DNA from: Dinghuibacter silviterrae
GTDB taxonomy: Bacteria > Bacteroidota > Bacteroidia > Chitinophagales > Chitinophagaceae
Direction of reading: 5' to 3'
Assembly: GCF_004366355.1 (NCBI RefSeq)
Contig: NZ_SODV01000002.1
Location: 474,768 to 538,767 of the forward strand
DNA: 64,000 bases
Numbering within the stretch: position 1 is the first letter of the stretch; the number at the start of each line of letters is the position of its first letter. Shown piece after piece: positions 1 through 64,000 of the stretch. Position numbers and translations under genes: made by a program. The notes under the pieces were generated by a model. The model saw nothing but the letters and a program-made list of their open reading frames with translations, was not told the DNA's origin and ran no database searches.

Positions 1-1830
1 CCCTTTTGCCTGGGTATGCTGGTGTGCTCGTATGTCCTGCACTTCAATTTTATCGCCTCCCTGCTGACGGCCAGTATGTTCTCGACACATACACTCGTGG
101 CTTACCCGATCGCGAGCCGGTTGGGGATCACCAAAAGCGAAGCGGTGACGATCACGGTGGGGGGGACCATCATTACGGACTCGGCGGTCCTGCTGATCTT
201 AGCCGTGATTACGGGGTATGGCAAAGGACAACTGGGGCAGGGTTTCTGGATACAACTGGGGGTGTCGATCGCCATTTTTGCGGCGGCGGTGTTGTGGGGT
301 TTCCCATGGCTGGGCCGCTGGTTTTTCAAAAAGATCAAGGACGACAAGGTGACCCACTTCATATTTGTTTTTGCGCTGGTGTTCTTGGCAGCCTTCCTGG
401 CGGAGCTGGCCGGCGTGGATGCGATCATCGGCGCCTTCCTGGCGGGTCTGGCACTGAACCGGCTTATCCCGACGACGTCCTCGTTGATGAGCCGGATCGA
501 GTTTGTGGGGAACGCCATCTTTATCCCTTTTTTCCTGATCAGCGTGGGGATGCTGGTGGACCTGCACATCCTGCTGAGGGGGCCCGAAGCGCTGATCATC
601 GCAGGGGTGCTGACGGCGGTCGCCCTCGGGGGAAAGTGGGCTGCCGCCTGGATCACCCAACAACTTTTCCGGTATACGCCGACACAGCGGAACGTGATCT
701 TCGGTTTGAGCAGCGCGCACGCGGCGGCGACGATCGCGGTGATCCTGATCGGGTATAATATGAAGATCGTCGACGAAAACGTCCTGAACGGGACGATCAT
801 CCTCATCCTGATCACGTGTATGGTCGCCTCCTTTGTGGCGTCCAACGCCGGCACCCGCCTGGCGGTGTCCGAAGCCGAAGGACAGCCGGACCTGGACAAG
901 GGGCCGGAAAAAATATTGCTCCCGGTACTGTCCCCTTCGCGCGCGGAAGGGCTGCTGGACTTTGCCGTGATGATCAAGGAGTCGAGCCTGGAAACGCCCA
1001 TCGTTTCATTGGTGGTCGTCAAGGACGACGACGAAGCCCGGGAAAAGATCGTCCTGAGCCATCGCGTCCAGGAACAGACGGTGGCGCGCGCCTCCGCCAC
1101 GGAGAACGAAGTACAGACCATCACGCGTATCGACCTCAATGTCGTTGACGGGATCGCCCGTACCGTGAAGGAGCTGGCGATCACCGACGTTGTCCTGGAC
1201 TGGGAGGAGAAAGCATCGACCACCGAGCGGCTTTGGGGCACCCTTTTCGGGACGACCCAGGAGAACATCCTGGGCAGCGTCCGGGAAACCATTTATTCCT
1301 GTTTGTTCCACGTCCCCCTGAACACCACCGCCAAAATATACGTCGTTGCCTTCCGGAATGCGGAATACGAGGTGGGGTTTTCGCACTGGATGCACAAAGT
1401 GCTCCGGCTTTGCAAGGAAACCGGTTCCCGGCTGGTGCTTTGCTGCGCCCAGCCGACTTTCGTCGCCTGCGACGCTTTTATACAAGGCGCCCAACTTGCC
1501 CTGGAATACAGCCATGAATTGCTCAAGGACCCGGAAAACCTTACGGGTGCGCTCGACGGCACGGTGTCGGGGAACGACCTGCTGATCCTGGTCAGCGCCC
1601 GGAAGGGGACCTTGTCCTACCATCATTATGCAGACAACGCCCCCGCCCGTCTGCAGCGGCATTTCCCCGCGACCAACCTCATCGTCATCTATCCTGAACA
1701 AAATGAGGCGGAGGCGTTCGAGCCCGGCATCCGTTCCGAGGACCTGATCCTGACGCCGATCCAGGAACAGATCGAAAACTTCAACCGTCTTGGAAAGATG
1801 GTGAAGCGGTTTTTCAAGGGCCGGAAATAG
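1..1830 (+). CDS. CPA2-type cation/proton antiporter with C-terminal universal-stress-like region (5' end outside window)
   Basis: The reading frame is open from base 1, so the N terminus lies outside the window; about 609 residues are visible. The first ~280 are hydrophobic membrane segments with CPA2/KefB-type motifs such as GAFLAGLALNR and a FIPFFLISVGMLVD helix, consistent with exchange of Na+ or K+ for H+ across the inner membrane. The remaining ~320 residues are soluble and resemble UspA-like regulatory tails found on Bacteroidota antiporters. The protein ends in a basic tail (KRFFKGRK). No partner gene is visible, and the next gene starts 158 bases downstream on the same strand. The ion specificity cannot be told from sequence. 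Confidence 0.85.
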   Translation, partial: PFCLGMLVCSYVLHFNFIASLLTASMFSTHTLVAYPIASRLGITKSEAVTITVGGTIITDSAVLLILAVITGYGKGQLGQGFWIQLGVSIAIFAAAVLWGFPWLGRWFFKKIKDDKVTHFIFVFALVFLAAFLAELAGVDAIIGAFLAGLALNRLIPTTSSLMSRIEFVGNAIFIPFFLISVGMLVDLHILLRGPEALIIAGVLTAVALGGKWAAAWITQQLFRYTPTQRNVIFGLSSAHAAATIAVILIGYNMKIVDENVLNGTIILILITCMVASFVASNAGTRLAVSEAEGQPDLDKGPEKILLPVLSPSRAEGLLDFAVMIKESSLETPIVSLVVVKDDDEAREKIVLSHRVQEQTVARASATENEVQTITRIDLNVVDGIARTVKELAITDVVLDWEEKASTTERLWGTLFGTTQENILGSVRETIYSCLFHVPLNTTAKIYVVAFRNAEYEVGFSHWMHKVLRLCKETGSRLVLCCAQPTFVACDAFIQGAQLALEYSHELLKDPENLTGALDGTVSGNDLLILVSARKGTLSYHHYADNAPARLQRHFPATNLIVIYPEQNEAEAFEPGIRSEDLILTPIQEQIENFNRLGKMVKRFFKGRK

Positions 1831-1988
1831 CGCATCAATTTCTGATAAGAAAAGGATAATTCCGTTACTGTTCCAGTACGACAGACTTCTTACTTTTATT
1901 TTAATAAATGTAAAATTGACAATTATTAGATCCTTCCTTCATTTGAAGAGAGGGACAGCGATTGTTTTGCTCTAAAAATTAACTTCTT

Positions 1989-4900
1989 ATGAGAGCTTAT
2001 CTGCTTGCCTGCTGGGTGTCTGTCACCCTTATGGCCCCTTGCGTCCCGCTACTGGCGCAACAACCCTCCGCCGTAACCGGCACCGTCCGGACGGACGCGG
2101 GTGACGCCCTCCAGGGTGTTACCGTCACGGAGACCGGCACCCGGAACGCCGTCACCACCAACAGTAAAGGTGTATTTACCATCACCGTCGGTCATCTTCC
2201 GGCCAGCCTGACCATTACCTATGTAGGTTACCAGACCAGGGTGGTCAAGGGATCCGGTGACCTGAACATTATTATGACGGCGTCCAAGTCGAGCATGTCC
2301 GACGTGGTCGTGGTGGGCTACCAATCACAGCGAAGACGGAATGTCACCGCTGCGGTGTCGTCTATCAAAGGGGAGGAGATCGAAAACGTCCCCGAGGCCA
2401 GTTTCGACGTGATGCTCCAGGGCCGCCTGGCGGGCGTGAGTGTCCAGTCGATGACAGGTGAACCCGGAGCAAAACCCAACATCGTCATCCGGGGATCCAC
2501 GGACATGGATTACGGGGATGCGAACGGCGGTAACACCGGCCCCTTATATGTTATCGATGGGGTGATTTATGATGTAAACAATATGCAGGGGGCGTACTCG
2601 GTGTCCAACCCGCTGAGCCTGATCGACCCGAACGACATCGAATCCATAGACGTATTAAAAGACGCATCGGCTTCCGCCATATACGGCGCCAGGGGCGGTA
2701 ACGGCGTCATCATCGTCAGGACGAAAAGGGCCAGGCGGTCGGAAAAACCCCAGGTCAGCTTTAGCGCTTACGGGGGTGTGACGGCGCAACCCAACTTCAA
2801 AAAAGTACTCACGGGTGCGGCAGAGCGTGCGCTGAAGCTGGAGCTCCTCAACACAGAGGATGGCTATTCCGACCTGGCCCTGGGTGGCATCCCTCAGGCA
2901 TTGACCGACAGCCTGAATCCCGTTTTCAACGGGGATGTGGACTGGCAGGCCATGCTGATCCGGAAGACGGCCATCGTCAATAACCAGGACCTGAGCGTGG
3001 CGGGTTACTTCGCGGGAAACAACGCCTACCGCATCTCGCTGAACCACTATAGCGAACAAGGGGTGGTCAAGGGCTACTCGCTCCAACGCCTGTCCCCGGA
3101 CATCAACCTTACGCTGAACCCGATGCGGAAGCTGAGCGTGAATGCGGACTTGCGGCTTTCCTCGGAAAAACATATGCACGGGGCCGGCCAGGAGGGGAAT
3201 CCGTTCCTGTTTACTTCCTGGAATTTCCCCACCTCCCTGATACAACTGACACCGGCGGAAGTGGCCGAGTATTCAGGTCAGGCCGATGTCTATGACGACG
3301 ACAAGATCCTTACGCTGCTCGGCAGCGTCAATGCGACGGACACGCTGGCGCGCGGGTTGATGATCACCACCAACTTCGGCGCGAACAACTTCCACGAGTC
3401 GTATGGATACTTTTCCCCCACCGCTTTAAACGGGGTGGAGAACATCGCCTATATGAACGACGCCAGCAACCCCAACTGGTCGTGGGAGAACTACATGACA
3501 TTCTCCAGGGACTTTGCCAAACACCACCTGGACCTGGTCGGGGGCTATTCCGCGTATGAGGCCAACCAATACTATACCGCCGCATCCGCGGCCGGCATCC
3601 AGGTATCGGGCATCTATACCCTCCAGACGGTACCGCCGGGCGCCAACCTGCAGGTCAGCACGTCACGGATGACGAAGACGACCGAGTCTTACTATGCCCG
3701 GGCCAGCTATCGTTTCAAAGACCGTTACCTGGCGACGGCCTCTTTCCGGCGAGATGCCAGCTCCATCTACAGCCCCAATTACCGCTGGGGAACCTTCCCC
3801 GCCTTTTCGGCGGGCTGGATCGCCAGCGACGAGGACTTTTTCAAGCCCCTGAACAAGACGGTAAATTTCCTGAAACTCCGGGCCAGCTGGGGGATCACAG
3901 GCCAGGACCCCGGGAGCTGGTACGCCAAATACCAGGCCCTCTACAACGACGCCAGCTTTCTCGGCGCCACCACCGGTACACTGGCAGGGAATGCCTCGTA
4001 CATCTACCTGTCGGGAACGCCATCGACCTATAATGGAACGGCTGTCGTATCGCCCTTTAACTATGGCGACAACTATGTCAACGCCGGGACGAAATCCAGC
4101 AATTCCGTCCGTTGGGAGAAGTATCCGCAGTGGGACCTGGGCGGCGACATCGAGTTGCTCAATTCCCGGATCAACCTGAGCGTGGACTGGTACCAGAAGG
4201 ATGCAAAGGACAAGTACCTCTGGCAGATACCCGCGGAGTACACAACGGGCTATATGTACTATTCCGGCAACTATGCCGGTGTCCGCAACACCGGTCTGGA
4301 GTTCGCGCTCAGCACCCGGAACCTGGGTCCTTCCTCGAAGATCCAGTGGAACAGTACTTTCAACATCAGCTTTAACAAGAACTGGGTGACGCAACTGCCC
4401 AACGGCAACAGGGACCTGCTTTTCGGACAACCCTGGTTCCGCAAAGCCCTGACGCTGGGGTCTCCGCTTTTTGCCTATAAGCTCTGGCAAGTGAACGGGG
4501 TGTATGCGACCAATGCGGACGTGCCCACCGACCCGATCACCGGTCAGAAGATGACGTATTTCGGCACGCCCATGCAGGCAGGGGATGCCCGCATCGTGGA
4601 CCAGAACGGTGACTACAACATCGACTACGAGGACCAGGTGACGAATGGGAAAAGCCCCCTGCCAAAAGCGACCGGTGGTTTTTCCAATACGGTTTCCTAT
4701 AAAGGCCTTTCGCTGACCGTATTTGCCTCTTTCTCCTACGGGAACGACATCCTGAACGGAAACCTGTCCGACGCCCTGAACGGAAGTGCGAGCTACGGCA
4801 GTTGGGGCGTCAACGCGGGCCCTGCTTCCTTAGGAGACGCGCTGAGCAATTTCTGGAGCAAACCGGGGGACCAAACCACCTACCCCAGGCTGGTCTATCC

Positions 4901-5198
4901 CTCCGGTGGCACGTCTGCCGTGGATCCCTGGAACATCAGCCGGTCCTATTTCCTGGAAAAGGGCGGGTTTATAAAGATCAAAACGGTGACCCTGGGATAT
5001 AACCTGCCTCACTCCCTGACGGCCAAAATGGGTATCAAGGGACTGAACGTCTACGGGATGGCGGAAAACCTGCACATTTTCAAACAAGCCAAGGATATAC
5101 CGGACCCCGAGCTGTATGACCCGACGACGGGTTCGGTCAACATCATTTATCCTACCGGTTTGAAATTCACTTTTGGCCTCAGGGCTGATCTTCAATAA
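1989..5198 (+). CDS. SusC/RagA-family TonB-linked outer membrane transporter
   Basis: 1069 residues. A signal peptide ends near LLAQQ. A carboxypeptidase-regulatory-like beta domain follows (about residues 28-95), then a TonB-dependent plug with the family signature GPLYVIDGVIYD and the segment DVLKDASASAIYGARGGNG, then a long beta-barrel ending in the aromatic-rich strand LKFTFGLRADLQ. In SusC proteins the barrel imports oligosaccharides using TonB energy, with SusD as the lid. There is no STN domain, so coupling to a FecR anti-sigma factor is not expected. It is followed after 7 bases by the SusD gene. The 158-base leader is AT-rich; I see no exact -7 box in it. Confidence 0.95.
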   Translation: MRAYLLACWVSVTLMAPCVPLLAQQPSAVTGTVRTDAGDALQGVTVTETGTRNAVTTNSKGVFTITVGHLPASLTITYVGYQTRVVKGSGDLNIIMTASKSSMSDVVVVGYQSQRRRNVTAAVSSIKGEEIENVPEASFDVMLQGRLAGVSVQSMTGEPGAKPNIVIRGSTDMDYGDANGGNTGPLYVIDGVIYDVNNMQGAYSVSNPLSLIDPNDIESIDVLKDASASAIYGARGGNGVIIVRTKRARRSEKPQVSFSAYGGVTAQPNFKKVLTGAAERALKLELLNTEDGYSDLALGGIPQALTDSLNPVFNGDVDWQAMLIRKTAIVNNQDLSVAGYFAGNNAYRISLNHYSEQGVVKGYSLQRLSPDINLTLNPMRKLSVNADLRLSSEKHMHGAGQEGNPFLFTSWNFPTSLIQLTPAEVAEYSGQADVYDDDKILTLLGSVNATDTLARGLMITTNFGANNFHESYGYFSPTALNGVENIAYMNDASNPNWSWENYMTFSRDFAKHHLDLVGGYSAYEANQYYTAASAAGIQVSGIYTLQTVPPGANLQVSTSRMTKTTESYYARASYRFKDRYLATASFRRDASSIYSPNYRWGTFPAFSAGWIASDEDFFKPLNKTVNFLKLRASWGITGQDPGSWYAKYQALYNDASFLGATTGTLAGNASYIYLSGTPSTYNGTAVVSPFNYGDNYVNAGTKSSNSVRWEKYPQWDLGGDIELLNSRINLSVDWYQKDAKDKYLWQIPAEYTTGYMYYSGNYAGVRNTGLEFALSTRNLGPSSKIQWNSTFNISFNKNWVTQLPNGNRDLLFGQPWFRKALTLGSPLFAYKLWQVNGVYATNADVPTDPITGQKMTYFGTPMQAGDARIVDQNGDYNIDYEDQVTNGKSPLPKATGGFSNTVSYKGLSLTVFASFSYGNDILNGNLSDALNGSASYGSWGVNAGPASLGDALSNFWSKPGDQTTYPRLVYPSGGTSAVDPWNISRSYFLEKGGFIKIKTVTLGYNLPHSLTAKMGIKGLNVYGMAENLHIFKQAKDIPDPELYDPTTGSVNIIYPTGLKFTFGLRADLQ

Positions 5199-5205
5199 AC
5201 TTTTT

Positions 5206-6714
5206 ATGAAACGCATATATATCCTGCTTCTTCTTACCCTCGGAGGAGTCTCTTGCAAGAAATTCCTGGACCAGGAGCCCGTCAGCTCCCTGACGGATGC
5301 GACCTCCTGGAAGACGGATGCCGACGCCAATTCCGGCGTGGCCGCCTGTTACGCACTCATCCGGTCGGCTTTCGACGCAGCCGTGTCTTATTACAGCTAT
5401 GGAGACCTGCCCACGGATGAATTTGGAAACGTCCTCGACCCGGACTACCTGAATATTTCGGAAATGAACTGGGCGATCTCGGTTTCCAGCCTGAATACCT
5501 ACGACCCGAAACTAAAGCTTCGGGTGTATACGCCCTTTTACGCGGCCATCCAGCAAGCCAACCGCTGTCTGTATTTTATCAACCAGATGCCCGTGAGTGC
5601 CTTTAACGGGGACGATGCTGCTTCCCAGCAGGCGGAAAAAAACAAGTACCTGGGCGAGGCGTATTTCACCCGGGCGTTCAACTACTTCTATATGGCACGC
5701 GTGTGGGGCGACGTACCCCTGGATACTTCTTACCAGGCGGACATCTCCACCTTCAACGGCATTGCCCGTTCTCCACAGGCACAGGTGCTGGAGGCGGCCC
5801 TGTCGGATCTGTCCAGGGCGAAGGCGTTCCTGAACTGGCAGGACCCTACCTCCCAGGACCGCGTGGTCCGCGGCGACAAGGGCGCCGTATTTGCCCTGAT
5901 GGCGCACCTCTATGCCTGGAAGGGTGTATACGACAGTTGTGCGATGGCGTGCGACTCGGTGATCCTGTCGGGCTCCTATACGCTGGTGCCCGGCTCGTCT
6001 TATGCGACGATCTACCAGGGCCAGTCCCCCGAAAGCATCTTCGAGATTGCCCAAAACACGACCGCGGAGTCCATGACCGCCACCGCGTACAGCGCCAGCA
6101 TCGCCAACTATTTGTTGTGTACGCCGCTCCTGCCCACCAACACGGTCCCCAACTGGCAGATCAATCCCGGTATTTTGTTTCAACTCTATAGCGACACCAC
6201 CGACCTGCGGTACAAGAGCGGGTACACCTCGCTCAATTCGGGCAGCGTCACGTATTACTCCTGTATCAAGTATTCCAACATCCAGAAGATTACCAACAAC
6301 AGTGTGAATTATTATTTGCTGCTCAACAACATCGTGGTGTTCCGGCTGGCCGATATCCTGCTCCTGAAGGCGGAAGCCCTCGCCGCGGGTCCCAAGGCCG
6401 ATTTTGCCGGTGCCATGACGCTCGTCAACCAGGTCCGCGAAAGGGCGGGTATCCAGGACCTGACCGGGATCACCGGTAAAACGGCGGTGATCGATACGGT
6501 CACCGCGGAAAGGGGCCGGGAGCTTTTTTGCGAAGGACATCGCTACTATGACCTGGTGCGCAACGAACGCCTGACAGGCGCCACGCCCTTCCCCTATATG
6601 ACCGCGGCCCAGTTCCAGGCGGGCAAATACTACTGGCCCCTGGACCCGACCCTCTTCGTGCTGAACCCCTTGCTCAAACAAACCCCTTACTGGGCAGCGG
6701 CACTCACCAATTGA
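5206..6714 (+). CDS. SusD/RagB-family nutrient-binding outer membrane lipoprotein
   Basis: 502 residues from the ATG at 5206, chosen over an in-frame earlier start because it gives a clean lipoprotein signal: MKRIYILLLLTLGGVSC with a lipobox cysteine. The family C-terminal signature ERGRELFCEGHRYYDLVRNE is present near residues 435-455. SusD proteins sit on the cell surface, cap the SusC barrel and bind the glycan. The gene is 7 bases after SusC and 21 bases before the fasciclin-like gene, so it is probably cotranscribed with both. Confidence 0.95.
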   Translation: MKRIYILLLLTLGGVSCKKFLDQEPVSSLTDATSWKTDADANSGVAACYALIRSAFDAAVSYYSYGDLPTDEFGNVLDPDYLNISEMNWAISVSSLNTYDPKLKLRVYTPFYAAIQQANRCLYFINQMPVSAFNGDDAASQQAEKNKYLGEAYFTRAFNYFYMARVWGDVPLDTSYQADISTFNGIARSPQAQVLEAALSDLSRAKAFLNWQDPTSQDRVVRGDKGAVFALMAHLYAWKGVYDSCAMACDSVILSGSYTLVPGSSYATIYQGQSPESIFEIAQNTTAESMTATAYSASIANYLLCTPLLPTNTVPNWQINPGILFQLYSDTTDLRYKSGYTSLNSGSVTYYSCIKYSNIQKITNNSVNYYLLLNNIVVFRLADILLLKAEALAAGPKADFAGAMTLVNQVRERAGIQDLTGITGKTAVIDTVTAERGRELFCEGHRYYDLVRNERLTGATPFPYMTAAQFQAGKYYWPLDPTLFVLNPLLKQTPYWAAALTN

Positions 6715-6735
6715 TCACGACAAATTTTGTATACC

Positions 6736-7350
6736 ATGCGCTATTTGCTCATCATATCGATCGCCCTTTTGGCCTTGTCCTGCAATAAAAACTACCTCAC
6801 CGACGGGGGAACCAGCAAGGCCAATACTTCTCTGTCCACCTACGACTATCTCGCGGGGAACACCTATCACTATTTCGATACGGTCCTCCTGATCGCCGAC
6901 CACTTTGGTTTGAAAGACTCGATGAATATGTCCGGGACCTTTTTCGCGCCCACGGATTTTTCGATCAACGCGCTCATGAACACGCTGAACATCACCACGC
7001 TGGACTCCCTGTACAACCATATTACCTCCAAGTTCCTGACGCAATACATGCTGTCGCAAAAAGGGCTCAACGTCACCACCGCCACGGTGGCACCGGAAGC
7101 GTTCCCCAATTGGGCAGACACCATCTGCGCGGTGAAAAAAACGGCCTTTACCGAAACCGTGGCCAACTCGGCGTTTAACTATTACATCCTGCAATACGTC
7201 AAGATCAACGGACAGATGGATGGTGTCAACGGGCCGGTGGCCGGAGACCCCGCGGATGTGGTCCTCAACTGTCAGACCGAGGGTATTCAAACGTCGACCG
7301 GGACGACCCTCAATGTATTGGCCAACAATGCGTCCCTGGCTATCCGATAA
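6736..7350 (+). CDS. fasciclin (FAS1)-like lipoprotein of the SusCD locus
   Basis: 204 residues from ATG 6736; an in-frame TTG three codons earlier is the alternative. The lipobox is LALSC. The segment GTFFAPTDFSINALM is the typical FAS1 H1-like motif, and the ~190-residue length fits a single FAS1 fold. FAS1 domains mediate adhesion or ligand binding. In Bacteroidota, FAS1 lipoproteins are common accessories of SusCD loci, occupying the place of SusE/F. The glycan-binding role is inferred from position only. Confidence 0.75.
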   Translation: MRYLLIISIALLALSCNKNYLTDGGTSKANTSLSTYDYLAGNTYHYFDTVLLIADHFGLKDSMNMSGTFFAPTDFSINALMNTLNITTLDSLYNHITSKFLTQYMLSQKGLNVTTATVAPEAFPNWADTICAVKKTAFTETVANSAFNYYILQYVKINGQMDGVNGPVAGDPADVVLNCQTEGIQTSTGTTLNVLANNASLAIR

Positions 7351-7369
7351 TCTTTTAAAGCGAAAAACG

Positions 7370-8338
7370 ATGCGACTATATAAAATTTTTTGGCTTCTGT
7401 TGCTGATCCCGCTGGCATGGGCCTGCGAAAAGATCACCCACGGGTATCTCAGCGACGATGTGTTTTACCAGGTCAACCCCTTTTATGTACAACAGGGGAT
7501 CACGACGACCTCTTCCTCCCTGGTGTCCAACGGGTCGACCGAGCCGTTAAACGTAAAACTCCTCTCGGTCACCGACGTATCCACCGGGGCGTCCGCCGAC
7601 AGTATGTTCCTGAAAACCCAACTGATCAAAATCTTTACAGGTACGCCTACGCAAGACGACTCGACCCTGGCTATGCTAAATGCCAAGCTGGAGGACAGCA
7701 TGGTGGCACCCTTTAGCGTCAATCCCATCGGGGGACGCCTACAATTCACCGGGGCCGACCTGTATGTGGACACCGGAACGTATTCGATGGACATACAGAT
7801 TTCCAACGTCCGCGGAAGCAGGGTGGTGAAGGACGCCTGTCAGCTCGTGGTTACGCCGATTGCCACCAAGGACACGCTCACGTATCAATCCTGGACGACG
7901 GGGCCCACGGCCACCGGACCGTTTACCCCGGTGGCCGGCCAGATCCCGGTGACGGTGACCTACGTACCAGGCGGGGCGGACAAGATCATTTTTGTCTGGA
8001 AGGATAAAAACGGGAACAATTTCAACCCCTCCGCCGGCGAGGTCAACGCCCGGGTCGCCCGCCCCACCTTTCACAACTGGGACCCCTATTACCCCGAGAC
8101 ACGGACGGATACGTCCATCGAATACCAATACCCCGACGGCGTTCCCTACCTGCCGGCGTTCAGCACCGTCTCCACGGGCGGTCTCTCTTTTGGCGGGGGC
8201 ATCTGCTACTACCAACTGGCGGCTGCGCATACGGATATTGGACTTTACGTCAATACCGTATCTTCCATACAGTATTACCTGACCAAGGGGACGTATGTGG
8301 TTACTTATCTTGTAAATATTGTTGCGCGTGTGCCGTAA
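7370..8338 (+). CDS. SusCD-locus lipoprotein, DUF5007-like
   Basis: 322 residues from ATG 7370, giving MRLYKIFWLLLLIPLAWAC with lipobox LAWAC; the longer frame upstream has no sensible signal sequence. The body is beta-rich with Ig-like spacing and no catalytic motif that I recognise. Its length and its place directly after a fasciclin lipoprotein match what I know of DUF5007 proteins, but I could not run a profile search. It is likely a surface accessory of the transporter. Its 3' end overlaps the start region of the alpha-galactosidase gene, which suggests translational coupling. Confidence 0.6.
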   Translation: MRLYKIFWLLLLIPLAWACEKITHGYLSDDVFYQVNPFYVQQGITTTSSSLVSNGSTEPLNVKLLSVTDVSTGASADSMFLKTQLIKIFTGTPTQDDSTLAMLNAKLEDSMVAPFSVNPIGGRLQFTGADLYVDTGTYSMDIQISNVRGSRVVKDACQLVVTPIATKDTLTYQSWTTGPTATGPFTPVAGQIPVTVTYVPGGADKIIFVWKDKNGNNFNPSAGEVNARVARPTFHNWDPYYPETRTDTSIEYQYPDGVPYLPAFSTVSTGGLSFGGGICYYQLAAAHTDIGLYVNTVSSIQYYLTKGTYVVTYLVNIVARVP

Positions 8339-10568
8339 ATACTTTGTGATCGGTTTCTGCCTTTGTGGGCTGGCGGCAGGCGATGCGGCCGCCCAGCCTG
8401 GCGGGGTCCGCGATACTTTGCCCTTGCCCACAGCCCGTTTCTCCACAGGCGACAGCGCCGCCTGGGCCGCCCCTGACTTTGACGACAGCCGCTGGGCGAC
8501 CCAACGGACGGGGACCGTCTGGCAGGAACAGGGGTACGAGGGCTACCACGGCTATGCCTGGTACCGCATCCATGTGCGTATCCCCTCTTCGCTTAGGGCG
8601 CATGCTTTTTGGAAGGATAGCTTACGAATATTCCTGGCTCATGTCAACGACGTTGATGAAACCTTTTTGAACGGGGTGCGCATCGGCAAAACGGGCGGCT
8701 TCCCCGAAGACCCTGGCGGCTACAAAAGCCGCTGGCCGCTGGTGCGGGAATACCACCTCCCGCTCAACGCGACCGGCATCCGTTGGGACCAGGACAATGT
8801 CCTGGCGGTGCGGGTGTATGACGGCGGTGGAACCGGGGGCATCTTTATGGGGCATCCGTTTATCGATATGTTGGAAAAAATAGATGCCGTAGACCTGGAC
8901 GTTCCCGCGGACTCGATCCGCTATGGGAGCGCCGCCACCGTTACCCTGACCGCCGGTAACCGGTTTGCCGTGCCGGTGCGTGGCGTCATCACCTATGGGG
9001 TCCGGGATGTGACCCAGGGTAAGGACATCGGGTCGCATACGGTTCCGGTGACGCTGAGCCCTTTCGGCACGCGCCGCTTTGCGTTCCACCTGCCGAACCG
9101 GCCGGGTCTGGAAGTACACCTGGCCTTTACCGAAGCGGGGAGCGGGTTGACCGTCGAACGCAGGATTTGGTTTCCGTATACGCTGACACCGGTGTCCCCG
9201 TTGTCGCCGCGCGTCAACGGTCCCCGGATCTACGGCGCACGACCCGGGTCTCCCTTTTTGTATAAGGTGCCCGTGTCGGGGGCACGGCCGCTGCGGTTCC
9301 GGGCCACGGGTTTGCCGGAGGGGCTGGTGATCGACGCGTCGGATGGCATCATCCGCGGAGCGGTCCCGGCGCCGGGCCGCTTCCCGGTGACCCTCGAAGC
9401 CTCCAACCGCTATGGCCGGGCCACGGCGCCCTTGACGATCGTTATCGGCGACACGCTCTCCTATACACCCGCCCTCGGCTGGAACAGTTGGAACTGCTGG
9501 GGGTTGACCGTCGATGACGAAAAAGTCCGCCGGTCCGCCGCGGCGTTTGTGCAAAAGGGTTTGGCGGATCACGGTTGGTCCTATATCAATATCGACGACG
9601 GCTGGGAGGCATCCGCGCGCGCGGCCGACGGCCGTATTGTCGCCAACGACAAATTCCCGGATCTGACCGCGCTGAGTGGCTGGTTGCACGCGCGGGGGTT
9701 AAAGTTCGGAATCTACTCTTCCCCCGGCCCCCTGACCTGTGGTGGCTTCCTGGGATCCTACGGACACGAGGCACAGGACGCGGCCACCTATGCCGGCTGG
9801 GGCATCGATTACCTGAAATACGACTGGTGCAGCTATGACGGGATTGCCGGCACGGACACTGCGCTCAATACTTTCCAAAAGCCCTACCGCGTCATGCAAA
9901 CGGCGCTGAGGGCACAACCCCGCGATATTTTGTACAGCCTTTGCCAATACGGAATGAAGGACGTCTGGACCTGGGGCGCTTCGGTAGACGGCCAGTCCTG
10001 GAGGACGACCGAAGACATCGAAGACACCTGGGAAAGCCTGCACCGGATAGGTTTTGGCCAATACCCTCTATACCCCTACGCGGGCCCGGGTCACTGGAAC
10101 GACCCGGACATGCTCACGGTGGGCTGGGTGGGCTGGGGCGCCACCCTTCGGCCCAGCCGGCTGACGCCCGACGAGCAATACACCCAGGTCAGCCTTTGGT
10201 CCCTGTTGTCCGCCCCGTTGCTCCTGGGCTGCGACCTTGGCAAGCTCGACGGTTTTACACTCGGCTTGCTGACCAACGACGAGGTGCTGGCCATCGACCA
10301 GGACGCCCTTGGCCGGCAGGCGCAACGCGTGGTCCCGGATCCGGGATACCAGGTATGGATAAAGCCCCTGGCGGATGGAAGTACGGCCGTGGGGGTTTTC
10401 AATATGGAGGATACGTGCCGGCCGGTCCGCCTGAACTGGGATTCTTTGGGCCTGGGCCGTTACCATATCCTCCGCGACGTTTGGCGGCAACGCGACCTGG
10501 GTGCCGTTCAAAAGACGCTTGACGCCACCCTGATGCCCCACGGGGTATTATTGGTTCGCCTTTATTGA
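8319..10568 (+). CDS. GH27 alpha-galactosidase with N-terminal beta-sandwich and Ig-like domains
   Basis: Up to 749 residues. No ATG is available; TTG 8319, GTG 8328 or GTG 8346 could start it, all upstream of a signal peptide ending near DAAAQ. Order: galactose-binding-like beta-sandwich (about 30-200), a He_PIG-type Ig-like domain (about 300-380, containing GLPEGLVIDASDGIIRG), then the GH27 barrel starting at LGWNSWNCWG. The nucleophile is expected in YLKYDWCSYDG (near residue 500) and the acid/base aspartate in WRTTEDIEDTW. The enzyme releases terminal alpha-galactose (or N-acetylgalactosamine) from glycans, probably in the periplasm. The start overlaps the preceding gene, and the stop shares bases with the next ATG (TGATG). 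Confidence 0.9.
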   Translation: MLRVCRKYFVIGFCLCGLAAGDAAAQPGGVRDTLPLPTARFSTGDSAAWAAPDFDDSRWATQRTGTVWQEQGYEGYHGYAWYRIHVRIPSSLRAHAFWKDSLRIFLAHVNDVDETFLNGVRIGKTGGFPEDPGGYKSRWPLVREYHLPLNATGIRWDQDNVLAVRVYDGGGTGGIFMGHPFIDMLEKIDAVDLDVPADSIRYGSAATVTLTAGNRFAVPVRGVITYGVRDVTQGKDIGSHTVPVTLSPFGTRRFAFHLPNRPGLEVHLAFTEAGSGLTVERRIWFPYTLTPVSPLSPRVNGPRIYGARPGSPFLYKVPVSGARPLRFRATGLPEGLVIDASDGIIRGAVPAPGRFPVTLEASNRYGRATAPLTIVIGDTLSYTPALGWNSWNCWGLTVDDEKVRRSAAAFVQKGLADHGWSYINIDDGWEASARAADGRIVANDKFPDLTALSGWLHARGLKFGIYSSPGPLTCGGFLGSYGHEAQDAATYAGWGIDYLKYDWCSYDGIAGTDTALNTFQKPYRVMQTALRAQPRDILYSLCQYGMKDVWTWGASVDGQSWRTTEDIEDTWESLHRIGFGQYPLYPYAGPGHWNDPDMLTVGWVGWGATLRPSRLTPDEQYTQVSLWSLLSAPLLLGCDLGKLDGFTLGLLTNDEVLAIDQDALGRQAQRVVPDPGYQVWIKPLADGSTAVGVFNMEDTCRPVRLNWDSLGLGRYHILRDVWRQRDLGAVQKTLDATLMPHGVLLVRLY

Positions 10569-13500
10569 TGATTTTTGAAAAACCAGATATCTTGACCAAG
10601 AGGATGTGTATGGGGCTGGTCGCTGCCAGCCTGTTGATGACCCAGGGCCTGCAGGCGCAATCGCCCTGGGTGCGGCTGAGGAACAGGCCTTCCACCCTGG
10701 GGTTGGAACAGGGGTACCTATCGTTATCGACACCCGATTTTCAGTTGACGCTCGTTCGGGCGTCGCAGACGGTGGCTTCGTTGCGGCCCGTTATTCTTCC
10801 GGGATTTGACTTTACGCCCGGGGATAGTCTGCTGGTGCGGAGCGGGAACGGGCTTTACCAACTGGGGGACTTGAACCTGCGGTTGAGGGTGGGGGAGGAT
10901 ACTGCGTGGACGAGGTATTCCACGGCGGCTGACCGGCATCCTGTGCGGGGACTGCCCGTAGGGCGCGCAGCGCCCGCGATGAGCTCTGCGCCCGCGATGA
11001 GCTCTGCGTCCGCGATGGGCTCTGCGTCCGCGATGGGCTCTGCGCCCGCGATGGGCTCTGCGCCCGCGATGGGCTCGGCACCCGCGATGGGCTCGGCGCC
11101 CGCGGGGGATTTGCGGCCCATGGGCTCTGCGCCCGCGGGGACCACATTGCTCGCTGCCGCCGACCTGGGACCCACTTTTCCCCAGAATATTCCGTTGAAC
11201 GTCGAAAGACGTTGGGAGGTACAGGACGGCCAGCTTGTCCTGGCTTTTGTCCTTAGGAATAAAGGGGACCGCCCCGTGGAGGTCGGCGCTCTGGGTATCC
11301 CCCTGATCTTTGACAACATCCTCGACGGGGAAAGCCTGGAGCAGGCACACGCCCGGAATGTTTTTTATGATCCTTATATCGGGAAGGACGCGGGTTACCT
11401 GCAGGTGACGCGCCTTAACGGGGAAGGGCCCGGTTTGCTGGTGACGCCTTCGGGGCATGCGCCATTCGAGGCGTACAATCCGCTGCTGGACGACCCCACG
11501 CCCCGAAGCGCCGCTTTCGAGGGGTTTTATGAGTGGATGGTTTGCAGCAAAGCCTACGCGGAGAAAGAATGGAAAAACGCCGAACCCTGGAACGAGCCGA
11601 CATCGATCGTTATAAAACCGGGGCAGGAGTACCGGGTCGCCCTCGCCTTTTCCCTTTGCCCCTCTGTGCGTTCCATCGACAGTACCCTGATGGCCCGCGG
11701 GCGGCCCGTTGCCATGGGGGTGCCGGGGTATGTGCTGCCGCAGGATGTGCAGGGAAAGTTGTTCCTGCATTATAGGGCACCGGTACGGTCATTTTCGGTG
11801 ACGCCCGATTCGACCGCCGTCGGCGGCAGCGGCCCAGACTCCGGCGGCAACCGCCCGGGCCCGGCCCTGGTGCTGCACGCCCTCGACACATTGCCAGGTG
11901 GCTGGGTGGCGTATGCCATCCAAGGCCGCACCTGGGGCCGTGCCCGTCTGACGGTCACCTACGAAGACGGGACCGAACAAACCATCCATTACAAGGTGAT
12001 CCAGCCCGAAGACAACGTCGTCCGGCATTATGGACACTTCCTGATGACCAGCCAGTGGTACGACCAGGCAGGGGACACTTTTCATAGGAATCCTTCCGTG
12101 ATCAGCTACGACAATACCCTGCACCGGCAGGTGACGGAAGATAACCGGGCCTGGATCGCGGGGCTGAGCGACGAGGCCGGGGCCGGCAGCTGGCTGGGCG
12201 CGCTGATGAAACAGGCGGTGCTCCCCGATAAGGCGGAGGTCTTGCAGTTGCAACGTTTTGTGGATTCGACCCTGTGGGGAAGGATACAATATGCGAACGG
12301 GCCGGAAAAATACGGGGTTCGGAAAAGTCTTTTTTATTATGAGCCGGAGGGCATGCCCGCGGGCACATACAGCACCGGCATCCACTACAAGACCTGGTCG
12401 GCCTGGCCCCTGAAGGAGGCCGCCTCGGTGGGACGCTCCTACAACTATCCACACGTGGCGGCGGCTTATTGGGTCATGTACCGTCTGGCGCGTTTTCACA
12501 AAGACCTGTTGCCGGCAGACAAATGGACGTGGTACCTGGGCCAGGCGTATGAAACCGCCATGGCGATGTTGCGACTGGCGCCGTATTATGCGCAGTTTGG
12601 TCAAATGGAGGGGACGGTGTTTTACCTGATCCTCCGGGACCTCCAGTCGGAAGGGATGATCGAACAGGCGAGGGTTCTGGAGACAGCCATGAAGGGCCGC
12701 GCCCTGCATTGGCGTTCGCTGCCCTATCCGTTTGGGAGCGAGATGCCCTGGGATTCCACGGGGCAGGAAGAGGTGTATGTGTGGTCCCATTACTTCGGTT
12801 TCCTGGACAAGGCGGACGTGACGCTCAAGGCGATCCTTGCCTATATGCCCACGATCCCGCACTGGGCCTATAACGGGAACGCCCGGCGGTACTGGGATTT
12901 TTTGTATGCAGGCAAAACGCAACGGGTAGAACGGATGATCCATCACTACGGATCTCCGCTGAATGCCTTGCCTGTGTTGGAAGCCTATTGTGAACACCCG
13001 GACGACTTTTATTTGTTGCGGGTGGGGTACGGAGGCCGGATGGGTGCGCTTTCCAACATCACAGAAGACGGTTTTGCGCCTTGCGCCTTCCATGCCTGGC
13101 CATCCACTTTGGCGAACGACGGCTACACAGGGGACTACGGGTCCGGCTTTTTCGGATATGCTGTCAATACCGGGACATTCATAGCCCATCATCCTGTGTT
13201 CGGATGGCTGGCTTATGGGGGGAACTTGTCCACGGAAGGCTCGCTCGTCCGCGTGCAACCAACCACCGCGGGCCGGTCTTCGGTGTTTATCGCCCCCGCC
13301 CGGCTGTGGGTGCGGATGAATGCAGGGCGGATCCGTACGTTGACGTACGATACCTTGTCCGGGGAGATACGGTTGCTACTTGACAGCGCGGATGCGGTCA
13401 CGCCCGATGGGTGGATGACCCTCGACGGCGCCTATACCGCGGTATACCCGATGGCGCGCGGTTCGTACAAGGTACCCTTGGGTACGGAGGTCATCCTGCG

Positions 13501-15958
13501 GCCCACCGCCAGTGCCGTCATCACCATCGACACAGCCCATCCCGCGGCGCGCATCCCCGCCACGCTCCATGGTATTTTTTTCGAAGAAATCAGTCACGGG
13601 GGTGATGGCGGTCTTTATGCGGAGCTGATCCAGAACCGGGGTTTCGAGGAAAGTACGATTCCCCAGGGGACACGGCTGGACAGCGGCTACCTGGTACCGT
13701 TTCCGGAGAAGCCGCATTTTATGCTGGAACCGCAAAAGACGGACTGGAAGATGGAGTGGCCGTATGTCAACGATCCGTGGCCGGGGTGGCACTCTGAAGG
13801 AAAGGTGACGTTGTCGCTCACGGCCGAGCATCCACTCAATTCCGCAACCCCGCACTCGTTGAGTGTGGAGGTCAGCGGTCAGGGGAGTGTCATCAATGAC
13901 GGGTTTTGGGGGATCAACGTCGTCAGCGGAGACAGTTATAAGCTGTCGTTTTATAGTCGTGGCGGTTCCTATACGGGGCCGGTCACGGTGTCCCTGCAGT
14001 CGGCGGATGGGTCGGCGTTGGCGACACATACGTTCGCGATGCGCGAGGCTGGCTGGCATCGATTCGCCTGCGTGCTAAAAGCCACGCGTACCGATTCCGC
14101 CGCGCGTTTCGTCCTTTCCTTTAAGGGGCAAGGAAAGCTGTGGCTGGACTTTGTCTCCCTTTTCCCTGAAAAAACTTTTAAAGGCCGCCCGAACGGCCTC
14201 CGGGACGACCTGGGCCGCCTGATCGCGGACCTCAAACCTGCCTTTGTCCGCTGGCCGGGCGGCTGTTATGCCGAGGGTATCACCATCGCCAGTGCGGCGA
14301 ATTGGAAAAAAACCATCGGGCCGGTGGAAAAGCGGCCCGAAACCTTTAGCCCCTGGGGCTATTGGAGCACCAATGGGTTCGGGTATGACGAATACCTCCG
14401 GTTTTGCGAAGACATCGGTGCTTCGGCCCTTTTCGTGTGTAATGTCGGCGTCTCCTGTGAATACCGGAGCGGGACGTATGTACCCGAAGACAGTTTGCAA
14501 CCGTATATCCAGGACGCCCTGGACGCGATCGAATACGCCATCGGACCCGTTACCTCCCCCTGGGGGAAGCGGCGCGCCCGGGCCGGTCACCCCGCGCCTT
14601 ATCCCCTGAAATATGTGGAGATCGGGAATGAACAACATGGCCCGAAGTACGCCAGCCGGTACAACCTTTTTTATGAGGCGATCCACCGGCGTTATCCAAA
14701 CATCACCCTGATTGCCAGCATGGGTATCGGGGACGTGAACCGGAATACCCTCCAGGGGATGAAGACCACGGAAATGGTGGACGAGCACGCGTACAAGGAT
14801 GCCTATTGGAGCTTGCGTAATACAGATCACTTTGACCGGTACAAACGCGGGCAGTGGGACATGTATGTCGGCGAATTCGCGACCAATGCCGGCGTGGGTC
14901 ATGGGAACCTGCGCGCCGCCCTCAGCGATGCAATTTATATGATGGGGATGGAGCGTAACGCCGACCTTGTCAAAATGTCCAGCTACGCGCCCCTCTTAGC
15001 CAACGTTCACGACGTGGACTGGCCGGTGAACCTCATCAATTTCGACGCGGCCCGCAGTTACGGACGTATCTCGTATTACGCAATCAGGATGTTCACCGAC
15101 AACCGGCCGGACGTCAACCTGCCGACGCAGGTTGACGTAGCGCCGGCGGGACATGGTAGCGCCGCCTTTAGCGGGGGCATCGGGTTGGCTACCTGGGATA
15201 CGCAGACCGAGTATAAGGATGTGGAGGTGTCTGTAAACGGCCGAAGCGCGTATCACAGCTCCAGTGAAAGCTTTGACACCGGTTGGTTAAAACTTCGCGG
15301 GACCTGGGAACCCACCGACAGCGGCGGTCTTGCCCAAAAAGCCGAGGGCGCCCAACTCCTGGCGTTGCTTAAGGGCCGCTCCTTCGATACCTATACATTG
15401 ACATTGAAAGCGCGCAAGCTCGGCGGCTATAATGCCTTTATTATTCCGTTTGCCGTCCGCGACAGCAACACCTTTCTGCGCGCGCACATCGGGTCTTATG
15501 TCAATGCCAATTGCGTGTTCGAATCGGTGACGGACGGGTATGAGGTGGCGGATATCACCAACCAGAAAAGGTTGCTCCATCCCATCGAAACGGGCCGCTG
15601 GTACACGATACGCCTGGAGGTGGGACGCGACAAGGTCGATTGTTACCTGGACGGGGAGCTGTTGATGTCGTACAAAGGACTTCCCACCCTTTTCGCGTTG
15701 TCAGGTAAAGAGGACAAGACCGGGGACGTGGTCGTGAAGGTGGTCAATGCCGGAGCGGACGCCTGCGCCACCCGCTTTGCGTTGCCCGGTTATGCGCTCA
15801 CCCGGTGGAGCCTGCTCACCGCACTCGGGCCGGAGTCCGAAAACTCCTTGGAGCACCCGGCGGCGTTTGTGCCCCATGACATAGAAAAAGCGGATACTGT
15901 CGTACCCGCTTTTTCCATTTCGGTGTTTCGGTTTACAGCTGTGTCTCGAAATAAATGA
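10568..15958 (+). CDS. DUF5695 - GH51 alpha-L-arabinofuranosidase fusion protein
   Basis: 1796 residues from ATG 10568, which overlaps the upstream TGA. A signal peptide ends near LQAQS. Residues ~35-965 match the DUF5695 type, thought to be a glycosidase-like fold, with the segment GYTGDYGSGFFGYAVNTGT. A hexapeptide repeat rich in A, P, M, G and S interrupts it at about residues 135-192. Residues ~980-1600 form a GH51 unit: HGIFFEEISHGGDGG, a CBM-like beta-sandwich, WPGGCYAEG, the acid/base EIGNEQHG (near 1351) and the nucleophile region YVGEFATN (near 1433). A concanavalin-like C-terminal domain follows. It probably removes arabinofuranose from the imported glycan. The last 26 bases overlap the convergent gene. 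Confidence 0.85.
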   Translation: MIFEKPDILTKRMCMGLVAASLLMTQGLQAQSPWVRLRNRPSTLGLEQGYLSLSTPDFQLTLVRASQTVASLRPVILPGFDFTPGDSLLVRSGNGLYQLGDLNLRLRVGEDTAWTRYSTAADRHPVRGLPVGRAAPAMSSAPAMSSASAMGSASAMGSAPAMGSAPAMGSAPAMGSAPAGDLRPMGSAPAGTTLLAAADLGPTFPQNIPLNVERRWEVQDGQLVLAFVLRNKGDRPVEVGALGIPLIFDNILDGESLEQAHARNVFYDPYIGKDAGYLQVTRLNGEGPGLLVTPSGHAPFEAYNPLLDDPTPRSAAFEGFYEWMVCSKAYAEKEWKNAEPWNEPTSIVIKPGQEYRVALAFSLCPSVRSIDSTLMARGRPVAMGVPGYVLPQDVQGKLFLHYRAPVRSFSVTPDSTAVGGSGPDSGGNRPGPALVLHALDTLPGGWVAYAIQGRTWGRARLTVTYEDGTEQTIHYKVIQPEDNVVRHYGHFLMTSQWYDQAGDTFHRNPSVISYDNTLHRQVTEDNRAWIAGLSDEAGAGSWLGALMKQAVLPDKAEVLQLQRFVDSTLWGRIQYANGPEKYGVRKSLFYYEPEGMPAGTYSTGIHYKTWSAWPLKEAASVGRSYNYPHVAAAYWVMYRLARFHKDLLPADKWTWYLGQAYETAMAMLRLAPYYAQFGQMEGTVFYLILRDLQSEGMIEQARVLETAMKGRALHWRSLPYPFGSEMPWDSTGQEEVYVWSHYFGFLDKADVTLKAILAYMPTIPHWAYNGNARRYWDFLYAGKTQRVERMIHHYGSPLNALPVLEAYCEHPDDFYLLRVGYGGRMGALSNITEDGFAPCAFHAWPSTLANDGYTGDYGSGFFGYAVNTGTFIAHHPVFGWLAYGGNLSTEGSLVRVQPTTAGRSSVFIAPARLWVRMNAGRIRTLTYDTLSGEIRLLLDSADAVTPDGWMTLDGAYTAVYPMARGSYKVPLGTEVILRPTASAVITIDTAHPAARIPATLHGIFFEEISHGGDGGLYAELIQNRGFEESTIPQGTRLDSGYLVPFPEKPHFMLEPQKTDWKMEWPYVNDPWPGWHSEGKVTLSLTAEHPLNSATPHSLSVEVSGQGSVINDGFWGINVVSGDSYKLSFYSRGGSYTGPVTVSLQSADGSALATHTFAMREAGWHRFACVLKATRTDSAARFVLSFKGQGKLWLDFVSLFPEKTFKGRPNGLRDDLGRLIADLKPAFVRWPGGCYAEGITIASAANWKKTIGPVEKRPETFSPWGYWSTNGFGYDEYLRFCEDIGASALFVCNVGVSCEYRSGTYVPEDSLQPYIQDALDAIEYAIGPVTSPWGKRRARAGHPAPYPLKYVEIGNEQHGPKYASRYNLFYEAIHRRYPNITLIASMGIGDVNRNTLQGMKTTEMVDEHAYKDAYWSLRNTDHFDRYKRGQWDMYVGEFATNAGVGHGNLRAALSDAIYMMGMERNADLVKMSSYAPLLANVHDVDWPVNLINFDAARSYGRISYYAIRMFTDNRPDVNLPTQVDVAPAGHGSAAFSGGIGLATWDTQTEYKDVEVSVNGRSAYHSSSESFDTGWLKLRGTWEPTDSGGLAQKAEGAQLLALLKGRSFDTYTLTLKARKLGGYNAFIIPFAVRDSNTFLRAHIGSYVNANCVFESVTDGYEVADITNQKRLLHPIETGRWYTIRLEVGRDKVDCYLDGELLMSYKGLPTLFALSGKEDKTGDVVVKVVNAGADACATRFALPGYALTRWSLLTALGPESENSLEHPAAFVPHDIEKADTVVPAFSISVFRFTAVSRNK
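10970..11143 (+). repeat. 18-bp in-frame tandem repeat inside the DUF5695 domain
   Basis: Seven full 18-base units (10970-11095) with the core GCGCCCGCGATGGGCTCT, differing by single substitutions, are followed by interrupted copies to 11143. They encode a hexapeptide of type A-P/S-A-M-G/S-S. The unit keeps the frame, so copy number can vary without breaking the gene. Units 1-2 carry AGC where the others carry GGC, and units 6-7 end in TCG. This suggests stepwise duplication. It is not a CRISPR array, because there are no spacers. Confidence 0.9.
15884..15915 (-). terminator. probable terminator of the BlaI operon, inside the GH51-fusion coding sequence
   Basis: The arms GAAAAAGCGG (15884-15893) and CCGCTTTTTC (15906-15915) are perfectly complementary over 10 bases with a 12-base loop. 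On the minus strand the hairpin begins 17 bases after the stop of the 262-residue gene and ends in a T-run, as expected for an intrinsic terminator. The A- and T-tracts make it symmetrical, so it could also act on the plus strand. There it lies within the last codons of the 1796-residue gene. Confidence 0.6.
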
Positions 15959-16721
15959 CGAGAAGGTCCCTGTGGATCCCGAATTGTTTTTCGGCTTTGT
16001 CTGCGTTCATATACCGGCTTTCACGTCCGCTGATCTGGCTTCTTTTATAGCGCCTGTTTACCTCATCACCGGTCATTTCCGTCTTGCCGTTGACAAGCAG
16101 GTGCGCGGTGGTGTCAAAGGACATATAGGCCACGTTGGGATATCTGCTATAAGACACATAGGCCTTTCCGTTGATGACGAAATAGATCTGGTCGGGGGCG
16201 GCTTCAAAAGCATTTTTCAAAAAGGTGCTACCGTTTCCGGTCGCCTCCTTCAAGAATTTTTCGAAGGCCTCCGCCCTGGAAGGGGATCCTTCCCGCTGGA
16301 AGTCTTCCTCCTGGGAGGGCGTCAGCTCGGAACTATTGCTGAAAGAGTACTTGTTTCCCCCGTGACCGGCGAGCCCAAGGAACTGGAGCTGCGCACCCCA
16401 GCCATTTTTTTGACCTTCTTCGGAGAGGGTGGCAGAAAAGATGTCGTCGAGGTTTTTGTACTCGTCTTTGGAAACCAACAGGTGGGCCTTCAACGTTTCG
16501 GTACGGCCCGGTGCGGGCAACTTTAGCGTATAATAACCGTGCTCGTCGGTTACGGCTTCCGTATTCGAAAGTTGGTCTTTGACCGTGGCGCCCGCCAATG
16601 GCTGGAGCGTGGCGCCGTCTACGACGTAGCCGTATAGACGGTAGACTTCGTTGCTTTGCGCGAACGATGCCCGGCTTAAGCTGATCGTCAGCAGGAATAA
16701 TAAGGAAAGTTTGTTGATCAT
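15933..16721 (-). CDS. secreted stand-alone copy of the M56-linked C-terminal sensor-like domain
   Basis: 262 residues. A signal peptide (MINKLSLLFLLTISLSRASFAQ) is followed by a carboxypeptidase-regulatory-like domain (RLYGYVVDGATLQPLAGATV) and a conserved tail with DQIYFVINGKAYV, TGDEVNRRYKRSQ and a GI..D-type end. The whole mature part aligns by eye with the C-terminal ~230 residues of the two M56 proteases upstream, but it has no protease or membrane anchor. The gene is only 2 bases after the second protease and is the last of the operon. It could compete for, or pre-bind, the ligand of the proteases; that role is inference. It overlaps the convergent GH51 fusion gene by 26 bases. Confidence 0.75.
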   Translation of the reverse strand: MINKLSLLFLLTISLSRASFAQSNEVYRLYGYVVDGATLQPLAGATVKDQLSNTEAVTDEHGYYTLKLPAPGRTETLKAHLLVSKDEYKNLDDIFSATLSEEGQKNGWGAQLQFLGLAGHGGNKYSFSNSSELTPSQEEDFQREGSPSRAEAFEKFLKEATGNGSTFLKNAFEAAPDQIYFVINGKAYVSYSRYPNVAYMSFDTTAHLLVNGKTEMTGDEVNRRYKRSQISGRESRYMNADKAEKQFGIHRDLLVIYFETQL

Positions 16722-16723
16722 GG

Positions 16724-18301
16724 CTATTTATTTAATCCGACAACGAAGATGTCTTCATCAATCCCATATTTCTCCTTGGCTTTCGAGGCGGGGAGGGTAG
16801 AACAATAACCACTCAACTGATTTCTTTTGTACGTCTTATTGAGTTCCTCCCCTGTCATCCGGATTTTGCCGTCGACAAGGATCGTATGTACCGTGCCTTC
16901 CTGGGATGCCCAACCGCCGTGCATAACGACATAGGTCTGGTTGCTAATGACGAAATAGATCTGGTCGGGGGAGGCTGCAAAGACGGCCTCGACTTCCCGT
17001 TGCTGTTTTTGTCTTTGAATCAGTTTGTCAAAAATCTCCTCGCGGGAGGGCGACCCCTCGTTGTGCAATGCTTCTTCTTCGGAAGGCATCGCCATGTGGC
17101 TATTGGAAAAACTTCTGCGGTCCGGGCCACTCCCGGCCAGCCCTATGAGCTGAAGATCGCTGTTGAATTTCGGGTTGATTCCCAGGTTTGCCAGCGGTAC
17201 CTGGAATTTGTCCTGGAAATGATCATACCCGTCCTTGGAGACGACCACGTGGAATTTCATGGTGTCGGTTTTACCAGGCGGCACGGGAAATGTCAACCTA
17301 AAAAAACCGTCGGCGCCCGTCTTCGTCGACAGACCGGATACGTCGTCTTTGACATCCGCGTCCGCCAGGGGTTTGAGCGTGGCGCCGTCGACGACAAATG
17401 CATAAAGCCGGTAGGTGTGGTCGTCACCCGTTTTCGGTACGCGGTGCCGGCTGGCTGCGATCAGCAGCAGGAGTAATAAGGGGAGTGCAAACAGGAAACG
17501 GGCACCTTGTTTCGTCCCGGATCTTCTTTTGTTCATCATGGCTATTCTGTTATAGAGGGGTGAAAAATTAAAGGGATTGCTCAGCACCGGCACGCCTACC
17601 CCGGATACCTTCAACAACAAATACTGGTATTGTTTGGGATCGGCCCCATTGTCCAGGACCGCCTGGTCGGCCAGGAATTCGAGGTTCTGCCGGATGGACC
17701 GGTCCATCAGCCAGGCAAAAGGATTCCACCATTGCAGGACCAAGAGGACCTGGCTGAGGAGGATATCCAACGTATGCCGCTGTTCGATGTGCGCGGTTTC
17801 GTGGTCTACGATGCGGTGAAAGTCCGCGGACGTCTGGGCCGATGGGTGGAAGAAAATACTGTGTCCGAAGGAAAAGGGCGCCAGCGGGTAGGGGAGCAGG
17901 AACAACCGGATACGGCCCCGTTCGCCGGCAGGAACGGCTTTGAACCGGAGGCGCGTCAGGGATATGACCTGTATCGACAGGCGGAGGACCATGAGGACCA
18001 TACCCGCGAACAGGACGTATTCCAGGAGGGGCAAATGGTGGCTGGGGGCCGCTGTGGGGGCCGCCGCGACCGGCATTTCGGGGCCGGGGTTGCCTTGGAC
18101 GTAGACCGTAAACCGCTCTACCTTTTGGGGCCAGAGCCCGCTGGTATCCATCAACGGTGCGAGCAGGCAAAGCAGGATAGCGGTAGACAGGTACAACCGG
18201 TTTGCCTTGTAAAAGGTCAGGCGGACCAGGCAAACCCGGTAGAAGAGGTAGGTCAGGGCGAGACCCAGACCCGCCTGGAGGCTGTAGGATAGAAGCGTCA
18301 T
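16724..18301 (-). CDS. BlaR1-like M56 metalloprotease with C-terminal sensor-like domain (copy 2)
   Basis: 525 residues from ATG 18301, chosen because MTLLSYSLQAGLGLALTYLF matches the start of its upstream paralogue; a longer frame exists but lacks a sensible N terminus. N-terminal membrane helices are followed by the zinc site HETAH (about 167-171) and the third-ligand segment NLEFLADQ, both typical of M56. A further transmembrane helix precedes a carboxypeptidase-regulatory-like domain (RLYAFVVDGATLKPLADADV) and the tail DQIYFVISNQTYVV. BlaR1 proteases cleave BlaI repressors after ligand sensing; here no penicillin-binding domain is present. The gene lies 31 bases after copy 1 in the same operon. 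Confidence 0.88.
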   Translation of the reverse strand: MTLLSYSLQAGLGLALTYLFYRVCLVRLTFYKANRLYLSTAILLCLLAPLMDTSGLWPQKVERFTVYVQGNPGPEMPVAAAPTAAPSHHLPLLEYVLFAGMVLMVLRLSIQVISLTRLRFKAVPAGERGRIRLFLLPYPLAPFSFGHSIFFHPSAQTSADFHRIVDHETAHIEQRHTLDILLSQVLLVLQWWNPFAWLMDRSIRQNLEFLADQAVLDNGADPKQYQYLLLKVSGVGVPVLSNPFNFSPLYNRIAMMNKRRSGTKQGARFLFALPLLLLLLIAASRHRVPKTGDDHTYRLYAFVVDGATLKPLADADVKDDVSGLSTKTGADGFFRLTFPVPPGKTDTMKFHVVVSKDGYDHFQDKFQVPLANLGINPKFNSDLQLIGLAGSGPDRRSFSNSHMAMPSEEEALHNEGSPSREEIFDKLIQRQKQQREVEAVFAASPDQIYFVISNQTYVVMHGGWASQEGTVHTILVDGKIRMTGEELNKTYKRNQLSGYCSTLPASKAKEKYGIDEDIFVVGLNK

Positions 18302-18332
18302 AAACTGTCCTTTTTCGATGGGTGGTTGCTGT

Positions 18333-19937
18333 TCAAGGCTGTGGTGCCTTGAGTTTGATGACAAAGAGGTTTTCGTCGATCCCGTATGTATTTTCGGCGT
18401 TCCCGGCAGGGAAGGAGCCGACTGCAAATTGAAGCTGGCTTCTTTTGTACATCTTATTAACCTCCTCTCCGGTCATCCGGGTCTTTTCATCGACCAGGAA
18501 AAGGTCCACCGTAGTGTCAAAGGAAGCCGACGCGTGTGGGACAACAGCATAGGACTTGCCGTCGATCACAAAGTAAATCTGATCGGGCGACGATGCAAAA
18601 ACCTTTTCGATGTCACTACGGCTAGGCGGTGCCGTATCCTTGAAGAATTTGTCAAAAATATCCTTTCGGGCCGGGGAACTCATCTGTTTCAGGGCGCGTT
18701 CCTGTTCGGGAAAGAGCACGGTATTGTCGACAAAGCCACTTGCATTCTTATCCGGTTTCAGGCTTGTAAGACCGATATATAAAAGGCTTGCTCCCAGGCC
18801 CGCTTGTTTGGAGACGGTCTTTAGCGAACTGTGTACGGTGTAGTAACCGGTGTCATATCCTTCCTTGAACGCAAGCACGCGTATGTTTGCGGTATCGGTA
18901 GGTTCGGAAAAGGGAATGGTCAGCATAAAAAACCCCTTGCCATCAGAGCGCACCGACCTACCGGACACCTTGTCGTAAATGGTGGCCCCTTCCAACGGCC
19001 GTAATGTGGCGCCGTATACGGTGAAGCCGTACAGGCGGAGCAGGCTGTGGTTGTCCTGCGGATGGATGCGGTGCCGGCTGGCCGCAGCCAACAGCAGGAG
19101 TAAAAGAGGAAGGGCAAAAAGGAAACGAGTCCCCTGTCTTCTTCCCGAGCGTTGTTTGTTCATCATGGCTATTCTTTTTTTGAGGGGTGAAAAGTTAAAT
19201 GGATTGCTCAGGACAGGTCCCGCTATCCCGGATACCCTCAGCAGTAAATACTGATATTGCCGGGGATCCGCGCCTCCTTCGAGGACGTTCTGGTCCGCCA
19301 GGAATTCGAGGTTTTGACGGACGGATTGGTCGAGCAGCCAGGCGGCAGGATTCCACCATTGCATGATCAGGAGGACCTGGCAAAGAAAAATGTCCAGCGT
19401 GTGGCGCTGGTTGATGTGTGCGGTTTCGTGTTCTACGATACGGTGAAAGTCCTCCGACGTCTGGACAGATGGGTGGAAAAAAATACTATGTCCGAAGGAA
19501 AAAGGAGCCAGCGGATAGGGCAACGCCATGAGTCGGATACGCCCGTTCCGGGCGACAAGGGTAGCTTTTCGACGGATCCGGATCAGGGAAGCCGTCTGGA
19601 AGAGGAGGCGGAGCAACATGACGGTCATGCCCGCCAGAAGGAAGTATAAGGGCCAAGGTCTATGGGGGGTGGCTTGTACAATGGGGCCTACCCTGGCAGG
19701 CGACAACACCGGGGCGGCCACGGGAGCCGTCTGCATATAAAAAGTGATGTGCTCCACTTTCTCCGGCCAAAGGCCGCTGGTGTTCAGGAGGGGCAGGAGC
19801 AGGCACAACAGGATAGATCCTGCGAGGAACAATCGGTTCGCCTTGTAGAAAGTCAGGCGCAGCAGGAACGCTTGGTAGAAGACATAGGTCAGGAGGAGGC
19901 CAATACCCGCCTGAAGGCTGTAGGAAAGGAGATTCAT
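18333..19937 (-). CDS. BlaR1-like M56 metalloprotease with C-terminal sensor-like domain (copy 1)
   Basis: 534 residues. N-terminal helices (about 1-20, 35-55 and 98-118) are followed by the HETAH zinc motif at 170-174 and the putative third ligand E211 in NLEFLADQ. A hydrophobic helix (about 271-286) is followed by an extracytoplasmic carboxypeptidase-regulatory-like domain and a tail with DQIYFVIDGKSYAV and TGEEVNKMYKRSQ. It is clearly paralogous to the next gene, with near-identical N-terminal 60 residues. Its ATG overlaps the stop of the BlaI gene (ATGA), so the two are probably translated together. By family knowledge it should inactivate the BlaI-type repressor by proteolysis on a signal. 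The signal is unknown. Confidence 0.9.
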   Translation of the reverse strand: MNLLSYSLQAGIGLLLTYVFYQAFLLRLTFYKANRLFLAGSILLCLLLPLLNTSGLWPEKVEHITFYMQTAPVAAPVLSPARVGPIVQATPHRPWPLYFLLAGMTVMLLRLLFQTASLIRIRRKATLVARNGRIRLMALPYPLAPFSFGHSIFFHPSVQTSEDFHRIVEHETAHINQRHTLDIFLCQVLLIMQWWNPAAWLLDQSVRQNLEFLADQNVLEGGADPRQYQYLLLRVSGIAGPVLSNPFNFSPLKKRIAMMNKQRSGRRQGTRFLFALPLLLLLLAAASRHRIHPQDNHSLLRLYGFTVYGATLRPLEGATIYDKVSGRSVRSDGKGFFMLTIPFSEPTDTANIRVLAFKEGYDTGYYTVHSSLKTVSKQAGLGASLLYIGLTSLKPDKNASGFVDNTVLFPEQERALKQMSSPARKDIFDKFFKDTAPPSRSDIEKVFASSPDQIYFVIDGKSYAVVPHASASFDTTVDLFLVDEKTRMTGEEVNKMYKRSQLQFAVGSFPAGNAENTYGIDENLFVIKLKAPQP

Positions 19938-20296
19938 GACCGTCCTTTTTCGATGAGGTGAAGGATTTCTTTGAGTTCCGCCGGGCTCAGCTTTTTCTTT
20001 TCCACAAAAAAATTGACCATTTCCTTGTAGGAGTTGGCGAAGTAGTCCTTGACAAAACCCGTCATGAAACGGTTTTTGTATTCTTCTTCGGTCATGGTGG
20101 CTTTGTAGATATACACTTTACCCATCAGCCGGGACGTGACGAACCGTTTTTTTTCCAGGTTCTTAACGGTCGATGCCAACGTCGTGTAAGGGGGAGCGGG
20201 GGAATCGACATGGTCCAGGAAGGCCTTGATGGTGCCTTCGCCGGTTTTCCATATCGCCTTCATCGCGTCTTCTTCCTGGGGGGATAATTTTTCCAT
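19934..20296 (-). CDS. blaI: BlaI/MecI/CopY-family transcriptional repressor
   Basis: 120 residues, the usual length for BlaI. The N-terminal winged helix begins MEKLSPQEEDAMKAIWKTGE and contains the family segment PPYTTLASTVKNLEKKRFV, which carries the recognition helix. A C-terminal dimerisation half follows. BlaI dimers repress their own operon until cleaved by the partner M56 protease. Two perfect palindromes lie directly upstream of its start. It overlaps the first M56 gene by 4 bases and heads a four-gene unit, blaI-M56-M56-sensor-like protein. Confidence 0.93.
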   Translation of the reverse strand: MEKLSPQEEDAMKAIWKTGEGTIKAFLDHVDSPAPPYTTLASTVKNLEKKRFVTSRLMGKVYIYKATMTEEEYKNRFMTGFVKDYFANSYKEMVNFFVEKKKLSPAELKEILHLIEKGRS

Positions 20297-20299
20297 GTC

Positions 20300-20333
20300 T
20301 ACGAACTTTTCGTAAACCTACGAAAGATTCGTA
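20300..20333 (-). promoter_or_regulatory. double palindromic operator upstream of blaI
   Basis: Two copies of TACGAA-N3-TTCGTA occur at 20300-20314 and 20319-20333. Both have perfect 6-base arms, and their centres are 19 bases apart. The first ends 4 bases from the blaI start codon. A tandem pair of dyads next to the repressor gene is the usual layout for BlaI/MecI autoregulation, although the motif differs from the classical TACA/TGTA sites. Repressor binding is inferred. Confidence 0.8.
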
Positions 20334-20374
20334 ATTAATCAAATTAATTTTGTTTTTATTTATTTTAGACGCGG

Positions 20375-21433
20375 CTACTCCCATTTGAAGGCTTTTATGG
20401 ACCAGGCGCCGATCGCGATGGTCCAAAGGATCAGCCCGCCCACCTGGGCGGGCATCTGCCATATATGGGTGCCCTCGAAGGCGATCTTGCGCAAACCGTC
20501 TACGAAAAAGGTCAGCGGGAGGATGTCGCAGAAACCGCGGAGCCAGTGGGGGTAGCTTTCGATGGGGAAAAATAAACCGCAAAGAAGGATCTGTGGCAAG
20601 ACCACTGTATTGGCCACGGGGGAAATCGAGCTTTCGTTTTGCAGGGTGCCGCTGATGATGAACCCGATCCCCATAAAGATCCCCAGGCCGAAAAGGGAAT
20701 ACAGGAGCATTTCTCCAAAGGTGGCCATGCCGTTGACCAACGTGAAATGAAACGCGAAGTACCCGAGGGCGACCATAAGGATGAACCCGATGATGTGAAA
20801 AAAAAGCCGGCTCAGCATCTCACCTGCGATAATGGTCCGTCTCCGGACGGGGGTCGCCCGCATCCGTTTCAACACGAGGCTTTGCCGGAGGTTGAACAGG
20901 AGAAAAGAAGACCCGAACACGCCCGCCATCAGGAGAGAAAAACCGAGTTGCCCGGGGAGGATGAAATCGATCTGGCGATAGGTTCGTCCGGCTACCAGGG
21001 TCACCTCCAGGCGGGCCACCGAAGGGTTTTGGGGAAACGCCCGGGCGTCGATGCCGCGGATGGCTTCGTGCAGGAGCATGTCGAGGTAGTCGGGTGTTTG
21101 CGTGACATCCAGGCGGATGTCATACGGTGCGCTCCCGGTCACGTGTAGCACGGCGCTGATCCGGCCCTTGCGGAGGGCCTCTGCCTGCCCGGCAGACGTC
21201 AGGTCCCGGACCAGCGTGATCGAGGGAATGGCTTCGATGGCCTTGAACACGACATTGTTGGTGTCACAGTCCGGCGCGACGGCCACTTTGAAGGTGGGGG
21301 TCTGGTCGACCATCGAACCAAATACCACGATAAAGATCACCGGGAATAACAGGGAAAACACCACCGATGTGGGGCTGCGGAGGGTGGCGAGCAGGCTGTA
21401 CCTGGCCAGCGTCAAGGCAGGGAATCTGTTCAT
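20375..21433 (-). CDS. ABC-2 type transporter permease
   Basis: 352 residues from ATG 21433 (MNRFPALTLARYSLLATLRS); a longer frame of 14 codons is less likely. One N-terminal membrane helix (SVVFSLLFPVIFIVVFGSM), a periplasmic loop of about 130 residues, and about five C-terminal helices give the standard ABC-2 export-permease topology. Such permeases need an ATP-binding subunit, and none is in the window. The substrate is unknown. The gene lies upstream of and on the same strand as blaI, separated by 78 AT-rich bases carrying the operator, and is divergent from the PKD-domain gene. Confidence 0.85.
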   Translation of the reverse strand: MNRFPALTLARYSLLATLRSPTSVVFSLLFPVIFIVVFGSMVDQTPTFKVAVAPDCDTNNVVFKAIEAIPSITLVRDLTSAGQAEALRKGRISAVLHVTGSAPYDIRLDVTQTPDYLDMLLHEAIRGIDARAFPQNPSVARLEVTLVAGRTYRQIDFILPGQLGFSLLMAGVFGSSFLLFNLRQSLVLKRMRATPVRRRTIIAGEMLSRLFFHIIGFILMVALGYFAFHFTLVNGMATFGEMLLYSLFGLGIFMGIGFIISGTLQNESSISPVANTVVLPQILLCGLFFPIESYPHWLRGFCDILPLTFFVDGLRKIAFEGTHIWQMPAQVGGLILWTIAIGAWSIKAFKWE

Positions 21434-21447
21434 CGGCGTGGGTTGAC

Positions 21448-21455
21448 CAAATGTA
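21448..21455 (-). promoter_or_regulatory. -7 promoter box of the ABC-2 permease gene
   Basis: The minus strand reads TACATTTG, an exact match to the Bacteroidota -7 consensus TAnnTTTG, 14 bases before the chosen ATG. No clear -33 TTTG is seen. Confidence 0.45.
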
Positions 21456-21539
21456 CTCGAATCGGGGGAGACCACCTAACCCCACTGGTCTCCGGAAGCG
21501 TCGTTCTGGTCGCAACATGGTTTTTCCGGCAAGGGTGTT

Positions 21540-24191
21540 GTGATAGATTTACCGCAAAACGCGCTTCTGAAAACGTTCCTGAAGACCTTACCCGTGGTAC
21601 TCCTATGTGGCATTGTCCTACCCGCGTCCGCTATGCACGTAAAAGGTGGATTTATTCACTATACCTATAACGGCGCGGGGTCTACCTCCGGAACTTCCAA
21701 CTATACGATTACCATCACGATTTTCTACAGCTGTACGGCACAGGGGCCCAGGAACGCGGTCTACCTCGGTATTTTCAATGCCTCTACTTATGCGACGGTG
21801 CTGACCCAGCAGATCAGCACGACCACGTCCGCCACGGTATCCAAAACGACTTATAACCCCTGTATGAGCGACCCGCCGAGTATCTGCTACGAGATCTATA
21901 CGTATGTGTATACGACGGATCTTCCGGACATTTCGGCGGGGTACATCCTGGCGGTTCAGGACGCGTACCGGACCTCGGGGATCATCAACATCACCAATTC
22001 GTCCGCCGACGGCATCTCGGTCACCGCCAATATCCCGGGGACGATTGGCGGGGTGGACTACCACAAAAACAGCAGCCCGAACTTTTTGTTCGGGGATACG
22101 GCGATCGTTTGCTACAAGGGCCCCTTCACCTACCAGTTCGGGGCAACCGACGCGGACGGGGATTCGCTGTCCTACGAATTCGGCAACGGGCTGAACATGA
22201 AAAGTCCCAGCGGAAATGCATCCGGCAGCGCTCCCGAAACCCCGCCCTATCCGTCGCTGACCTACACCTCCGGCTATAGCGGGGCGGCGCCCCTGGGAAG
22301 CGGGGTGACCATCAACCCGACCACCGGTCTGATTTCCGGCACGGCCCCTTCTACGACCGGGGAATATGTGATCGCGGTGTACGTCAAGGAATGGCGAAAA
22401 GGCGTGCTCATGGACTCCGTGAAAAAAGAGCTCCAGATTTATGTGTACGACTGTAGCCTCACCGCGGCGACGCTCAATACCTCTTACCTTAACTGCGGAA
22501 ACTATACGTTCAGTTTTGAAAACGAATCTTCCTCTTCCTCCATATCGTCTTACCTCTGGAATTTTGGCGTACCGGGCAGTACAACGGACACCTCGACCCA
22601 GGCGGCTCCTACCTACACCTACGCGGACACGGGGACCTATACCCTAAAGCTGTACGTGGCCACCAGCGGTGGTTGTACGGATTCGGCGAGCTCCGTGGTC
22701 AAGGTCTACCCGGGGTTCTCCCCCGGGTTTACGGTCGCGGGCAGTTGTTACCAGGCGCCGTTTACGTTTACGGATACCTCTTATGTCAAGTACGGGTCGA
22801 TCAGTTCCTGGAGCTGGAATTTCGGAGATTCGGATACGTCCTCCCAAAAGGACCCTACGCACCAGTACAGCAGTCCGGACACCGTCACCGTGACGCTGGC
22901 CGTCACCAGCACCGAGGGCTGTTCGGGCACGGTGTCAAAGACCGTCGTGGTCAGCGGAAAGCCGGACCTGACCCTCCCTTTCACGGACACCCTGATCTGT
23001 AGTATCGACAGCCTTCCCTTAAAAGCCGTCAGCGACACCGGCGTGATCTATAAGTGGACACCCGCATACAACATCATTCACCCCGATAGCGCGGACCCGG
23101 TGGTGTATCCAAAGGACACGACGGTCTATACGGTCACCGTGACGCAAAAGGGTTGCGTGGATAGCGCGCACGTCACGGTCGACGTGCTGCAATACATCAC
23201 CGTCAGCCTCCCCGCGGATACGACGGTTTGCGCCACGGACAGCATCCGGTTGGATCCCGTGAGCTATGCACTGGCCTACCGGTGGAGTCCCGCCACGGGG
23301 CTGAGTGATACAGCGATTAAATATCCATTGGCGGCGCCCGCTTCCAGTACGACCTATACCGTCATTGCCAACCTGGGCAAGTGCCAGGCCACCGCCTCGG
23401 AATACATAAAGGTGGTTCCTTATCCCAGCGTGACCACCAGTGGGGACACCACGATATGCTATGGGGATTCCGCTAAGATAACGGCCGTCACCACCGCCGC
23501 CCACTGGGTGTGGGCACCCGACAGTAGTTTATATGAACCGGGTACCCTGCAACCGGTGGCGCACCCGGCCGGCAGTACGACCTACCTCATCACGGTGACC
23601 GATACCCTGGGTTGCCCCAAATCCGTTTCCGACTCGGTCACGGTGGCCGTCACCCCGAAGATCGTCGTCTCTGCCGGTGACGACACCAGCATCGTCATCG
23701 GGCAACCTTTGCAGCTCGACGCCACGGCCAACCAGGGGATCACCTTCGACTATGCCTGGACTCCGGCGGATTGGCTGAGCAACGCGTATATCTACAACCC
23801 GGTGGCCACCATCACGTCTTCCTCCGTAGACAGCATTACCTATACCGTGACGGCCAGCACCGCCCAGGGGTGCAAGGGTAGCGCGGCCCTGACCGTCACC
23901 GTGTATTCCACCTTACCGGATATTTTCGTCCCCAGCGCTTTTACGCCCAACGGCGACGGACACAACGACCTCTTCAAACCCATCGCGGCGGGTATTTCGT
24001 CCCTGCGTTTTTTCAGGGTATACGACCGCTGGGGTCAGCTCGTCTTTGCCACCAGCCGCCTGGAGGATGGCTGGGACGGAACGCTACACCAGCGGTTACA
24101 ACCCATCGGGGCGTACGTATACATGATCGAAGCCGTGGACTACAAAGGGAAAATCATTTTCAAAAAGGGAACCGTCACCCTGGAGCGCTAA
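21540..24191 (+). CDS. PKD-domain surface/secreted protein with type IX (type B) C-terminal sorting domain
   Basis: 883 residues from a GTG at 21540; the signal peptide ends near VLPASA. The N-terminal third is a beta-rich domain beginning MHVKGGFIHYTYNG, and later segments carry PKD-type motifs (YLWNFGVPGS; SWSWNFGDSD). Several ~80-residue Ig-like repeats with TTYTV endings follow. The last ~90 residues are the gliding-motility-associated C-terminal domain (VPSAFTPNGDGHNDLF, then VYDRWGQLVF and GTVTLER), which directs export by the type IX system. The role is probably adhesion or matrix, which is inference. The last 17 bases overlap the convergent cytochrome gene. Confidence 0.9.
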   Translation: MIDLPQNALLKTFLKTLPVVLLCGIVLPASAMHVKGGFIHYTYNGAGSTSGTSNYTITITIFYSCTAQGPRNAVYLGIFNASTYATVLTQQISTTTSATVSKTTYNPCMSDPPSICYEIYTYVYTTDLPDISAGYILAVQDAYRTSGIINITNSSADGISVTANIPGTIGGVDYHKNSSPNFLFGDTAIVCYKGPFTYQFGATDADGDSLSYEFGNGLNMKSPSGNASGSAPETPPYPSLTYTSGYSGAAPLGSGVTINPTTGLISGTAPSTTGEYVIAVYVKEWRKGVLMDSVKKELQIYVYDCSLTAATLNTSYLNCGNYTFSFENESSSSSISSYLWNFGVPGSTTDTSTQAAPTYTYADTGTYTLKLYVATSGGCTDSASSVVKVYPGFSPGFTVAGSCYQAPFTFTDTSYVKYGSISSWSWNFGDSDTSSQKDPTHQYSSPDTVTVTLAVTSTEGCSGTVSKTVVVSGKPDLTLPFTDTLICSIDSLPLKAVSDTGVIYKWTPAYNIIHPDSADPVVYPKDTTVYTVTVTQKGCVDSAHVTVDVLQYITVSLPADTTVCATDSIRLDPVSYALAYRWSPATGLSDTAIKYPLAAPASSTTYTVIANLGKCQATASEYIKVVPYPSVTTSGDTTICYGDSAKITAVTTAAHWVWAPDSSLYEPGTLQPVAHPAGSTTYLITVTDTLGCPKSVSDSVTVAVTPKIVVSAGDDTSIVIGQPLQLDATANQGITFDYAWTPADWLSNAYIYNPVATITSSSVDSITYTVTASTAQGCKGSAALTVTVYSTLPDIFVPSAFTPNGDGHNDLFKPIAAGISSLRFFRVYDRWGQLVFATSRLEDGWDGTLHQRLQPIGAYVYMIEAVDYKGKIIFKKGTVTLER

Positions 24192-25191
24192 ACCGCGGAT
24201 CCTTTATAAACGTACTGTCCGTAAGGGTGTACAAAAACGCCTTGAGCTGACCGATCTCATAGTTCGTCAGGTGGTATCTTTCAAGGACGGTCCGTATATC
24301 GGGATAACGCCCGTCGTGTCCGTAAGGGAAAGTAAGGACAACATTCCTTAGAGAGGGCACCTTGAACGCAAGGGAATCCTCCTTCCGGCCCGTGACTTTC
24401 ATCCGGCCCACGTCGTTCAGCGTCGTATCGAGCGTCATGCTTATATTCCGGTAGGAACCATCTGTGAAAAAAGGTTCCGGATGGCAGGCGCTGCACTTTT
24501 GCTGGAAGATTGCGTAGCCAAGGCGCTCGGGGAGGGTAAAGGTTGCCTGCCCCCTTTTTACTTTGTCATACTTACTGTCAGAACTTATGAGGCAGACCAT
24601 GAACTGGCTCAACGCATTTCCAAGGGTCTTTTCATTGATGGCCATTTTTGCGGCAGCGAACATCTGGCGGTAGGTCCGGTCTTTTTTTAATTTCGCCAGC
24701 ACCCCTTGCAGGGTCTCGCCCATCTCGTTCGAACCCGTGATCGGCGCGGCCGGCTGGTCCTCCAGGTGCGGGATGCGCCCGTCCCACATATAGGCCTTTT
24801 GCCAGGCCAGGTTTTGCAGGGCGGGTGCGTTCCGGGTCGTGAGGGTATTGTTGTAGCCATGGCTGAGGCTATGGTCAAAGGTGGCAAAGGCAGCGTATTG
24901 TTCGTGGCAACTGGCGCAGGAGATCGTCGAATCCTTGCTGAGGCGTGGGTCGTAGAAGAGTTTGCGGCCGAGGGCGATGCCTTCTTGCGTGAGGGGGCCT
25001 TTATAGAGGGGGGCGGGCCAGGTGGAGGGGTAAACGAGCGCCACCGGCGTCGTGCCTGCCGCCGCGCTGCCGGCGCCCGCCGCGTCGTCGCGGCCGAGCC
25101 ACGCGGCCCCGGCAGCGCCTCCGGGCGCCATCCAAGCGGCTCCGGCCGTCAGGCCGCTCCAAAGCAACCCCGTGACGATGATCGTCCTCAT
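24175..25191 (-). CDS. mbnH: di-haem cytochrome c peroxidase, MbnH-like
   Basis: 338 residues. The N-terminal hydrophobic export signal runs into an Ala/Gly-rich linker (about 20-47). Two haem c sites are visible, CASCH (near 93) and CSACH (near 235), as in the MauG/bacterial cytochrome c peroxidase family. The ATG overlaps the stop of the MbnP-like gene by 4 bases (ATGA). In methanobactin operons MbnH oxidises a tryptophan of MbnP to kynurenine, and similar pairs occur widely; the same partnership is inferred here. A generic peroxidase is the alternative. It overlaps the convergent sorting-domain gene by 17 bases. Confidence 0.82.
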   Translation of the reverse strand: MRTIIVTGLLWSGLTAGAAWMAPGGAAGAAWLGRDDAAGAGSAAAGTTPVALVYPSTWPAPLYKGPLTQEGIALGRKLFYDPRLSKDSTISCASCHEQYAAFATFDHSLSHGYNNTLTTRNAPALQNLAWQKAYMWDGRIPHLEDQPAAPITGSNEMGETLQGVLAKLKKDRTYRQMFAAAKMAINEKTLGNALSQFMVCLISSDSKYDKVKRGQATFTLPERLGYAIFQQKCSACHPEPFFTDGSYRNISMTLDTTLNDVGRMKVTGRKEDSLAFKVPSLRNVVLTFPYGHDGRYPDIRTVLERYHLTNYEIGQLKAFLYTLTDSTFIKDPRFSAPG

Positions 25192-25901
25192 GGCGCGATG
25201 GCGAACATCTTTGCGTAATTATCTGCGATGTCAGAGGCAAGCACCCCGGGCTGATGACAGACCGGAGAATGGGAAATGTGTATAGGATGGACCGCGTCAA
25301 ACCAGGCCAGCACGTCGGCGGTGATCCGCAGGGTATCCGGGGCGGGCCCGGTACGAAGGGTAACCGTCCTGCGGGCGGTGCTTCCGCCGATGTCCCAGGT
25401 CAGGAGGTGGATGGGGGCGTGGGAAGAATCGCTCTGCCCTTCCAGCCGGGCAAACACATAGCTTTTGTTCCAGGACCAGTACATGCCCTTAAAGGGATCC
25501 AGGTCGCCCGTACCCGCGTCCGTATGGGTGCTGTCGACCCCCAGCAGAAAAGAGACCGAGGCGACGTCCGCCGGGATGACCGGGAGCGTCAGGTCCCGCG
25601 ATCCTTCGACGAGAAAACACTCGTCCGAGTTAAAGAGGACCTGATCGTCCTTGCCGCGGATCGTCAGGTGGGAAATATAATACCGGAATTTCGTGACCGT
25701 GAAGTGTTCGCCCCAGGCGTTGGTATACGACGGTCCCGACAGGCGAAGGTCCTGGGATCCCACCCGCGGGCTGAACCGGAGGACCAAAGAAGGACCCGGG
25801 TTCCGGAGACGGTAAACCGGAGGCCCGGGTCTTGTACCTAAACCTAGAGTTGCTCCTAGAAACCAGCCTAAAACTATCGGAGATATTGCTTTAAGAGCCA
25901 C
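25188..25901 (-). CDS. mbnP: MbnP-family periplasmic protein
   Basis: 237 residues from GTG 25901; no ATG is available near the hydrophobic N terminus (ISPIVLGWFLGATLG). The central segments FLLGVDSTHTDAGTGDLDP and GMYWSWNKSYVFARLEG are those I associate with MbnP, and histidines cluster near the C terminus (HPIHISHSPVCH). MbnP is a copper-binding partner of the di-haem enzyme MbnH, encoded immediately downstream with a 4-base overlap. The tryptophans in YWSWN are candidates for modification, but which one is used cannot be told. A -7 box and a palindrome precede the start. Confidence 0.8.
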   Translation of the reverse strand: MALKAISPIVLGWFLGATLGLGTRPGPPVYRLRNPGPSLVLRFSPRVGSQDLRLSGPSYTNAWGEHFTVTKFRYYISHLTIRGKDDQVLFNSDECFLVEGSRDLTLPVIPADVASVSFLLGVDSTHTDAGTGDLDPFKGMYWSWNKSYVFARLEGQSDSSHAPIHLLTWDIGGSTARRTVTLRTGPAPDTLRITADVLAWFDAVHPIHISHSPVCHQPGVLASDIADNYAKMFAIAP

Positions 25902-25905
25902 TAAT

Positions 25906-25926
25906 CAAATCTAAGGCGGACCGCCT
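25906..25926 (-). promoter_or_regulatory. -7 box plus adjacent palindrome of the mbnP-mbnH unit
   Basis: The minus strand reads TAGATTTG (25913-25906), an exact Bacteroidota -7 box, only 4 bases before the GTG, so the mRNA would be nearly leaderless. Directly upstream lies AGGCGG-A-CCGCCT (25914-25926), a perfect dyad with 6-base arms, placed between the -7 and -33 positions where a repressor would block transcription. Confidence 0.55.
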
Positions 25927-25978
25927 GGATAGGGAAACGAGTTGATACGAGCGGGGTGGATGTGTATACGAAATGTGC

Positions 25979-26677
25979 CTAGCAGTCTCCACCGGGGACG
26001 CACACTTCCCCGCCCGCAATATCCTGCAAGGGTTTTTGCTGCGCCCACTCGGCATACGCCTGGGTAAGAGCCCCCGTAAAGGTTTCGGTAGGTTGTGCAC
26101 CGGAGACGGCATATTTGCGGTCGAGGACAAAGAAGGGGACGCCCCTGGCGCCCAGTTCGGCGGCTTCGGCGATGTCGCGGCGGACGTCAGTGGCAAAGGC
26201 GTCGCTGTCGAGCGCGGCACGGACTTCGCCAGCATCGAGACCGATGTGTTGGCCTAATTGAACCAGGGTTTCCCGGTCGGAGATGTCTTTGCCTTCGGTA
26301 AAATAAGCCTTGAAAAGGGCCTCTTCGGCGGCGTCTCCCAGACCGTGGGCGGACGCGAGGTGCGAGAAACGGTGGGCGTCGAAGGACGGGGCAACGACGG
26401 CCTTGTCGAAGTCATAGTGCAAACCGACCTCGGCGGCCATACGGGTGACGTGGTCGTTGAGTTGCCGGGCTTGGTCGACGGTCATGCCTTTGCGTTCGGC
26501 TAAGTATTCGTTGATGCTTTTGCCGGTGGTTTTGCGTAAGGAAGGGTCGAGCTGGAAGCTTTTCCATTCAACCTGTATGTCTTCCCGGGCGGGGAAGGCC
26601 TGGAGGGCTTCTTCAAAACGGCGTTTGCCGATATAGCAAAAGGGACACATGACGTCGGACCAGATCTCCACTTTCAT
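25979..26677 (-). CDS. DsbA-family thioredoxin-fold oxidoreductase (FrnE-like)
   Basis: 232 residues from ATG 26677 (MKVEIWSDVMCPFCYIGKRR). The CPFC redox motif sits at residues 11-14 in the FrnE/DsbA-like context, followed by the helical insertion (FQLDPSLRKTTG; VGLHYDFDKAVVAPSFDAHR) and the cis-proline region ARGVPFFVLD. No signal peptide is present, so it is cytoplasmic, unlike true DsbA. The family handles thiol/disulfide exchange or glutathione-type chemistry; the substrate is unknown. It is divergent from the helicase gene, with a compact shared promoter region of 46 bases. Confidence 0.88.
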   Translation of the reverse strand: MKVEIWSDVMCPFCYIGKRRFEEALQAFPAREDIQVEWKSFQLDPSLRKTTGKSINEYLAERKGMTVDQARQLNDHVTRMAAEVGLHYDFDKAVVAPSFDAHRFSHLASAHGLGDAAEEALFKAYFTEGKDISDRETLVQLGQHIGLDAGEVRAALDSDAFATDVRRDIAEAAELGARGVPFFVLDRKYAVSGAQPTETFTGALTQAYAEWAQQKPLQDIAGGEVCVPGGDC

Positions 26678-26695
26678 AAAGGGCCTATTTATACA

Positions 26696-26703
26696 CAAAG
26701 CTA
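26696..26703 (-). promoter_or_regulatory. -7 promoter box of the DsbA-like gene
   Basis: The minus strand reads TAGCTTTG, an exact TAnnTTTG match, 18 bases before the ATG. It lies back to back with the helicase promoter box 8 bases away. Confidence 0.5.
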
Positions 26704-26711
26704 CGACACCC

Positions 26712-26719
26712 TACCTTTG
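26712..26719 (+). promoter_or_regulatory. -7 promoter box of the helicase gene
   Basis: TACCTTTG is an exact -7 consensus match ending 4 bases before the ATG at 26724. Transcription would begin at about the start codon, so the mRNA is probably leaderless. Confidence 0.5.
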
Positions 26720-26723
26720 GGCC

Positions 26724-28667
26724 ATGGATTATTTCAAAGCGTTGCAGGAATTGTTGTTGATGGAGCGGACGGAAGACAAGGCCGCGTATATGGCCTTGGT
26801 GCGGAGCTCGTCGGTGTCGGACCGCCGGGCGGCGGGTTTGGCCTGGTATCCGGTGGCGATCCGGGGTTCGGAGCCGGGTCGGGGGGACTACCTCATCCTC
26901 GAAGTCGAACGAACGACCCACCGGGATATTCCTCATCAGCTACGCTTTGGGGTGTCGGCCCTGTTTTTTTCCAACCATAACCCGGAAGAGCACCACGTCG
27001 AAGGGGTCATTTCCTACCTGGGCGGTGACCGGCTGAAGATTACGCTGAAGGAGGAAGAGCTGCCGGACTGGGCAAGCGATGGGAAGCTGGGGATCGACCT
27101 GCTTTTTGATGATAACAGCTACGATGAGATGTTGCAGGCGCTTCGCCGCGCCGCCGCGCTCGTCGAAGATAGTCGCAAGGGACGGCTGGTAAGGGTGCTG
27201 ACGGGGGCGGAGGAGGCGCTGTGGGACGAGGCGGCCCACGGGGCCCACGGCGCGGCGGCGGCCGGCCCACGACCCGGAGCATCCGGCGCACAACCCGCGG
27301 CGGCCGCCGGGCTCAACCCCTCCCAACAAGCCGCCGTGCAGCAAATCCTCTCCGCCCAGGACCTGGCCATCGTCCACGGACCCCCCGGGACGGGCAAGAC
27401 GACAACACTGGTGCACGCCATAAAAGCGCTGCTGGAGCGGGACGCGCAAAAGATCCTCGTCACGGCACCGAGCAATACCGCGGTCGACCTGTTGAGTGAA
27501 CGGCTGTCCGAGGCGGGGATCAGCGTGCTGAGGCTCGGGAACCCCGCACGGGTATCCGAACGGTTGGGGGCGCTGACGCTGGACAGCCGGATGGCGACGC
27601 ATCCTTCGGTCCGGGACATCCGCCAGTTGAAACGCAGGGCCGTCGAGTTCAGGGACATGGCGCATAAGTACAAGCGGCAGTTTGGAAAGGCGGAGCGGGA
27701 CCAGCGCAAGGCGCTCCTGGATGAGGCCCGTAAGATCATGAAGGACGTGGAGAACATGGAACGCTATATCCTCGAAGACCTGATGGCCAAGACACAAGTG
27801 GTGGCGGCCACGCTGGTCGGCGCGGCGCACTATATGATCCGGGACCTGCATTTTGGAACGGCGGTGATCGATGAGGCGGGGCAGGCCCTGGAGCCGGGGT
27901 GCTGGATACCGGCGCTCAAGGCTGACCGGTTGGTGCTGGCGGGGGACCACCTCCAGCTTCCGCCCGTGATCAAATCGGAGGAGGCGGCCCGGCGGGGTTT
28001 GGGGGAGACCCTGATGGAAAAATGCGTGGCCCGGCATCCGCAGGCGGTGACGCTTTTGGAAGAGCAGTACCGCATGCACGAAGTGATCATGGGGTATTCT
28101 TCCCGCGTGTTTTATGAGAACCGCGTAAGGGCGCACCCGTTAGTGGCAGGCCGGTTGTTGCCCGGCCAGTCCCCGCTGGCGTTTATCGACACGGCGGGTT
28201 GCGGGTTCGAAGAACGGCAGGAGGGGAATGCCCTCGGCAATCCGGAGGAAGCCGCCTTCCTTTTTAAACACCTGTCACGGCTGGCCGGTGAACTGGATCC
28301 GGCGGCATTCCCCAGCATCGCGGTCATCTCTCCGTATCGGTTACAGGTCCAACTGCTCAAAGAACAACTGGACCATAGTCCCGACCTGACGCCTTTTGCC
28401 GCATACATCACGATCAACACCATCGATGGCTTCCAGGGCCAGGAAAAAGACGTCGTGTACATCAGCCTGACCCGCAGCAATACGGACAACCGCATCGGTT
28501 TTCTTTCCGAAATCCGCCGGATGAACGTGGCCATGACCCGCGCGCGGAAACGCCTGGTCGTGATCGGGGACAGCGCCACGTTGTCGCAAACGCCCTTTTA
28601 CGCGGAGTTTATCGAATACGCGCAAACGCAGGGGGAGTACAGGAGTGCCTGGGAGTTTATGGAGTAA
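26724..28667 (+). CDS. superfamily 1 DNA/RNA helicase (IGHMBP2/UPF1-like AAA family)
   Basis: 647 residues from ATG 26724 (MDYFKALQELLLMER), the start matching the promoter box. After an N-terminal OB-like region comes an Ala/Gly/Pro-rich linker (about 170-196), then Walker A GPPGTGKTTT (219-228), motif II DEAGQALEP, GDHLQLPP (motif III), EEQYRMH (motif IV) and motifs V-VI (TIDGFQGQEKDVVYISLTRSN, split here by family order; NVAMTRARKRLVVIGD). These give a complete ATP-dependent SF1B translocase, likely acting on nucleic acid repair or RNA turnover. The 3' end overlaps the convergent nth gene by 11 bases. Confidence 0.9.
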   Translation: MDYFKALQELLLMERTEDKAAYMALVRSSSVSDRRAAGLAWYPVAIRGSEPGRGDYLILEVERTTHRDIPHQLRFGVSALFFSNHNPEEHHVEGVISYLGGDRLKITLKEEELPDWASDGKLGIDLLFDDNSYDEMLQALRRAAALVEDSRKGRLVRVLTGAEEALWDEAAHGAHGAAAAGPRPGASGAQPAAAAGLNPSQQAAVQQILSAQDLAIVHGPPGTGKTTTLVHAIKALLERDAQKILVTAPSNTAVDLLSERLSEAGISVLRLGNPARVSERLGALTLDSRMATHPSVRDIRQLKRRAVEFRDMAHKYKRQFGKAERDQRKALLDEARKIMKDVENMERYILEDLMAKTQVVAATLVGAAHYMIRDLHFGTAVIDEAGQALEPGCWIPALKADRLVLAGDHLQLPPVIKSEEAARRGLGETLMEKCVARHPQAVTLLEEQYRMHEVIMGYSSRVFYENRVRAHPLVAGRLLPGQSPLAFIDTAGCGFEERQEGNALGNPEEAAFLFKHLSRLAGELDPAAFPSIAVISPYRLQVQLLKEQLDHSPDLTPFAAYITINTIDGFQGQEKDVVYISLTRSNTDNRIGFLSEIRRMNVAMTRARKRLVVIGDSATLSQTPFYAEFIEYAQTQGEYRSAWEFME

Positions 28668-29274
28668 CCAGGTTCGCGTAATACGCGCAAACGTTCCGCA
28701 TCAGGCATTCTTCACACTTGGGCTTGGGCCGGCAGACGTCGCGCCCGAGAAAGGACATGGCCATGCCGGCGTCCCATTCTTTGGGCGGTAGGATTTCCAT
28801 GATTTGTTTTTCGATCTTTTTGGGATCGGTCCCGGCGGCGATGCCGAGGCGGGGGGCCACTCTGACCACGTGCAGGTCGACGATCACGCCCTCGGGAGGT
28901 CTCCCGGATTCGCGGAGGATGACCAGGGCGGACTTGCGCCCGATGCCCGGAAGGGCGGTGAGCTCATCGAGGGTTTGGGGTATGTGTTTGTCGTCCTTGA
29001 GTGTCTCCGCGATCTCCAGGAGCCACTTTGTTTTGTTGGCGAAATTCCGGACGCGGACATAAGGGTAGAGTTTCGCGGGTGTGGCCTTGGCAAGGCTGGT
29101 AAAATCCGGGTAGGCTTTGAAGAGCTCCGGGGCCAGCGCATTGATGTTTTTGTCGGTGTCCTGGGCGGACAGGACGACCAGGACGATAAGCTGGTAGAAG
29201 TTTTTGTACTCCAGGGGATGTTTATGGCCCTTGTATTTTTTCAACAAAGGCTTGATGGCTTCGGGCCATTCCAT
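28657..29274 (-). CDS. nth: endonuclease III-type DNA glycosylase/AP lyase
   Basis: 205 residues, near the usual ~211. The helix-hairpin-helix LPGIGRKSA carries the catalytic lysine (K114), and VDLHVVRV carries the catalytic aspartate (D133). The iron-sulfur loop is C181-x5-C187-x2-C190-x5-C196, one residue shorter in the first gap than the E. coli x6 spacing. The enzyme removes oxidised pyrimidines and cleaves the abasic site in base excision repair. It is convergent with the helicase gene, overlapping by 11 bases, and divergent from the serine-hydrolase gene. Confidence 0.93.
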   Translation of the reverse strand: MEWPEAIKPLLKKYKGHKHPLEYKNFYQLIVLVVLSAQDTDKNINALAPELFKAYPDFTSLAKATPAKLYPYVRVRNFANKTKWLLEIAETLKDDKHIPQTLDELTALPGIGRKSALVILRESGRPPEGVIVDLHVVRVAPRLGIAAGTDPKKIEKQIMEILPPKEWDAGMAMSFLGRDVCRPKPKCEECLMRNVCAYYANLVTP

Positions 29275-29294
29275 AGACCGGCGTTTTGAAGCAA

Positions 29295-29327
29295 TAAAGC
29301 TACGGCATCGGATAGGGAATTAACAAA
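29295..29327 (-). promoter_or_regulatory. probable nth promoter (-33 and near-consensus -7)
   Basis: On the minus strand TTTG (29327-29324) is followed after 21 bases by TAGCTTTA (29302-29295), which has one mismatch to TAnnTTTG. The spacing is close to that of Bacteroidota vegetative promoters. The dyad AATAAGG-N6-CCTTATT (29329-29348) lies just upstream. Confidence 0.45.
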
Positions 29328-29374
29328 AAATAAGGCAATTCCCTTATTATTTTCAACCTGTAACCCTGCTGTGT

Positions 29375-31627
29375 ATGCGCTTCTCTTGCTTGATCATTGC
29401 CTTTTTTATGGTCTCCTCATTGTCTGCTCAGAACGGGCGTAGGGGTATTTCCGGGAGGATCCTTTCTTCCGATGACCGTAGCCCGCTGAGTTATGCCAGT
29501 GTCCGGCTGACCGGCAGCGGCCAGGGGACGGTGTCGAACGACAGCGGGGCGTTTTTTATATGGATACCGGCGGAGAACCGCACCGATACGCTTCTGATCT
29601 CGCACCTGGGTTTCCGGTCACAAAAATTGCCGGTGGCGGCCTTGCAAAAGGGGGATGCGATCATCCTGGAAAAAGAAGCGGTGGAAATGCGCGAGGTCGT
29701 CGTGGGTGATCCGCTCCAGATTATCCTGAAGGCCGCGGCCCGCATACCGGAGAACTACCTGACGCAACCGTACGTTACCCGGGGTTTTTACAGGGCTACG
29801 GGCAGGAAGACGAAGGAATACGGTTTTTTGTCGGAGACGTTGTTCGACATTTACAATTATGCCGTTGCGGACTGGCAACCCAGCCAGTTCCACCTGGTAA
29901 AGCACCGGGAGTTTAAGGACAGCGCGTTGATGAGTGGAATCACTATGGGGCTAAGCCCAAACGGGCTGATCGGGGGTGACATCGTTCGCCACCTGGAAGG
30001 GATGAAGGTCTTTAGCAGCGAGGGACCGAACTTTTATGACTACCGGTTGGAGGGGCTCGTCGCCCTGGACGGGCGGAAGGCGTATGAGGTCTCCTTTGAC
30101 GAAAAGGACGGGCTGAAAGAAAGCCGGCTTAAAGGAGAGGTCTTTATCGACGCCGGGAGCTATGCTTTTCTATATTTCGACTTCGGCCTCAGCCCGAAGG
30201 GGATCGCCTATCTCCAGTATCCCGAAGAATCGGGGAAGCGGTTTTTGCTGAAATTGTTTGGCATCACGATAAAGAAGGTGGCCGGCCGTCAACGCATACG
30301 CTATCGTCCGATCGGCAATAAGTGGGTGTTATCCGATGTCACTATGAACAATGAGTTTCGCCTCCAGCGGCATAAAAATGCGTCGGTCGAGGACCTGCAT
30401 GATGATGTGCACTATGTGGTGACGGACGTCGACACCACTGTCACCCATCCTTTTTCCGATCATGAGACGACGCGCGGAAACGAGATGATCGAGGACGAAC
30501 AAACCGATGAAGACAGCCTCTTTTGGAAGGACTACACTGTTATCCTCCCGGACTTCCCGGAACAGCCGGTGATCAGCAGGATCAAGGCGGCCAATGCCGT
30601 CTTTGCGGTCCGCAAACGGTTGGAAGATCGGTTGCGCAAGCTGCCAAAGGATCCCGCGCTCCGGATCGATACCATCCTGGCGGCTTATCATGCACAGGGT
30701 TTGTTTAACGGCTCCGCCCTGGTGTCCTGGAAGGGGAAGGTATTGATCGATAAAGGGTACGGCTTTGCAGACCGTTCATCAAAACGCGTTGCGGACGGGA
30801 CGACCGGGTACCGGATAGGGTCCACGAGCAAAACCTTTACGTCGGTCATCATCAACCAACTGGTGAGCGAATGGCGGCTACGGCTGGACACGCCCATACG
30901 TGCCTACATCCCCTATTACGCGAACGGGAACGTGACCATCGACCAGCTCCTGACGCATCGATCAGGCATCCATAATCTCACGGAAGAGGACGACTACCTG
31001 GGCCAGGAGCTGACCAGGAAGTATTCCCTGAAAGAGGTCGTGACCCGTTTTTGCAGCGATACCCTTGATTTCCCACCGGGTTCCCAATTCAGGTACAGCA
31101 ACTCCGGGTTTGTCGTCCTTGCCTTGATTGCAGAAGCGGTGACGGGGAAACCTTTTGATACCCTGTTGGAAGAACGCATCTTCCGGCCGTTGCAGATGGA
31201 CCATTCGTATGTGGGTATGCGCCGTACACCCCCGGAAGCAATCGGGTATATCAACGGTGGACCGGAGTATGCCTATGACGCCCGGAACCTGATAGGGGCC
31301 GGGGGAATCGTTACCACCTCGGAGGACCTGCTGAAATACAGCGAGGGACTACACCGGCTCCTGCCGCCTGATCGTTTGCAGGACATGCTAAAACCCAGGG
31401 TGGACTGGGACGAATACAAGGCCTGGTATGACTACGGCTGGATGACGGATAAGGACGGTTTCTCCGTTAAACACATCGTGATCTATCACCCGGGGACGGA
31501 CCTGGGCTTTTTTACGATGTTTGCCCGGCAGGACGACCGCAACGCGACGATCGTTTTGCTCAATAATACGGGCGATTTCCCGAGGTTCGAGATGACGGAT
31601 CTTATCTTGAGCGAGCTAAACCGCTAG
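29375..31627 (+). CDS. carboxypeptidase-regulatory-like domain fused to a class C beta-lactamase-fold serine hydrolase
   Basis: 750 residues with a signal peptide ending near SLSAQ. Residues ~23-100 form the beta regulatory domain (GISGRILSSDDRSPLSYASV), residues ~110-385 an uncharacterised beta-rich region, and residues ~430-750 a class C/esterase-like hydrolase. The catalytic set is complete: S483-TS-K486 in GSTSKTFTS, Y574-S-N576 in YSNSG, and HPGTDLG replacing KTG. Such proteins are peptidases, esterases or D-amino-acid hydrolases rather than antibiotic-resistance enzymes. Export to the periplasm or surface is likely. The substrate is unknown. Confidence 0.85.
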   Translation: MRFSCLIIAFFMVSSLSAQNGRRGISGRILSSDDRSPLSYASVRLTGSGQGTVSNDSGAFFIWIPAENRTDTLLISHLGFRSQKLPVAALQKGDAIILEKEAVEMREVVVGDPLQIILKAAARIPENYLTQPYVTRGFYRATGRKTKEYGFLSETLFDIYNYAVADWQPSQFHLVKHREFKDSALMSGITMGLSPNGLIGGDIVRHLEGMKVFSSEGPNFYDYRLEGLVALDGRKAYEVSFDEKDGLKESRLKGEVFIDAGSYAFLYFDFGLSPKGIAYLQYPEESGKRFLLKLFGITIKKVAGRQRIRYRPIGNKWVLSDVTMNNEFRLQRHKNASVEDLHDDVHYVVTDVDTTVTHPFSDHETTRGNEMIEDEQTDEDSLFWKDYTVILPDFPEQPVISRIKAANAVFAVRKRLEDRLRKLPKDPALRIDTILAAYHAQGLFNGSALVSWKGKVLIDKGYGFADRSSKRVADGTTGYRIGSTSKTFTSVIINQLVSEWRLRLDTPIRAYIPYYANGNVTIDQLLTHRSGIHNLTEEDDYLGQELTRKYSLKEVVTRFCSDTLDFPPGSQFRYSNSGFVVLALIAEAVTGKPFDTLLEERIFRPLQMDHSYVGMRRTPPEAIGYINGGPEYAYDARNLIGAGGIVTTSEDLLKYSEGLHRLLPPDRLQDMLKPRVDWDEYKAWYDYGWMTDKDGFSVKHIVIYHPGTDLGFFTMFARQDDRNATIVLLNNTGDFPRFEMTDLILSELNR

Positions 31628-31667
31628 GGGCTTGCATCTGGCCCGGCGCCGCCGTATCTTGTTCCGT

Positions 31668-32672
31668 ATGAAACGCCTTGTCCTTTTGGCTCTGTGGCTG
31701 GCGCCAGGCGGTGTGTGGGCGCAAACCCATATCCGGGTCATCCTCGTGACCAACCGCCCGATCGGGAGGGTAGAGGCGTCTGACATCGAACAAAGCGAAC
31801 GGCTTTCGGTCCCGTATACCGACACGGCCCGCTTCGACTTTAACAAACGCACAGGAACGTGTTATCGCCTCACCTTTTCGGAGGAAGGGAAAGACTACCA
31901 TCAGCAGGTATGGCTGGACGCAGCCAGCGATACGGTCTTTGCGCACATCGAGGAAGACTCCCTCGTGATCGATACCGTACAGGGATCTCCTTTGTACTAT
32001 GCCGTACGACAGTATGACCAGTCCTTTCAGTCTTTGCACCAACAGGGTGACTCTGCCGCCTTGAACCGGTTGATGCTGGACGCCTACACGGCGAACAGCG
32101 GCAACCTCTTCTCCTGTCTCATCGGGTTGACGTATCTCCGGCACAACGCCAACAATCCGGGAAACCTTTACCGGTTGAAGACCCTTATGGCGGGACAGGG
32201 CCGGCGGTTCAACACCTCACCTATGTATTCGGCCCTGGTGGACAACCTCGACGCCCGCCTGCGCATCCACAAGCTCCCCTTGCAGCAATTCTCCTTTATC
32301 GACAAAAGGGGAAAGGCAACCATGCTTCACCTCGACGGCGCGGATGCCTACGTATTCGACTTCTGGTTCCTGCACTGTGCGCCCTGTCTCGAAGACCACA
32401 AGGACATCAAACCGGCGCTTGACCGCCTGAAGACGGGGCGCGTCCAGTTGATCGGCGTGACCACCGATCACCGGGGCGATTTCGATACCTGGCGGGCCTA
32501 CCTTTCGGAAAACGGCTATGACTGGCCGAACTATATGGAGGGTGGAAGCAGCAGGCTGTCCGGTTACTTGTCCCTACAGGCGTTTCCCACTTATGTGGTG
32601 GTCGACAAGGAAGGGGACATCAGGGGGGTCTATGGCACTTTTCAGGATGTCCTTCAAGGACTGGGGTTGTAA
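31668..32672 (+). CDS. TlpA-like thioredoxin-fold protein, exported
   Basis: 334 residues from ATG 31668 (MKRLVLLALWLAPGGVWAQ, a clean signal peptide). The N-terminal ~200 residues resemble the DUF4369-type region common before Bacteroidota thioredoxins, though without a clear match. The C-terminal thioredoxin domain has a redox pair in FWFLHCAPCLED (C237, C240) and the cis-proline segment LQAFPTYVVVDKEG. It should reduce or exchange disulfides of exported proteins, such as cytochromes, in the periplasm. It begins 40 bases after the serine hydrolase gene and may be cotranscribed with it. Confidence 0.85.
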   Translation: MKRLVLLALWLAPGGVWAQTHIRVILVTNRPIGRVEASDIEQSERLSVPYTDTARFDFNKRTGTCYRLTFSEEGKDYHQQVWLDAASDTVFAHIEEDSLVIDTVQGSPLYYAVRQYDQSFQSLHQQGDSAALNRLMLDAYTANSGNLFSCLIGLTYLRHNANNPGNLYRLKTLMAGQGRRFNTSPMYSALVDNLDARLRIHKLPLQQFSFIDKRGKATMLHLDGADAYVFDFWFLHCAPCLEDHKDIKPALDRLKTGRVQLIGVTTDHRGDFDTWRAYLSENGYDWPNYMEGGSSRLSGYLSLQAFPTYVVVDKEGDIRGVYGTFQDVLQGLGL

Positions 32673-32720
32673 AGCCATCAAGTGACTCCGTTTTGTCGTT
32701 TTTAGGGAAAACGACTCCTT

Positions 32721-33572
32721 ATGAACCCCCGGACGCTGCTTTTCCTGGGCATAGCCGTGCTGACCTCCTGTACGCCTGTGAACCGTATCGTGTACCGCGC
32801 CAACCCCGTAAACCTACCCGGTCTTACCGAAAAGGGGGACAGCCGCATTACCGTGGACGGGGGCTTTAATTTGAAGTTCGACCATACATCTACTGTGAGC
32901 GGGGCGGATGTCCAGGGCGCGTATGCGGTCAGTAAACGCATCACGCTGCTGGGCGCATATTCGGGCAGAAAGGGGGACGACCAGGGATTCAACGATGCCT
33001 ATCATTATTTTGGCAACAACCGCTACTTTAGTATGGACACGGCCGGCATTCATTACCAGAACAACACCTGGGAGCTCGGCGCCGCCTATATGATCCGGTT
33101 TAGCCGGCACGCCTACCTGTCCCTGAGCGGGGGTGGCGGGGGTGGTGATTTTCATATAGACGACTGGGGTGCAGAACATGGCACCCCTTACCGGTGTTTC
33201 CTGGATGCGCACCAGAGGGCGTTGTTTGTACAGCCTGCTATGTATTTCAAATCCCATTGGGTGGAAGTGGGTGTCGGCGTAAAGTTGTCGGGTACGTACT
33301 ACAGCCGGGTCCACACCAACTACCCGGATTCCCTTCAGGTGGATTTTGTCGTCAACAATTTGCAGGGCAAAACCATGTATATGGTGCAACCTTTTTGGAT
33401 ATTCCGGGTAAGCCCTCATTTGTCCTGGTTGCAACTGGATATCCAGGGGAGTACAAACATCGGTTCGAATAACGGATCCTCGGCCGTCACCTATTACTTC
33501 TGTTATTTCAATGGGAGCGTGGGGGTGTCGATTTATCCAACGAGATTATTAAATCGCTTAACGCATCGGTGA
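32721..33572 (+). CDS. predicted outer-membrane beta-barrel lipoprotein of unknown function
   Basis: 283 residues. The N terminus MNPRTLLFLGIAVLTSC is a lipoprotein signal with a lipobox cysteine at 17. The mature part is rich in alternating beta strands with glycine-rich turns (SLSGGGGGGDFHI) and aromatic girdle residues, resembling small outer-membrane barrels. I recognise no enzymatic motif. Its 3' end overlaps the convergent M28 fusion gene by 65 bases, the longest convergent overlap in the window. Confidence 0.65.
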   Translation: MNPRTLLFLGIAVLTSCTPVNRIVYRANPVNLPGLTEKGDSRITVDGGFNLKFDHTSTVSGADVQGAYAVSKRITLLGAYSGRKGDDQGFNDAYHYFGNNRYFSMDTAGIHYQNNTWELGAAYMIRFSRHAYLSLSGGGGGGDFHIDDWGAEHGTPYRCFLDAHQRALFVQPAMYFKSHWVEVGVGVKLSGTYYSRVHTNYPDSLQVDFVVNNLQGKTMYMVQPFWIFRVSPHLSWLQLDIQGSTNIGSNNGSSAVTYYFCYFNGSVGVSIYPTRLLNRLTHR

Positions 33573-35808
33573 CCCGTTGCAGGTGATCAACATCGATGAG
33601 CCCGATCGTGTCCCGGATCGTATGGTGCTCGGGAAACCCGCCGGAGGTCAACAAGACGGAGGGGATATGTTGCTGTGTAAAGCTGTACCCGTCGGTATTG
33701 CGCAATTCTTCCCCCAGGCTGTCGGCAGGAATGAACCTTGCCTCCTGGAAAGACCGGTGCTGGCTGCCGACCTGTTCCAGGTTGATGTGTAAGCGGATGT
33801 TCTCTTTTGGTACGGGTAAATGGTCTACAAACCAGCGGGAGCCTTTTAACCCGAGCTCTTCGCCCGTGGTCCACACAAAGTACACGGCAACACCGGACCG
33901 CGACAGGGTCCTGGCGGCGCCCAGTTCGGCAACGCAACCGCTGGCGTCATCATTGGCCCCGTTGTAGATATGGTTTCCGATCCGGCCTATATGATCGAGG
34001 TGTGCGGTGACGATGATGACGGGCTCGCCGGGGGTGTGTGCGATCACGTTGTAGCCGGTGCGTTGTTCTATCCGATGATGGAAGGTGATGCTGATGTTTG
34101 CGTGCGGCAGGGCGGCGAGCTTTGGGCTTAGGAGGATGCACGAGTCGGTGCTTGGAAGGCTGTCCGGGACATAGTGCATGTAGCCGAAGCGGTATTGACG
34201 GATGACCGTGGTTTCCCAGTCGGCGGACTGGGTGCTGTCGGGGAGGCGCACACGGCCGGCGGCCCCGCCCTGCACCACCACAAAATTCTCCGGCGTGTGT
34301 GGATAGACCACGCCGTCGATCCTGACAGTGGTCCCCGTATAGTCATCCCAGGTAAAAGGCACCGGTTGCAGGTACGGTTGCAACCCGGCCTTCTTCAGTT
34401 CCCGGACAAGATAGTCCGCCGCTTTGAGGTAACCTGCCGATGCGGTGAACCGGCCTTCGGTCGAATCGGAGGCGATGGCCTCCAGGTCCGCTTTCAGTGA
34501 GGCCCGGCGGATGGTCATCACTTGTTTGCCGTTTTCGAACACGACCAGGTGCGTGGGATCGGGAAATTGTATCTGGACGTCGTAGCCTTCGAGGAAAAAG
34601 CTATTTGTGGATTCGGGATAAAGCACCGCGGTGGGCACGCCGTCGCCGGAGACTTTTATGGCATCCCCCTCCCGCTCGACCTTCATCACTTTGCCGTTGT
34701 CCTGCGCGTACGAACCCGTGTAGGCGTCGATGACACTGTCCGGCAGGTGGATCCGCTCGTGGTCCCTGGCCCCCTTGTTCATGGTTTCCAGCACCTGGGC
34801 GCCGTGGGATAGTGCACACCTGATGATCTGATCGGTGACGAACATTCCGTTGTCGCCGTTGGTCATCAGCACAATTCCTCTTTTCGATACCGGCAGGAAA
34901 ATGGCCATGGTCCGAACGCCTATGTCCGAGCCTCCGTGTTCCAGGGCGTATTCTCCTCCCGGCAGCCCTTTGACCAGACCCCAGCCCAGGCCCCGGTAAT
35001 AGTCTGTCTTGACTTTGACCTGGGGGGTGGTCATGTCCGCAAAAAGCGTATCAGACAGACCGCCCCCGTTCATGGTATAGATCCCGAAGCGGCAATAGTC
35101 CTCTACCGTCGTAATCAGGTCGTCCGCAGCACTCACGGATGTTTGCATGGAGAGGGGGTAGCGGTGACCCTGGCCGTCGTGCCACCGGGCCATGCGTGCG
35201 GTATCCAGCCGGTCGCTCCAATATTGCGTATTGTTCATACCCGCCGGTTTGAAGAGGAAGGAATCCAGAAGGGCATCCAGGGGGCGTTGGAACTTGTGCT
35301 CCAGGGCACGACGGAGGTATTCGAAGCCTTCACCCGAGTATCCAAAACGGGTGCCCGGCGCGGCGACAAAATGCAACTTCTTCGACCCGTTGTCGGTACG
35401 CCAGTTGGGGAAACCGCTCTGGTGGCTTAAGACAAGGCGGGTCGTCAATTTGTCCAGGTTGGGATCACCGGCAATATCGGGGTCGATCCAGTACCGGGAT
35501 AAGGGCTCGTCCAGGTTCCAGAGCCCCAACTGCACCAGCCTTAGGGTGAGCATGGCCGTAACGGGCTTTGTCTGGGAAGCGATATTGAACAGCGTATTGC
35601 CTGGCGCGGGGCTTCCCTGTTGCAGGGACCCGAACGTCTTTATCCATTGGATCTTCCCGTCCGAGATCAGCCCGACCCCTACACAGGGGACGTGGTTTTC
35701 GGCCATCCAGCGGGGGATATCCCTCAGCAGCCCGTTTTCGAGTGTATCGTTTTGCGCGTGGGCGGACAGGATGATCACGAGGAGCAGCAATGTGTGCAGG
35801 ACTTTCAT
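33508..35808 (-). CDS. beta-lactamase-fold serine hydrolase fused to an M28 metallopeptidase
   Basis: 766 residues with signal peptide MKVLHTLLLLVIILSAHAQ. Residues ~25-340 are a class C fold: SxxK at S78-QT-K81 (IASQTKPVT), Y157-S-G in GYSGEG (the usual YxN has G in the third place), and HGGSDIG. A short linker leads to an M28 aminopeptidase domain (about 440-766) with zinc-site segments VTAHLDHIG, GANDDASG, TGEELGLKGS and HHTIRDTIG. The two hydrolytic sites on one exported chain suggest sequential peptide or peptidoglycan-fragment degradation, which is inference. It is convergent with the barrel lipoprotein gene and divergent from the LytS gene. Confidence 0.88.
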   Translation of the reverse strand: MKVLHTLLLLVIILSAHAQNDTLENGLLRDIPRWMAENHVPCVGVGLISDGKIQWIKTFGSLQQGSPAPGNTLFNIASQTKPVTAMLTLRLVQLGLWNLDEPLSRYWIDPDIAGDPNLDKLTTRLVLSHQSGFPNWRTDNGSKKLHFVAAPGTRFGYSGEGFEYLRRALEHKFQRPLDALLDSFLFKPAGMNNTQYWSDRLDTARMARWHDGQGHRYPLSMQTSVSAADDLITTVEDYCRFGIYTMNGGGLSDTLFADMTTPQVKVKTDYYRGLGWGLVKGLPGGEYALEHGGSDIGVRTMAIFLPVSKRGIVLMTNGDNGMFVTDQIIRCALSHGAQVLETMNKGARDHERIHLPDSVIDAYTGSYAQDNGKVMKVEREGDAIKVSGDGVPTAVLYPESTNSFFLEGYDVQIQFPDPTHLVVFENGKQVMTIRRASLKADLEAIASDSTEGRFTASAGYLKAADYLVRELKKAGLQPYLQPVPFTWDDYTGTTVRIDGVVYPHTPENFVVVQGGAAGRVRLPDSTQSADWETTVIRQYRFGYMHYVPDSLPSTDSCILLSPKLAALPHANISITFHHRIEQRTGYNVIAHTPGEPVIIVTAHLDHIGRIGNHIYNGANDDASGCVAELGAARTLSRSGVAVYFVWTTGEELGLKGSRWFVDHLPVPKENIRLHINLEQVGSQHRSFQEARFIPADSLGEELRNTDGYSFTQQHIPSVLLTSGGFPEHHTIRDTIGLIDVDHLQRVTDALSDLIISLDKSTPPRSH

Positions 35809-35987
35809 ATTTTCAGCGTTTGTGATCCGAAAGTAGAGGGGATGTAAGGCGGAGGAAAATAATGTTGATGGATCGTGGGTGTCCGCTGATCAACCTGCGC
35901 CCCGCGGTGATAAGACGTTCATCACCGGAAAACGGACGTTGGTCCTCAAAATTTGGTTTATCCGGGGGGCTGCGGTTTATTTGAAGG

Positions 35988-37067
35988 ATGAAATGGTTTA
36001 TTGGACCATACCGGGTATACACCCAGGCCGTTTTCTGGGTTGTTGTTTTCGCCCTTTATATCGTGCTCAAGGAATATCCCCAGCGGATGACCGGCGTGAC
36101 CTTGATCTGCCTGGTTTTCCAGGAGACCCTGGAGCTTGCGCTGCCGTCCTATACGCAAAACCTGTTGGTGCTTCCGCTGTTCCGTCAGAAACGGTGGCTG
36201 TTGGGGACCCTGGCGTACCTGCTGCAGGTGGTGGTGTTGATTTTTTTGTTGCCATATGTGCTGAATGCGGTCGGCTACCTGTTCGGTCTTTTTTTCCACG
36301 TAACGGACCTGGTGGACTGGCGAAAGGAGCATATCGCTTTTAGTATCGTCGCCTTCACGGTGATTGCCACCTGTGTGAAGCTGGCAGTGGACCGTCTCCT
36401 TTTGGAAAAGGAACGGCGGGAAAACGAGCTCCGGCACCTGAAAGCCCAGCTCAACCCGCATTTCCTTTTTAACAGCCTGAATAACCTCTACGGGTTGGCC
36501 GTGGCCACCGGTTCCGGACAATTGTCCGAACACATGCTGAAGCTGTCAGACCTGCTGCGGTATTCGCTGTACGATACCTCCCTGGCGTTCGTCCCCCTCC
36601 AAAAAGAATTGGATTATATTGCCAACTATGTGGCGCTGGAACGGCTCAGACTGAGTGACAAGGCCCGGATCTCTCTGTCTGCGGACGTTGATGCTTCCGG
36701 TGTTAGTATTGCGCCCTTGTTGCTGATCGTGTTTATCGAGAATTGTTTCAAACATTTTTCCTCCCCCAGGGGCACGCCGGCCGTGATCGACATCGTGTTC
36801 GCCCTGGAGGGCAAACGCCTCCGGATGAACGTCCGGAATACAGTGGACCCAGACTACAATGCAGCTCCGGCCCCGGCGCGAAAAGACAGCGCGCCTCCGG
36901 CTGCGGCGGAAAAAGGCGGCATCGGCCTGGTCAACGTGCGTCAACGGCTGGACCTGATCTACCCGGGACGGTATGTGCTTGCGGTCGACAAGGGGAGCGA
37001 TTTTTTCGAAGTAAGGCTTCACATAGAATTGGATAGACATGACCCTGAATTGCATCATCGTCGATGA
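35988..37067 (+). CDS. LytS/YpdA-type membrane sensor histidine kinase
   Basis: 359 residues. Four predicted membrane helices occupy residues ~12-135. The His_kinase segment follows, with KAQLNPHFLFNSLNN and the phosphoacceptor at H158. The ATP-binding part has the N-box-like IVFIENCFKH and GGIGLVNVRQRL. An Ala/Pro-rich linker interrupts the ATPase domain at about 283-300. The kinase should phosphorylate the LytTR regulator encoded next, whose start lies 29 bases inside this gene. The stimulus is unknown. The 179-base upstream gap has no gene. Confidence 0.92.
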   Translation: MKWFIGPYRVYTQAVFWVVVFALYIVLKEYPQRMTGVTLICLVFQETLELALPSYTQNLLVLPLFRQKRWLLGTLAYLLQVVVLIFLLPYVLNAVGYLFGLFFHVTDLVDWRKEHIAFSIVAFTVIATCVKLAVDRLLLEKERRENELRHLKAQLNPHFLFNSLNNLYGLAVATGSGQLSEHMLKLSDLLRYSLYDTSLAFVPLQKELDYIANYVALERLRLSDKARISLSADVDASGVSIAPLLLIVFIENCFKHFSSPRGTPAVIDIVFALEGKRLRMNVRNTVDPDYNAAPAPARKDSAPPAAAEKGGIGLVNVRQRLDLIYPGRYVLAVDKGSDFFEVRLHIELDRHDPELHHRR

Positions 37068-37719
37068 CGAACCCATTGCCCGGGACCTGCTCAAGACTTA
37101 TGTCAGCCAGGTTCCTTACTTACACCTCACCGCCGTGTGTACGGACGCCTTTGAAGCCATGGATGCGCTGAAGGGTGGGGAGGTGGACCTGATCATCCTG
37201 GACATCAACATGCCCCGGCTGACGGGTTTTGATATGTTGCGGTCACTCAAAAAATATCCGGCGGTGATCATTACTTCCGCTTATCCGGAGTATGCGTTGG
37301 AGGGGTTCGAGTTGTCGGTGACGGATTATTTGCTAAAGCCGTTTTCGTTTGCGCGGTTTGTGCAGGCGACCGGCAAAGTGGCCGCGCCCGGGCCAGCCCC
37401 AACTGTCGAAGCGCCGGCCTTCCTCGTGGTCAAAGCCGACAAAAAGCTCGTCAAGGTCCCGCTGGACGACATTTTATACGTCGAAGCCTACGGCAACTAT
37501 ATTTTTGTCCACCAGAAAAGCGGCCGCCTGATGTCGAAACAGACACTGACACAGTTCGAAGAACAATTGCCAGCGGACCGGTTCACCCGGATCCACAAAT
37601 CGTATATCGTTGCGTTGCAGGCGATCCAATACGTGGAGGGCAACGAGGTTACCTTGGCAGGCAAAAGGTTGCCGGTGGGGAAGGTGTACCGGGAGAACCT
37701 GATGCACCGGTTTCGTTAG
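37039..37719 (+). CDS. LytTR-family response regulator
   Basis: 226 residues. The receiver domain has the acidic pocket VDDE (9-11), the phosphoacceptor D55 in LIILDINMPRLTGFDML and the conserved lysine in LLKPFSF. The C-terminal LytTR DNA-binding domain has VEAYGNYIFVH and RIHKSYIV. It overlaps the histidine kinase by 29 bases, so the two form a standard pair. Targets are not evident; the next gene downstream belongs to a separate toxin-antitoxin unit with its own operator. Confidence 0.95.
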   Translation: MTLNCIIVDDEPIARDLLKTYVSQVPYLHLTAVCTDAFEAMDALKGGEVDLIILDINMPRLTGFDMLRSLKKYPAVIITSAYPEYALEGFELSVTDYLLKPFSFARFVQATGKVAAPGPAPTVEAPAFLVVKADKKLVKVPLDDILYVEAYGNYIFVHQKSGRLMSKQTLTQFEEQLPADRFTRIHKSYIVALQAIQYVEGNEVTLAGKRLPVGKVYRENLMHRFR

Positions 37720-37720
37720 C

Positions 37721-37849
37721 ATTATACTTCGCTTTCGGCCGTTTTTTCATAAACGGATTCCCGAAAACATCAAAAAGCGAATTATACTTCATTTTTATCT
37801 GAGAATTTGACTCATTTTCGTATTTTTGTATCGAAAAGCGAAGTATAAT
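37721..37849 (+). promoter_or_regulatory. operator repeats of the hip module
   Basis: ATTATACTTCGCTTTCG at 37721-37737 recurs inverted as CGAAAAGCGAAGTATAAT at 37832-37849, overlapping the hipB start codon. A third copy of ATTATACTTC lies at 37781-37790, preceded by AAAAGCGA. The repeats span the whole intergenic region and flank the promoter box. Multiple inverted sites upstream of a hipB-like gene are typical of autoregulated toxin-antitoxin operons. HipB binding is inferred. Confidence 0.7.
37821..37828 (+). promoter_or_regulatory. -7 promoter box of the hip operon
   Basis: TATTTTTG is an exact TAnnTTTG match located between the second and third operator repeats, 19 bases before the hipB ATG. 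Repressor on these repeats would cover it. Confidence 0.55.
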
Positions 37850-38078
37850 GCGCGAATTCATGATCAAAATAGGTGCGATCCTCCGGGAAAGGCGGGAACT
37901 ATTGGGCTTGCTACAAACCCAACTGGCCGACCTGTCCCGGATCAGTATCCGAACCATCCAATTGGTGGAGCGGGGGAAGGGCAATCCTTCTTTGGACACC
38001 CTTGTTAAACTCGCGGAAACGCTTGGAATGCAATTTGAACTGGTGCTGAAAGATCCTTCCAAAAATGGTAACGTATGA
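37848..38078 (+). CDS. hipB: HipB-like helix-turn-helix antitoxin/repressor
   Basis: 76 residues (72 if the second ATG at 37860 is used). It is a single XRE-type helix-turn-helix: IGAILRERRELLGLLQTQLA, then the recognition helix in SRISIRTIQLVERGKGNPS and LDTLVKLAETLGM. This is the usual HipB layout. Its stop overlaps the next ATG (ATGA). In hip modules HipB binds the operator and, with its partners, represses the operon. The operator repeats reach into its first codon. Confidence 0.88.
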   Translation: MREFMIKIGAILRERRELLGLLQTQLADLSRISIRTIQLVERGKGNPSLDTLVKLAETLGMQFELVLKDPSKNGNV

Positions 38079-38404
38079 GGGTTGCGGAGGTGTTATACAA
38101 TGGCGTACTCGCCGGGATCCTCTCTGAGACAGGGGGAATGTATCGCTTCGCTTATCATCAGTCGTACCTGGCGGCAGCCGGGAGCCGGCCTGTCAGCCTC
38201 ACTTTGCCCTTACGGGAGGCGCCATACGAAAGTGATGTCCTGTTTCCTGCCTTCGTGAACAGGTTAAGCGAGGGCGCCAACAAAGCCCTGCAAAACAGGC
38301 TATTGAAAATCGATGAAAACGACTATTTCGGTCTATTGTTGGCTACGGCGGGTGGCGACAGTATCGGGCCGGTCAGTATAAAAGAGATTCATGAGCGTTC
38401 CTGA
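38075..38404 (+). CDS. hipS: HipS-like protein (separate HipA N-terminal domain)
   Basis: 109 residues, matching only the N-terminal subdomain of HipA: LYNGVLAGILSETGGMYRFAY, SLTLPLREAPYES, LFPAFVNRLSEG and DYFGLLLATAGGDSIGPVSI. In the described HipBST systems this small protein is separate from the kinase and acts as the antitoxin. The gene overlaps hipB by 4 bases and the kinase gene by 14 bases, so all three are probably translated in a coupled way. The alternative, a frameshifted HipA pseudogene, is unlikely because both overlaps keep intact ends. Confidence 0.85.
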   Translation: MRVAEVLYNGVLAGILSETGGMYRFAYHQSYLAAAGSRPVSLTLPLREAPYESDVLFPAFVNRLSEGANKALQNRLLKIDENDYFGLLLATAGGDSIGPVSIKEIHERS

Positions 38405-39431
38405 AATACAATATTGTCCATCCACTCTACAGCCTGGCTTTTCCACCTATAGCCCGTTGGCACAACAGTCACTTTTTGGCAGTCGCTCTAAGAAGGTATC
38501 GCATATTCTCCAGTTTGGCCCTCCGGGTAAAAATAGTGTCCTGACCCGTGAATACAATGAGAAAACAAAGCGGATCAGCATAAGCGGCGTACAAGAGAAA
38601 TACAGCCTGCGGCTTCAAAAAAATAGTTTGTCGCTCACCGGTAGCGGGGGAACGCACCTCTTAAAACCGGTTCCGGCCGAAAGAATTGACAGGGTGACCG
38701 ACATTCCTGCCAATGAGCACGTGAGTATGCAGATCGCTACGCAGGTTTTCGGCATCAAAACGGCGGCATGCGGTATGATCTTTTTTGATGACGGATCACC
38801 TGCCTATATAACCAGACGGTTCGATCTCAAACCGGACGGAAGCGGTAAATACCAGGTAGAGGATTTTGCCACGCTCCTGTCAAAGACACCCGAGAGGGAA
38901 GGGCATGATTTCAAGTACAATGCCTCTTACCTGGATATCGCCCAACAGATCCAGCGGCATGTAGCTGCATCGCCGGTAGTGTTGCTGGATTTCTTTCGTC
39001 TGCTGGTCTTTAATTATATAATCGGCAATGGAGATGCACACCTGAAGAATTTCTCGGTTATGGAAACCGAACAGGGAGATTTCGTGCTCTCTCCCGCCTA
39101 TGACCTTTTATGCACGGCATTGCATTTGGACGATGGTGTGCTTGCCCTTCATGGCGGCCTCTACGACGGTGATCATTATGAAGAAACTTATTTGCAATAC
39201 GGGACGTATACCGGTTCTTCGTTTTTGGTATTTGCACAAATGGCCGGTATCCACCCGGATTTGGCAGGGAAAACGATAGACATTCTGCTAAGGGATGCTC
39301 CGAAAGCCAAATCGCTGGTAGAGCGCAGTTTTTTAAGCGAGGAAGCCAAGGCGAGGTATATGGAAGTGTTCGAAGACAGACTTAAAAGCCTGAAAATAGG
39401 GGAAGGGCAGCGCCCCTCCCCGCTCACTTAA
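38391..39431 (+). CDS. hipT: HipT-like serine/threonine kinase toxin
   Basis: 346 residues, covering the HipA kinase core without the N-terminal subdomain. The Gly-rich-loop region RISISGVQEKYSL has two serines (S63, S65) in an SxS arrangement like the autophosphorylated pair known in HipT. HLLKP carries the ATP lysine, GNGDAHLKN (212-220) carries the catalytic D215, and SPAYDLL carries the metal-binding D238. HipA/HipT toxins phosphorylate aminoacyl-tRNA synthetases and halt translation; the target here is unknown. The catalytic residues look intact. Its stop shares TTAA with the convergent lipoprotein gene. Confidence 0.9.
   Translation: MSVPEIQYCPSTLQPGFSTYSPLAQQSLFGSRSKKVSHILQFGPPGKNSVLTREYNEKTKRISISGVQEKYSLRLQKNSLSLTGSGGTHLLKPVPAERIDRVTDIPANEHVSMQIATQVFGIKTAACGMIFFDDGSPAYITRRFDLKPDGSGKYQVEDFATLLSKTPEREGHDFKYNASYLDIAQQIQRHVAASPVVLLDFFRLLVFNYIIGNGDAHLKNFSVMETEQGDFVLSPAYDLLCTALHLDDGVLALHGGLYDGDHYEETYLQYGTYTGSSFLVFAQMAGIHPDLAGKTIDILLRDAPKAKSLVERSFLSEEAKARYMEVFEDRLKSLKIGEGQRPSPLT
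39399..39421 (-). terminator. candidate terminator of the minus-strand lipoprotein gene, inside hipT
   Basis: GGGGAAGGGC (39399-39408) pairs with GCCCCTCCCC (39412-39421) around a 3-base loop with one mismatch. On the minus strand it starts 6 bases after the lipoprotein stop and is followed by TATTTTC. The T-run is weak, so this is tentative. Confidence 0.4.
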
Positions 39432-40009
39432 AACCTGGTCTTCACAAAGGTATAGTTGATATTTTTAAAGACACCGTTGGTGATGGCCACAGTGTCAAAG
39501 GTCATCGTATGCGTAGAGTCCACGACACAGATAATCCCCGTAAAGGCGAATGTCCCTGTAACGGTTTTGCCCGAAGCGCTGGTAGACGTAACCGTGGTTT
39601 CACCCGTTTCGGCGCTCAACTGCGGCACCCAGGTGGTGTCCCCGTTTCGCAGGGTCGTATCGATGGCGTACTGAAACGCTGTCCCGGTGACAAGGCCGCT
39701 CGTCGAATATTCCTTGACGGTAAGGCTGCTGTCGGTGGAGGAGGAGAAGGCCGTGTCCTGTATGCTCAGGGTGACGATCTTGCCGCTGCTTTTCCCGGTC
39801 AGCGTCAGCACCTTGTCGGGGAGCTGGCTGCCGTAGACGAGTACGGCTGTTACGGAATCCGCGGTCCAGGCGGTCCCGGCAATGGTGGCCGAGAAGACGG
39901 CCGAGGTGTCGGAGGTGCCGGTAGCGGTAGTGCCGATGCCCATCTTTTGGCAGGAGAAAATGGGCGTTGCCGCCACGAGGGTCCACAGGAGAAGTTTCCA
40001 GTTTTTCAT
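39428..40009 (-). CDS. small lipoprotein of unknown function (DUF6252-like)
   Basis: 193 residues from ATG 40009 (MKNWKLLLWTLVAATPIFSC, lipobox IFSC). The mature domain is a beta-rich fold with FSATIAGTAWTADSVTAVL and a late GTFAFTGIIC segment, a pattern I associate with DUF6252 lipoproteins, though I could not confirm it. It is Ser/Thr-rich. No partner is visible. The stop codon shares TTAA (39428-39431) with the hipT stop on the other strand. Confidence 0.65.
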   Translation of the reverse strand: MKNWKLLLWTLVAATPIFSCQKMGIGTTATGTSDTSAVFSATIAGTAWTADSVTAVLVYGSQLPDKVLTLTGKSSGKIVTLSIQDTAFSSSTDSSLTVKEYSTSGLVTGTAFQYAIDTTLRNGDTTWVPQLSAETGETTVTSTSASGKTVTGTFAFTGIICVVDSTHTMTFDTVAITNGVFKNINYTFVKTRF

Positions 40010-40138
40010 TTTATGCTGTTTTTTAATTAACGCGCCGGGATTGGTGAAGGGGCGTGAGCGGGAAGGTGGACTTACCCGTATAAACGGGCAAAGGGAGGGC
40101 GGCGTTTGCAGGTTGATACAGAAAGGCGGGATGTGTAG

Positions 40139-42649
40139 ATGAAATGGCGCTTTTTTGAGTATATTTCGTTTATGTGGACCCATTACCTGAAGATTGCCGT
40201 TAGAAACCTCCGGAAGCGGAAGATGGGCGCCGTGATCAACGTGGCCGGTTTGTCCGTGGGCCTGGCGGCCTGTCTCCTGATCTATTTTATTGTGGCTTCC
40301 GAATGGAGCTTTGACCGGTTCCATCCGGATAGGGAGCGGATCTACAGGGTGGTGGCCGACCTTCCCAATCCTGCAGGTGGGAAATTCTATATGCCTTCAG
40401 CGCCGTACCGGGCGGCATTGGCGATAAAGGAGTTCAGGGGCGTCGAGGATATGAGTTTCTTTATGGGCTTTCAAACAAAAGTGACGGTCCGGGACAAGGA
40501 GTGGGCGCCGGCCTATCCTTCGGATATTATGTTCACGGATCCCGGTTTCTTTGCCATTTTCCCACGGGTGTGGCTTTTTGGCGACCCGGTCTCGGCCCTC
40601 CGGGAACCGTTCCGGGTAGTGCTTACCGAGAGCAAGGCGCGTACGTATTTTGGCGATGTGCCGCTGGATAAGGTCATCGGCCGGGAGGTCGTCTATGACG
40701 ACTCTCTAAGACTAACGGTATCCGGTATCGTAAAAGATTGGAATAAGAACACAGACCTGATCTTCAAGGATTTTATATCCCTGTCCACGGTTCAAAACAG
40801 TTTTCTCAAGGACATCCAGGGTTTGGGGACGGAAACGGTGCCCTCTCAATGGTCATGGGGGGACAACGAGCAGGTATTTGTAAAACTTGCCAAGGGGGAG
40901 ACGCCTTCCGGGTTTGTGGACCAGGCGGAAAAAATGTTCAGGGAGCATTTGACCGCTTCCGACGGCCGCAAGGTCCGGATGTACCTGCAACCCCTGTCTG
41001 CCGTTCATTTCGACGCCGACTTCGAGGATTTTTACTCCGGGAAGGCGCACGCGCCTACGCTGTATGGATTGATGGGGATCGCCGTCTTTATCCTGCTCCT
41101 GGCGGTCGTCAACTTCATCAATTTGTCGGCGGCCCAGTCCTTGCAAAGAGCAAAGGAGATCGGCGTGCGGAAGGTCCTGGGCAGCGACCGCAGAGGGCTG
41201 ATCCGGCAATTCCTGACCGAAACGTTTATCCTCGTGGCCATGTCCGGGCTGCTGGCGGTCTTGATCGTCAGGCTTGTCGTCGGTAATTTCCCGTCGTTTT
41301 TCCCGGCAGGTACGGCTGTACCCCTGGTGACACCTGCCCTCTGGATTTTTCTGGCCTTTATAACCTTGGGGACGACGTTGCTGGCAGGCTATTACCCGGC
41401 GAGGGTATTGTCCTCCTGGTTACCCGTCCTCAGCCTGAAGGGATACGGAGGGGGCAGGACCCGCAACAGGAACTATGTGCGAAAGGCGCTGATCGTTTTT
41501 CAGTTCACCATGTCGATCGCATTTATCATCAGTGTCCTGGTGGTGCAAAAACAACTGCGCTTCCTGCTGAACAAGGACCTGGGGTTTGCCAGGGATGCCA
41601 TCGTGACGATCCCGACCAGCGGCAATTATGCCACCAGGGACCGGAATATACTGGCTGACCGGATAAGGCAGGTCCCGGGGGTACGCATGGTCAGCGTGAG
41701 CATCGAGCCGCCGATGATCGACAGGCTGAGGGGAGGAGACCTGGATTGCAGGGAAAAAGGTACCAAGGTCGTCGCGTCCGAGCGGGTAGGGGACGAGTTT
41801 TATGTGCCCTTATTTGGTTTAAAGCTGGTGGCGGGACGGAATTTTGCCGCGCCCCGGGACGATACGGCAGGATTTATCCCTTCCAGGATACCCTACGGAT
41901 ACCAGTTCCCAAAGGTCCGGACCGATTTCCTGATCAATGAAACCTGCGCCCGGCAACTGGGTTTTACAAGACCTTCTGACGCCCTGGGGCACGTTGTCGC
42001 GGCGGGAGACATCAGCGGCCCCGTCGTCGGCATCCTGGCTGATTATCACGAACGGTCCTTGTTCTCGCCGATCGGCCCTCTCTTTGTGTATGGCTCCAGG
42101 CGGCCGTTATGGGGGGAGCTCAATGTGCAACTCAGCGGCGGCATCCCTTATGCAACCGTACTCGCGGGGATCGAACAATGCTGGAAAGGCGTGTATCCCA
42201 GCGAGCCGTTTGACTATTATTTCCTGGACAAGACCATCGCCGGCTTTTACGCCAGGGAAGAGCAGACGAAACAGGTCGTGGTAGCCGCCACGCTCATCGC
42301 CATTTTTATTTCCTGCATCGGTCTCTTCGGGCTCATCAGTTTCACCGCCGAACAAAAGACCCGGGAAATCGGCATACGCAAAGTGTTGGGCGCGAGCGTC
42401 ACGGGTATCGTAACCCTGCTGTCGAAGGATTTTTTACAATTGGTTTGTCTGTCGTTCGTGATCGCATCCCCCCTTGCATTCTTTGTCGCACACCGGTGGT
42501 TACAGAATTTTGCCTACCGCATCGCTATACAATGGTACATCTATGCCCTGGCGGGGGCATTGGCCTTGTTGATTGCCTTGGTTACGGTGGGTTTCCGGGC
42601 CATAAGGGCGGCTACGGCCAACCCGGTGAAGAGCCTGAGGGTGGAGTAA
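40139..42649 (+). CDS. FtsX/MacB-type ABC transporter permease
   Basis: 836 residues from ATG 40139, preceded by an AAGGCGGG-like ribosome site. ATG 40172 (MWTHYLKIAVRNLRKRK) is the family-typical alternative and gives 825. Two FtsX-type permease halves are visible, each ending in the ...EIGVRKVLGS / EIGIRKVLGAS motif, separated by MacB-type periplasmic domains. The N-terminal helix is INVAGLSVGLAACLLIYFIV. This is the common Bacteroidota permease linked to antimicrobial peptide or lipoprotein transport. No ATPase gene is near. The function is unknown beyond the family. Confidence 0.88.
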   Translation: MKWRFFEYISFMWTHYLKIAVRNLRKRKMGAVINVAGLSVGLAACLLIYFIVASEWSFDRFHPDRERIYRVVADLPNPAGGKFYMPSAPYRAALAIKEFRGVEDMSFFMGFQTKVTVRDKEWAPAYPSDIMFTDPGFFAIFPRVWLFGDPVSALREPFRVVLTESKARTYFGDVPLDKVIGREVVYDDSLRLTVSGIVKDWNKNTDLIFKDFISLSTVQNSFLKDIQGLGTETVPSQWSWGDNEQVFVKLAKGETPSGFVDQAEKMFREHLTASDGRKVRMYLQPLSAVHFDADFEDFYSGKAHAPTLYGLMGIAVFILLLAVVNFINLSAAQSLQRAKEIGVRKVLGSDRRGLIRQFLTETFILVAMSGLLAVLIVRLVVGNFPSFFPAGTAVPLVTPALWIFLAFITLGTTLLAGYYPARVLSSWLPVLSLKGYGGGRTRNRNYVRKALIVFQFTMSIAFIISVLVVQKQLRFLLNKDLGFARDAIVTIPTSGNYATRDRNILADRIRQVPGVRMVSVSIEPPMIDRLRGGDLDCREKGTKVVASERVGDEFYVPLFGLKLVAGRNFAAPRDDTAGFIPSRIPYGYQFPKVRTDFLINETCARQLGFTRPSDALGHVVAAGDISGPVVGILADYHERSLFSPIGPLFVYGSRRPLWGELNVQLSGGIPYATVLAGIEQCWKGVYPSEPFDYYFLDKTIAGFYAREEQTKQVVVAATLIAIFISCIGLFGLISFTAEQKTREIGIRKVLGASVTGIVTLLSKDFLQLVCLSFVIASPLAFFVAHRWLQNFAYRIAIQWYIYALAGALALLIALVTVGFRAIRAATANPVKSLRVE

Positions 42650-42668
42650 AAAATTTGCAAAGACGGTT

Positions 42669-42968
42669 TCACAGCCTTGTATCCGAAACTGCGGAGCGGA
42701 TTTCATTTTCAAGAAGGCCGCTGCCACCCCCATAGTGTCTTATGACTTTTGTTTGATTCGTTGCTGCCTTACGGAATTCCACCTCGTCTGTTTCGGTTAC
42801 GCCTACGCAGAGCAATACGGCATCATACAGGTCGCCGTTCAATTTTTTCAACCCTTCTTCCCTGGTGAGCGCCACAACACCCTGCCATCCTTCATGGCTG
42901 TTCAACAGTCTTTCCACGACCTTCATAATGGCTGGGTTGTATCCGACAGCTAGTATTCTTAACGTCAT
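42669..42968 (-). CDS. degenerate receiver-like domain protein
   Basis: 99 residues with the alternating pattern of a response-regulator receiver: LRILAVGYNPAIMKVVERLL, then YDAVLLCVGVTETDEVEF where the phosphoacceptor strand should be. The expected DD pair at strand 1 is G/Y and the phosphoacceptor aspartate is absent (C or G in its place), so phosphorylation is unlikely. The gene overlaps the pirin stop by 4 bases (ATGA) and is probably translated with it. It may be a protein-interaction module; its role is unknown. Confidence 0.65.
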   Translation of the reverse strand: MTLRILAVGYNPAIMKVVERLLNSHEGWQGVVALTREEGLKKLNGDLYDAVLLCVGVTETDEVEFRKAATNQTKVIRHYGGGSGLLENEIRSAVSDTRL

Positions 42969-43675
42969 AGTTTATCAATTGACATGGGTACCTCCATTAA
43001 TAGCAATTCAGCGTCATCACTAAGCGTTTTAACCTCGATGCCCGGCGTGTCCCATATACCCAAGCCATCTTTGTCGGACACTTCCTGTCCATCGATTGCA
43101 AATTGACCTTTTATCACGAACGCATATACGCCGTTGCCCTGCTTATGTAGCGGATAGGTAAATGACCGGCCATTGGTAAACCGGCCGATGCTAAACCATA
43201 CGTCTTTGCGAACGGGCGTACTGTCCGGTCCAATAAATTCAAGCAACTTGCCGGTGGACTGCGGAAGCGTGCCGAGCGTATATCGCGGCTTGGTGTTCAG
43301 CTCCTCGGGATATATCCAGATCTGCAGAAACGCTGCCGTTTCGTCCTCGCTGTTGTTATATTCGCTGTGGAACAAGCCGCTGCCGGCGTGCATCACCTGT
43401 ATGGTTCCTGTCGCAGCTATGGCCTTATTCCCCTCCGAATCTTCATGCCGGAGACTTCCTTTCAGCGGGATGCTGACAATTTCCATGTTGTCATGTGGAT
43501 GGGAACCAAATCCCTGACCGCCAGGCAACGTATCGTCGTTCAATACCCTAAGGGCACCAAACCCCATTCTCTTTGGGTTATAGTAGTCCCCAAAACTGAA
43601 CGTTTTCTTGCTGTCGAGCCAGTCGTGGTGGTCGTGACCGCGGGTTTCTGCTTTGTGATAGACGTGTTGTGCCAT
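42965..43675 (-). CDS. pirin-family bicupin protein
   Basis: 236 residues from ATG 43675 (MAQHVYHKAETRGHDHHDWL). The family motif GFGSHPHDNMEIVSIPLKGSLRHED supplies the metal-binding histidines of the N-terminal cupin, with a glutamate and histidine later (HAGSGLFHSEYN). The second cupin, typical of pirins, covers the C-terminal half. Pirins are iron-binding proteins variously reported as regulators or quercetinases. The gene starts downstream of the tRNA-Val terminator and is coupled to the receiver-like gene by a 4-base overlap. Confidence 0.9.
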   Translation of the reverse strand: MAQHVYHKAETRGHDHHDWLDSKKTFSFGDYYNPKRMGFGALRVLNDDTLPGGQGFGSHPHDNMEIVSIPLKGSLRHEDSEGNKAIAATGTIQVMHAGSGLFHSEYNNSEDETAAFLQIWIYPEELNTKPRYTLGTLPQSTGKLLEFIGPDSTPVRKDVWFSIGRFTNGRSFTYPLHKQGNGVYAFVIKGQFAIDGQEVSDKDGLGIWDTPGIEVKTLSDDAELLLMEVPMSIDKL

Positions 43676-43692
43676 TCCGACATTTTTGTATG

Positions 43693-43726
43693 CAAAAAAA
43701 AGGCACCTGGAAGATTCCAAGTGCCT
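43693..43726 (-). terminator. intrinsic terminator after tRNA-Val
   Basis: On the minus strand AGGCACTTGGAA pairs with TTCCAGGTGCCT (arms within 43701-43726, one G-T wobble) around a 2-base loop and is followed by a run of eight T (43701-43694). It lies 24 bases after the tRNA 3' end and before the pirin start. Confidence 0.8.
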
Positions 43727-43750
43727 ATATTGTATTTTGCCTTTTATCTG

Positions 43751-43825
43751 TGGGAGCACTCGGGTTCGAACCAAGGACCCTCTGCTTGTAAGGCAGATGC
43801 TCTAAACCAGCTGAGCTATGCTCCC
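43751..43825 (-). tRNA. tRNA-Val (anticodon UAC)
   Basis: 75 bases fold as a complete cloverleaf: the acceptor GGGAGCA pairs with TGCTCCC plus an A discriminator, the D stem is GCTC/GAGC, and the anticodon stem TCTGC/GCAGA has loop CTTACAA, so positions 34-36 are TAC. The T arm contains GGTTCGAACCC. The 3' CCA is not encoded. It is followed by an intrinsic terminator. Confidence 0.95.
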
Positions 43826-43927
43826 TTTTCCATCCTCCTGGCCGGGTAGCCGGCCATAGATTTGGAGTGCAAAGATATGCGGAAATCGAAATTTGCAAAA
43901 TTTTTTTTGCGGCGTGGCCCGGTGGGC

Positions 43928-45208
43928 CTAAAGCCGCCAGTCGACGACCTGGTTCACCCACTCCGCCCGGTAGGGCGTTGTCACTTTAATGTAGTTGTCG
44001 CTATACCCTTCCATCATGGCGGGGCCGTCCGCACTGGTGTGCGTCCGCGCCTCGAAAAGCACCGGCCGGGTTTCCCCCTCGTGGGCCCGGGTAAACGCCT
44101 GCAACTTCATGAAAGACAGGTTGCGGAGGGTTTTATTGCGCTCGTGGCGGACGGAGATGGGCACTACCGGTTTCAGGGTCAAAGCGTGGGTGTCGTCGCG
44201 CTCGGAATAGGTAAAGACGTGTAGGTAGGAGACGTCGAGGGAATGCAAAAAATCGAAGGTCTCCCGGAAGTCGGCGTCGGTTTCAGTAGGGAAGCCGACG
44301 ATGACGTCCACGCCGATGGCGCAGTGGGGCATGAGCTCCTTGATCAGGGCGACGCGTTCGGCATAGAGCTCGCGGCGGTAGCGGCGGCGCATAAGACCGA
44401 GGATGCGGTTGCTGCCGCTTTGGAGGGGGATGTGGAAGTGGGGCATGAACTTCCGGCTCCCGGAGACAAAACGGATGATGTCGTCGCTTAACAGGTTGGG
44501 CTCTATAGAGGAGATGCGGTAGCGGTCGATACCCGGGACGTCGTCCAGGGCGGTAATAAGGTCGTAGAACGCCGCGAAACGGCCGGACGCGTCGCGCCCG
44601 AAGTCGCCCAGGTTGATGCCGGTGAGGACGATTTCGCGGGCGCCTTCGGCGGCCAGGCGGTGGGCGGTGGCCACGACATTGGAAACCGAGTCGCTGCGGC
44701 TATGCCCCCGGGCCTTGGGGATGGTGCAGAAAGAACAGGTATAGTCGCAACCATCCTGGACCTTTAGGAAAGTCCGGGTACGGTCGCCCAGCGAATAAGA
44801 AGCATTGAACCCGGAGACTTCTTCAATGTCACAACTGCAAATGCGGGCGCTGTCGCCTTTGGTGAGCTCGCGGAGGTGTTGGGCGATGTTGAATTTTTCG
44901 GCGGCGCCTAATACAAGGTCCACGCCGGGAATGCCGGCGATTTCCTCCGGTTTGAGCTGGGCGTAACAGCCGGTGATGACGACGAGGCTTTCGGGAGCCT
45001 TACGCTGGATGCGGCGTACGAGCTGGCGGCACTCTTTGTCGGCGTTGTCGGTAACGGAACAGGTGTTGATGACGTAAACGTCGGCCCGGTCTTCGAAATC
45101 CTTTTTTTCGAAGCCCTCGGTCTCCAGGAGACGCGATAGGGTGGAGGTCTCGGAAAAGTTGAGCTTGCACCCAAGGGTGTGGAAGGCCACGGTCCGCTTG
45201 TCTGACAT
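43928..45208 (-). CDS. mtaB: tRNA t6A37 methylthiotransferase MtaB
   Basis: 426 residues from ATG 45208 (MSDKRTVAFHTLGCKLNFSE). The N-terminal UPF0004 domain has three cysteines, in GCKLN, NTCSVT and GCYAQ. The radical-SAM motif CDYTCSFC follows, then GINLGDFG and PHFHIPLQSGSNRIL, and a C-terminal TRAM-like region. It adds a 2-methylthio group to t6A at position 37 of ANN-decoding tRNAs. The ETSTLSRLLETEGF and GVDLVLGAAEKF segments fit MtaB better than MiaB. It lies next to a tRNA gene on the same strand, but they are separate units. It is divergent from plsC. Confidence 0.92.
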   Translation of the reverse strand: MSDKRTVAFHTLGCKLNFSETSTLSRLLETEGFEKKDFEDRADVYVINTCSVTDNADKECRQLVRRIQRKAPESLVVITGCYAQLKPEEIAGIPGVDLVLGAAEKFNIAQHLRELTKGDSARICSCDIEEVSGFNASYSLGDRTRTFLKVQDGCDYTCSFCTIPKARGHSRSDSVSNVVATAHRLAAEGAREIVLTGINLGDFGRDASGRFAAFYDLITALDDVPGIDRYRISSIEPNLLSDDIIRFVSGSRKFMPHFHIPLQSGSNRILGLMRRRYRRELYAERVALIKELMPHCAIGVDVIVGFPTETDADFRETFDFLHSLDVSYLHVFTYSERDDTHALTLKPVVPISVRHERNKTLRNLSFMKLQAFTRAHEGETRPVLFEARTHTSADGPAMMEGYSDNYIKVTTPYRAEWVNQVVDWRL

Positions 45209-45214
45209 AGGGCG

Positions 45215-45222
45215 CAAAATTA
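45215..45222 (-). promoter_or_regulatory. -7 promoter box of mtaB
   Basis: The minus strand reads TAATTTTG, an exact TAnnTTTG match, 6 bases before the ATG, again implying a very short leader. Confidence 0.5.
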
Positions 45223-45245
45223 AGAAAATCCCCTATTTTCAACGC

Positions 45246-45995
45246 GTGAAAAGGCTATTGCATTGGTTATACGTGTTATACGCGCTCATCCTCTTCGGGC
45301 TAACGCTGATCCTTACTTTTCTCCTGGCCGTGCCGGCCTCTTTCCTGGGAGAGACGAGGGGCGGAAATCTTATCTATAAAATATGCCGCGCCTGGGCGGA
45401 TGTCTGGCTCGCTGGGGTGGGGATACGGCATAAGAATATCTATGTCCACCGGCCGCAAAAGGGGAGTCCCTGTATCTATGTGGCGAACCATATTTCATTC
45501 CTGGACGCTGCCCTGATCGTCAAGGCGGTGCGTTACCCGGTGCGGCCGCTGGGGAAGATCGAGATGACAAAGGCGCCGTTGTTTGGCTTTATTTATAAGA
45601 AGGCGATTGTTGTCGTGGACCGGAGCGACCCGGAGCACCGGGCGGCGAGCGTGAGACGCCTGGTCAAACAATTACAGAAAGGGATTTCGGTATTTATTTT
45701 TCCGGAGGGTACCTTCAACCTCACGGGCAAACCGCTGGCGCCTTTTTATGACGGCGCGTTCCGCATGGCGATCGAGACGGGTTACCCGGTGCAGCCGGTG
45801 TTGTTCCTCGACGCCGGCAAACGCTTACCAAATACAAGCATTTTCAAACTCAACCCGGGCCGGAGCAGGGCGGTCTTCCTCGAATCGGTGCCGGTCGACG
45901 GGCTTACGCTGGACGATGTGCATAGATTAAAAACGTTGGTTCACGAAAAGATGGAAAAGGGTTTAAACGACTACGGTCCTTTATCTTTCGGTTAA
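45246..45995 (+). CDS. plsC: 1-acyl-sn-glycerol-3-phosphate acyltransferase (PlsC family)
   Basis: 249 residues from GTG 45246 (read as MKRLLHWLYVLYALILF); longer frames would run through the mtaB gene. One or two N-terminal membrane helices precede the HX4D motif in NHISFLDA, the GKIEM region, FIFPEGTFN and PVQPVLF, the standard four blocks of LPA acyltransferases. It makes phosphatidic acid at the inner membrane. It is divergent from mtaB with a 37-base gap. Confidence 0.88.
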   Translation: MKRLLHWLYVLYALILFGLTLILTFLLAVPASFLGETRGGNLIYKICRAWADVWLAGVGIRHKNIYVHRPQKGSPCIYVANHISFLDAALIVKAVRYPVRPLGKIEMTKAPLFGFIYKKAIVVVDRSDPEHRAASVRRLVKQLQKGISVFIFPEGTFNLTGKPLAPFYDGAFRMAIETGYPVQPVLFLDAGKRLPNTSIFKLNPGRSRAVFLESVPVDGLTLDDVHRLKTLVHEKMEKGLNDYGPLSFG

Positions 45996-46048
45996 GTGTA
46001 GTCGCGCAACCACGGGCCGTTTACATTTTTTTGCAATTTGCCGGCTCT

Positions 46049-46558
46049 ATGGACCAAGGTCTGGCTGCGATTAAGAACGGTTCCCACGAAGCCTTCGTGG
46101 AGGTGTACGGCCTCCTCCATATAAAAGTGTTCCGGTTTTATGCGAAACGGGTGCGGCACGACGACCCGGCCAAAGAGCTGACCCAGCAGTGTTTCATACG
46201 GCTCTGGGAATACAGGCACACCCTCTCCGAAGAACATCCCCTGGAAAAACAGGTCTTTATCATTGCCCGCAGCGTGCTGATCAATTACCTGAAGAAAGAA
46301 GCCGTGCGCCGGAAGGTGGCGCCGGTGGAAGAAGGTATATCCAACGAACACGCCCACTTTGAATTGTCGGCTCATCTGCACGCCGCCCTGGAGACGCTGT
46401 CACCGGTGCGGAAGAAGGTGGTGATGCTGAAGTCGCTCCATGGGTTCTCCAACCGGGAGGTGGCCGACCGGATGAATATCTCCGTCAAAACGGTCGAAGA
46501 CCATATTACAAAGGCCTTCCGGCACCTCCGCCAGGTGGTGTCCAGTTTTTTTTTCTAA
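46049..46558 (+). CDS. ECF RNA polymerase sigma factor (SusCD-type)
   Basis: 169 residues from ATG 46049 (MDQGLAAIKNGSHEAFVEVY). Region 2 is QCFIRLWEYRHTLSEEHPLEKQVFIIARSVLINYLKK (given in parts: RLWEYRH, FIIARSVLINYLKK) and region 4 is ALETLSPVRKKVVMLKSLHG followed by SNREVADRMNISVKTVEDHI. This is the usual Bacteroidota ECF factor controlling a nearby transport locus. It is followed after 51 bases by a FecR anti-sigma gene and then SusC/SusD, so it probably drives these genes. Confidence 0.92.
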   Translation: MDQGLAAIKNGSHEAFVEVYGLLHIKVFRFYAKRVRHDDPAKELTQQCFIRLWEYRHTLSEEHPLEKQVFIIARSVLINYLKKEAVRRKVAPVEEGISNEHAHFELSAHLHAALETLSPVRKKVVMLKSLHGFSNREVADRMNISVKTVEDHITKAFRHLRQVVSSFFF

Positions 46559-46609
46559 CGAGCAGGGGTAAACGCACCCTTTGGCTGTATATAGTATAGA
46601 GTCCCATTC

Positions 46610-47623
46610 ATGCAGACAGAAAAAGAGGATCAGGAATACCTGCGGCAGCACCCGGAACTCCGGAATTTGCAGGAAGAATTCGAGCAGGCGGACGGCGAGA
46701 CGCCTTTGCCGGAAGGCTATAGCGAGGATATGCTGAAGGCGATCACGGCGCGGACGCAACCCGGGGCCGCGCAACCCGGGGCCACGCAGCCGGGCGGCGC
46801 GCAAACGGCGCAGCCGGCCGGCAGCCGGGTCCGCGCGATCCGGATCACGCTCTCCGCCGCCGCCGCGGTCCTCCTCCTCGCCGGCGTAGGACTGCTGCTG
46901 AAGCAAACGCGTCAAAAAAGCCCCGTCACGGCACTGGCGGCAAAGACCGTGCGCTGGCTCCAACGCACGAACGGCGGCAGCCAGCCGGACACCTGGACAA
47001 TGCCCGACGGCTCCACCGCCATCCTTTATCCCCATGCCACCATCCAATATCGTGAGGACTTCGGCCGGTATAGTAAAAGAGAAGTACGTGTAACGGGGCG
47101 TGCCTTTTTCGAAGTCGTGAAAAACCCGGACGCCCCTTTCGTCGCTTATACGGACAAGATCCGGACCGTCGTCTTAGGGACGGCGTTCAAGGTCATCAAC
47201 GACAGTGCGGCCGGCGACATCCGTGTTGAGCTGTATACGGGCAAGGTCCGGGTATGCCTCCCGGATTCGGATGTTGACCTGCAACCGGGCCAGGAGCTGA
47301 CCTGGGCGAGGGAGACGCAAAGGGTATGGGTGGACAACTTCAACCGGAAACACGGCCGGACAAAGCTCCTGGAAGGACAAACGGGAACGCTGGCCAACTG
47401 GTTTATGTTTAACAACCAGAACCTGGGAACGGTCTTCGATCAAATGGCAGCCATTTACGGAACGGACATACAATACGACGACCACGCCATCCACAATATC
47501 TTCTTTATCGGCATGCTGGACAAAAGGGACTCTCTGAACAAAATCTTAAACGACCTCGCCACATTGAATCATTTAACGGTAACACACCGCGACGGTAAGT
47601 ATATCATCGCGGGCAGCAGGTAG
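46610..47623 (+). CDS. FecR-family anti-sigma factor
   Basis: 337 residues. The cytoplasmic N terminus (about 1-80) ends in a Pro/Ala/Gln-rich linker (about 46-66), then one transmembrane helix (about 69-96, TLSAAAAVLLLAGVGLLL). The periplasmic FecR domain has DGSTAILYPHATIQYREDF, VTGRAFFEVVKNPDAPF and the VVLGTAFKV motif. The DUF4974-type C terminus is GTLANWFMFNNQNLGTVFDQ onward. It should hold the ECF sigma factor until an outer-membrane signal arrives. It sits between the sigma and SusC genes. Confidence 0.92.
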   Translation: MQTEKEDQEYLRQHPELRNLQEEFEQADGETPLPEGYSEDMLKAITARTQPGAAQPGATQPGGAQTAQPAGSRVRAIRITLSAAAAVLLLAGVGLLLKQTRQKSPVTALAAKTVRWLQRTNGGSQPDTWTMPDGSTAILYPHATIQYREDFGRYSKREVRVTGRAFFEVVKNPDAPFVAYTDKIRTVVLGTAFKVINDSAAGDIRVELYTGKVRVCLPDSDVDLQPGQELTWARETQRVWVDNFNRKHGRTKLLEGQTGTLANWFMFNNQNLGTVFDQMAAIYGTDIQYDDHAIHNIFFIGMLDKRDSLNKILNDLATLNHLTVTHRDGKYIIAGSR

Positions 47624-47658
47624 CAGACACCTTTTTCACAAAACAAACCTCTTGTATC

Positions 47659-50600
47659 ATGAGATTGCAAAAAGTCATTTTTTGCTTAATGGCACTCTGT
47701 TGCCTTTTCACGACTGCCGTGGCCCAGGATAAAGTGGGCAGCGTCAACGGGATCGTCCGCTCGGAGTCCGGCCTGCCGCTGAACGCGGTGACGGTCGTGG
47801 CGACGAACATGGAGACCGGGCTGTCGGCCGGGACCATGACGGACTCTACCGGGATTTTCCGGTTCGAAAAATTGCCCGTCAAAGGACGGTATAGCTTTGC
47901 CTTCAGCTCCGTGGGATACCAGGCGCAAACCCTCAGCGGGTATGCCATCAAAGCGGACGGGGCCGTGTCTATTTTTGTCAAAATGAAAGATGCCGCCAGC
48001 TACTTAAGCGACGTCGTGGTCGTAGGGTATGGCACACAACGGCGGGCGGACCTGACCGGTGCGGTGGCCCAGGTGAGCGGGGACGTACTGAGCAATCGCG
48101 CCCTCCCCAATATTACCCAAGGGCTTGAAGGCGTCATCCCCAACCTAAACCTCGTACCGGCAGACGGTAAACCCATTACCTCCGCGGTTTACAACATCCG
48201 TGGCGGCACCTCCATCGGTGCGGGCGGCGGGAATTCGCTGGTGTTGATCGATGGGATCGAAGGCGATCCGAGCCTGCTCAACCCGAACGACATCGAAACG
48301 ATTACCGTATTGAAGGACGCGTCTTCTTCCGCGATCTATGGGGCAAGGGCCGCCTTTGGTGTTGTCCTGATCACGACCCGGACGCCGAAAAAGGGCCATG
48401 CATCGATCACGTATTCGGCCAATTACTCCACCAAAAAGCCGACCACGCTCCCCAAGATCATCTCCAACGGTTACCAGTATGCGTCTTTGTTTGATTCCGC
48501 CTGGTCTGCCTGGAACAACTATTCCCAGGTACCCCAAAACATCAATAAGACACAGGCATTCTCCCAGGCCTATATGACGGAATATGCCCAGGTCAATGCC
48601 AACCCCTCCCTTCCAAAGGTCCAGGTCGTCAACGGTAACTACGTTTACTATGGGAACACCAACTGGTACGACGTCCTGTATAAGAATCATACCAACTCCG
48701 TGGACCAGAACCTGTCGGTATCCGGTGGGAGCGACAAGGCCACGTACTACCTGACCGGCCGCTATTATGGCCAGGACGGGCTTTTCCGCTACAATTCGGA
48801 TGACTACCACATGTACAACCTGATGGCCAAGGGCAGCGTCGATGTGACCCCCTGGCTGACCGTCAGCGACAACCTTCAGTTCAACAGCCGTTTTTACCAC
48901 AACCCCGAAAACGTGGGTGAGGGCGGCGGTATCTGGCGGAATATGGCCGACGAGGCGCACCCGTCTTCGATGTTGCTCAACCCCGACGGTACGCTGACGT
49001 ATTCGGCAGCCTATACGGTGGGCGACTTCTACTATGGCAAAAACGGCCTGGATTTGAAGGAAAATGAAATCCGCAACACGGCGGCCTTCACTGCTAAATT
49101 CTTCCAGAACCGTTTCCAGGTAAAGGGTGACTTTACCTTTGAGAATACCGACTCCACGGTCAAGGAAATCCAGGTGCCCGTTCCCTACAGCCCGGCGCCC
49201 CACGTCGTCCAGTACGTAGGCTCCAGCACCAACGACATCCGGGAAGACTTCAACCAGACCAACTATATCGCGACCAACCTGTATGGGCAGTACGAGTCGG
49301 CCTTTGGCAAGAACCACTACTTCAAAGCCCTGTTGGGGTATAACTACGAACAGTCGGTGTTCAACGCCCTCAACACCGAGCGCAACGGCCTGGTGTACAG
49401 CAGCGCGACCGACATCAGCCTGGCCCAGGGACCCAACATTACGACGGCGGGAGGGTATAACAAATGGGCCATCATGGGCGGCTTCTCCCGGTTGAATTAT
49501 GCCTTTAAGGACCGCTACCTGGTGGAATTCGACGGCCGCATCGATGGGTCTTCCAAATTCCCGTACAACCAGCGCTGGGCCTTCTTTCCTTCGGGCTCCG
49601 CCGGCTGGCGGCTGTCCAAGGAAGGTTTCTGGCACGTGTCGCCCAAAGCGGTCAGCGACCTGAAGATCCGCGGTTCGTACGGCTCGCTGGGGAACGGGAG
49701 CGTGGCTTCCTACCTGTACCAGCAAAACTTTTCGATCCAGGAATCCAGTTTCATCCTGAACGGTATCCGCCCCCAGGAAACCAGCCAGCCTAACGTATTG
49801 CCCAACGGGCTGACCTGGGAACGGGCCACGACCAGCGACCTCGGTCTGGACGCCACCTTCCTGAACAACCGGCTGTCCTTTACCGCCGACGGGTATATCC
49901 GGAACACGACCAATATGTTTACCGTCGGCAAAACCCTGCCGGCTGTATTCGGTACGACGGTCCCTTATGGCAACTATGCCAGCATGCGGACGGAAGGCTG
50001 GGAAGCCGAGCTGTCCTGGAAGGATCAGTTCACCGTAGCGTCCAAACCGCTGCACTACAACATCGGCATCTGGATGTCCGACTATACGTCCACGATCACC
50101 GGTTATGACAATACCAGCAAATCCCTGACCGACTATTACTCCGGGATGAAGCTCGGGGAGATCTGGGGGTATGTCGACGACGGGTATTGGACCGCATCCA
50201 ACTACCAGACGGCCTTCACCACCCAGGCGCTCTACCACGCCTCCACCTCCGGCCAGTGGTTGCCGGGTGACATCAAGTTCAAGTCCATCGACCCGAACGG
50301 CAAAAACGGCATCATCACACCCGGGAACAATACCGCTACCGACCCGGGCGACCGGAAGATCATCGGGAATTCCCTCCCGCGTTACCGTTACGGCATCAAA
50401 CTGGGCGGAGACTGGAACAACTTCTTCTTAGGCGTCTTTTTCCAGGGTGTACTTCAGCAAAAATGGTGGCCCGGCGCCCAGGACGACGAATTCTGGGGTC
50501 AATACAACCGCCCCTACGAATATGCCATGCAATACCAGCAGGGCAAGATCTGGTCCCCTTCCAACCCCAACGCCTACTTCCCCCGTTACCGCGGGTATGT

Positions 50601-50925
50601 GGCACAGGACGGCTATCCCGGCGAGCTGAACGTACCCCAGACCAAGTACCTGCAAAACGTAGCATATATCCGTCTGAAGAACATCCAGGTCGGGTACAAC
50701 GTCCCCGAACGGTGGATCCGCAAGACCGGCTTTACCAGCGGCCGCGTCTACCTGTCCGGTGAGAACCTCTGGTCCTGGACACCCATGTACAAGCTGACCA
50801 GGAACATCGACCCCGAGAGCATCGGTGCCTCGGACGTCATCCTGACCAACGGGTCCAGCAGCGGTAACGCCAACAACTACCCCCTCCTGAAGAGCCTGTC
50901 CGTGGGCATGTCCTTAACACTCTAA
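47659..50925 (+). CDS. SusC/RagA-family TonB-linked outer membrane transporter (second locus)
   Basis: 1088 residues, 35 bases after FecR. The signal peptide ends near TTAVAQ. A carboxypeptidase-regulatory-like domain (about 28-110) is followed by the plug (LVLIDGIEGDP, TVLKDASSSAIYGARAAFG) and a barrel ending in LLKSLSVGMSLTL. No STN domain is present before the regulatory-like domain, although the gene is preceded by sigma and FecR genes. It imports an unknown oligomer with the SusD encoded next. Confidence 0.95.
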   Translation: MRLQKVIFCLMALCCLFTTAVAQDKVGSVNGIVRSESGLPLNAVTVVATNMETGLSAGTMTDSTGIFRFEKLPVKGRYSFAFSSVGYQAQTLSGYAIKADGAVSIFVKMKDAASYLSDVVVVGYGTQRRADLTGAVAQVSGDVLSNRALPNITQGLEGVIPNLNLVPADGKPITSAVYNIRGGTSIGAGGGNSLVLIDGIEGDPSLLNPNDIETITVLKDASSSAIYGARAAFGVVLITTRTPKKGHASITYSANYSTKKPTTLPKIISNGYQYASLFDSAWSAWNNYSQVPQNINKTQAFSQAYMTEYAQVNANPSLPKVQVVNGNYVYYGNTNWYDVLYKNHTNSVDQNLSVSGGSDKATYYLTGRYYGQDGLFRYNSDDYHMYNLMAKGSVDVTPWLTVSDNLQFNSRFYHNPENVGEGGGIWRNMADEAHPSSMLLNPDGTLTYSAAYTVGDFYYGKNGLDLKENEIRNTAAFTAKFFQNRFQVKGDFTFENTDSTVKEIQVPVPYSPAPHVVQYVGSSTNDIREDFNQTNYIATNLYGQYESAFGKNHYFKALLGYNYEQSVFNALNTERNGLVYSSATDISLAQGPNITTAGGYNKWAIMGGFSRLNYAFKDRYLVEFDGRIDGSSKFPYNQRWAFFPSGSAGWRLSKEGFWHVSPKAVSDLKIRGSYGSLGNGSVASYLYQQNFSIQESSFILNGIRPQETSQPNVLPNGLTWERATTSDLGLDATFLNNRLSFTADGYIRNTTNMFTVGKTLPAVFGTTVPYGNYASMRTEGWEAELSWKDQFTVASKPLHYNIGIWMSDYTSTITGYDNTSKSLTDYYSGMKLGEIWGYVDDGYWTASNYQTAFTTQALYHASTSGQWLPGDIKFKSIDPNGKNGIITPGNNTATDPGDRKIIGNSLPRYRYGIKLGGDWNNFFLGVFFQGVLQQKWWPGAQDDEFWGQYNRPYEYAMQYQQGKIWSPSNPNAYFPRYRGYVAQDGYPGELNVPQTKYLQNVAYIRLKNIQVGYNVPERWIRKTGFTSGRVYLSGENLWSWTPMYKLTRNIDPESIGASDVILTNGSSSGNANNYPLLKSLSVGMSLTL

Positions 50926-50934
50926 ACCTTGATC

Positions 50935-52722
50935 ATGAAACAAATAAAAATACTGTGCATGGCGTTGTTGCTGGGCGGTTGTACCAAACAGCTCAACCAG
51001 GTACCCCAGTCCACCGCCAGCCAGCAGGCCATCTTCGGCAGCGTCCAGGGGTTGCAACTGTATGCCAACTCGTTTTACGACCAGACGCTGCCTTCGATGG
51101 ACAACATCTACAAAACCGACGCCAACATGTCGGACTTCGGTGCCACCAACTCCTGTCCAACCTACCTGCAACAAGGCGCCTACAGCTCCCGGAACGCCAC
51201 CGGCTGGAGCTGGGGACCCTTGCGCAACATCAACTACTTCATCCAGGGTTTGGCCACCTCCCCCGTGGATTCCGCGGACAAGGCCAACTTTATGGGCCTC
51301 GCCAGGTTCTTCCGCGCGTATTTTTACTTCGGCATGGTGCAACGGTACGGAGACGTCCCCTGGATCAATAAACCCCTGGACCCCTCCGACAGCGCCCTGT
51401 ACGGCGCCCGTTCGCCCCGCAACCTGGTGATGGACTCCGTGGTGGCGGATCTTCAATTTGCCTGCGGCCACCTTTCCCTGCAGACCGATCCCACCAGCAG
51501 CCAGATCACCAAATGGGTGGCTTATGGTTTTCTTTCGCGGGTTTGCCTGTTCGAAGGGACCTTCGAGAAATACCTCGATACCATGTACCACCTGGGGAAC
51601 GCCCAGGCCTACCTCCAACTGGCCGTGACATCCGCAAAGGCCGTCATGGACAGCAGCGGGTTTGCTTTGTACAACGGGGCCGGAACGGCCACGTCCTATC
51701 GCCAGCTCTTTATCAGCAATACACCCATTGCTAAGGAAGTCATGCTGGCGGAGGTCGCCAGCCAGTCCCTGGCGGTGCTCAACGACGCCAACTGGTTCTA
51801 CACCAGCTCCACCTACGGCAACCGGTTCAGTTTTATCCGCACGTTTATCAACACGTATCTGAATATAGACGGCACCCCTTTTACCAACATCTCCGGTCAC
51901 GATACCCTGCCTTTCCTGAAGGAAACCCAGAACCGCGACCTCCGGCTGTCCCAGACGATCCGTACCCCGGGGTATACGCGGACGCTCAACGGGGCTACGG
52001 TACCGGCGCCCCCTGTTTTTTCCTACACCTATACCGGCTACCAACCCATCAAATGGTGCCTGGATGACGAATACTACGACAACGGGGCCAACAACACCAA
52101 TTCCATCTGCCTGATGCGGTACGCGGAAATCCTGCTCAACTACGCCGAGGCGAAGGAAGAGCTCAACCCCGGCTCCCTGACCGCCACCGACTGGACCAAC
52201 ACCGTCGGCGCGCTCCGGGCCCGGGCCGGCATCACCGGCGGGTTGACCACGCTGCCCACGACGGTTGACCCGTATATGCAAGCCCACTATTACTCCGACA
52301 TCACCGACCCCGTCCTGATGGAGATCCGCCGGGAACGCGGCATAGAGCTCGCCCTGGAAGGCTTCCGTTTCTACGACCTGGTCCGCTGGGGACACGCTGG
52401 CCTGCTCACGGGCGGGTGGAACGGTTTCTACGTACCCGCCCTCAACCAGCCGATGGACCTTAACGGGGACGGTATACCCGATGTTTATTTTTACCAGGGG
52501 ACGCCGCCTTCCAACCAGGTCAGTACGATCACGTATATCAACGTAGCCCCTACCGCAAACGGGGTCGTCAATCCCCAGATCCTGGCAAACGGCACCTCCG
52601 GAGAGCTGCACTGGCTCGACAACGTGCCCAGGAGCTGGTCCAGCTATCAAACACTGTATCCGATACCGTATTCAGAGCTTTTGCTGAATCCAAATCTTGT
52701 TCAAAATCCAGGTTGGCAGTAG
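50935..52722 (+). CDS. SusD/RagB-family lipoprotein (second locus)
   Basis: 595 residues from ATG 50935; an in-frame TTG two codons earlier is less likely. The lipobox is LLLGGC. The SusD tetratricopeptide-like core and the late signature ERGIELALEGFRFYDLVRWG are present. It is longer than the first SusD (502), with an extended loop region before the C terminus. It begins 9 bases after SusC and ends the unit; a GC-rich terminator follows. Confidence 0.95.
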   Translation: MKQIKILCMALLLGGCTKQLNQVPQSTASQQAIFGSVQGLQLYANSFYDQTLPSMDNIYKTDANMSDFGATNSCPTYLQQGAYSSRNATGWSWGPLRNINYFIQGLATSPVDSADKANFMGLARFFRAYFYFGMVQRYGDVPWINKPLDPSDSALYGARSPRNLVMDSVVADLQFACGHLSLQTDPTSSQITKWVAYGFLSRVCLFEGTFEKYLDTMYHLGNAQAYLQLAVTSAKAVMDSSGFALYNGAGTATSYRQLFISNTPIAKEVMLAEVASQSLAVLNDANWFYTSSTYGNRFSFIRTFINTYLNIDGTPFTNISGHDTLPFLKETQNRDLRLSQTIRTPGYTRTLNGATVPAPPVFSYTYTGYQPIKWCLDDEYYDNGANNTNSICLMRYAEILLNYAEAKEELNPGSLTATDWTNTVGALRARAGITGGLTTLPTTVDPYMQAHYYSDITDPVLMEIRRERGIELALEGFRFYDLVRWGHAGLLTGGWNGFYVPALNQPMDLNGDGIPDVYFYQGTPPSNQVSTITYINVAPTANGVVNPQILANGTSGELHWLDNVPRSWSSYQTLYPIPYSELLLNPNLVQNPGWQ

Positions 52723-52738
52723 TTTCCCTTCATAGTCT

Positions 52739-52773
52739 GACCCCGGACACGGCGTTTGTCGTGCTCCGGGGTC
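52739..52773 (+). terminator. intrinsic terminator after the second SusD gene
   Basis: GACCCCGGACACG (52739-52751) pairs with CGTGCTCCGGGGTC (52760-52773), with one bulged C and an 8-base loop, followed by TTATATTT. It starts 17 bases after the SusD stop. The loop carries a TTTG that may serve as the priA -33 element. Confidence 0.7.
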
Positions 52774-52774
52774 T

Positions 52775-52782
52775 TATATTTG
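52775..52782 (+). promoter_or_regulatory. -7 promoter box of priA
   Basis: TATATTTG is an exact -7 match, 7 bases before the TTG start codon. TTTG at 52755-52758, in the terminator loop, lies 16 bases upstream as a possible -33 element. The short distance suggests a leaderless mRNA. Confidence 0.5.
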
Positions 52783-52789
52783 CAGGACT

Positions 52790-55228
52790 TTGTTTGCGGA
52801 GATCATCATACCACTGGCGTTACCCAAGAATTACACCTGGTCCATCCCTGACCACCTGCTTCCCCGTGTGCAGGTAGGCGTGCGCGTAGAGGTGTCCCTC
52901 AAAAACAAGAAATACGCCGGGATCGTCCGGACCCTGCACCGGGAAGGCCCCGAGGCCTTTCATCCAAAACCCATCGAGGGGGTGATCGACCACCAGCCCA
53001 TCGTGCAGGAGGCCCAGCTCGCGCTTTGGGCGTGGATGGCGGACTACTATATGTGTTCCGAGGGCGAGATCATGGCGGCCGCGTTGCCCGCGCACTTCAA
53101 GCTCTCCAGCGAGACCATCCTCCTGTACAACGAGGTCTATGGAGACGATTTTTCGGCCCTCGACCACGACGAATACCTTGTGGCGGAGGGCCTCCTGCTC
53201 AAAAAGGAGCTCCGGATAGGGGAGATCCAGCAGATCCTGGACGCCACCCACGTTTATCCCGTCGTCCGTTCCCTGATCGATAAGGGGGTGTGTATTGTAT
53301 GGGAAGCGCTACAGGATACGTACAAAGAACGCAGGGAAAAATATGTCCTCCTCCACCCGGACTACAAGGAGGAAGAGAAGCTTGCGGACCTGATGAACCA
53401 GTGGACCCGGGCGCCCAAACAGCTCGACCTTTTGCTGGCCTATCTGCACCTCCAAAAGGTACAAGGCGAAGTCAGCCAGAAGGACCTGTTGAACAAGTCG
53501 GGCGCTTCCCCCGCCCAGTTGAAAGGACTTGCGGAAAAAAATGTCCTTATCATCGAACAACGCCAGGTGGACCGGTTGCAATACCTGCCCCGTGCGATAC
53601 AGGTGGACTTCGAGTTGTCCGGGGCACAAGAGCACGCCCTTGGTGAGGTCCGGCGCCATCTGTCGGAGAAATCCGTTTGCCTGCTCCACGGCGTTACTTC
53701 CAGCGGCAAGACCCTGGTCTATATCAAACTCATAGAAGCCTTAATAAAGGAAGGCCGGCAGGTATTATATCTCCTGCCCGAGATCGCGCTCACCGCCCAG
53801 GTGATCCGCCGGCTGCAAAAACACTTTGGAGGCTATGTCGGTATCTATCACTCGAAGTTCAACCAGAATGAGCGCGTGGAGATCTGGAACAAGGTCGCTT
53901 CCGGGGACATCCGGGTTGTCTTAGGCGCCCGGTCTTCGCTCCTGCTGCCCTTCAAGGATCTGGGTCTGATCATCGTAGACGAAGAACACGACGCCTCCTA
54001 CAAGCAAACGGAGCCCGCGCCCCGGTATCATGCGCGGGACACCGCCATCTACTATGCGCAGTTGCACGGCGCCAGGGTCCTTCTCGGGAGCGCCACGCCC
54101 TCGATCGAAAGCTATTACAACGCCGTCCAGGGCAAATACGGCCTGGTGACCCTGACCGAACGATACGGCGGGGCAGCCCTTCCGCCCATTGTCCTGGTCG
54201 ACACCCGGAAGGTCGTCCGCGAAGACAAGGGCAAGGTACTCCTGTCCCCCGCGCTCAAAGACGCGATCGAAGGGACGGTCGCCCGCGACCGGCAGGTCAT
54301 CCTTTTCCAAAACAGAAGGGGGTACACGCCTTACCAGGTCTGCGCGACCTGCGGGTGGATCCCCGAATGCCGGAACTGCGCGGTGACCCTTACGTACCAC
54401 AAGGCGTCCCACAAATGGCAGTGCCACTATTGCGGCACGACCTACCCGGTCCTCCACACCTGTCCCGCCTGCGGAGGACACCGGTTCATACAAAAAAGCT
54501 TTGGCACCGAAAAGATCGAAGAGGTCCTCCAGGAAAGCTTCCCCGGCGCCCGTGTCGCCCGGATGGACCTGGACACGGTACGCGGAAAAACCGCCCACGA
54601 CCAGCTCATCCACCAATTCGAGGACCGGCGCATCGACATCCTCGTGGGCACCCAGATGGTGGTCAAGGGCCTCGACTTCGGATTTGTCGACCTGGTGGGC
54701 ATACTAGACGCCGACAGCATGCTGCACTTCGCCGACTTCCGGGTACACGAACGCGCCTTCCAGCTCATGGAACAGGTCAGCGGCCGGGCCGGCCGGAAAA
54801 CCGGGAGCGGGGAGGTCATGATCCAGGTCTCCGACACGGCCCACCCCGTCCTGAACTTTGTACAGGCCCACGACTACAAGGCGCTCTATGACTACGAGAT
54901 CCAAAGCCGCCAGCAGTTCGGATACCCCCCCTTTTCCCGGCTACTCAAAATCACCTTCCGGCACAAGCTCGAAGAAACCGTCATGGCCGGGGCGGAAGCC
55001 TTTACCGGCCACCTGCGGGCGGAGTTCGGGCCCTACCTCACCGGTCCCGCCGCCCCCGTCGTCAACCGGGTGCGCAACCAATACCTCATGGAGCTGTTGA
55101 TAAAGCTACCCAGGGACGGCGCCCTCATCCACCGTTGCAAACAGGCGATCCGGATGGCGGAGGCCCTGGTGCATGGGGAACAGCGGTTCCGCAGCGTGAC
55201 GGTGGTGCCGGACGTGGATCCCGTATAG
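52790..55228 (+). CDS. priA: primosomal protein N' (PriA helicase)
   Basis: 812 residues from TTG 52790 (MFAEIIIPLALPKNYTWSIP, the family N terminus). Walker A is GVTSSGKTLVY and Walker B is IVDEEHDASYKQ. Eight zinc-binding cysteines lie in CATCGWIPECRNC and CHYCGTTYPVLHTCPACG. The helicase motif VDLVGILDADSMLHFADFR and QVSGRAGRK complete the core. PriA reloads the replisome at stalled forks. The region downstream of the SusD terminator starts a new unit; murB follows after 61 bases. Confidence 0.95.
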   Translation: MFAEIIIPLALPKNYTWSIPDHLLPRVQVGVRVEVSLKNKKYAGIVRTLHREGPEAFHPKPIEGVIDHQPIVQEAQLALWAWMADYYMCSEGEIMAAALPAHFKLSSETILLYNEVYGDDFSALDHDEYLVAEGLLLKKELRIGEIQQILDATHVYPVVRSLIDKGVCIVWEALQDTYKERREKYVLLHPDYKEEEKLADLMNQWTRAPKQLDLLLAYLHLQKVQGEVSQKDLLNKSGASPAQLKGLAEKNVLIIEQRQVDRLQYLPRAIQVDFELSGAQEHALGEVRRHLSEKSVCLLHGVTSSGKTLVYIKLIEALIKEGRQVLYLLPEIALTAQVIRRLQKHFGGYVGIYHSKFNQNERVEIWNKVASGDIRVVLGARSSLLLPFKDLGLIIVDEEHDASYKQTEPAPRYHARDTAIYYAQLHGARVLLGSATPSIESYYNAVQGKYGLVTLTERYGGAALPPIVLVDTRKVVREDKGKVLLSPALKDAIEGTVARDRQVILFQNRRGYTPYQVCATCGWIPECRNCAVTLTYHKASHKWQCHYCGTTYPVLHTCPACGGHRFIQKSFGTEKIEEVLQESFPGARVARMDLDTVRGKTAHDQLIHQFEDRRIDILVGTQMVVKGLDFGFVDLVGILDADSMLHFADFRVHERAFQLMEQVSGRAGRKTGSGEVMIQVSDTAHPVLNFVQAHDYKALYDYEIQSRQQFGYPPFSRLLKITFRHKLEETVMAGAEAFTGHLRAEFGPYLTGPAAPVVNRVRNQYLMELLIKLPRDGALIHRCKQAIRMAEALVHGEQRFRSVTVVPDVDPV

Positions 55229-55289
55229 GCGCGCCCCGCGGCTTCGGCGCGTGAATTTCCGGTGCGGTATTTGTACCTTCGGCAACATT

Positions 55290-56339
55290 ATGCATATCGC
55301 GCAACACACCTCTTTGAAACCGTACAATACGTTTGGCATGGATGTCCAGGCCCGCTACTTCGCCCCCTTTTCGGACGGGGCAGAGCTGGCCGCCCTTCTC
55401 GCCCGGGTCCCGCACAGCCCCCGGATGATTCTCGGCGGGGGAAGCAATGTCCTTTTTACCAGGGATTTCGATGGACTCCTCCTTAAAAACGAAGTCATGG
55501 GTATCGAGACCGTGGCCGAAGACGAAGACTATGCGTATGTGCGGGCAGGCGCGGGAGAGAACTGGCACCGTTTCGTGCAACACTGCATCGCCCACGACCT
55601 TGGCGGCCTGGAAAACCTTTCCCTCATCCCCGGTTGCGTCGGGGCATCCCCCATGCAAAACATCGGCGCTTATGGAGTAGAGATCAAAGAGGTCTTCCAA
55701 GACCTCGAAGCCTTCCACCTCTCCGACGGCACCGTCGAACGCTTCACCGTCAACGACTGTGCTTTTGGCTACCGCGAAAGCGTCTTTAAAAACAAATACA
55801 AAGGTCAGTTCGCCATCTTGCACGTGACCTTCCGCCTTCGCAAAAACCCCATCTACAACACGACCTACGGCGCCATCGAACAAGAGCTCGCCCGCATGGG
55901 TGTGACCGAACTCAGCCTCCGCGCCGTCAGCGAAGCGGTCATCCGCATCCGTTCCAGCCGTCTGCCCGACCCCCTGAAGATCGGTAACGCCGGCAGCTTT
56001 TTCAAAAACCCTGTCGTCAGCGCTTCCGACTACGCACGTTTGCACTTAGAATACCCCGCGTTGCCCGCGTATCCTGCTGCGCAGGAAGCTTATGCCGGCT
56101 CCAGCCCATCCGTCGAGAGCGGCGCCATGAAGCTCGCCGCCGGTTGGCTCATCGAGCAATGCGGGTGGAAGGGCTTTCGCCGCGGAGACGCGGGGGTACA
56201 TGAGCGACAGGCCCTCGTGCTCGTCAACTATGGGCGGGCGACCGGGGAGGAAATGTATGCGCTTTCGCAGGAGATTTTGGAGAGTGTGGAGAAGAGGTTT
56301 GGGGTGGGGTTGGAGAGGGAGGTGAATATTATTCCCTGA
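55290..56339 (+). CDS. murB: UDP-N-acetylenolpyruvoylglucosamine reductase MurB
   Basis: 349 residues from ATG 55290. It is FAD-binding: LGGGSNVLF, then PGCVGASPMQNIGAYGVE, the catalytic-serine segment GNAGSFFKNP and a type I C-terminal domain with AGWLIEQCGWKG and LVLVNYGRATG. It reduces UDP-GlcNAc-enolpyruvate to UDP-MurNAc with NADPH in peptidoglycan synthesis. The FGMDVQARYF N terminus is family-typical. It may be expressed from its own weak promoter (TACCTTCG 20 bases upstream, one mismatch). Confidence 0.95.
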   Translation: MHIAQHTSLKPYNTFGMDVQARYFAPFSDGAELAALLARVPHSPRMILGGGSNVLFTRDFDGLLLKNEVMGIETVAEDEDYAYVRAGAGENWHRFVQHCIAHDLGGLENLSLIPGCVGASPMQNIGAYGVEIKEVFQDLEAFHLSDGTVERFTVNDCAFGYRESVFKNKYKGQFAILHVTFRLRKNPIYNTTYGAIEQELARMGVTELSLRAVSEAVIRIRSSRLPDPLKIGNAGSFFKNPVVSASDYARLHLEYPALPAYPAAQEAYAGSSPSVESGAMKLAAGWLIEQCGWKGFRRGDAGVHERQALVLVNYGRATGEEMYALSQEILESVEKRFGVGLEREVNIIP

Positions 56340-56414
56340 TACCTGCGATGGATAGTCTTGTGTTTTATTTGACGTAAAAAATTTACTAAATCATTTATTA
56401 TTGATTAGTAATTG

Positions 56415-56459
56415 TATTTTTGCGCCAGATGCATCATAATTTATGAGTTACGTCATAAA
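56415..56459 (+). promoter_or_regulatory. promoter box and palindromic sites upstream of the 49-residue gene
   Basis: TATTTTTG (56415-56422) is an exact -7 box. Just downstream, TCATAA-T-TTATGA (56434-56446) is a perfect dyad, and TTTATGA-N6-TCATAAA (56440-56459) is a second, sharing the middle half-site. The three half-sites sit where a repressor would stop initiation. The surrounding 140 bases are AT-rich. Confidence 0.5.
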
Positions 56460-56478
56460 AGATACGATGGTTGGGTAA

Positions 56479-56628
56479 ATGAACAATCAAAACCCACCCT
56501 TGAAAAAGCCGTCAAAGGCAAAAGCCAAAGGCTATGGCAACGATCCCTTCTTTGTAAAGAAAGCAGAGGATTCGAAAGCCTTTTTGGAAAAATATGGATT
56601 CCCCAAAGAGTTGTTGCTGAAAAAGTAA
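56479..56628 (+). CDS. small basic protein of unknown function (49 residues)
   Basis: 49 residues from ATG 56479. The N-terminal third is lysine-rich and disordered (PPLKKPSKAKAKGYG). A compact second part reads NDPFFVKKAEDSKAFLEKYG and ends FPKELLLKK. The high lysine content and the helix-turn-like tail look like a real protein rather than a chance frame. I think similar small proteins with NDPFFVKK occur in Chitinophagaceae, but this is from memory. An 11-codon frame (56443-56478) ends directly against its ATG. It is convergent with the heptad-repeat gene, 6 bases away. Confidence 0.65.
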   Translation: MNNQNPPLKKPSKAKAKGYGNDPFFVKKAEDSKAFLEKYGFPKELLLKK

Positions 56629-56646
56629 TGCGCGCTATTTTTTCAG
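56617..56646. terminator. weak bidirectional terminator-like hairpin
   Basis: CTGAAAAA (56617-56624) pairs with TTTTTCAG (56639-56646) around a 14-base loop that holds the ends of two convergent genes. The stem is AT-rich, so activity is uncertain. Confidence 0.3.
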
Positions 56647-57156
56647 GAATGCCCAAATAAATCCAACCGTGGCGCCGATCTGACCGGCCCAGAAAATAAA
56701 CATCCACCGGGTTATGTTGGACTCGGTTTTGGCGAGGTCTTCTTTGGTGGCAAAGGTTTTATCAACATGGGCAAATCTTTGATCGAAGGTCTTATCGATC
56801 TGGACAAATCTTTCATCGATTTTCTCAAATCTGGAATCGATCTGCGCAAACCTGGAATCGATCTGCGCAAACCTGGAATCGATTTGGGCAAATCTAAGAT
56901 CGACCTGCACAAATCTCTGATCGACCTGCGCAAACCTCTGATCGATATTGTCAAATCGTTGATCCATGTATTCTTTCAAGGATTCTTTCAAGGATTGAAT
57001 ATCCTTTCGAATGACGTCCACTGTATGGTTGTGCGTTTCCTCCATTTTTTGCGTTGAGGCTTCATCCAGTGCTATCACAAGCTCCTGGGCTTTTTCATCA
57101 GGAAGGCTCAGATCCTTTCTGAAGATGTCGTATAATCTGATGTCGACCGTACGCAT
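56635..57156 (-). CDS. membrane-anchored heptad-repeat coiled-coil protein
   Basis: 173 residues from ATG 57156 (MRTVDIRLYDIFRKDLSLPD), a start supported by a -7 box ending 2 bases upstream. A helical head is followed by a run of heptads of type R-F-A-Q-I-D-S (about residues 62-125), then KTFATKEDLAKTESNI and one C-terminal transmembrane helix (WMFIFWAGQIGATVGFIWAF). It resembles small coiled-coil membrane proteins of the DUF1640/CCDC90 type, which is tentative. The repeats should form an oligomeric rod projecting from the membrane. Function unknown. Confidence 0.75.
   Translation of the reverse strand: MRTVDIRLYDIFRKDLSLPDEKAQELVIALDEASTQKMEETHNHTVDVIRKDIQSLKESLKEYMDQRFDNIDQRFAQVDQRFVQVDLRFAQIDSRFAQIDSRFAQIDSRFEKIDERFVQIDKTFDQRFAHVDKTFATKEDLAKTESNITRWMFIFWAGQIGATVGFIWAFLKK
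56805..56972 (-). repeat. 21-bp tandem repeat coding for heptads
   Basis: A CAAAT/CAAAC landmark recurs at exactly 21-base intervals from 56805 to 56952 (eight units). The unit keeps the frame and gives one seven-residue heptad per copy. Two adjacent units (around 56832-56870) are nearly identical, suggesting recent duplication. Confidence 0.8.
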
Positions 57157-57158
57157 AA

Positions 57159-57166
57159 CAAATGTA
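57159..57166 (-). promoter_or_regulatory. -7 promoter box of the heptad-repeat gene
   Basis: The minus strand reads TACATTTG, an exact match ending 2 bases before the ATG. A second exact box, TATCTTTG, lies at 57185-57178. Confidence 0.45.
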
Positions 57167-57268
57167 TGAATGTTGGTCAAAGATACAACATCTTTTTTAT
57201 TTCCAAACGCAAAAAATTGATAATGAGCAATATAGAAACATATAGTATATTCGGGCACACTCCGAACC

Positions 57269-57991
57269 ATGAAAGAATACAAATTCTCCGTCGAAGGCCA
57301 AAAGGCGATCCGCGAAAAAATAGCGACAAGGCTTATACTCGTATATCTGTTTGCGGGTGTGTGCGCTGTTTCCGTTGTGTGTTATAAATACATAGGGACA
57401 TCCGACAGCGGAAACATGCTATGGATCATCATCCCGCTTATATGCGGGTGGATGGGGTGGAATTTTTTCCGGGTCTTCAAGCGGCAGAAAGAGACTTATG
57501 CCACGTACACCGTGACCCTGACCGACAACCTGATCTCTCGGGAAGCGTCTACTTTGCCGACCGTTGCCATTTACCGGGACGACATCAAAAAAATCACCCG
57601 GCTTAGGAATGGGACGGTTTGCGTCAAGGGTAAGGACCCAAGGGCCATCATCCCTATCCTGCCGGAGATCGACGGCTTCGAGGAACTGACCGCCGCCCTG
57701 GCGCAAACCATGCCCATCGAAGCCAGGCGCAATGAGTTGGTTTTGCGTGCGGCCAGGATCGGCTTGTCCTTGTCGGCCGTGGCGTTGTTTATCGCCATCC
57801 TGTACGTGAACAACAAGGCGATCGCCACCGGTTGCGGAGTCTTGCTGGTGGCGCTATCCGTATGGCGGTTTTGGGCGATCCGGCGGAGCCGGAACGTGGA
57901 CCTCAGGGCGAAGCAAAGGGCCTGGGTCTCGTTTGTCTTCATCCTGCTCGTAGTGGGTCTGGTGGTGGCGAAGTGGATGAGCCTTCTTTAA
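57269..57991 (+). CDS. four-helix membrane protein of unknown function
   Basis: 240 residues. Two N-terminal membrane helices (about 22-41 and 49-68) precede a soluble beta-rich segment (TYTVTLTDNLISREAS, IYRDDIKKITRLRNGT, PEIDGFEELTAAL) that resembles the PH-like YcxB fold. Two further helices follow (about 160-195 and 218-238). No catalytic motif is seen. The stop shares TTAA (57988-57991) with the convergent ATPase gene. A variant promoter box (TATATTCG) lies upstream. Confidence 0.6.
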   Translation: MKEYKFSVEGQKAIREKIATRLILVYLFAGVCAVSVVCYKYIGTSDSGNMLWIIIPLICGWMGWNFFRVFKRQKETYATYTVTLTDNLISREASTLPTVAIYRDDIKKITRLRNGTVCVKGKDPRAIIPILPEIDGFEELTAALAQTMPIEARRNELVLRAARIGLSLSAVALFIAILYVNNKAIATGCGVLLVALSVWRFWAIRRSRNVDLRAKQRAWVSFVFILLVVGLVVAKWMSLL

Positions 57992-59520
57992 AAATCCTCC
58001 TCATTCGCCTCCGCATCCTCCTCAAACCCCGCCTTACTATTGAAGTTGAGCATCGACCCCATCAGGTCCTTGAACTCGATCTTCCCGTCGATCACCTTTT
58101 TGGAGATGAGCGAATAAGCCGAGAGGCCGTGGAGGACGAACTCCATGAGCAGCGCGGCGTCTTTTTCGCTGGCCTGTTTGAAGTGTTTTTTTACCAGGGC
58201 GTGGAGACCGTCTACCTTGTAGAGCTGCTGGATGCGTGCGTCATCCTTCATGTCGGCAAACAGGTTGAGCTGGTTGCCGCGGTCGAACCAGGTAATGATG
58301 GGGCGGAAGGGGTTGTCGCCGGTTTCCTTTTTCTTTTTGCTTTGTTCGGGGTTGGGGAAATAGGTCGTGAACAAGGTCCGGATGGCCTTTTCCAGGAGGT
58401 TGTAGGCGACCTGGTAGGGGCCTTCCTGTTCGCCTTCGTAGACGAGCTCGATCTTGCCGGTGATGGACGGGATGATGCCGGCCAGGTCGCCGATCCAGAC
58501 AAACGTATTTTTTTCGTTGTTGACGATGGCGCGCCGTTCGGCGGAGCTGACGGCATTCTCGAAGGCGGCGATGGTCAGACGGGCGGAGACGCCGCTTTTT
58601 TTGTCGACATATTCATTCGTCCTCGCTTCGAAGGAGACTTGCTCGATCAGCCGTTTGACGAGGTCGCTTACTTCGATCCGGCCGGCCTGGTCGGGGTGGA
58701 TGTCGGACTCCTGGGCGGTAATGAGCATCGAGGACTCTACCGTTTTGGGATAGTGGGTGAGGATCTGGCTTTCGATCCGGTCCTTGAGCGGGGTCACGAT
58801 AGAGCCGCGGTTGGTGTAGTCTTCCGGGTTGGCGGTAAAGACGAACACGATGTCCAGCGGCATCCGGAGCTTAAAGCCGCGGATCTGGATGTCGCCTTCC
58901 TGGAGGATGTTGAAAAGGGAGACCTGTATACGGGCCTGGAGGTCGGGCAGTTCGTTGATGACAAAAATACCCCGGTTGCTGTGGGGGATGATGCCATAGT
59001 GCAGGACGCGCTCGTCGTCGAGGTTGAGCCGCAGGTTGGCGGCCTTGATGGGGTCGATGTCCCCGATCAGGTCGGCCACGGTCACGTCGGGCGTGGCGAG
59101 CTTTTCGCCGTAGCGTTCGCTCCGGTGGAGCCAGGTGATGGGGGTGTCGTCGCCCTTTTCGGCGATGAGCTCCAGGGCGTACCGGCTGATCGGCCGCAAA
59201 GGATCGTCGTTTATCGAACTGCCTTCCACCACCGGGATATATTCGTCGAGGAGGTCGGTCATCTGCCGGGCCATCCTGGTTTTGGCCTGGCCGCGCAGAC
59301 CCAGAAAAAGTATGTTATGCCGCGAAAGGAGTGCCCGTTCGGTCTCCGGGATCACGGTGTCTTCATAACCGATGATGCCGGGGAACGTGGGTTCTTTGTG
59401 CTGGAGCTTTTTGATGAGGTTGCGCCTGATTTCCTCTTTTACGGTCTTATGGGTATATCCGCTCTTTTTTAACTTACCAAGGGTATTGATCTTTGCTATG
59501 TCCATGTAATCAATTTGCAT
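57988..59520 (-). CDS. MoxR/magnesium-chelatase-like AAA+ ATPase
   Basis: 510 residues. The AAA+ module has a MoxR-type Walker A, GLRGQAKT (about 74-81). Walker B is GIFVINELPDL, where the usual DE is NE, a substitution I believe is shared by this subfamily. Sensor 1 is FVFTANPEDYTNRG, and the ESQILTHYP and VSARLTIAAFENAV segments belong to the lid. The ATG overlaps the VWA gene stop by one base (TAATG). MoxR-VWA pairs act as chaperones or metal-insertion machines, like BchI/BchD or RavA/ViaA. The client is unknown. Confidence 0.88.
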   Translation of the reverse strand: MQIDYMDIAKINTLGKLKKSGYTHKTVKEEIRRNLIKKLQHKEPTFPGIIGYEDTVIPETERALLSRHNILFLGLRGQAKTRMARQMTDLLDEYIPVVEGSSINDDPLRPISRYALELIAEKGDDTPITWLHRSERYGEKLATPDVTVADLIGDIDPIKAANLRLNLDDERVLHYGIIPHSNRGIFVINELPDLQARIQVSLFNILQEGDIQIRGFKLRMPLDIVFVFTANPEDYTNRGSIVTPLKDRIESQILTHYPKTVESSMLITAQESDIHPDQAGRIEVSDLVKRLIEQVSFEARTNEYVDKKSGVSARLTIAAFENAVSSAERRAIVNNEKNTFVWIGDLAGIIPSITGKIELVYEGEQEGPYQVAYNLLEKAIRTLFTTYFPNPEQSKKKKETGDNPFRPIITWFDRGNQLNLFADMKDDARIQQLYKVDGLHALVKKHFKQASEKDAALLMEFVLHGLSAYSLISKKVIDGKIEFKDLMGSMLNFNSKAGFEEDAEANEEDF

Positions 59521-60617
59521 TAATAAACGGTTTTCCTTTTGCCGCTTTCAAAATCCCGGAAAATAAAGGACCCCAGGTGGTCCAGGGAGGCAAAGAACGC
59601 CTTCCCGTTGTTGGTTTCGGTAAACTCCTGCACGAACCTTTGCAGGTAAGGATCGGAGGCGATCATAAACGTCGTGATGGGGATCTTCAGCTTTTTACAC
59701 TGGGCAGCCAGGTTGAGGCAACGCGAGGTGATCTTGCGATCCAGGCCAAAGCTGTTTTTATAGTACTTCCGGCCCACCTTCAGACAGGTCGGTTTGCCGT
59801 CGGTGATCATAAAGATCTGTTTGTTCGGGTTCCGTCTCCGTCTTAAAAGATCCATTGCCAGTTCCAGGCCCGCCACGGTATTGGTGTGGTAGGGGCCGAC
59901 CTGGAGGTAGGGGAGGTCCTTGATCTCCACGGGCCAGGCGTCGTTCCCAAACACCACGATGTCGATGGTATCCTTGGGGTACTTGGTCGTGATGAGTTCG
60001 CTCAGGGCCATCGCCACCTTTTTGGCGGGGGTGATCCTGTCCTCTCCGTAAAGGATCATCGAGTGGGAAATGTCGATCATCAGGACGGTGGACGTCTGGG
60101 CCTTGAAGTCGGTTTCCCGGATCTCCAGGTCGTCCTCCTGCAACCGGAACTGGTCCAACCCATGGTTGATCTGGGCGTTCCGGATGCTGTTGGTGAAATC
60201 GATCTGTTCCACCGTATCCCCAAACTGGAACGGACGGGTATCGGGATTTTGCTCGTCCCCCTGACCCGGTTTAAAGGTCTGGTGGTTCCCCTGTTTGCTT
60301 TTCTTTAGTTTGCCAAAAATCTCTTCGAGGGAACGCTTACGGATGCCTTGCTCACTTTTGGACGTGATCTTTATGGAGCCATCCTGTTTGTTTTCTTCCA
60401 GGTAGCCCTTTTCCTTGAGCTCGTCGATAAAATCGCCGAGCCCGTATTCGTCATCCGTAAGGCCGTATTCTTTGTCCAATTGGGTAAGCCAGTTGAGGGC
60501 TTCGCTGACGTCACCGCTCGTGTAGGTGATTAATTGAAGAAAGATATCCAGCAATTGTTCGAAAGTAGTTTTTCCCTGGCTATTCGGGTCGAACTTTGTA
60601 AAGTGGTAGCCAATCAT
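59520..60617 (-). CDS. VWA-domain protein partnered with the MoxR-like ATPase
   Basis: 365 residues. The N-terminal ~170 residues are helical and charged. The C-terminal von Willebrand A domain has the MIDAS motif DISHS in VLMIDISHSM, a later threonine/aspartate set (FMITDGKPT) and VVFGNDAWPVEI. It lacks a signal peptide, so it is cytoplasmic. It precedes the ATPase gene with a one-base overlap. By analogy with ViaA or BchD it should recruit the client protein to the ATPase. Confidence 0.88.
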   Translation of the reverse strand: MIGYHFTKFDPNSQGKTTFEQLLDIFLQLITYTSGDVSEALNWLTQLDKEYGLTDDEYGLGDFIDELKEKGYLEENKQDGSIKITSKSEQGIRKRSLEEIFGKLKKSKQGNHQTFKPGQGDEQNPDTRPFQFGDTVEQIDFTNSIRNAQINHGLDQFRLQEDDLEIRETDFKAQTSTVLMIDISHSMILYGEDRITPAKKVAMALSELITTKYPKDTIDIVVFGNDAWPVEIKDLPYLQVGPYHTNTVAGLELAMDLLRRRRNPNKQIFMITDGKPTCLKVGRKYYKNSFGLDRKITSRCLNLAAQCKKLKIPITTFMIASDPYLQRFVQEFTETNNGKAFFASLDHLGSFIFRDFESGKRKTVY

Positions 60618-60621
60618 AACG

Positions 60622-60628
60622 CCTCCTT
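60622..60628 (-). promoter_or_regulatory. strong Shine-Dalgarno sequence of the VWA gene
   Basis: The minus strand reads AAGGAGG, 4 bases before the ATG at 60617. A perfect Shine-Dalgarno is uncommon in Bacteroidota and none of the other starts I examined here has one. Confidence 0.6.
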
Positions 60629-60701
60629 ATCTTCAGGACATAAATTTCCTTAAATAAGGGGAATAAAAAAAATCCCACGTGCAGGCGGCGCCCAATGGGC
60701 G

Positions 60702-63647
60702 TTATGGATCGCGCCGTATGTACCGCGTCTTCAGCGAATCCAGCAGGTGCACGATGTCACCCGCCTTCTGGCCCTCGTACCATAGGAAGCTCCCCGGCCG
60801 CCTTCTCCAGGCCGGCAAAGACGCCGTATACGCGATCTGCTGGAGGCAGTCCTTGCGGACGGATGCGTCCACTTTTGCCGCCAGCGCCAGGTCGCCCGCC
60901 TGGTAGGCCACCGTCGCAAAACGCGTGGAGACGTGGTTGTGGTAATTCCCATAGCGGCTGCAGAAGCCATACGGCATACTCGTCGGGTCCGTGCCGCGGT
61001 CGCAGCGCTCCAGGACAGCGCGGGCTTCGGAAGGGCGCCCGGCGCCGATGAGACTGGCTGCCAGCGATATATACGCGTTGCGCAGGGTCAGCAGGTGGCT
61101 CCTGTTTTCCTCGTCAAAATACACGCCCGGGCGTTCCGCACCCCCGAAGGTGAAGACATTCAATAGTTTATCCTTCGTCGTCGCGATGTGCACCGCCTGG
61201 TTGTGCACGGGGACCAGGCGGTAGGCCAGGCCGTCCTGCCGGAGGTAACCGTCAAAACCCATGGCGTCGTAGATGGACGTGAAATAAACCGGTCTCGCCC
61301 AATGATTGGCCGCGATGATCGACAGGACCATGGCGTCGCCCTTTTCGATGGCGTTGGCCGGGATACGGAAGAACAGGTTGGACACGACCGAATCCGACGG
61401 GTCCACGGTCCCGTTTTGCCGCACCAGGGCGGTGTCCACGGGTATGGTGATGAGATGGGAAGGGTAAGTGTGAAAGGTCTCTCCATCTCTCGTCTGCGCG
61501 GCGAAGGCCGGGTCATCACCGCCGACCTCCCGCATCATCGTCTCCAGGTCGGTCAACGTATCCGGCGGTGCATTCCGGTCGACATAAGACAAAGCATAAA
61601 TTGCGTCCCGGTTGTCCCCGGCGACGGCCTCCGCGGACCAGATCGGGTCGATCGGGTCACTTTGGTTGATCTTATACCGGAGCGGCCGGATGTACCAGTC
61701 GAAGCTGAGCAGGCTGGTATTGAGGACCCGTACGTCCGGTCGTATGCCCAGGGCTTCCTGGGCAAAAAGCAGCGGGTAGGTGTCGTTGTCCCCGAAGGTG
61801 AACAGGATGGCATTGGGCGCACAGCTTTCGAGGTAATTGGTCGCCATCGACAGGGCCAGCGTTTTATGGCTCCGGTCGTGGTCGTCCCACTGGCGGGCGG
61901 CCATCAGGATGGGCACGGCCAGACACAAGATCGCCGCGGCGCCCGCGGCGCGGTGCTTTAAGAGCCGCCCTGCGAACCGCCGGACGACGATCACCCCCAA
62001 CCCGATCCACACCGCAAAAGCATAAAAACTCCCCGTATAGGCGTAGTCCCTTTCTCGCGGCTGGTTCCCCGGTTGGTTGAGGTAAAGGATGATGGCGAGA
62101 CCCGTGAAGAAGAAGAACACCCCGTTGATCACCCAGTCCTTCCGTCCCCGGCGGAACTGGACAAAAAAGCCCAGCACCCCCAGCAGGAACGGGAGTCCAT
62201 ACATCGGGTTGTAGCCCTTGTTGGCCGATCGCGCGGTGTCCGGCATTTTGTTTTGATCGCCCAGCCACAGGTTATCGATCCACGTGAACCCCGTAATCCA
62301 GTTCCCGTCCCGTGGATTCCCATACCCCTGCAGGTCGTTCTGGCGGCCGATAAAGTTCCAGGCGAAGTACCGCCAGTACATCCAGTGAAGCTGGTAGGTC
62401 AGGAACCAGGTCAGGTTGTCCCACTGGTTCGGCGCGCGTTCGTAGCCGTCGGCCGTTTTGCCGATCCCCAGCCACTCCGCATAAAAGTCTGCGTTGTCTG
62501 CGTCCCAAACCCGGGGCAACCACATCTTGTCCGCCGCGGCGTATTCGGCGTGTTGCTTTCGCCCAATGACCACATACTTGTCCTCACCCTTTGCGTACCG
62601 GTCGCCGTCGTTCACATAATGCGCCCGGGCGGTAAAGTTCTGGCCATACAGCAACGGAAAGTCCTGGTACTGGTCGCGCCCCAGGTAACCCGCCAGGCTG
62701 ATCGGATTGTCGACGTTAAACATATCGACCCCCGGGTCCGCATTGGAACGCTCCATGGTCGTGATATAGGTCGAATACCCGATCAGCAGGAAGGTCAGGC
62801 ACCAAAGCCCCAGGCGCAAAAAGCCCAGGTTTCTCCGCTTCGCCACGCGTAGGCCCGCAGCGATCGCCAGGGCGAGCAAAAAGTAAAACGTTGCAAAACC
62901 CGAGAAAAAAGGCAGCCCAAGCTTATTGACAAAATAGATGTCCAGGTCCCCGGCCCAGCCCACGGTTTTCTGGATTACCACGATCTGTACGACGCCGGTG
63001 ATCACACAGCCGGTGACAAACGCCACGCACATCCCCAGCCAGCTAAAGGGATACCGGCGGAAATAATAGATCATCACCACCGCCGGCAGCACCAGCAGGC
63101 TCAGCAAGTGGACCCCGATACTCAACCCGACCAGGAAAAACAACAACACGATCCACCGGTCCGCCCCCGGCTCATCCGCCCGGTTTTCCCACTTCAGCGC
63201 CACCCAGAAAACAAGGGCGGTAAAAAAGCCCGACATCCCGTAGACTTCCGCTTCCACCGCCGAGAACCAAAAAGAGTCCGTAAAGGTATACGCCAACGCC
63301 CCCACCACCCCCGCTGCCAGGATCGTAAAGGTGTCGTCCGGTACGATCTTCCGCGCAAAATGTGTGATGGTCCAGAAAAGGAAAAGGATGCTCAACCCGC
63401 TCCCCATCGCCGACAACGTGTTCACCGCCATCGCCGGGTGCGCAGGAGACAAAAGGATACAAATTCTGCCCATCAGGATGAACAAAGGCGCCCCCGGCGG
63501 GTGGGGAATCTGCACCTTGCTCGCGGAAGCGATAAATTCCCCGCAATCCCAGAAGCTCCCGGTGGCCTCCCTGGTCATGAGGTAAACGATACACGCGATT
63601 CCGCCGACGATCCAGCCGGTGATGTTGTTGGCTTTCCTAAACTGCAT
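60702..63647 (-). CDS. DUF2723 multi-spanning membrane protein (GT117-like glycosyltransferase)
   Basis: 981 residues. The N terminus has the family motif TGSFWDCGEFIASASKVQIPHPPGAPLF, seen here in parts (FWDCGEFIASA; HPPGAPLF), within about eleven membrane helices over the first ~600 residues. A periplasmic region with LFTFGDNDTYPLLFAQEALG follows. DUF2723 proteins are related to the eukaryotic O-mannosyltransferase TMEM260 and are thought to glycosylate exported proteins. Acceptor and donor are unknown. It lies 23 bases downstream of the probable sulfotransferase gene, on the same strand. Confidence 0.88.
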   Translation of the reverse strand: MQFRKANNITGWIVGGIACIVYLMTREATGSFWDCGEFIASASKVQIPHPPGAPLFILMGRICILLSPAHPAMAVNTLSAMGSGLSILFLFWTITHFARKIVPDDTFTILAAGVVGALAYTFTDSFWFSAVEAEVYGMSGFFTALVFWVALKWENRADEPGADRWIVLLFFLVGLSIGVHLLSLLVLPAVVMIYYFRRYPFSWLGMCVAFVTGCVITGVVQIVVIQKTVGWAGDLDIYFVNKLGLPFFSGFATFYFLLALAIAAGLRVAKRRNLGFLRLGLWCLTFLLIGYSTYITTMERSNADPGVDMFNVDNPISLAGYLGRDQYQDFPLLYGQNFTARAHYVNDGDRYAKGEDKYVVIGRKQHAEYAAADKMWLPRVWDADNADFYAEWLGIGKTADGYERAPNQWDNLTWFLTYQLHWMYWRYFAWNFIGRQNDLQGYGNPRDGNWITGFTWIDNLWLGDQNKMPDTARSANKGYNPMYGLPFLLGVLGFFVQFRRGRKDWVINGVFFFFTGLAIILYLNQPGNQPRERDYAYTGSFYAFAVWIGLGVIVVRRFAGRLLKHRAAGAAAILCLAVPILMAARQWDDHDRSHKTLALSMATNYLESCAPNAILFTFGDNDTYPLLFAQEALGIRPDVRVLNTSLLSFDWYIRPLRYKINQSDPIDPIWSAEAVAGDNRDAIYALSYVDRNAPPDTLTDLETMMREVGGDDPAFAAQTRDGETFHTYPSHLITIPVDTALVRQNGTVDPSDSVVSNLFFRIPANAIEKGDAMVLSIIAANHWARPVYFTSIYDAMGFDGYLRQDGLAYRLVPVHNQAVHIATTKDKLLNVFTFGGAERPGVYFDEENRSHLLTLRNAYISLAASLIGAGRPSEARAVLERCDRGTDPTSMPYGFCSRYGNYHNHVSTRFATVAYQAGDLALAAKVDASVRKDCLQQIAYTASLPAWRRRPGSFLWYEGQKAGDIVHLLDSLKTRYIRRDP

Positions 63648-63670
63648 AGGGCGACAAACCTAATGAAAAA

Positions 63671-64000
63671 TTACTGTCCCCGGCGCTGCCGTTCCAGCTG
63701 TTGGTACAATGTGAATAAGGGCTCCAGCAAGGTGTCTGCCAGCCCCGCGCCCGCCTCCTCCGAAAAGACCTGGGCCGGGCGTTTCGCATGGAACCGGCTT
63801 CGCTCCGCCATCTTGTCCCTCCACTCCGGCCCGATGGGCGTGTTCGTCCTTTGCGCGATCCGTTCCACGATCGCCGGAATCCCTTCCGTATAGTTGACAA
63901 GGTAGGCATGTGGATCGGCCGCCGCCACCTCCATGAAGCGCTTCATGTATTGCGCCAGCACCCACGCCATGTGGGCGTCGAGGTCGTTGGGCGCGGTGTC
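63671..64000 (-). CDS. probable sulfotransferase-family protein, C-terminal part (5' end outside window)
   Basis: The frame is open to the window edge; 109 residues are visible. YLVNYTEGIPAIVERIAQRT and the basic stretch MAERSRFHAKRPAQVF resemble the C-terminal region of PAPS-type sulfotransferase-fold proteins. The active N-terminal PAPS loop is outside the window, so the call is tentative. It may be cotranscribed with the DUF2723 gene 23 bases downstream. Confidence 0.45.
   Translation of the reverse strand, partial: DTAPNDLDAHMAWVLAQYMKRFMEVAAADPHAYLVNYTEGIPAIVERIAQRTNTPIGPEWRDKMAERSRFHAKRPAQVFSEEAGAGLADTLLEPLFTLYQQLERQRRGQ

Follow-up and report, generated by a model that had tools for sequence, protein, structure and literature searches.

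A BlaI/M56 unit of Dinghuibacter silviterrae with a secreted, protease-free copy of its sensor domain

BlaR1-type switches are best known as sensors of beta-lactams. The minus-strand unit at 15933-20333 of the window (the whole stretch of 64,000 nucleotides of Dinghuibacter silviterrae DNA analysed here) raises the question of what such a switch might do when a blaI repressor gene is followed by genes for two M56 membrane proteases, M56-A and M56-B, and by a gene for a secreted protein that carries their sensor-like domain by itself (Table 1). An earlier note had described these four genes as one unit, and the observation is correct: the genes are tightly spaced (blaI and M56-A overlap by 4 bp, 31 bp separate M56-A from M56-B, and 2 bp lie between M56-B and the secreted gene), and the only operator and promoter-like element stand before blaI. 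Among the matches listed, none was a paper on BlaI/M56 units in Chitinophagaceae, as judged by title or abstract opening. PMC12578637 and PMC12204202 were considered for their term counts and set aside; in the portions available, M56 is a reagent number, one occurrence of BlaI is an author name, and the repressor is not treated.

Table 1. Features of the BlaI/M56 unit, with positions in the window
Feature	Position	Strand	Remarks
blaI repressor	19934-20296	-	open frame, 120 aa
M56-A membrane protease	18333-19937	-	534 aa; HETAH 19416-19430; sensor domain 18333-19052
M56-B membrane protease	16724-18301	-	525 aa from ATG; HETAH 17789-17803; sensor domain 16724-17425
Secreted protease-free sensor copy	15933-16721	-	262 aa; signal peptide residues 1-21 by eye
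Relic of blaI 3' end before M56-B	18304-18324	-	matches 19939-19960
Deletion scar; secreted gene start, RIAMMNK codons of M56	16709-16733	-	matches 19154-19178 and 17527-17551
Predicted tandem operator, two dyads	20300-20333		TACGAAnnnTTCGTA; abuts blaI; 0 mismatches
Distal operator dyad	20319-20333	.	TACGAATCTTTCGTA; perfect dyad
Proximal operator dyad	20300-20314	.	TACGAAAAGTTCGTA; 3 bp before blaI ATG
Promoter-like element	20313-20343	-	TTTG-N19-TAGGTTTA; Bacteroidota -33/-7 pattern

The BlaI protein matches Pfam Penicillinase_R with 88.3 bits (curated cut-off 22.6, E 5.8e-25), and the two proteases match Peptidase_M56 with 40.5 and 44.9 bits (cut-off 31). The HExxH motif is kept in M56-A and M56-B, which leaves the catalytic motif intact, and HExxH, NxE, and the following D are present in 64 of 64 aligned M56 proteins. 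The hydrophobic segments of both proteases are as expected, by eye, for a membrane topology with a periplasmic C-terminal sensor; the full-length model of M56-B, with a pLDDT of 48, is too poor to be of use. As in BlaR1-BlaI and MecR1-MecI of Staphylococcus and Bacillus, a Penicillinase_R repressor precedes an M56 gluzincin whose C-terminal sensor would lie outside the cytoplasm, BlaI contains an N-F pair, and a loop with Phe and Arg precedes the last helix. On the other hand, the present unit is Gram-negative, has tandem TACGAA dyads, combines two proteases with a soluble sensor, and contains neither a beta-lactamase gene nor a penicillin-binding sensor domain. Beta-lactam sensing was considered and rejected, as no window protein has a Pfam or NCBIfam match to a penicillin-binding or class D-like domain. 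A BlaR1-type profile matches the protease part only (21.1 bits vs. a cut-off of 400), and none of the 17 Pfam families detected across the 64 M56 proteins is a penicillin-binding domain.

The earlier note had stated that the C-terminal regions of the three downstream proteins align with each other, that a carboxypeptidase-regulatory-like domain replaces the penicillin-binding domain, and that the third copy is secreted and protease-free. Homology of the three is borne out by pairwise identities of 43%, 38%, and 41% (E 3e-62, 4e-47, and 5e-58, respectively) in alignments of about 235-242 columns, whose scores exceed those of 500 shuffles by 66 to 84 standard deviations, and the motifs quoted in that note are present. 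The replacement and the secreted, protease-free third copy also stand. The Pfam carboxypeptidase-regulatory cut-off of 32.2 bits is passed only by the secreted copy (32.5 bits); both M56 proteins fall far below it (15.2 and 14.0). In a weak model (pLDDT 65), the N-terminal ~100 sensor residues match the fold of the SusC NTE (Z 9.6-9.8; rmsd 2.2 over 79 aligned residues at Z 9.6). Among PDB sequences, too, the top hit is a SusC NTE, weak at E 0.045, and a Foldseek search with the sensor model returned nothing at E below 0.001. The N-terminal part of the sensor is modelled as a transthyretin-like beta-sandwich of the SusC NTE/CarbopepD_reg_2 kind. In Bacteroidota TonB-dependent transporters (e.g., PDB 9hfj) this fold belongs to the NTE, whereas here it would sit on a protease of the inner membrane and on a free protein, neither of which has a barrel. 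The available portion of PMC7782687 describes the SusC NTE, giving it no known function, and reports that a strain without it failed to grow on levan. A Plug half-module in the sensor tail was suggested by the strand-helix order and a VDGK...YG pattern; as the hhalign probability is just 32%, a Plug identity is not claimed, and Pfam detects no Plug in the window proteins. Plug is found in 32 of the 64 M56 proteins and in the G030 homologue, which continues into Plug-like segments.

The dyad site at the promoter of blaI itself is present and conserved, and is a predicted operator. The dyad occurs in perfect form only three times in the genome (6.5 Mb), twice before blaI and once within a mutY-like open frame. 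At ≤3 mismatches, the tandem operator occurs in 117 of 394 family genomes (reversed control pattern, 2 of 394); 62 of 70 tandem sites examined fall 1-29 bp upstream of blaI, 61 with M56 next, and BlaI/M56 relays of this type are common in the family. The right edge drawn in the earlier note, 20333, is the outer end of the tandem operator, which that note did not mention. TTTG-N19-TAGGTTTA, which follows the Bacteroidota -33/-7 pattern, is the candidate promoter of the unit, and TTTG-N18-20-TAnnTTTA is present in seven of eight blaI upstream regions checked. A wider regulon in this genome was considered and rejected: single dyads at ≤1 mismatch lie at 10 places, vs. 6 for the reversed control. 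Among its seven 1-mismatch dyads, six are inside open frames and one is neither within a frame nor near a start, and a GLPGLI/receptor-like operon of the same genome (L187) has no dyad at ≤2 mismatches in its 3.6-kb locus. There is no second tandem site in the genome at ≤3 mismatches, which leaves the secreted protein as the sole non-regulatory product predicted.

An autoregulated relay can be drawn from these parts. BlaI would occupy the two tandem dyads overlapping its promoter; once the periplasmic sensor of an M56 protein is engaged, the cytoplasmic zinc protease would cut BlaI, probably at N-F, and the unit would be induced. We infer the cleavage of BlaI and the transfer of the signal across the membrane from BlaR1. 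The tail of BlaI carries N-F (VNFFVEKKKLSP), which was compared by eye with the S. aureus site, where BlaI is cut at N101-F102 (PMC9834060, portion available). Among 66 BlaI proteins from tandem-operator loci, N-F is found in 42, T, A, or S precedes F in 23, and A precedes Y in one, which places F at the putative cleavage position in 65. The loop before the last M56 helix, FNFS..R, recurs in most of the 64 M56 proteins (N in 55, the second F in 49, and R in 63).

The origin of the secreted copy can be traced in the DNA, and with the tandem operator this extends what the earlier note contained. The blaI relic before M56-B is identical in 20 of 22 columns (score 16, reached by 0/1000 shuffles), and the start of the secreted gene matches the two M56 genes at 22/25 and 20/25 positions (0/1000 shuffles each). 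Such relics show that the receptor gene was duplicated in tandem, twice, and that the third copy was truncated before its last membrane helix. The secreted gene begins at an internal Met just upstream of that M56 helix, which, judged from the sequence, became its signal peptide, so the cell would make a free, soluble sensor domain. A FastTree phylogeny places M56-A with M56-B at 0.85, and separates the three copies of the window from the remaining sequences at 0.96. According to the available portion of PMC9834060, BlaR1 cleaves itself in the loop that precedes its last helix, and signal peptidase sheds its sensor. The soluble sensor starts after the last helix in both cases, whereas here it has its own gene in place of a cleavage; the parallel that we draw is that a comparable cut is fixed in this genome.

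The role of the secreted copy is most likely, by analogy, to damp the relay as a soluble receptor induced along with it, a reading taken tentatively and somewhat short of even confidence. By binding the partner of the two membrane sensors in competition with them, the soluble sensor would damp or time the response as negative feedback. Its distribution is narrow. The sensor domain occurs in 8/394 family genomes; outside this genome, all 8 matches in the family, four of them partial, lie in M56 proteins, and blaI adjoins 7 of the 8. The only other genome of the genus in the samples, 91% complete, has neither sensor domain nor operator. Within the family sample the secreted copy is confined to its own genome, and could therefore be a functionally unimportant by-product of tandem duplication, as its origin by simple deletion would also allow. 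We consider this improbable: the 262-aa frame is intact with a plausible signal peptide by eye, and the sensor core is conserved to the same degree as in the M56 proteins, though identity among the three has fallen to about 40% (of 18 positions constant in four outside homologues, 14 are kept in the secreted copy, 14 in M56-A, and 12 in M56-B). The earlier note had offered the secreted copy as a ligand carrier or a decoy; a carrier would bind a periplasmic molecule or protein and, acting as a co-receptor, present it to the sensors in the membrane. The shared domain and common unit suit a carrier, but homologous copies are generally expected to compete for a site and not to pass a ligand on, and each of the other loci tested has just one M56 and lacks a soluble copy in its operon; this role seems very unlikely. 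The note had regarded a secreted gene without M56 neighbours as contrary to its view. Stand-alone relatives, with no M56 or blaI within about 5.5 kb, do occur in G725 and G657, of one genus of another family, and not in the family sample; the sensor domain is thus not tied to M56 everywhere, and a soluble form can function independently of M56.

Instead of damping the relay, the secreted copy might be its output, a periplasmic NTE-type protein that acts on TonB or the outer-membrane receptor machinery when the sensors report trouble. In other genomes the tandem operator also heads genes for outer-membrane receptors or secreted proteins that have an N-terminal domain of this type: it stands before secreted CarboxypepD_reg proteins of ~380 aa (L107, L109, L111, and L113), CarboxypepD_reg receptors (L165/L185, L170, and L226), and operons of GLPGLI plus receptor, and the resemblance of the sensor N-domain to the SusC NTE points the same way. 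This reading is nevertheless rather unlikely, as a BLAST comparison with the L107 protein matches residues 8-81 (30% identity, E 8e-4) and the rest of the domain only at chance level (E 3.6), and the secreted copy descends from the receptor and not from an output gene. Cell-surface signalling of the FecA-FecR type employs an STN domain and an anti-sigma factor. The role of STN in such signalling is treated in the available portion of PMC7782687. Both systems would relay an envelope event to a transcription factor, with receptor genes among the likely targets elsewhere, but a protease and a repressor here take the place of anti-sigma and sigma factors. According to frames and Pfam, the unit consists of blaI, two M56 genes, and the secreted gene, with no ECF sigma/anti-sigma pair, and no window protein has a Pfam match to STN.

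The case shows, base by base, how a deletion can turn a membrane receptor into a soluble one. More broadly, there is a large set of BlaR1-type proteins with no detectable penicillin-binding domain, whose sensors are often built of SusC-receptor parts. It is conceivable, if doubtful, that BlaI/M56 units with the tandem operator form a class of proteolysis-based signalling from the outer membrane to the cytoplasm, in which an inner-membrane protease bearing SusC-type NTE and plug modules would read the state of TonB-dependent receptors, cut BlaI, and thereby set receptor/GLPGLI operons, with a free, encoded 'pre-shed' regulator added here. The defined operator allows target genes to be predicted in other genomes, and a protease bearing an NTE-like domain, with a free copy in the same operon, makes the binding partner directly testable. 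Receptor duplication together with a free sensor would offer a concrete handle on these little-studied switches.

The unit in the window comprises blaI, two genes for M56 membrane proteases (M56-A and M56-B), and a gene for a secreted protein. The blaI and M56-A genes overlap by 4 bp, M56-A and M56-B are 31 bp apart, and 2 bp separate M56-B from the secreted gene. Upstream, the end of an ABC-2 permease gene lies 78 bp from blaI; downstream, a convergent gene encoding an arabinofuranosidase domain shares 26 bp with the 3' end of the secreted gene. DUF5695 and an alpha-L-arabinofuranosidase are joined in a single 1797-aa open frame (window 10565-15958), the early part of which has a stretch of APAMGSA repeats. 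Pfam assigns BlaI to Penicillinase_R and the two proteases to Peptidase_M56, in each case above the cut-off. The mutual alignment of the three C-terminal sensor domains claimed in the earlier note is borne out: they are homologous, with pairwise identities of 43, 38, and 41%, 66-84 standard deviations above shuffles. M56-A and M56-B are 67% identical in their protease halves and 41% in their sensor halves; thus, the sensor has changed faster.

Genes of the blaI-M56 unit in the window
Gene	Position	Strand	Place in unit
blaI	19934-20296	-	first gene
M56-A	18333-19937	-	second gene
M56-B	16724-18301	-	third gene
secreted protein	15933-16721	-	last gene

The operator before blaI consists of two dyads, TACGAAnnnTTCGTA, spaced 19 bp and ending 3 bp from the blaI ATG. 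The site assigned to CopY-type repressors is TACANNTGTA (PMC7253601); the window dyad differs from it and is therefore a variant site. The 6.5-Mb genome has only three perfect dyads, the third within a mutY-like frame. At up to 3 mismatches, the tandem pattern occurs in 117 of 394 Chitinophagaceae genomes (43 of 101 genera), and the control, the pattern read backwards, in 2 of 394. Site positions were taken from 60 regions fetched from among the matches listed and from 7 other loci, namely the window and 6 loci that carry the sensor domain, giving 70 tandem sites. Sixty-two lie 1-29 bp upstream of a likely blaI start (40 of them at 3 bp), with M56 next in 61 and a contig edge in the remaining one; the other 8 stand in front of genes other than blaI. 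Class-wide, 15 of 395 genomes carry the tandem at ≤2 mismatches, 12 of them outside the family, and in each of the 5 of these that were fetched the tandem heads blaI-M56. In 7 of the 8 upstream regions checked, the dyads overlap a TTTG-N18-20-TAnnTTTA element that resembles the Bacteroidota promoter consensus, and bound BlaI would therefore block it.

BlaR1 is described as a gluzincin with HExxH...E that cleaves BlaI between N101 and F102 (PMC9834060). HExxH and NxE with the following D are kept in all 64 M56 proteins aligned (window, L062, and operator loci, three proteins cut off by contig ends being left out). The N-F pair is present in the window BlaI and in 42 of 66 overall; in 23 the F follows T, A or S, and one has A-Y. 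Because these motifs are kept, we infer by analogy that the window unit works by a BlaR1-BlaI-type relay.

The DNA of the unit also bears on the origin of its last gene. M56-B is preceded by 21 bases left over from the 3' end of blaI, and direct repeats spaced 1618-1636 bases tie M56-A to M56-B. The secreted gene starts with ...ATAGCCATGATCAACAAAC, which is equivalent to the bases that code for RIAMMNK ahead of the last membrane helix of M56, with 22/25 bases identical in M56-A and 20/25 in M56-B (0/1000 shuffles each). In gapped DNA alignments of signal peptide and helix, 67/84 and 59/79 aligned positions are identical (0/1000 shuffles); at the protein level, 5 and 9 of 1000 shuffles do as well. 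The simplest history would be that a third copy of M56 lost all of its sequence up to the loop, with an internal Met coming to serve as start codon and the last helix as signal peptide. In position, this loop corresponds to the BlaR1 autocleavage loop (Ser283-Phe284), and in S. aureus BlaR1 the sensor is shed by signal peptidase (PMC9834060); by our own parallel, the window may hold a shed sensor turned into a gene.

Of 394 family genomes, 8 have the sensor domain by a 4-row profile. Outside the D. silviterrae genome there are 8 matches (7 genomes), all within M56 proteins, three with the N-part only and one (L061) with the C-part only. In 7 of the 8, blaI is directly upstream, that of L061 being of another kind and without the tandem operator. 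The exception is L062 (genome G277): the next gene after its M56 with sensor domain encodes an OMP_b-brl_3 receptor (L062:2691-7425), and neither blaI nor the tandem operator was found in the 10-kb locus. A neighbouring gene that copies the sensor was seen only in the window (66 M56 C-terminal parts, 65 loci), the single other neighbour match being a large protein of 1,169 aa (L133). Two M56 genes in a tandem-operator unit were also confined to the window among the loci examined. Another blaI-M56-M56 unit of the same genome, without these dyads (L034:4105-7673; C1:3072104-3075672), starts with blaI and an M56 that has a TonB_C part and a Plug-like one (below cut-off). These are followed by a fusion of an M56-like protein (28.4 bits against a cut-off of 31) with an Amidase_3 cell-wall hydrolase (1e-36), and then by an OMP_b-brl_3 receptor. 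The fusion of protease and peptidoglycan amidase looks unusual.

Class-wide, a 7-row profile matched 13 of 395 genomes. G725 and G657, of one genus in another family, encode stand-alone relatives of the sensor, 238 and 228 aa long, that begin with a signal-peptide-like segment and match the domain to about position 208-216 of 232. Neither M56 nor blaI was found within about 5.5 kb of these genes, nor a dyad at ≤4 mismatches in the 160 bp upstream; an operator-blaI-M56 unit is present elsewhere in both genomes. The refuting case named in the earlier note, a secreted gene away from M56, is partly borne out by these relatives: in the family sample the domain goes with M56, and the stand-alone relatives count against an exclusive tie. 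The stand-alone relatives in this other family (L219:5517-6233, L220:5616-6302) are nearest, among compared sequences, to the M56 tail of L100. The other 11 matches are those of D. silviterrae, of G030, of G015 (part of a 1086-aa frame), and eight that are partial and fall in proteins of 588-791 aa lacking M56; one of the eight (L227) is an STN/CarbopepD_reg-like protein whose gene follows ECF sigma and FecR genes. At L227-L232, the proteins that partially match the sensor N-part are ~590-660 aa long and follow sigma- and FecR-like genes, as judged by Pfam at L227 and by resemblance at L228-L232.

The structural model of the secreted protein has a mean pLDDT of 65 (70-89 over the first 70 residues, 55-62 over residues 71-100). 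Its structural matches are the N-terminal extension (NTE) domain of SusC, 9hfj, for residues 3-101 (Z 9.6, rmsd 2.2, 79 aligned) and carboxypeptidase D TTL domains for residues 5-99 (Z 9.7-9.8); the assignment is confined to this part of the domain. A Foldseek search with the model returned nothing at E 0.001 or better, and the best PDB match by sequence, 9hfj, is weak (E 0.045). Among the 64 M56 proteins, Pfam (E 0.01) finds Plug in 32, CarbopepD_reg_2 in 11, CarboxypepD_reg in 6, and Por_Secre_tail in 6, and sister sensors are thus often built from parts of TonB-dependent receptors. The Por_Secre_tail-like domain, a type IX sorting signal, is odd for an inner-membrane protease; carriers, judged by the look of their ends, include L107, L111, and L113.

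Elsewhere, the regulon of the tandem operator can be predicted from its sites. The operator heads secreted CarboxypepD_reg proteins at L107, L109, L111, and L113, with blaI-M56 following in the same unit in three and a second site following in L109. In six genomes (L104, L105, L134, L164/L186, L171/L180, L181) it precedes GLPGLI/Porph_ging proteins (Pfam assigns Porph_ging no known function) and a ~890-aa receptor-like protein. It also precedes ~930-aa CarboxypepD_reg receptors, by Pfam at L165/L185, L170 (just below cut-offs), and L226, and by resemblance at L166, L167, L169, and L182; one belongs to G030, the closest relative of the window unit. At L110 it heads a TlpA-like protein and at L183 an M56 without visible blaI; a 3-mismatch site overlapping the end of an AAA-type frame (L184) is probably chance. 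GLPGLI and CarboxypepD-type receptor-like genes resembling these occur in D. silviterrae (L187:1-2109), without TACGAA dyads at ≤2 mismatches. No second tandem site (≤3 mismatches) was found in its genome, and therefore the secreted copy is the sole predicted output there.

The single parts of this system are already known; for their combination (two proteases, tandem operator, NTE-like sensor, and genetically fixed soluble sensor), no description turned up in searches of open-access literature. Of 18 positions constant in four outside homologues, the secreted copy keeps 14, M56-A 14, and M56-B 12. The secreted copy may be an output of the relay, because elsewhere the predicted outputs include proteins, secreted or in the outer membrane, that carry this kind of domain. 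This reading is not far behind the one we favour, with modest confidence, in which the secreted copy damps the relay: since the simplest effect of a soluble receptor domain induced together with its receptor would be to compete with it, induction of the unit would bring its own restraint on the membrane sensor.
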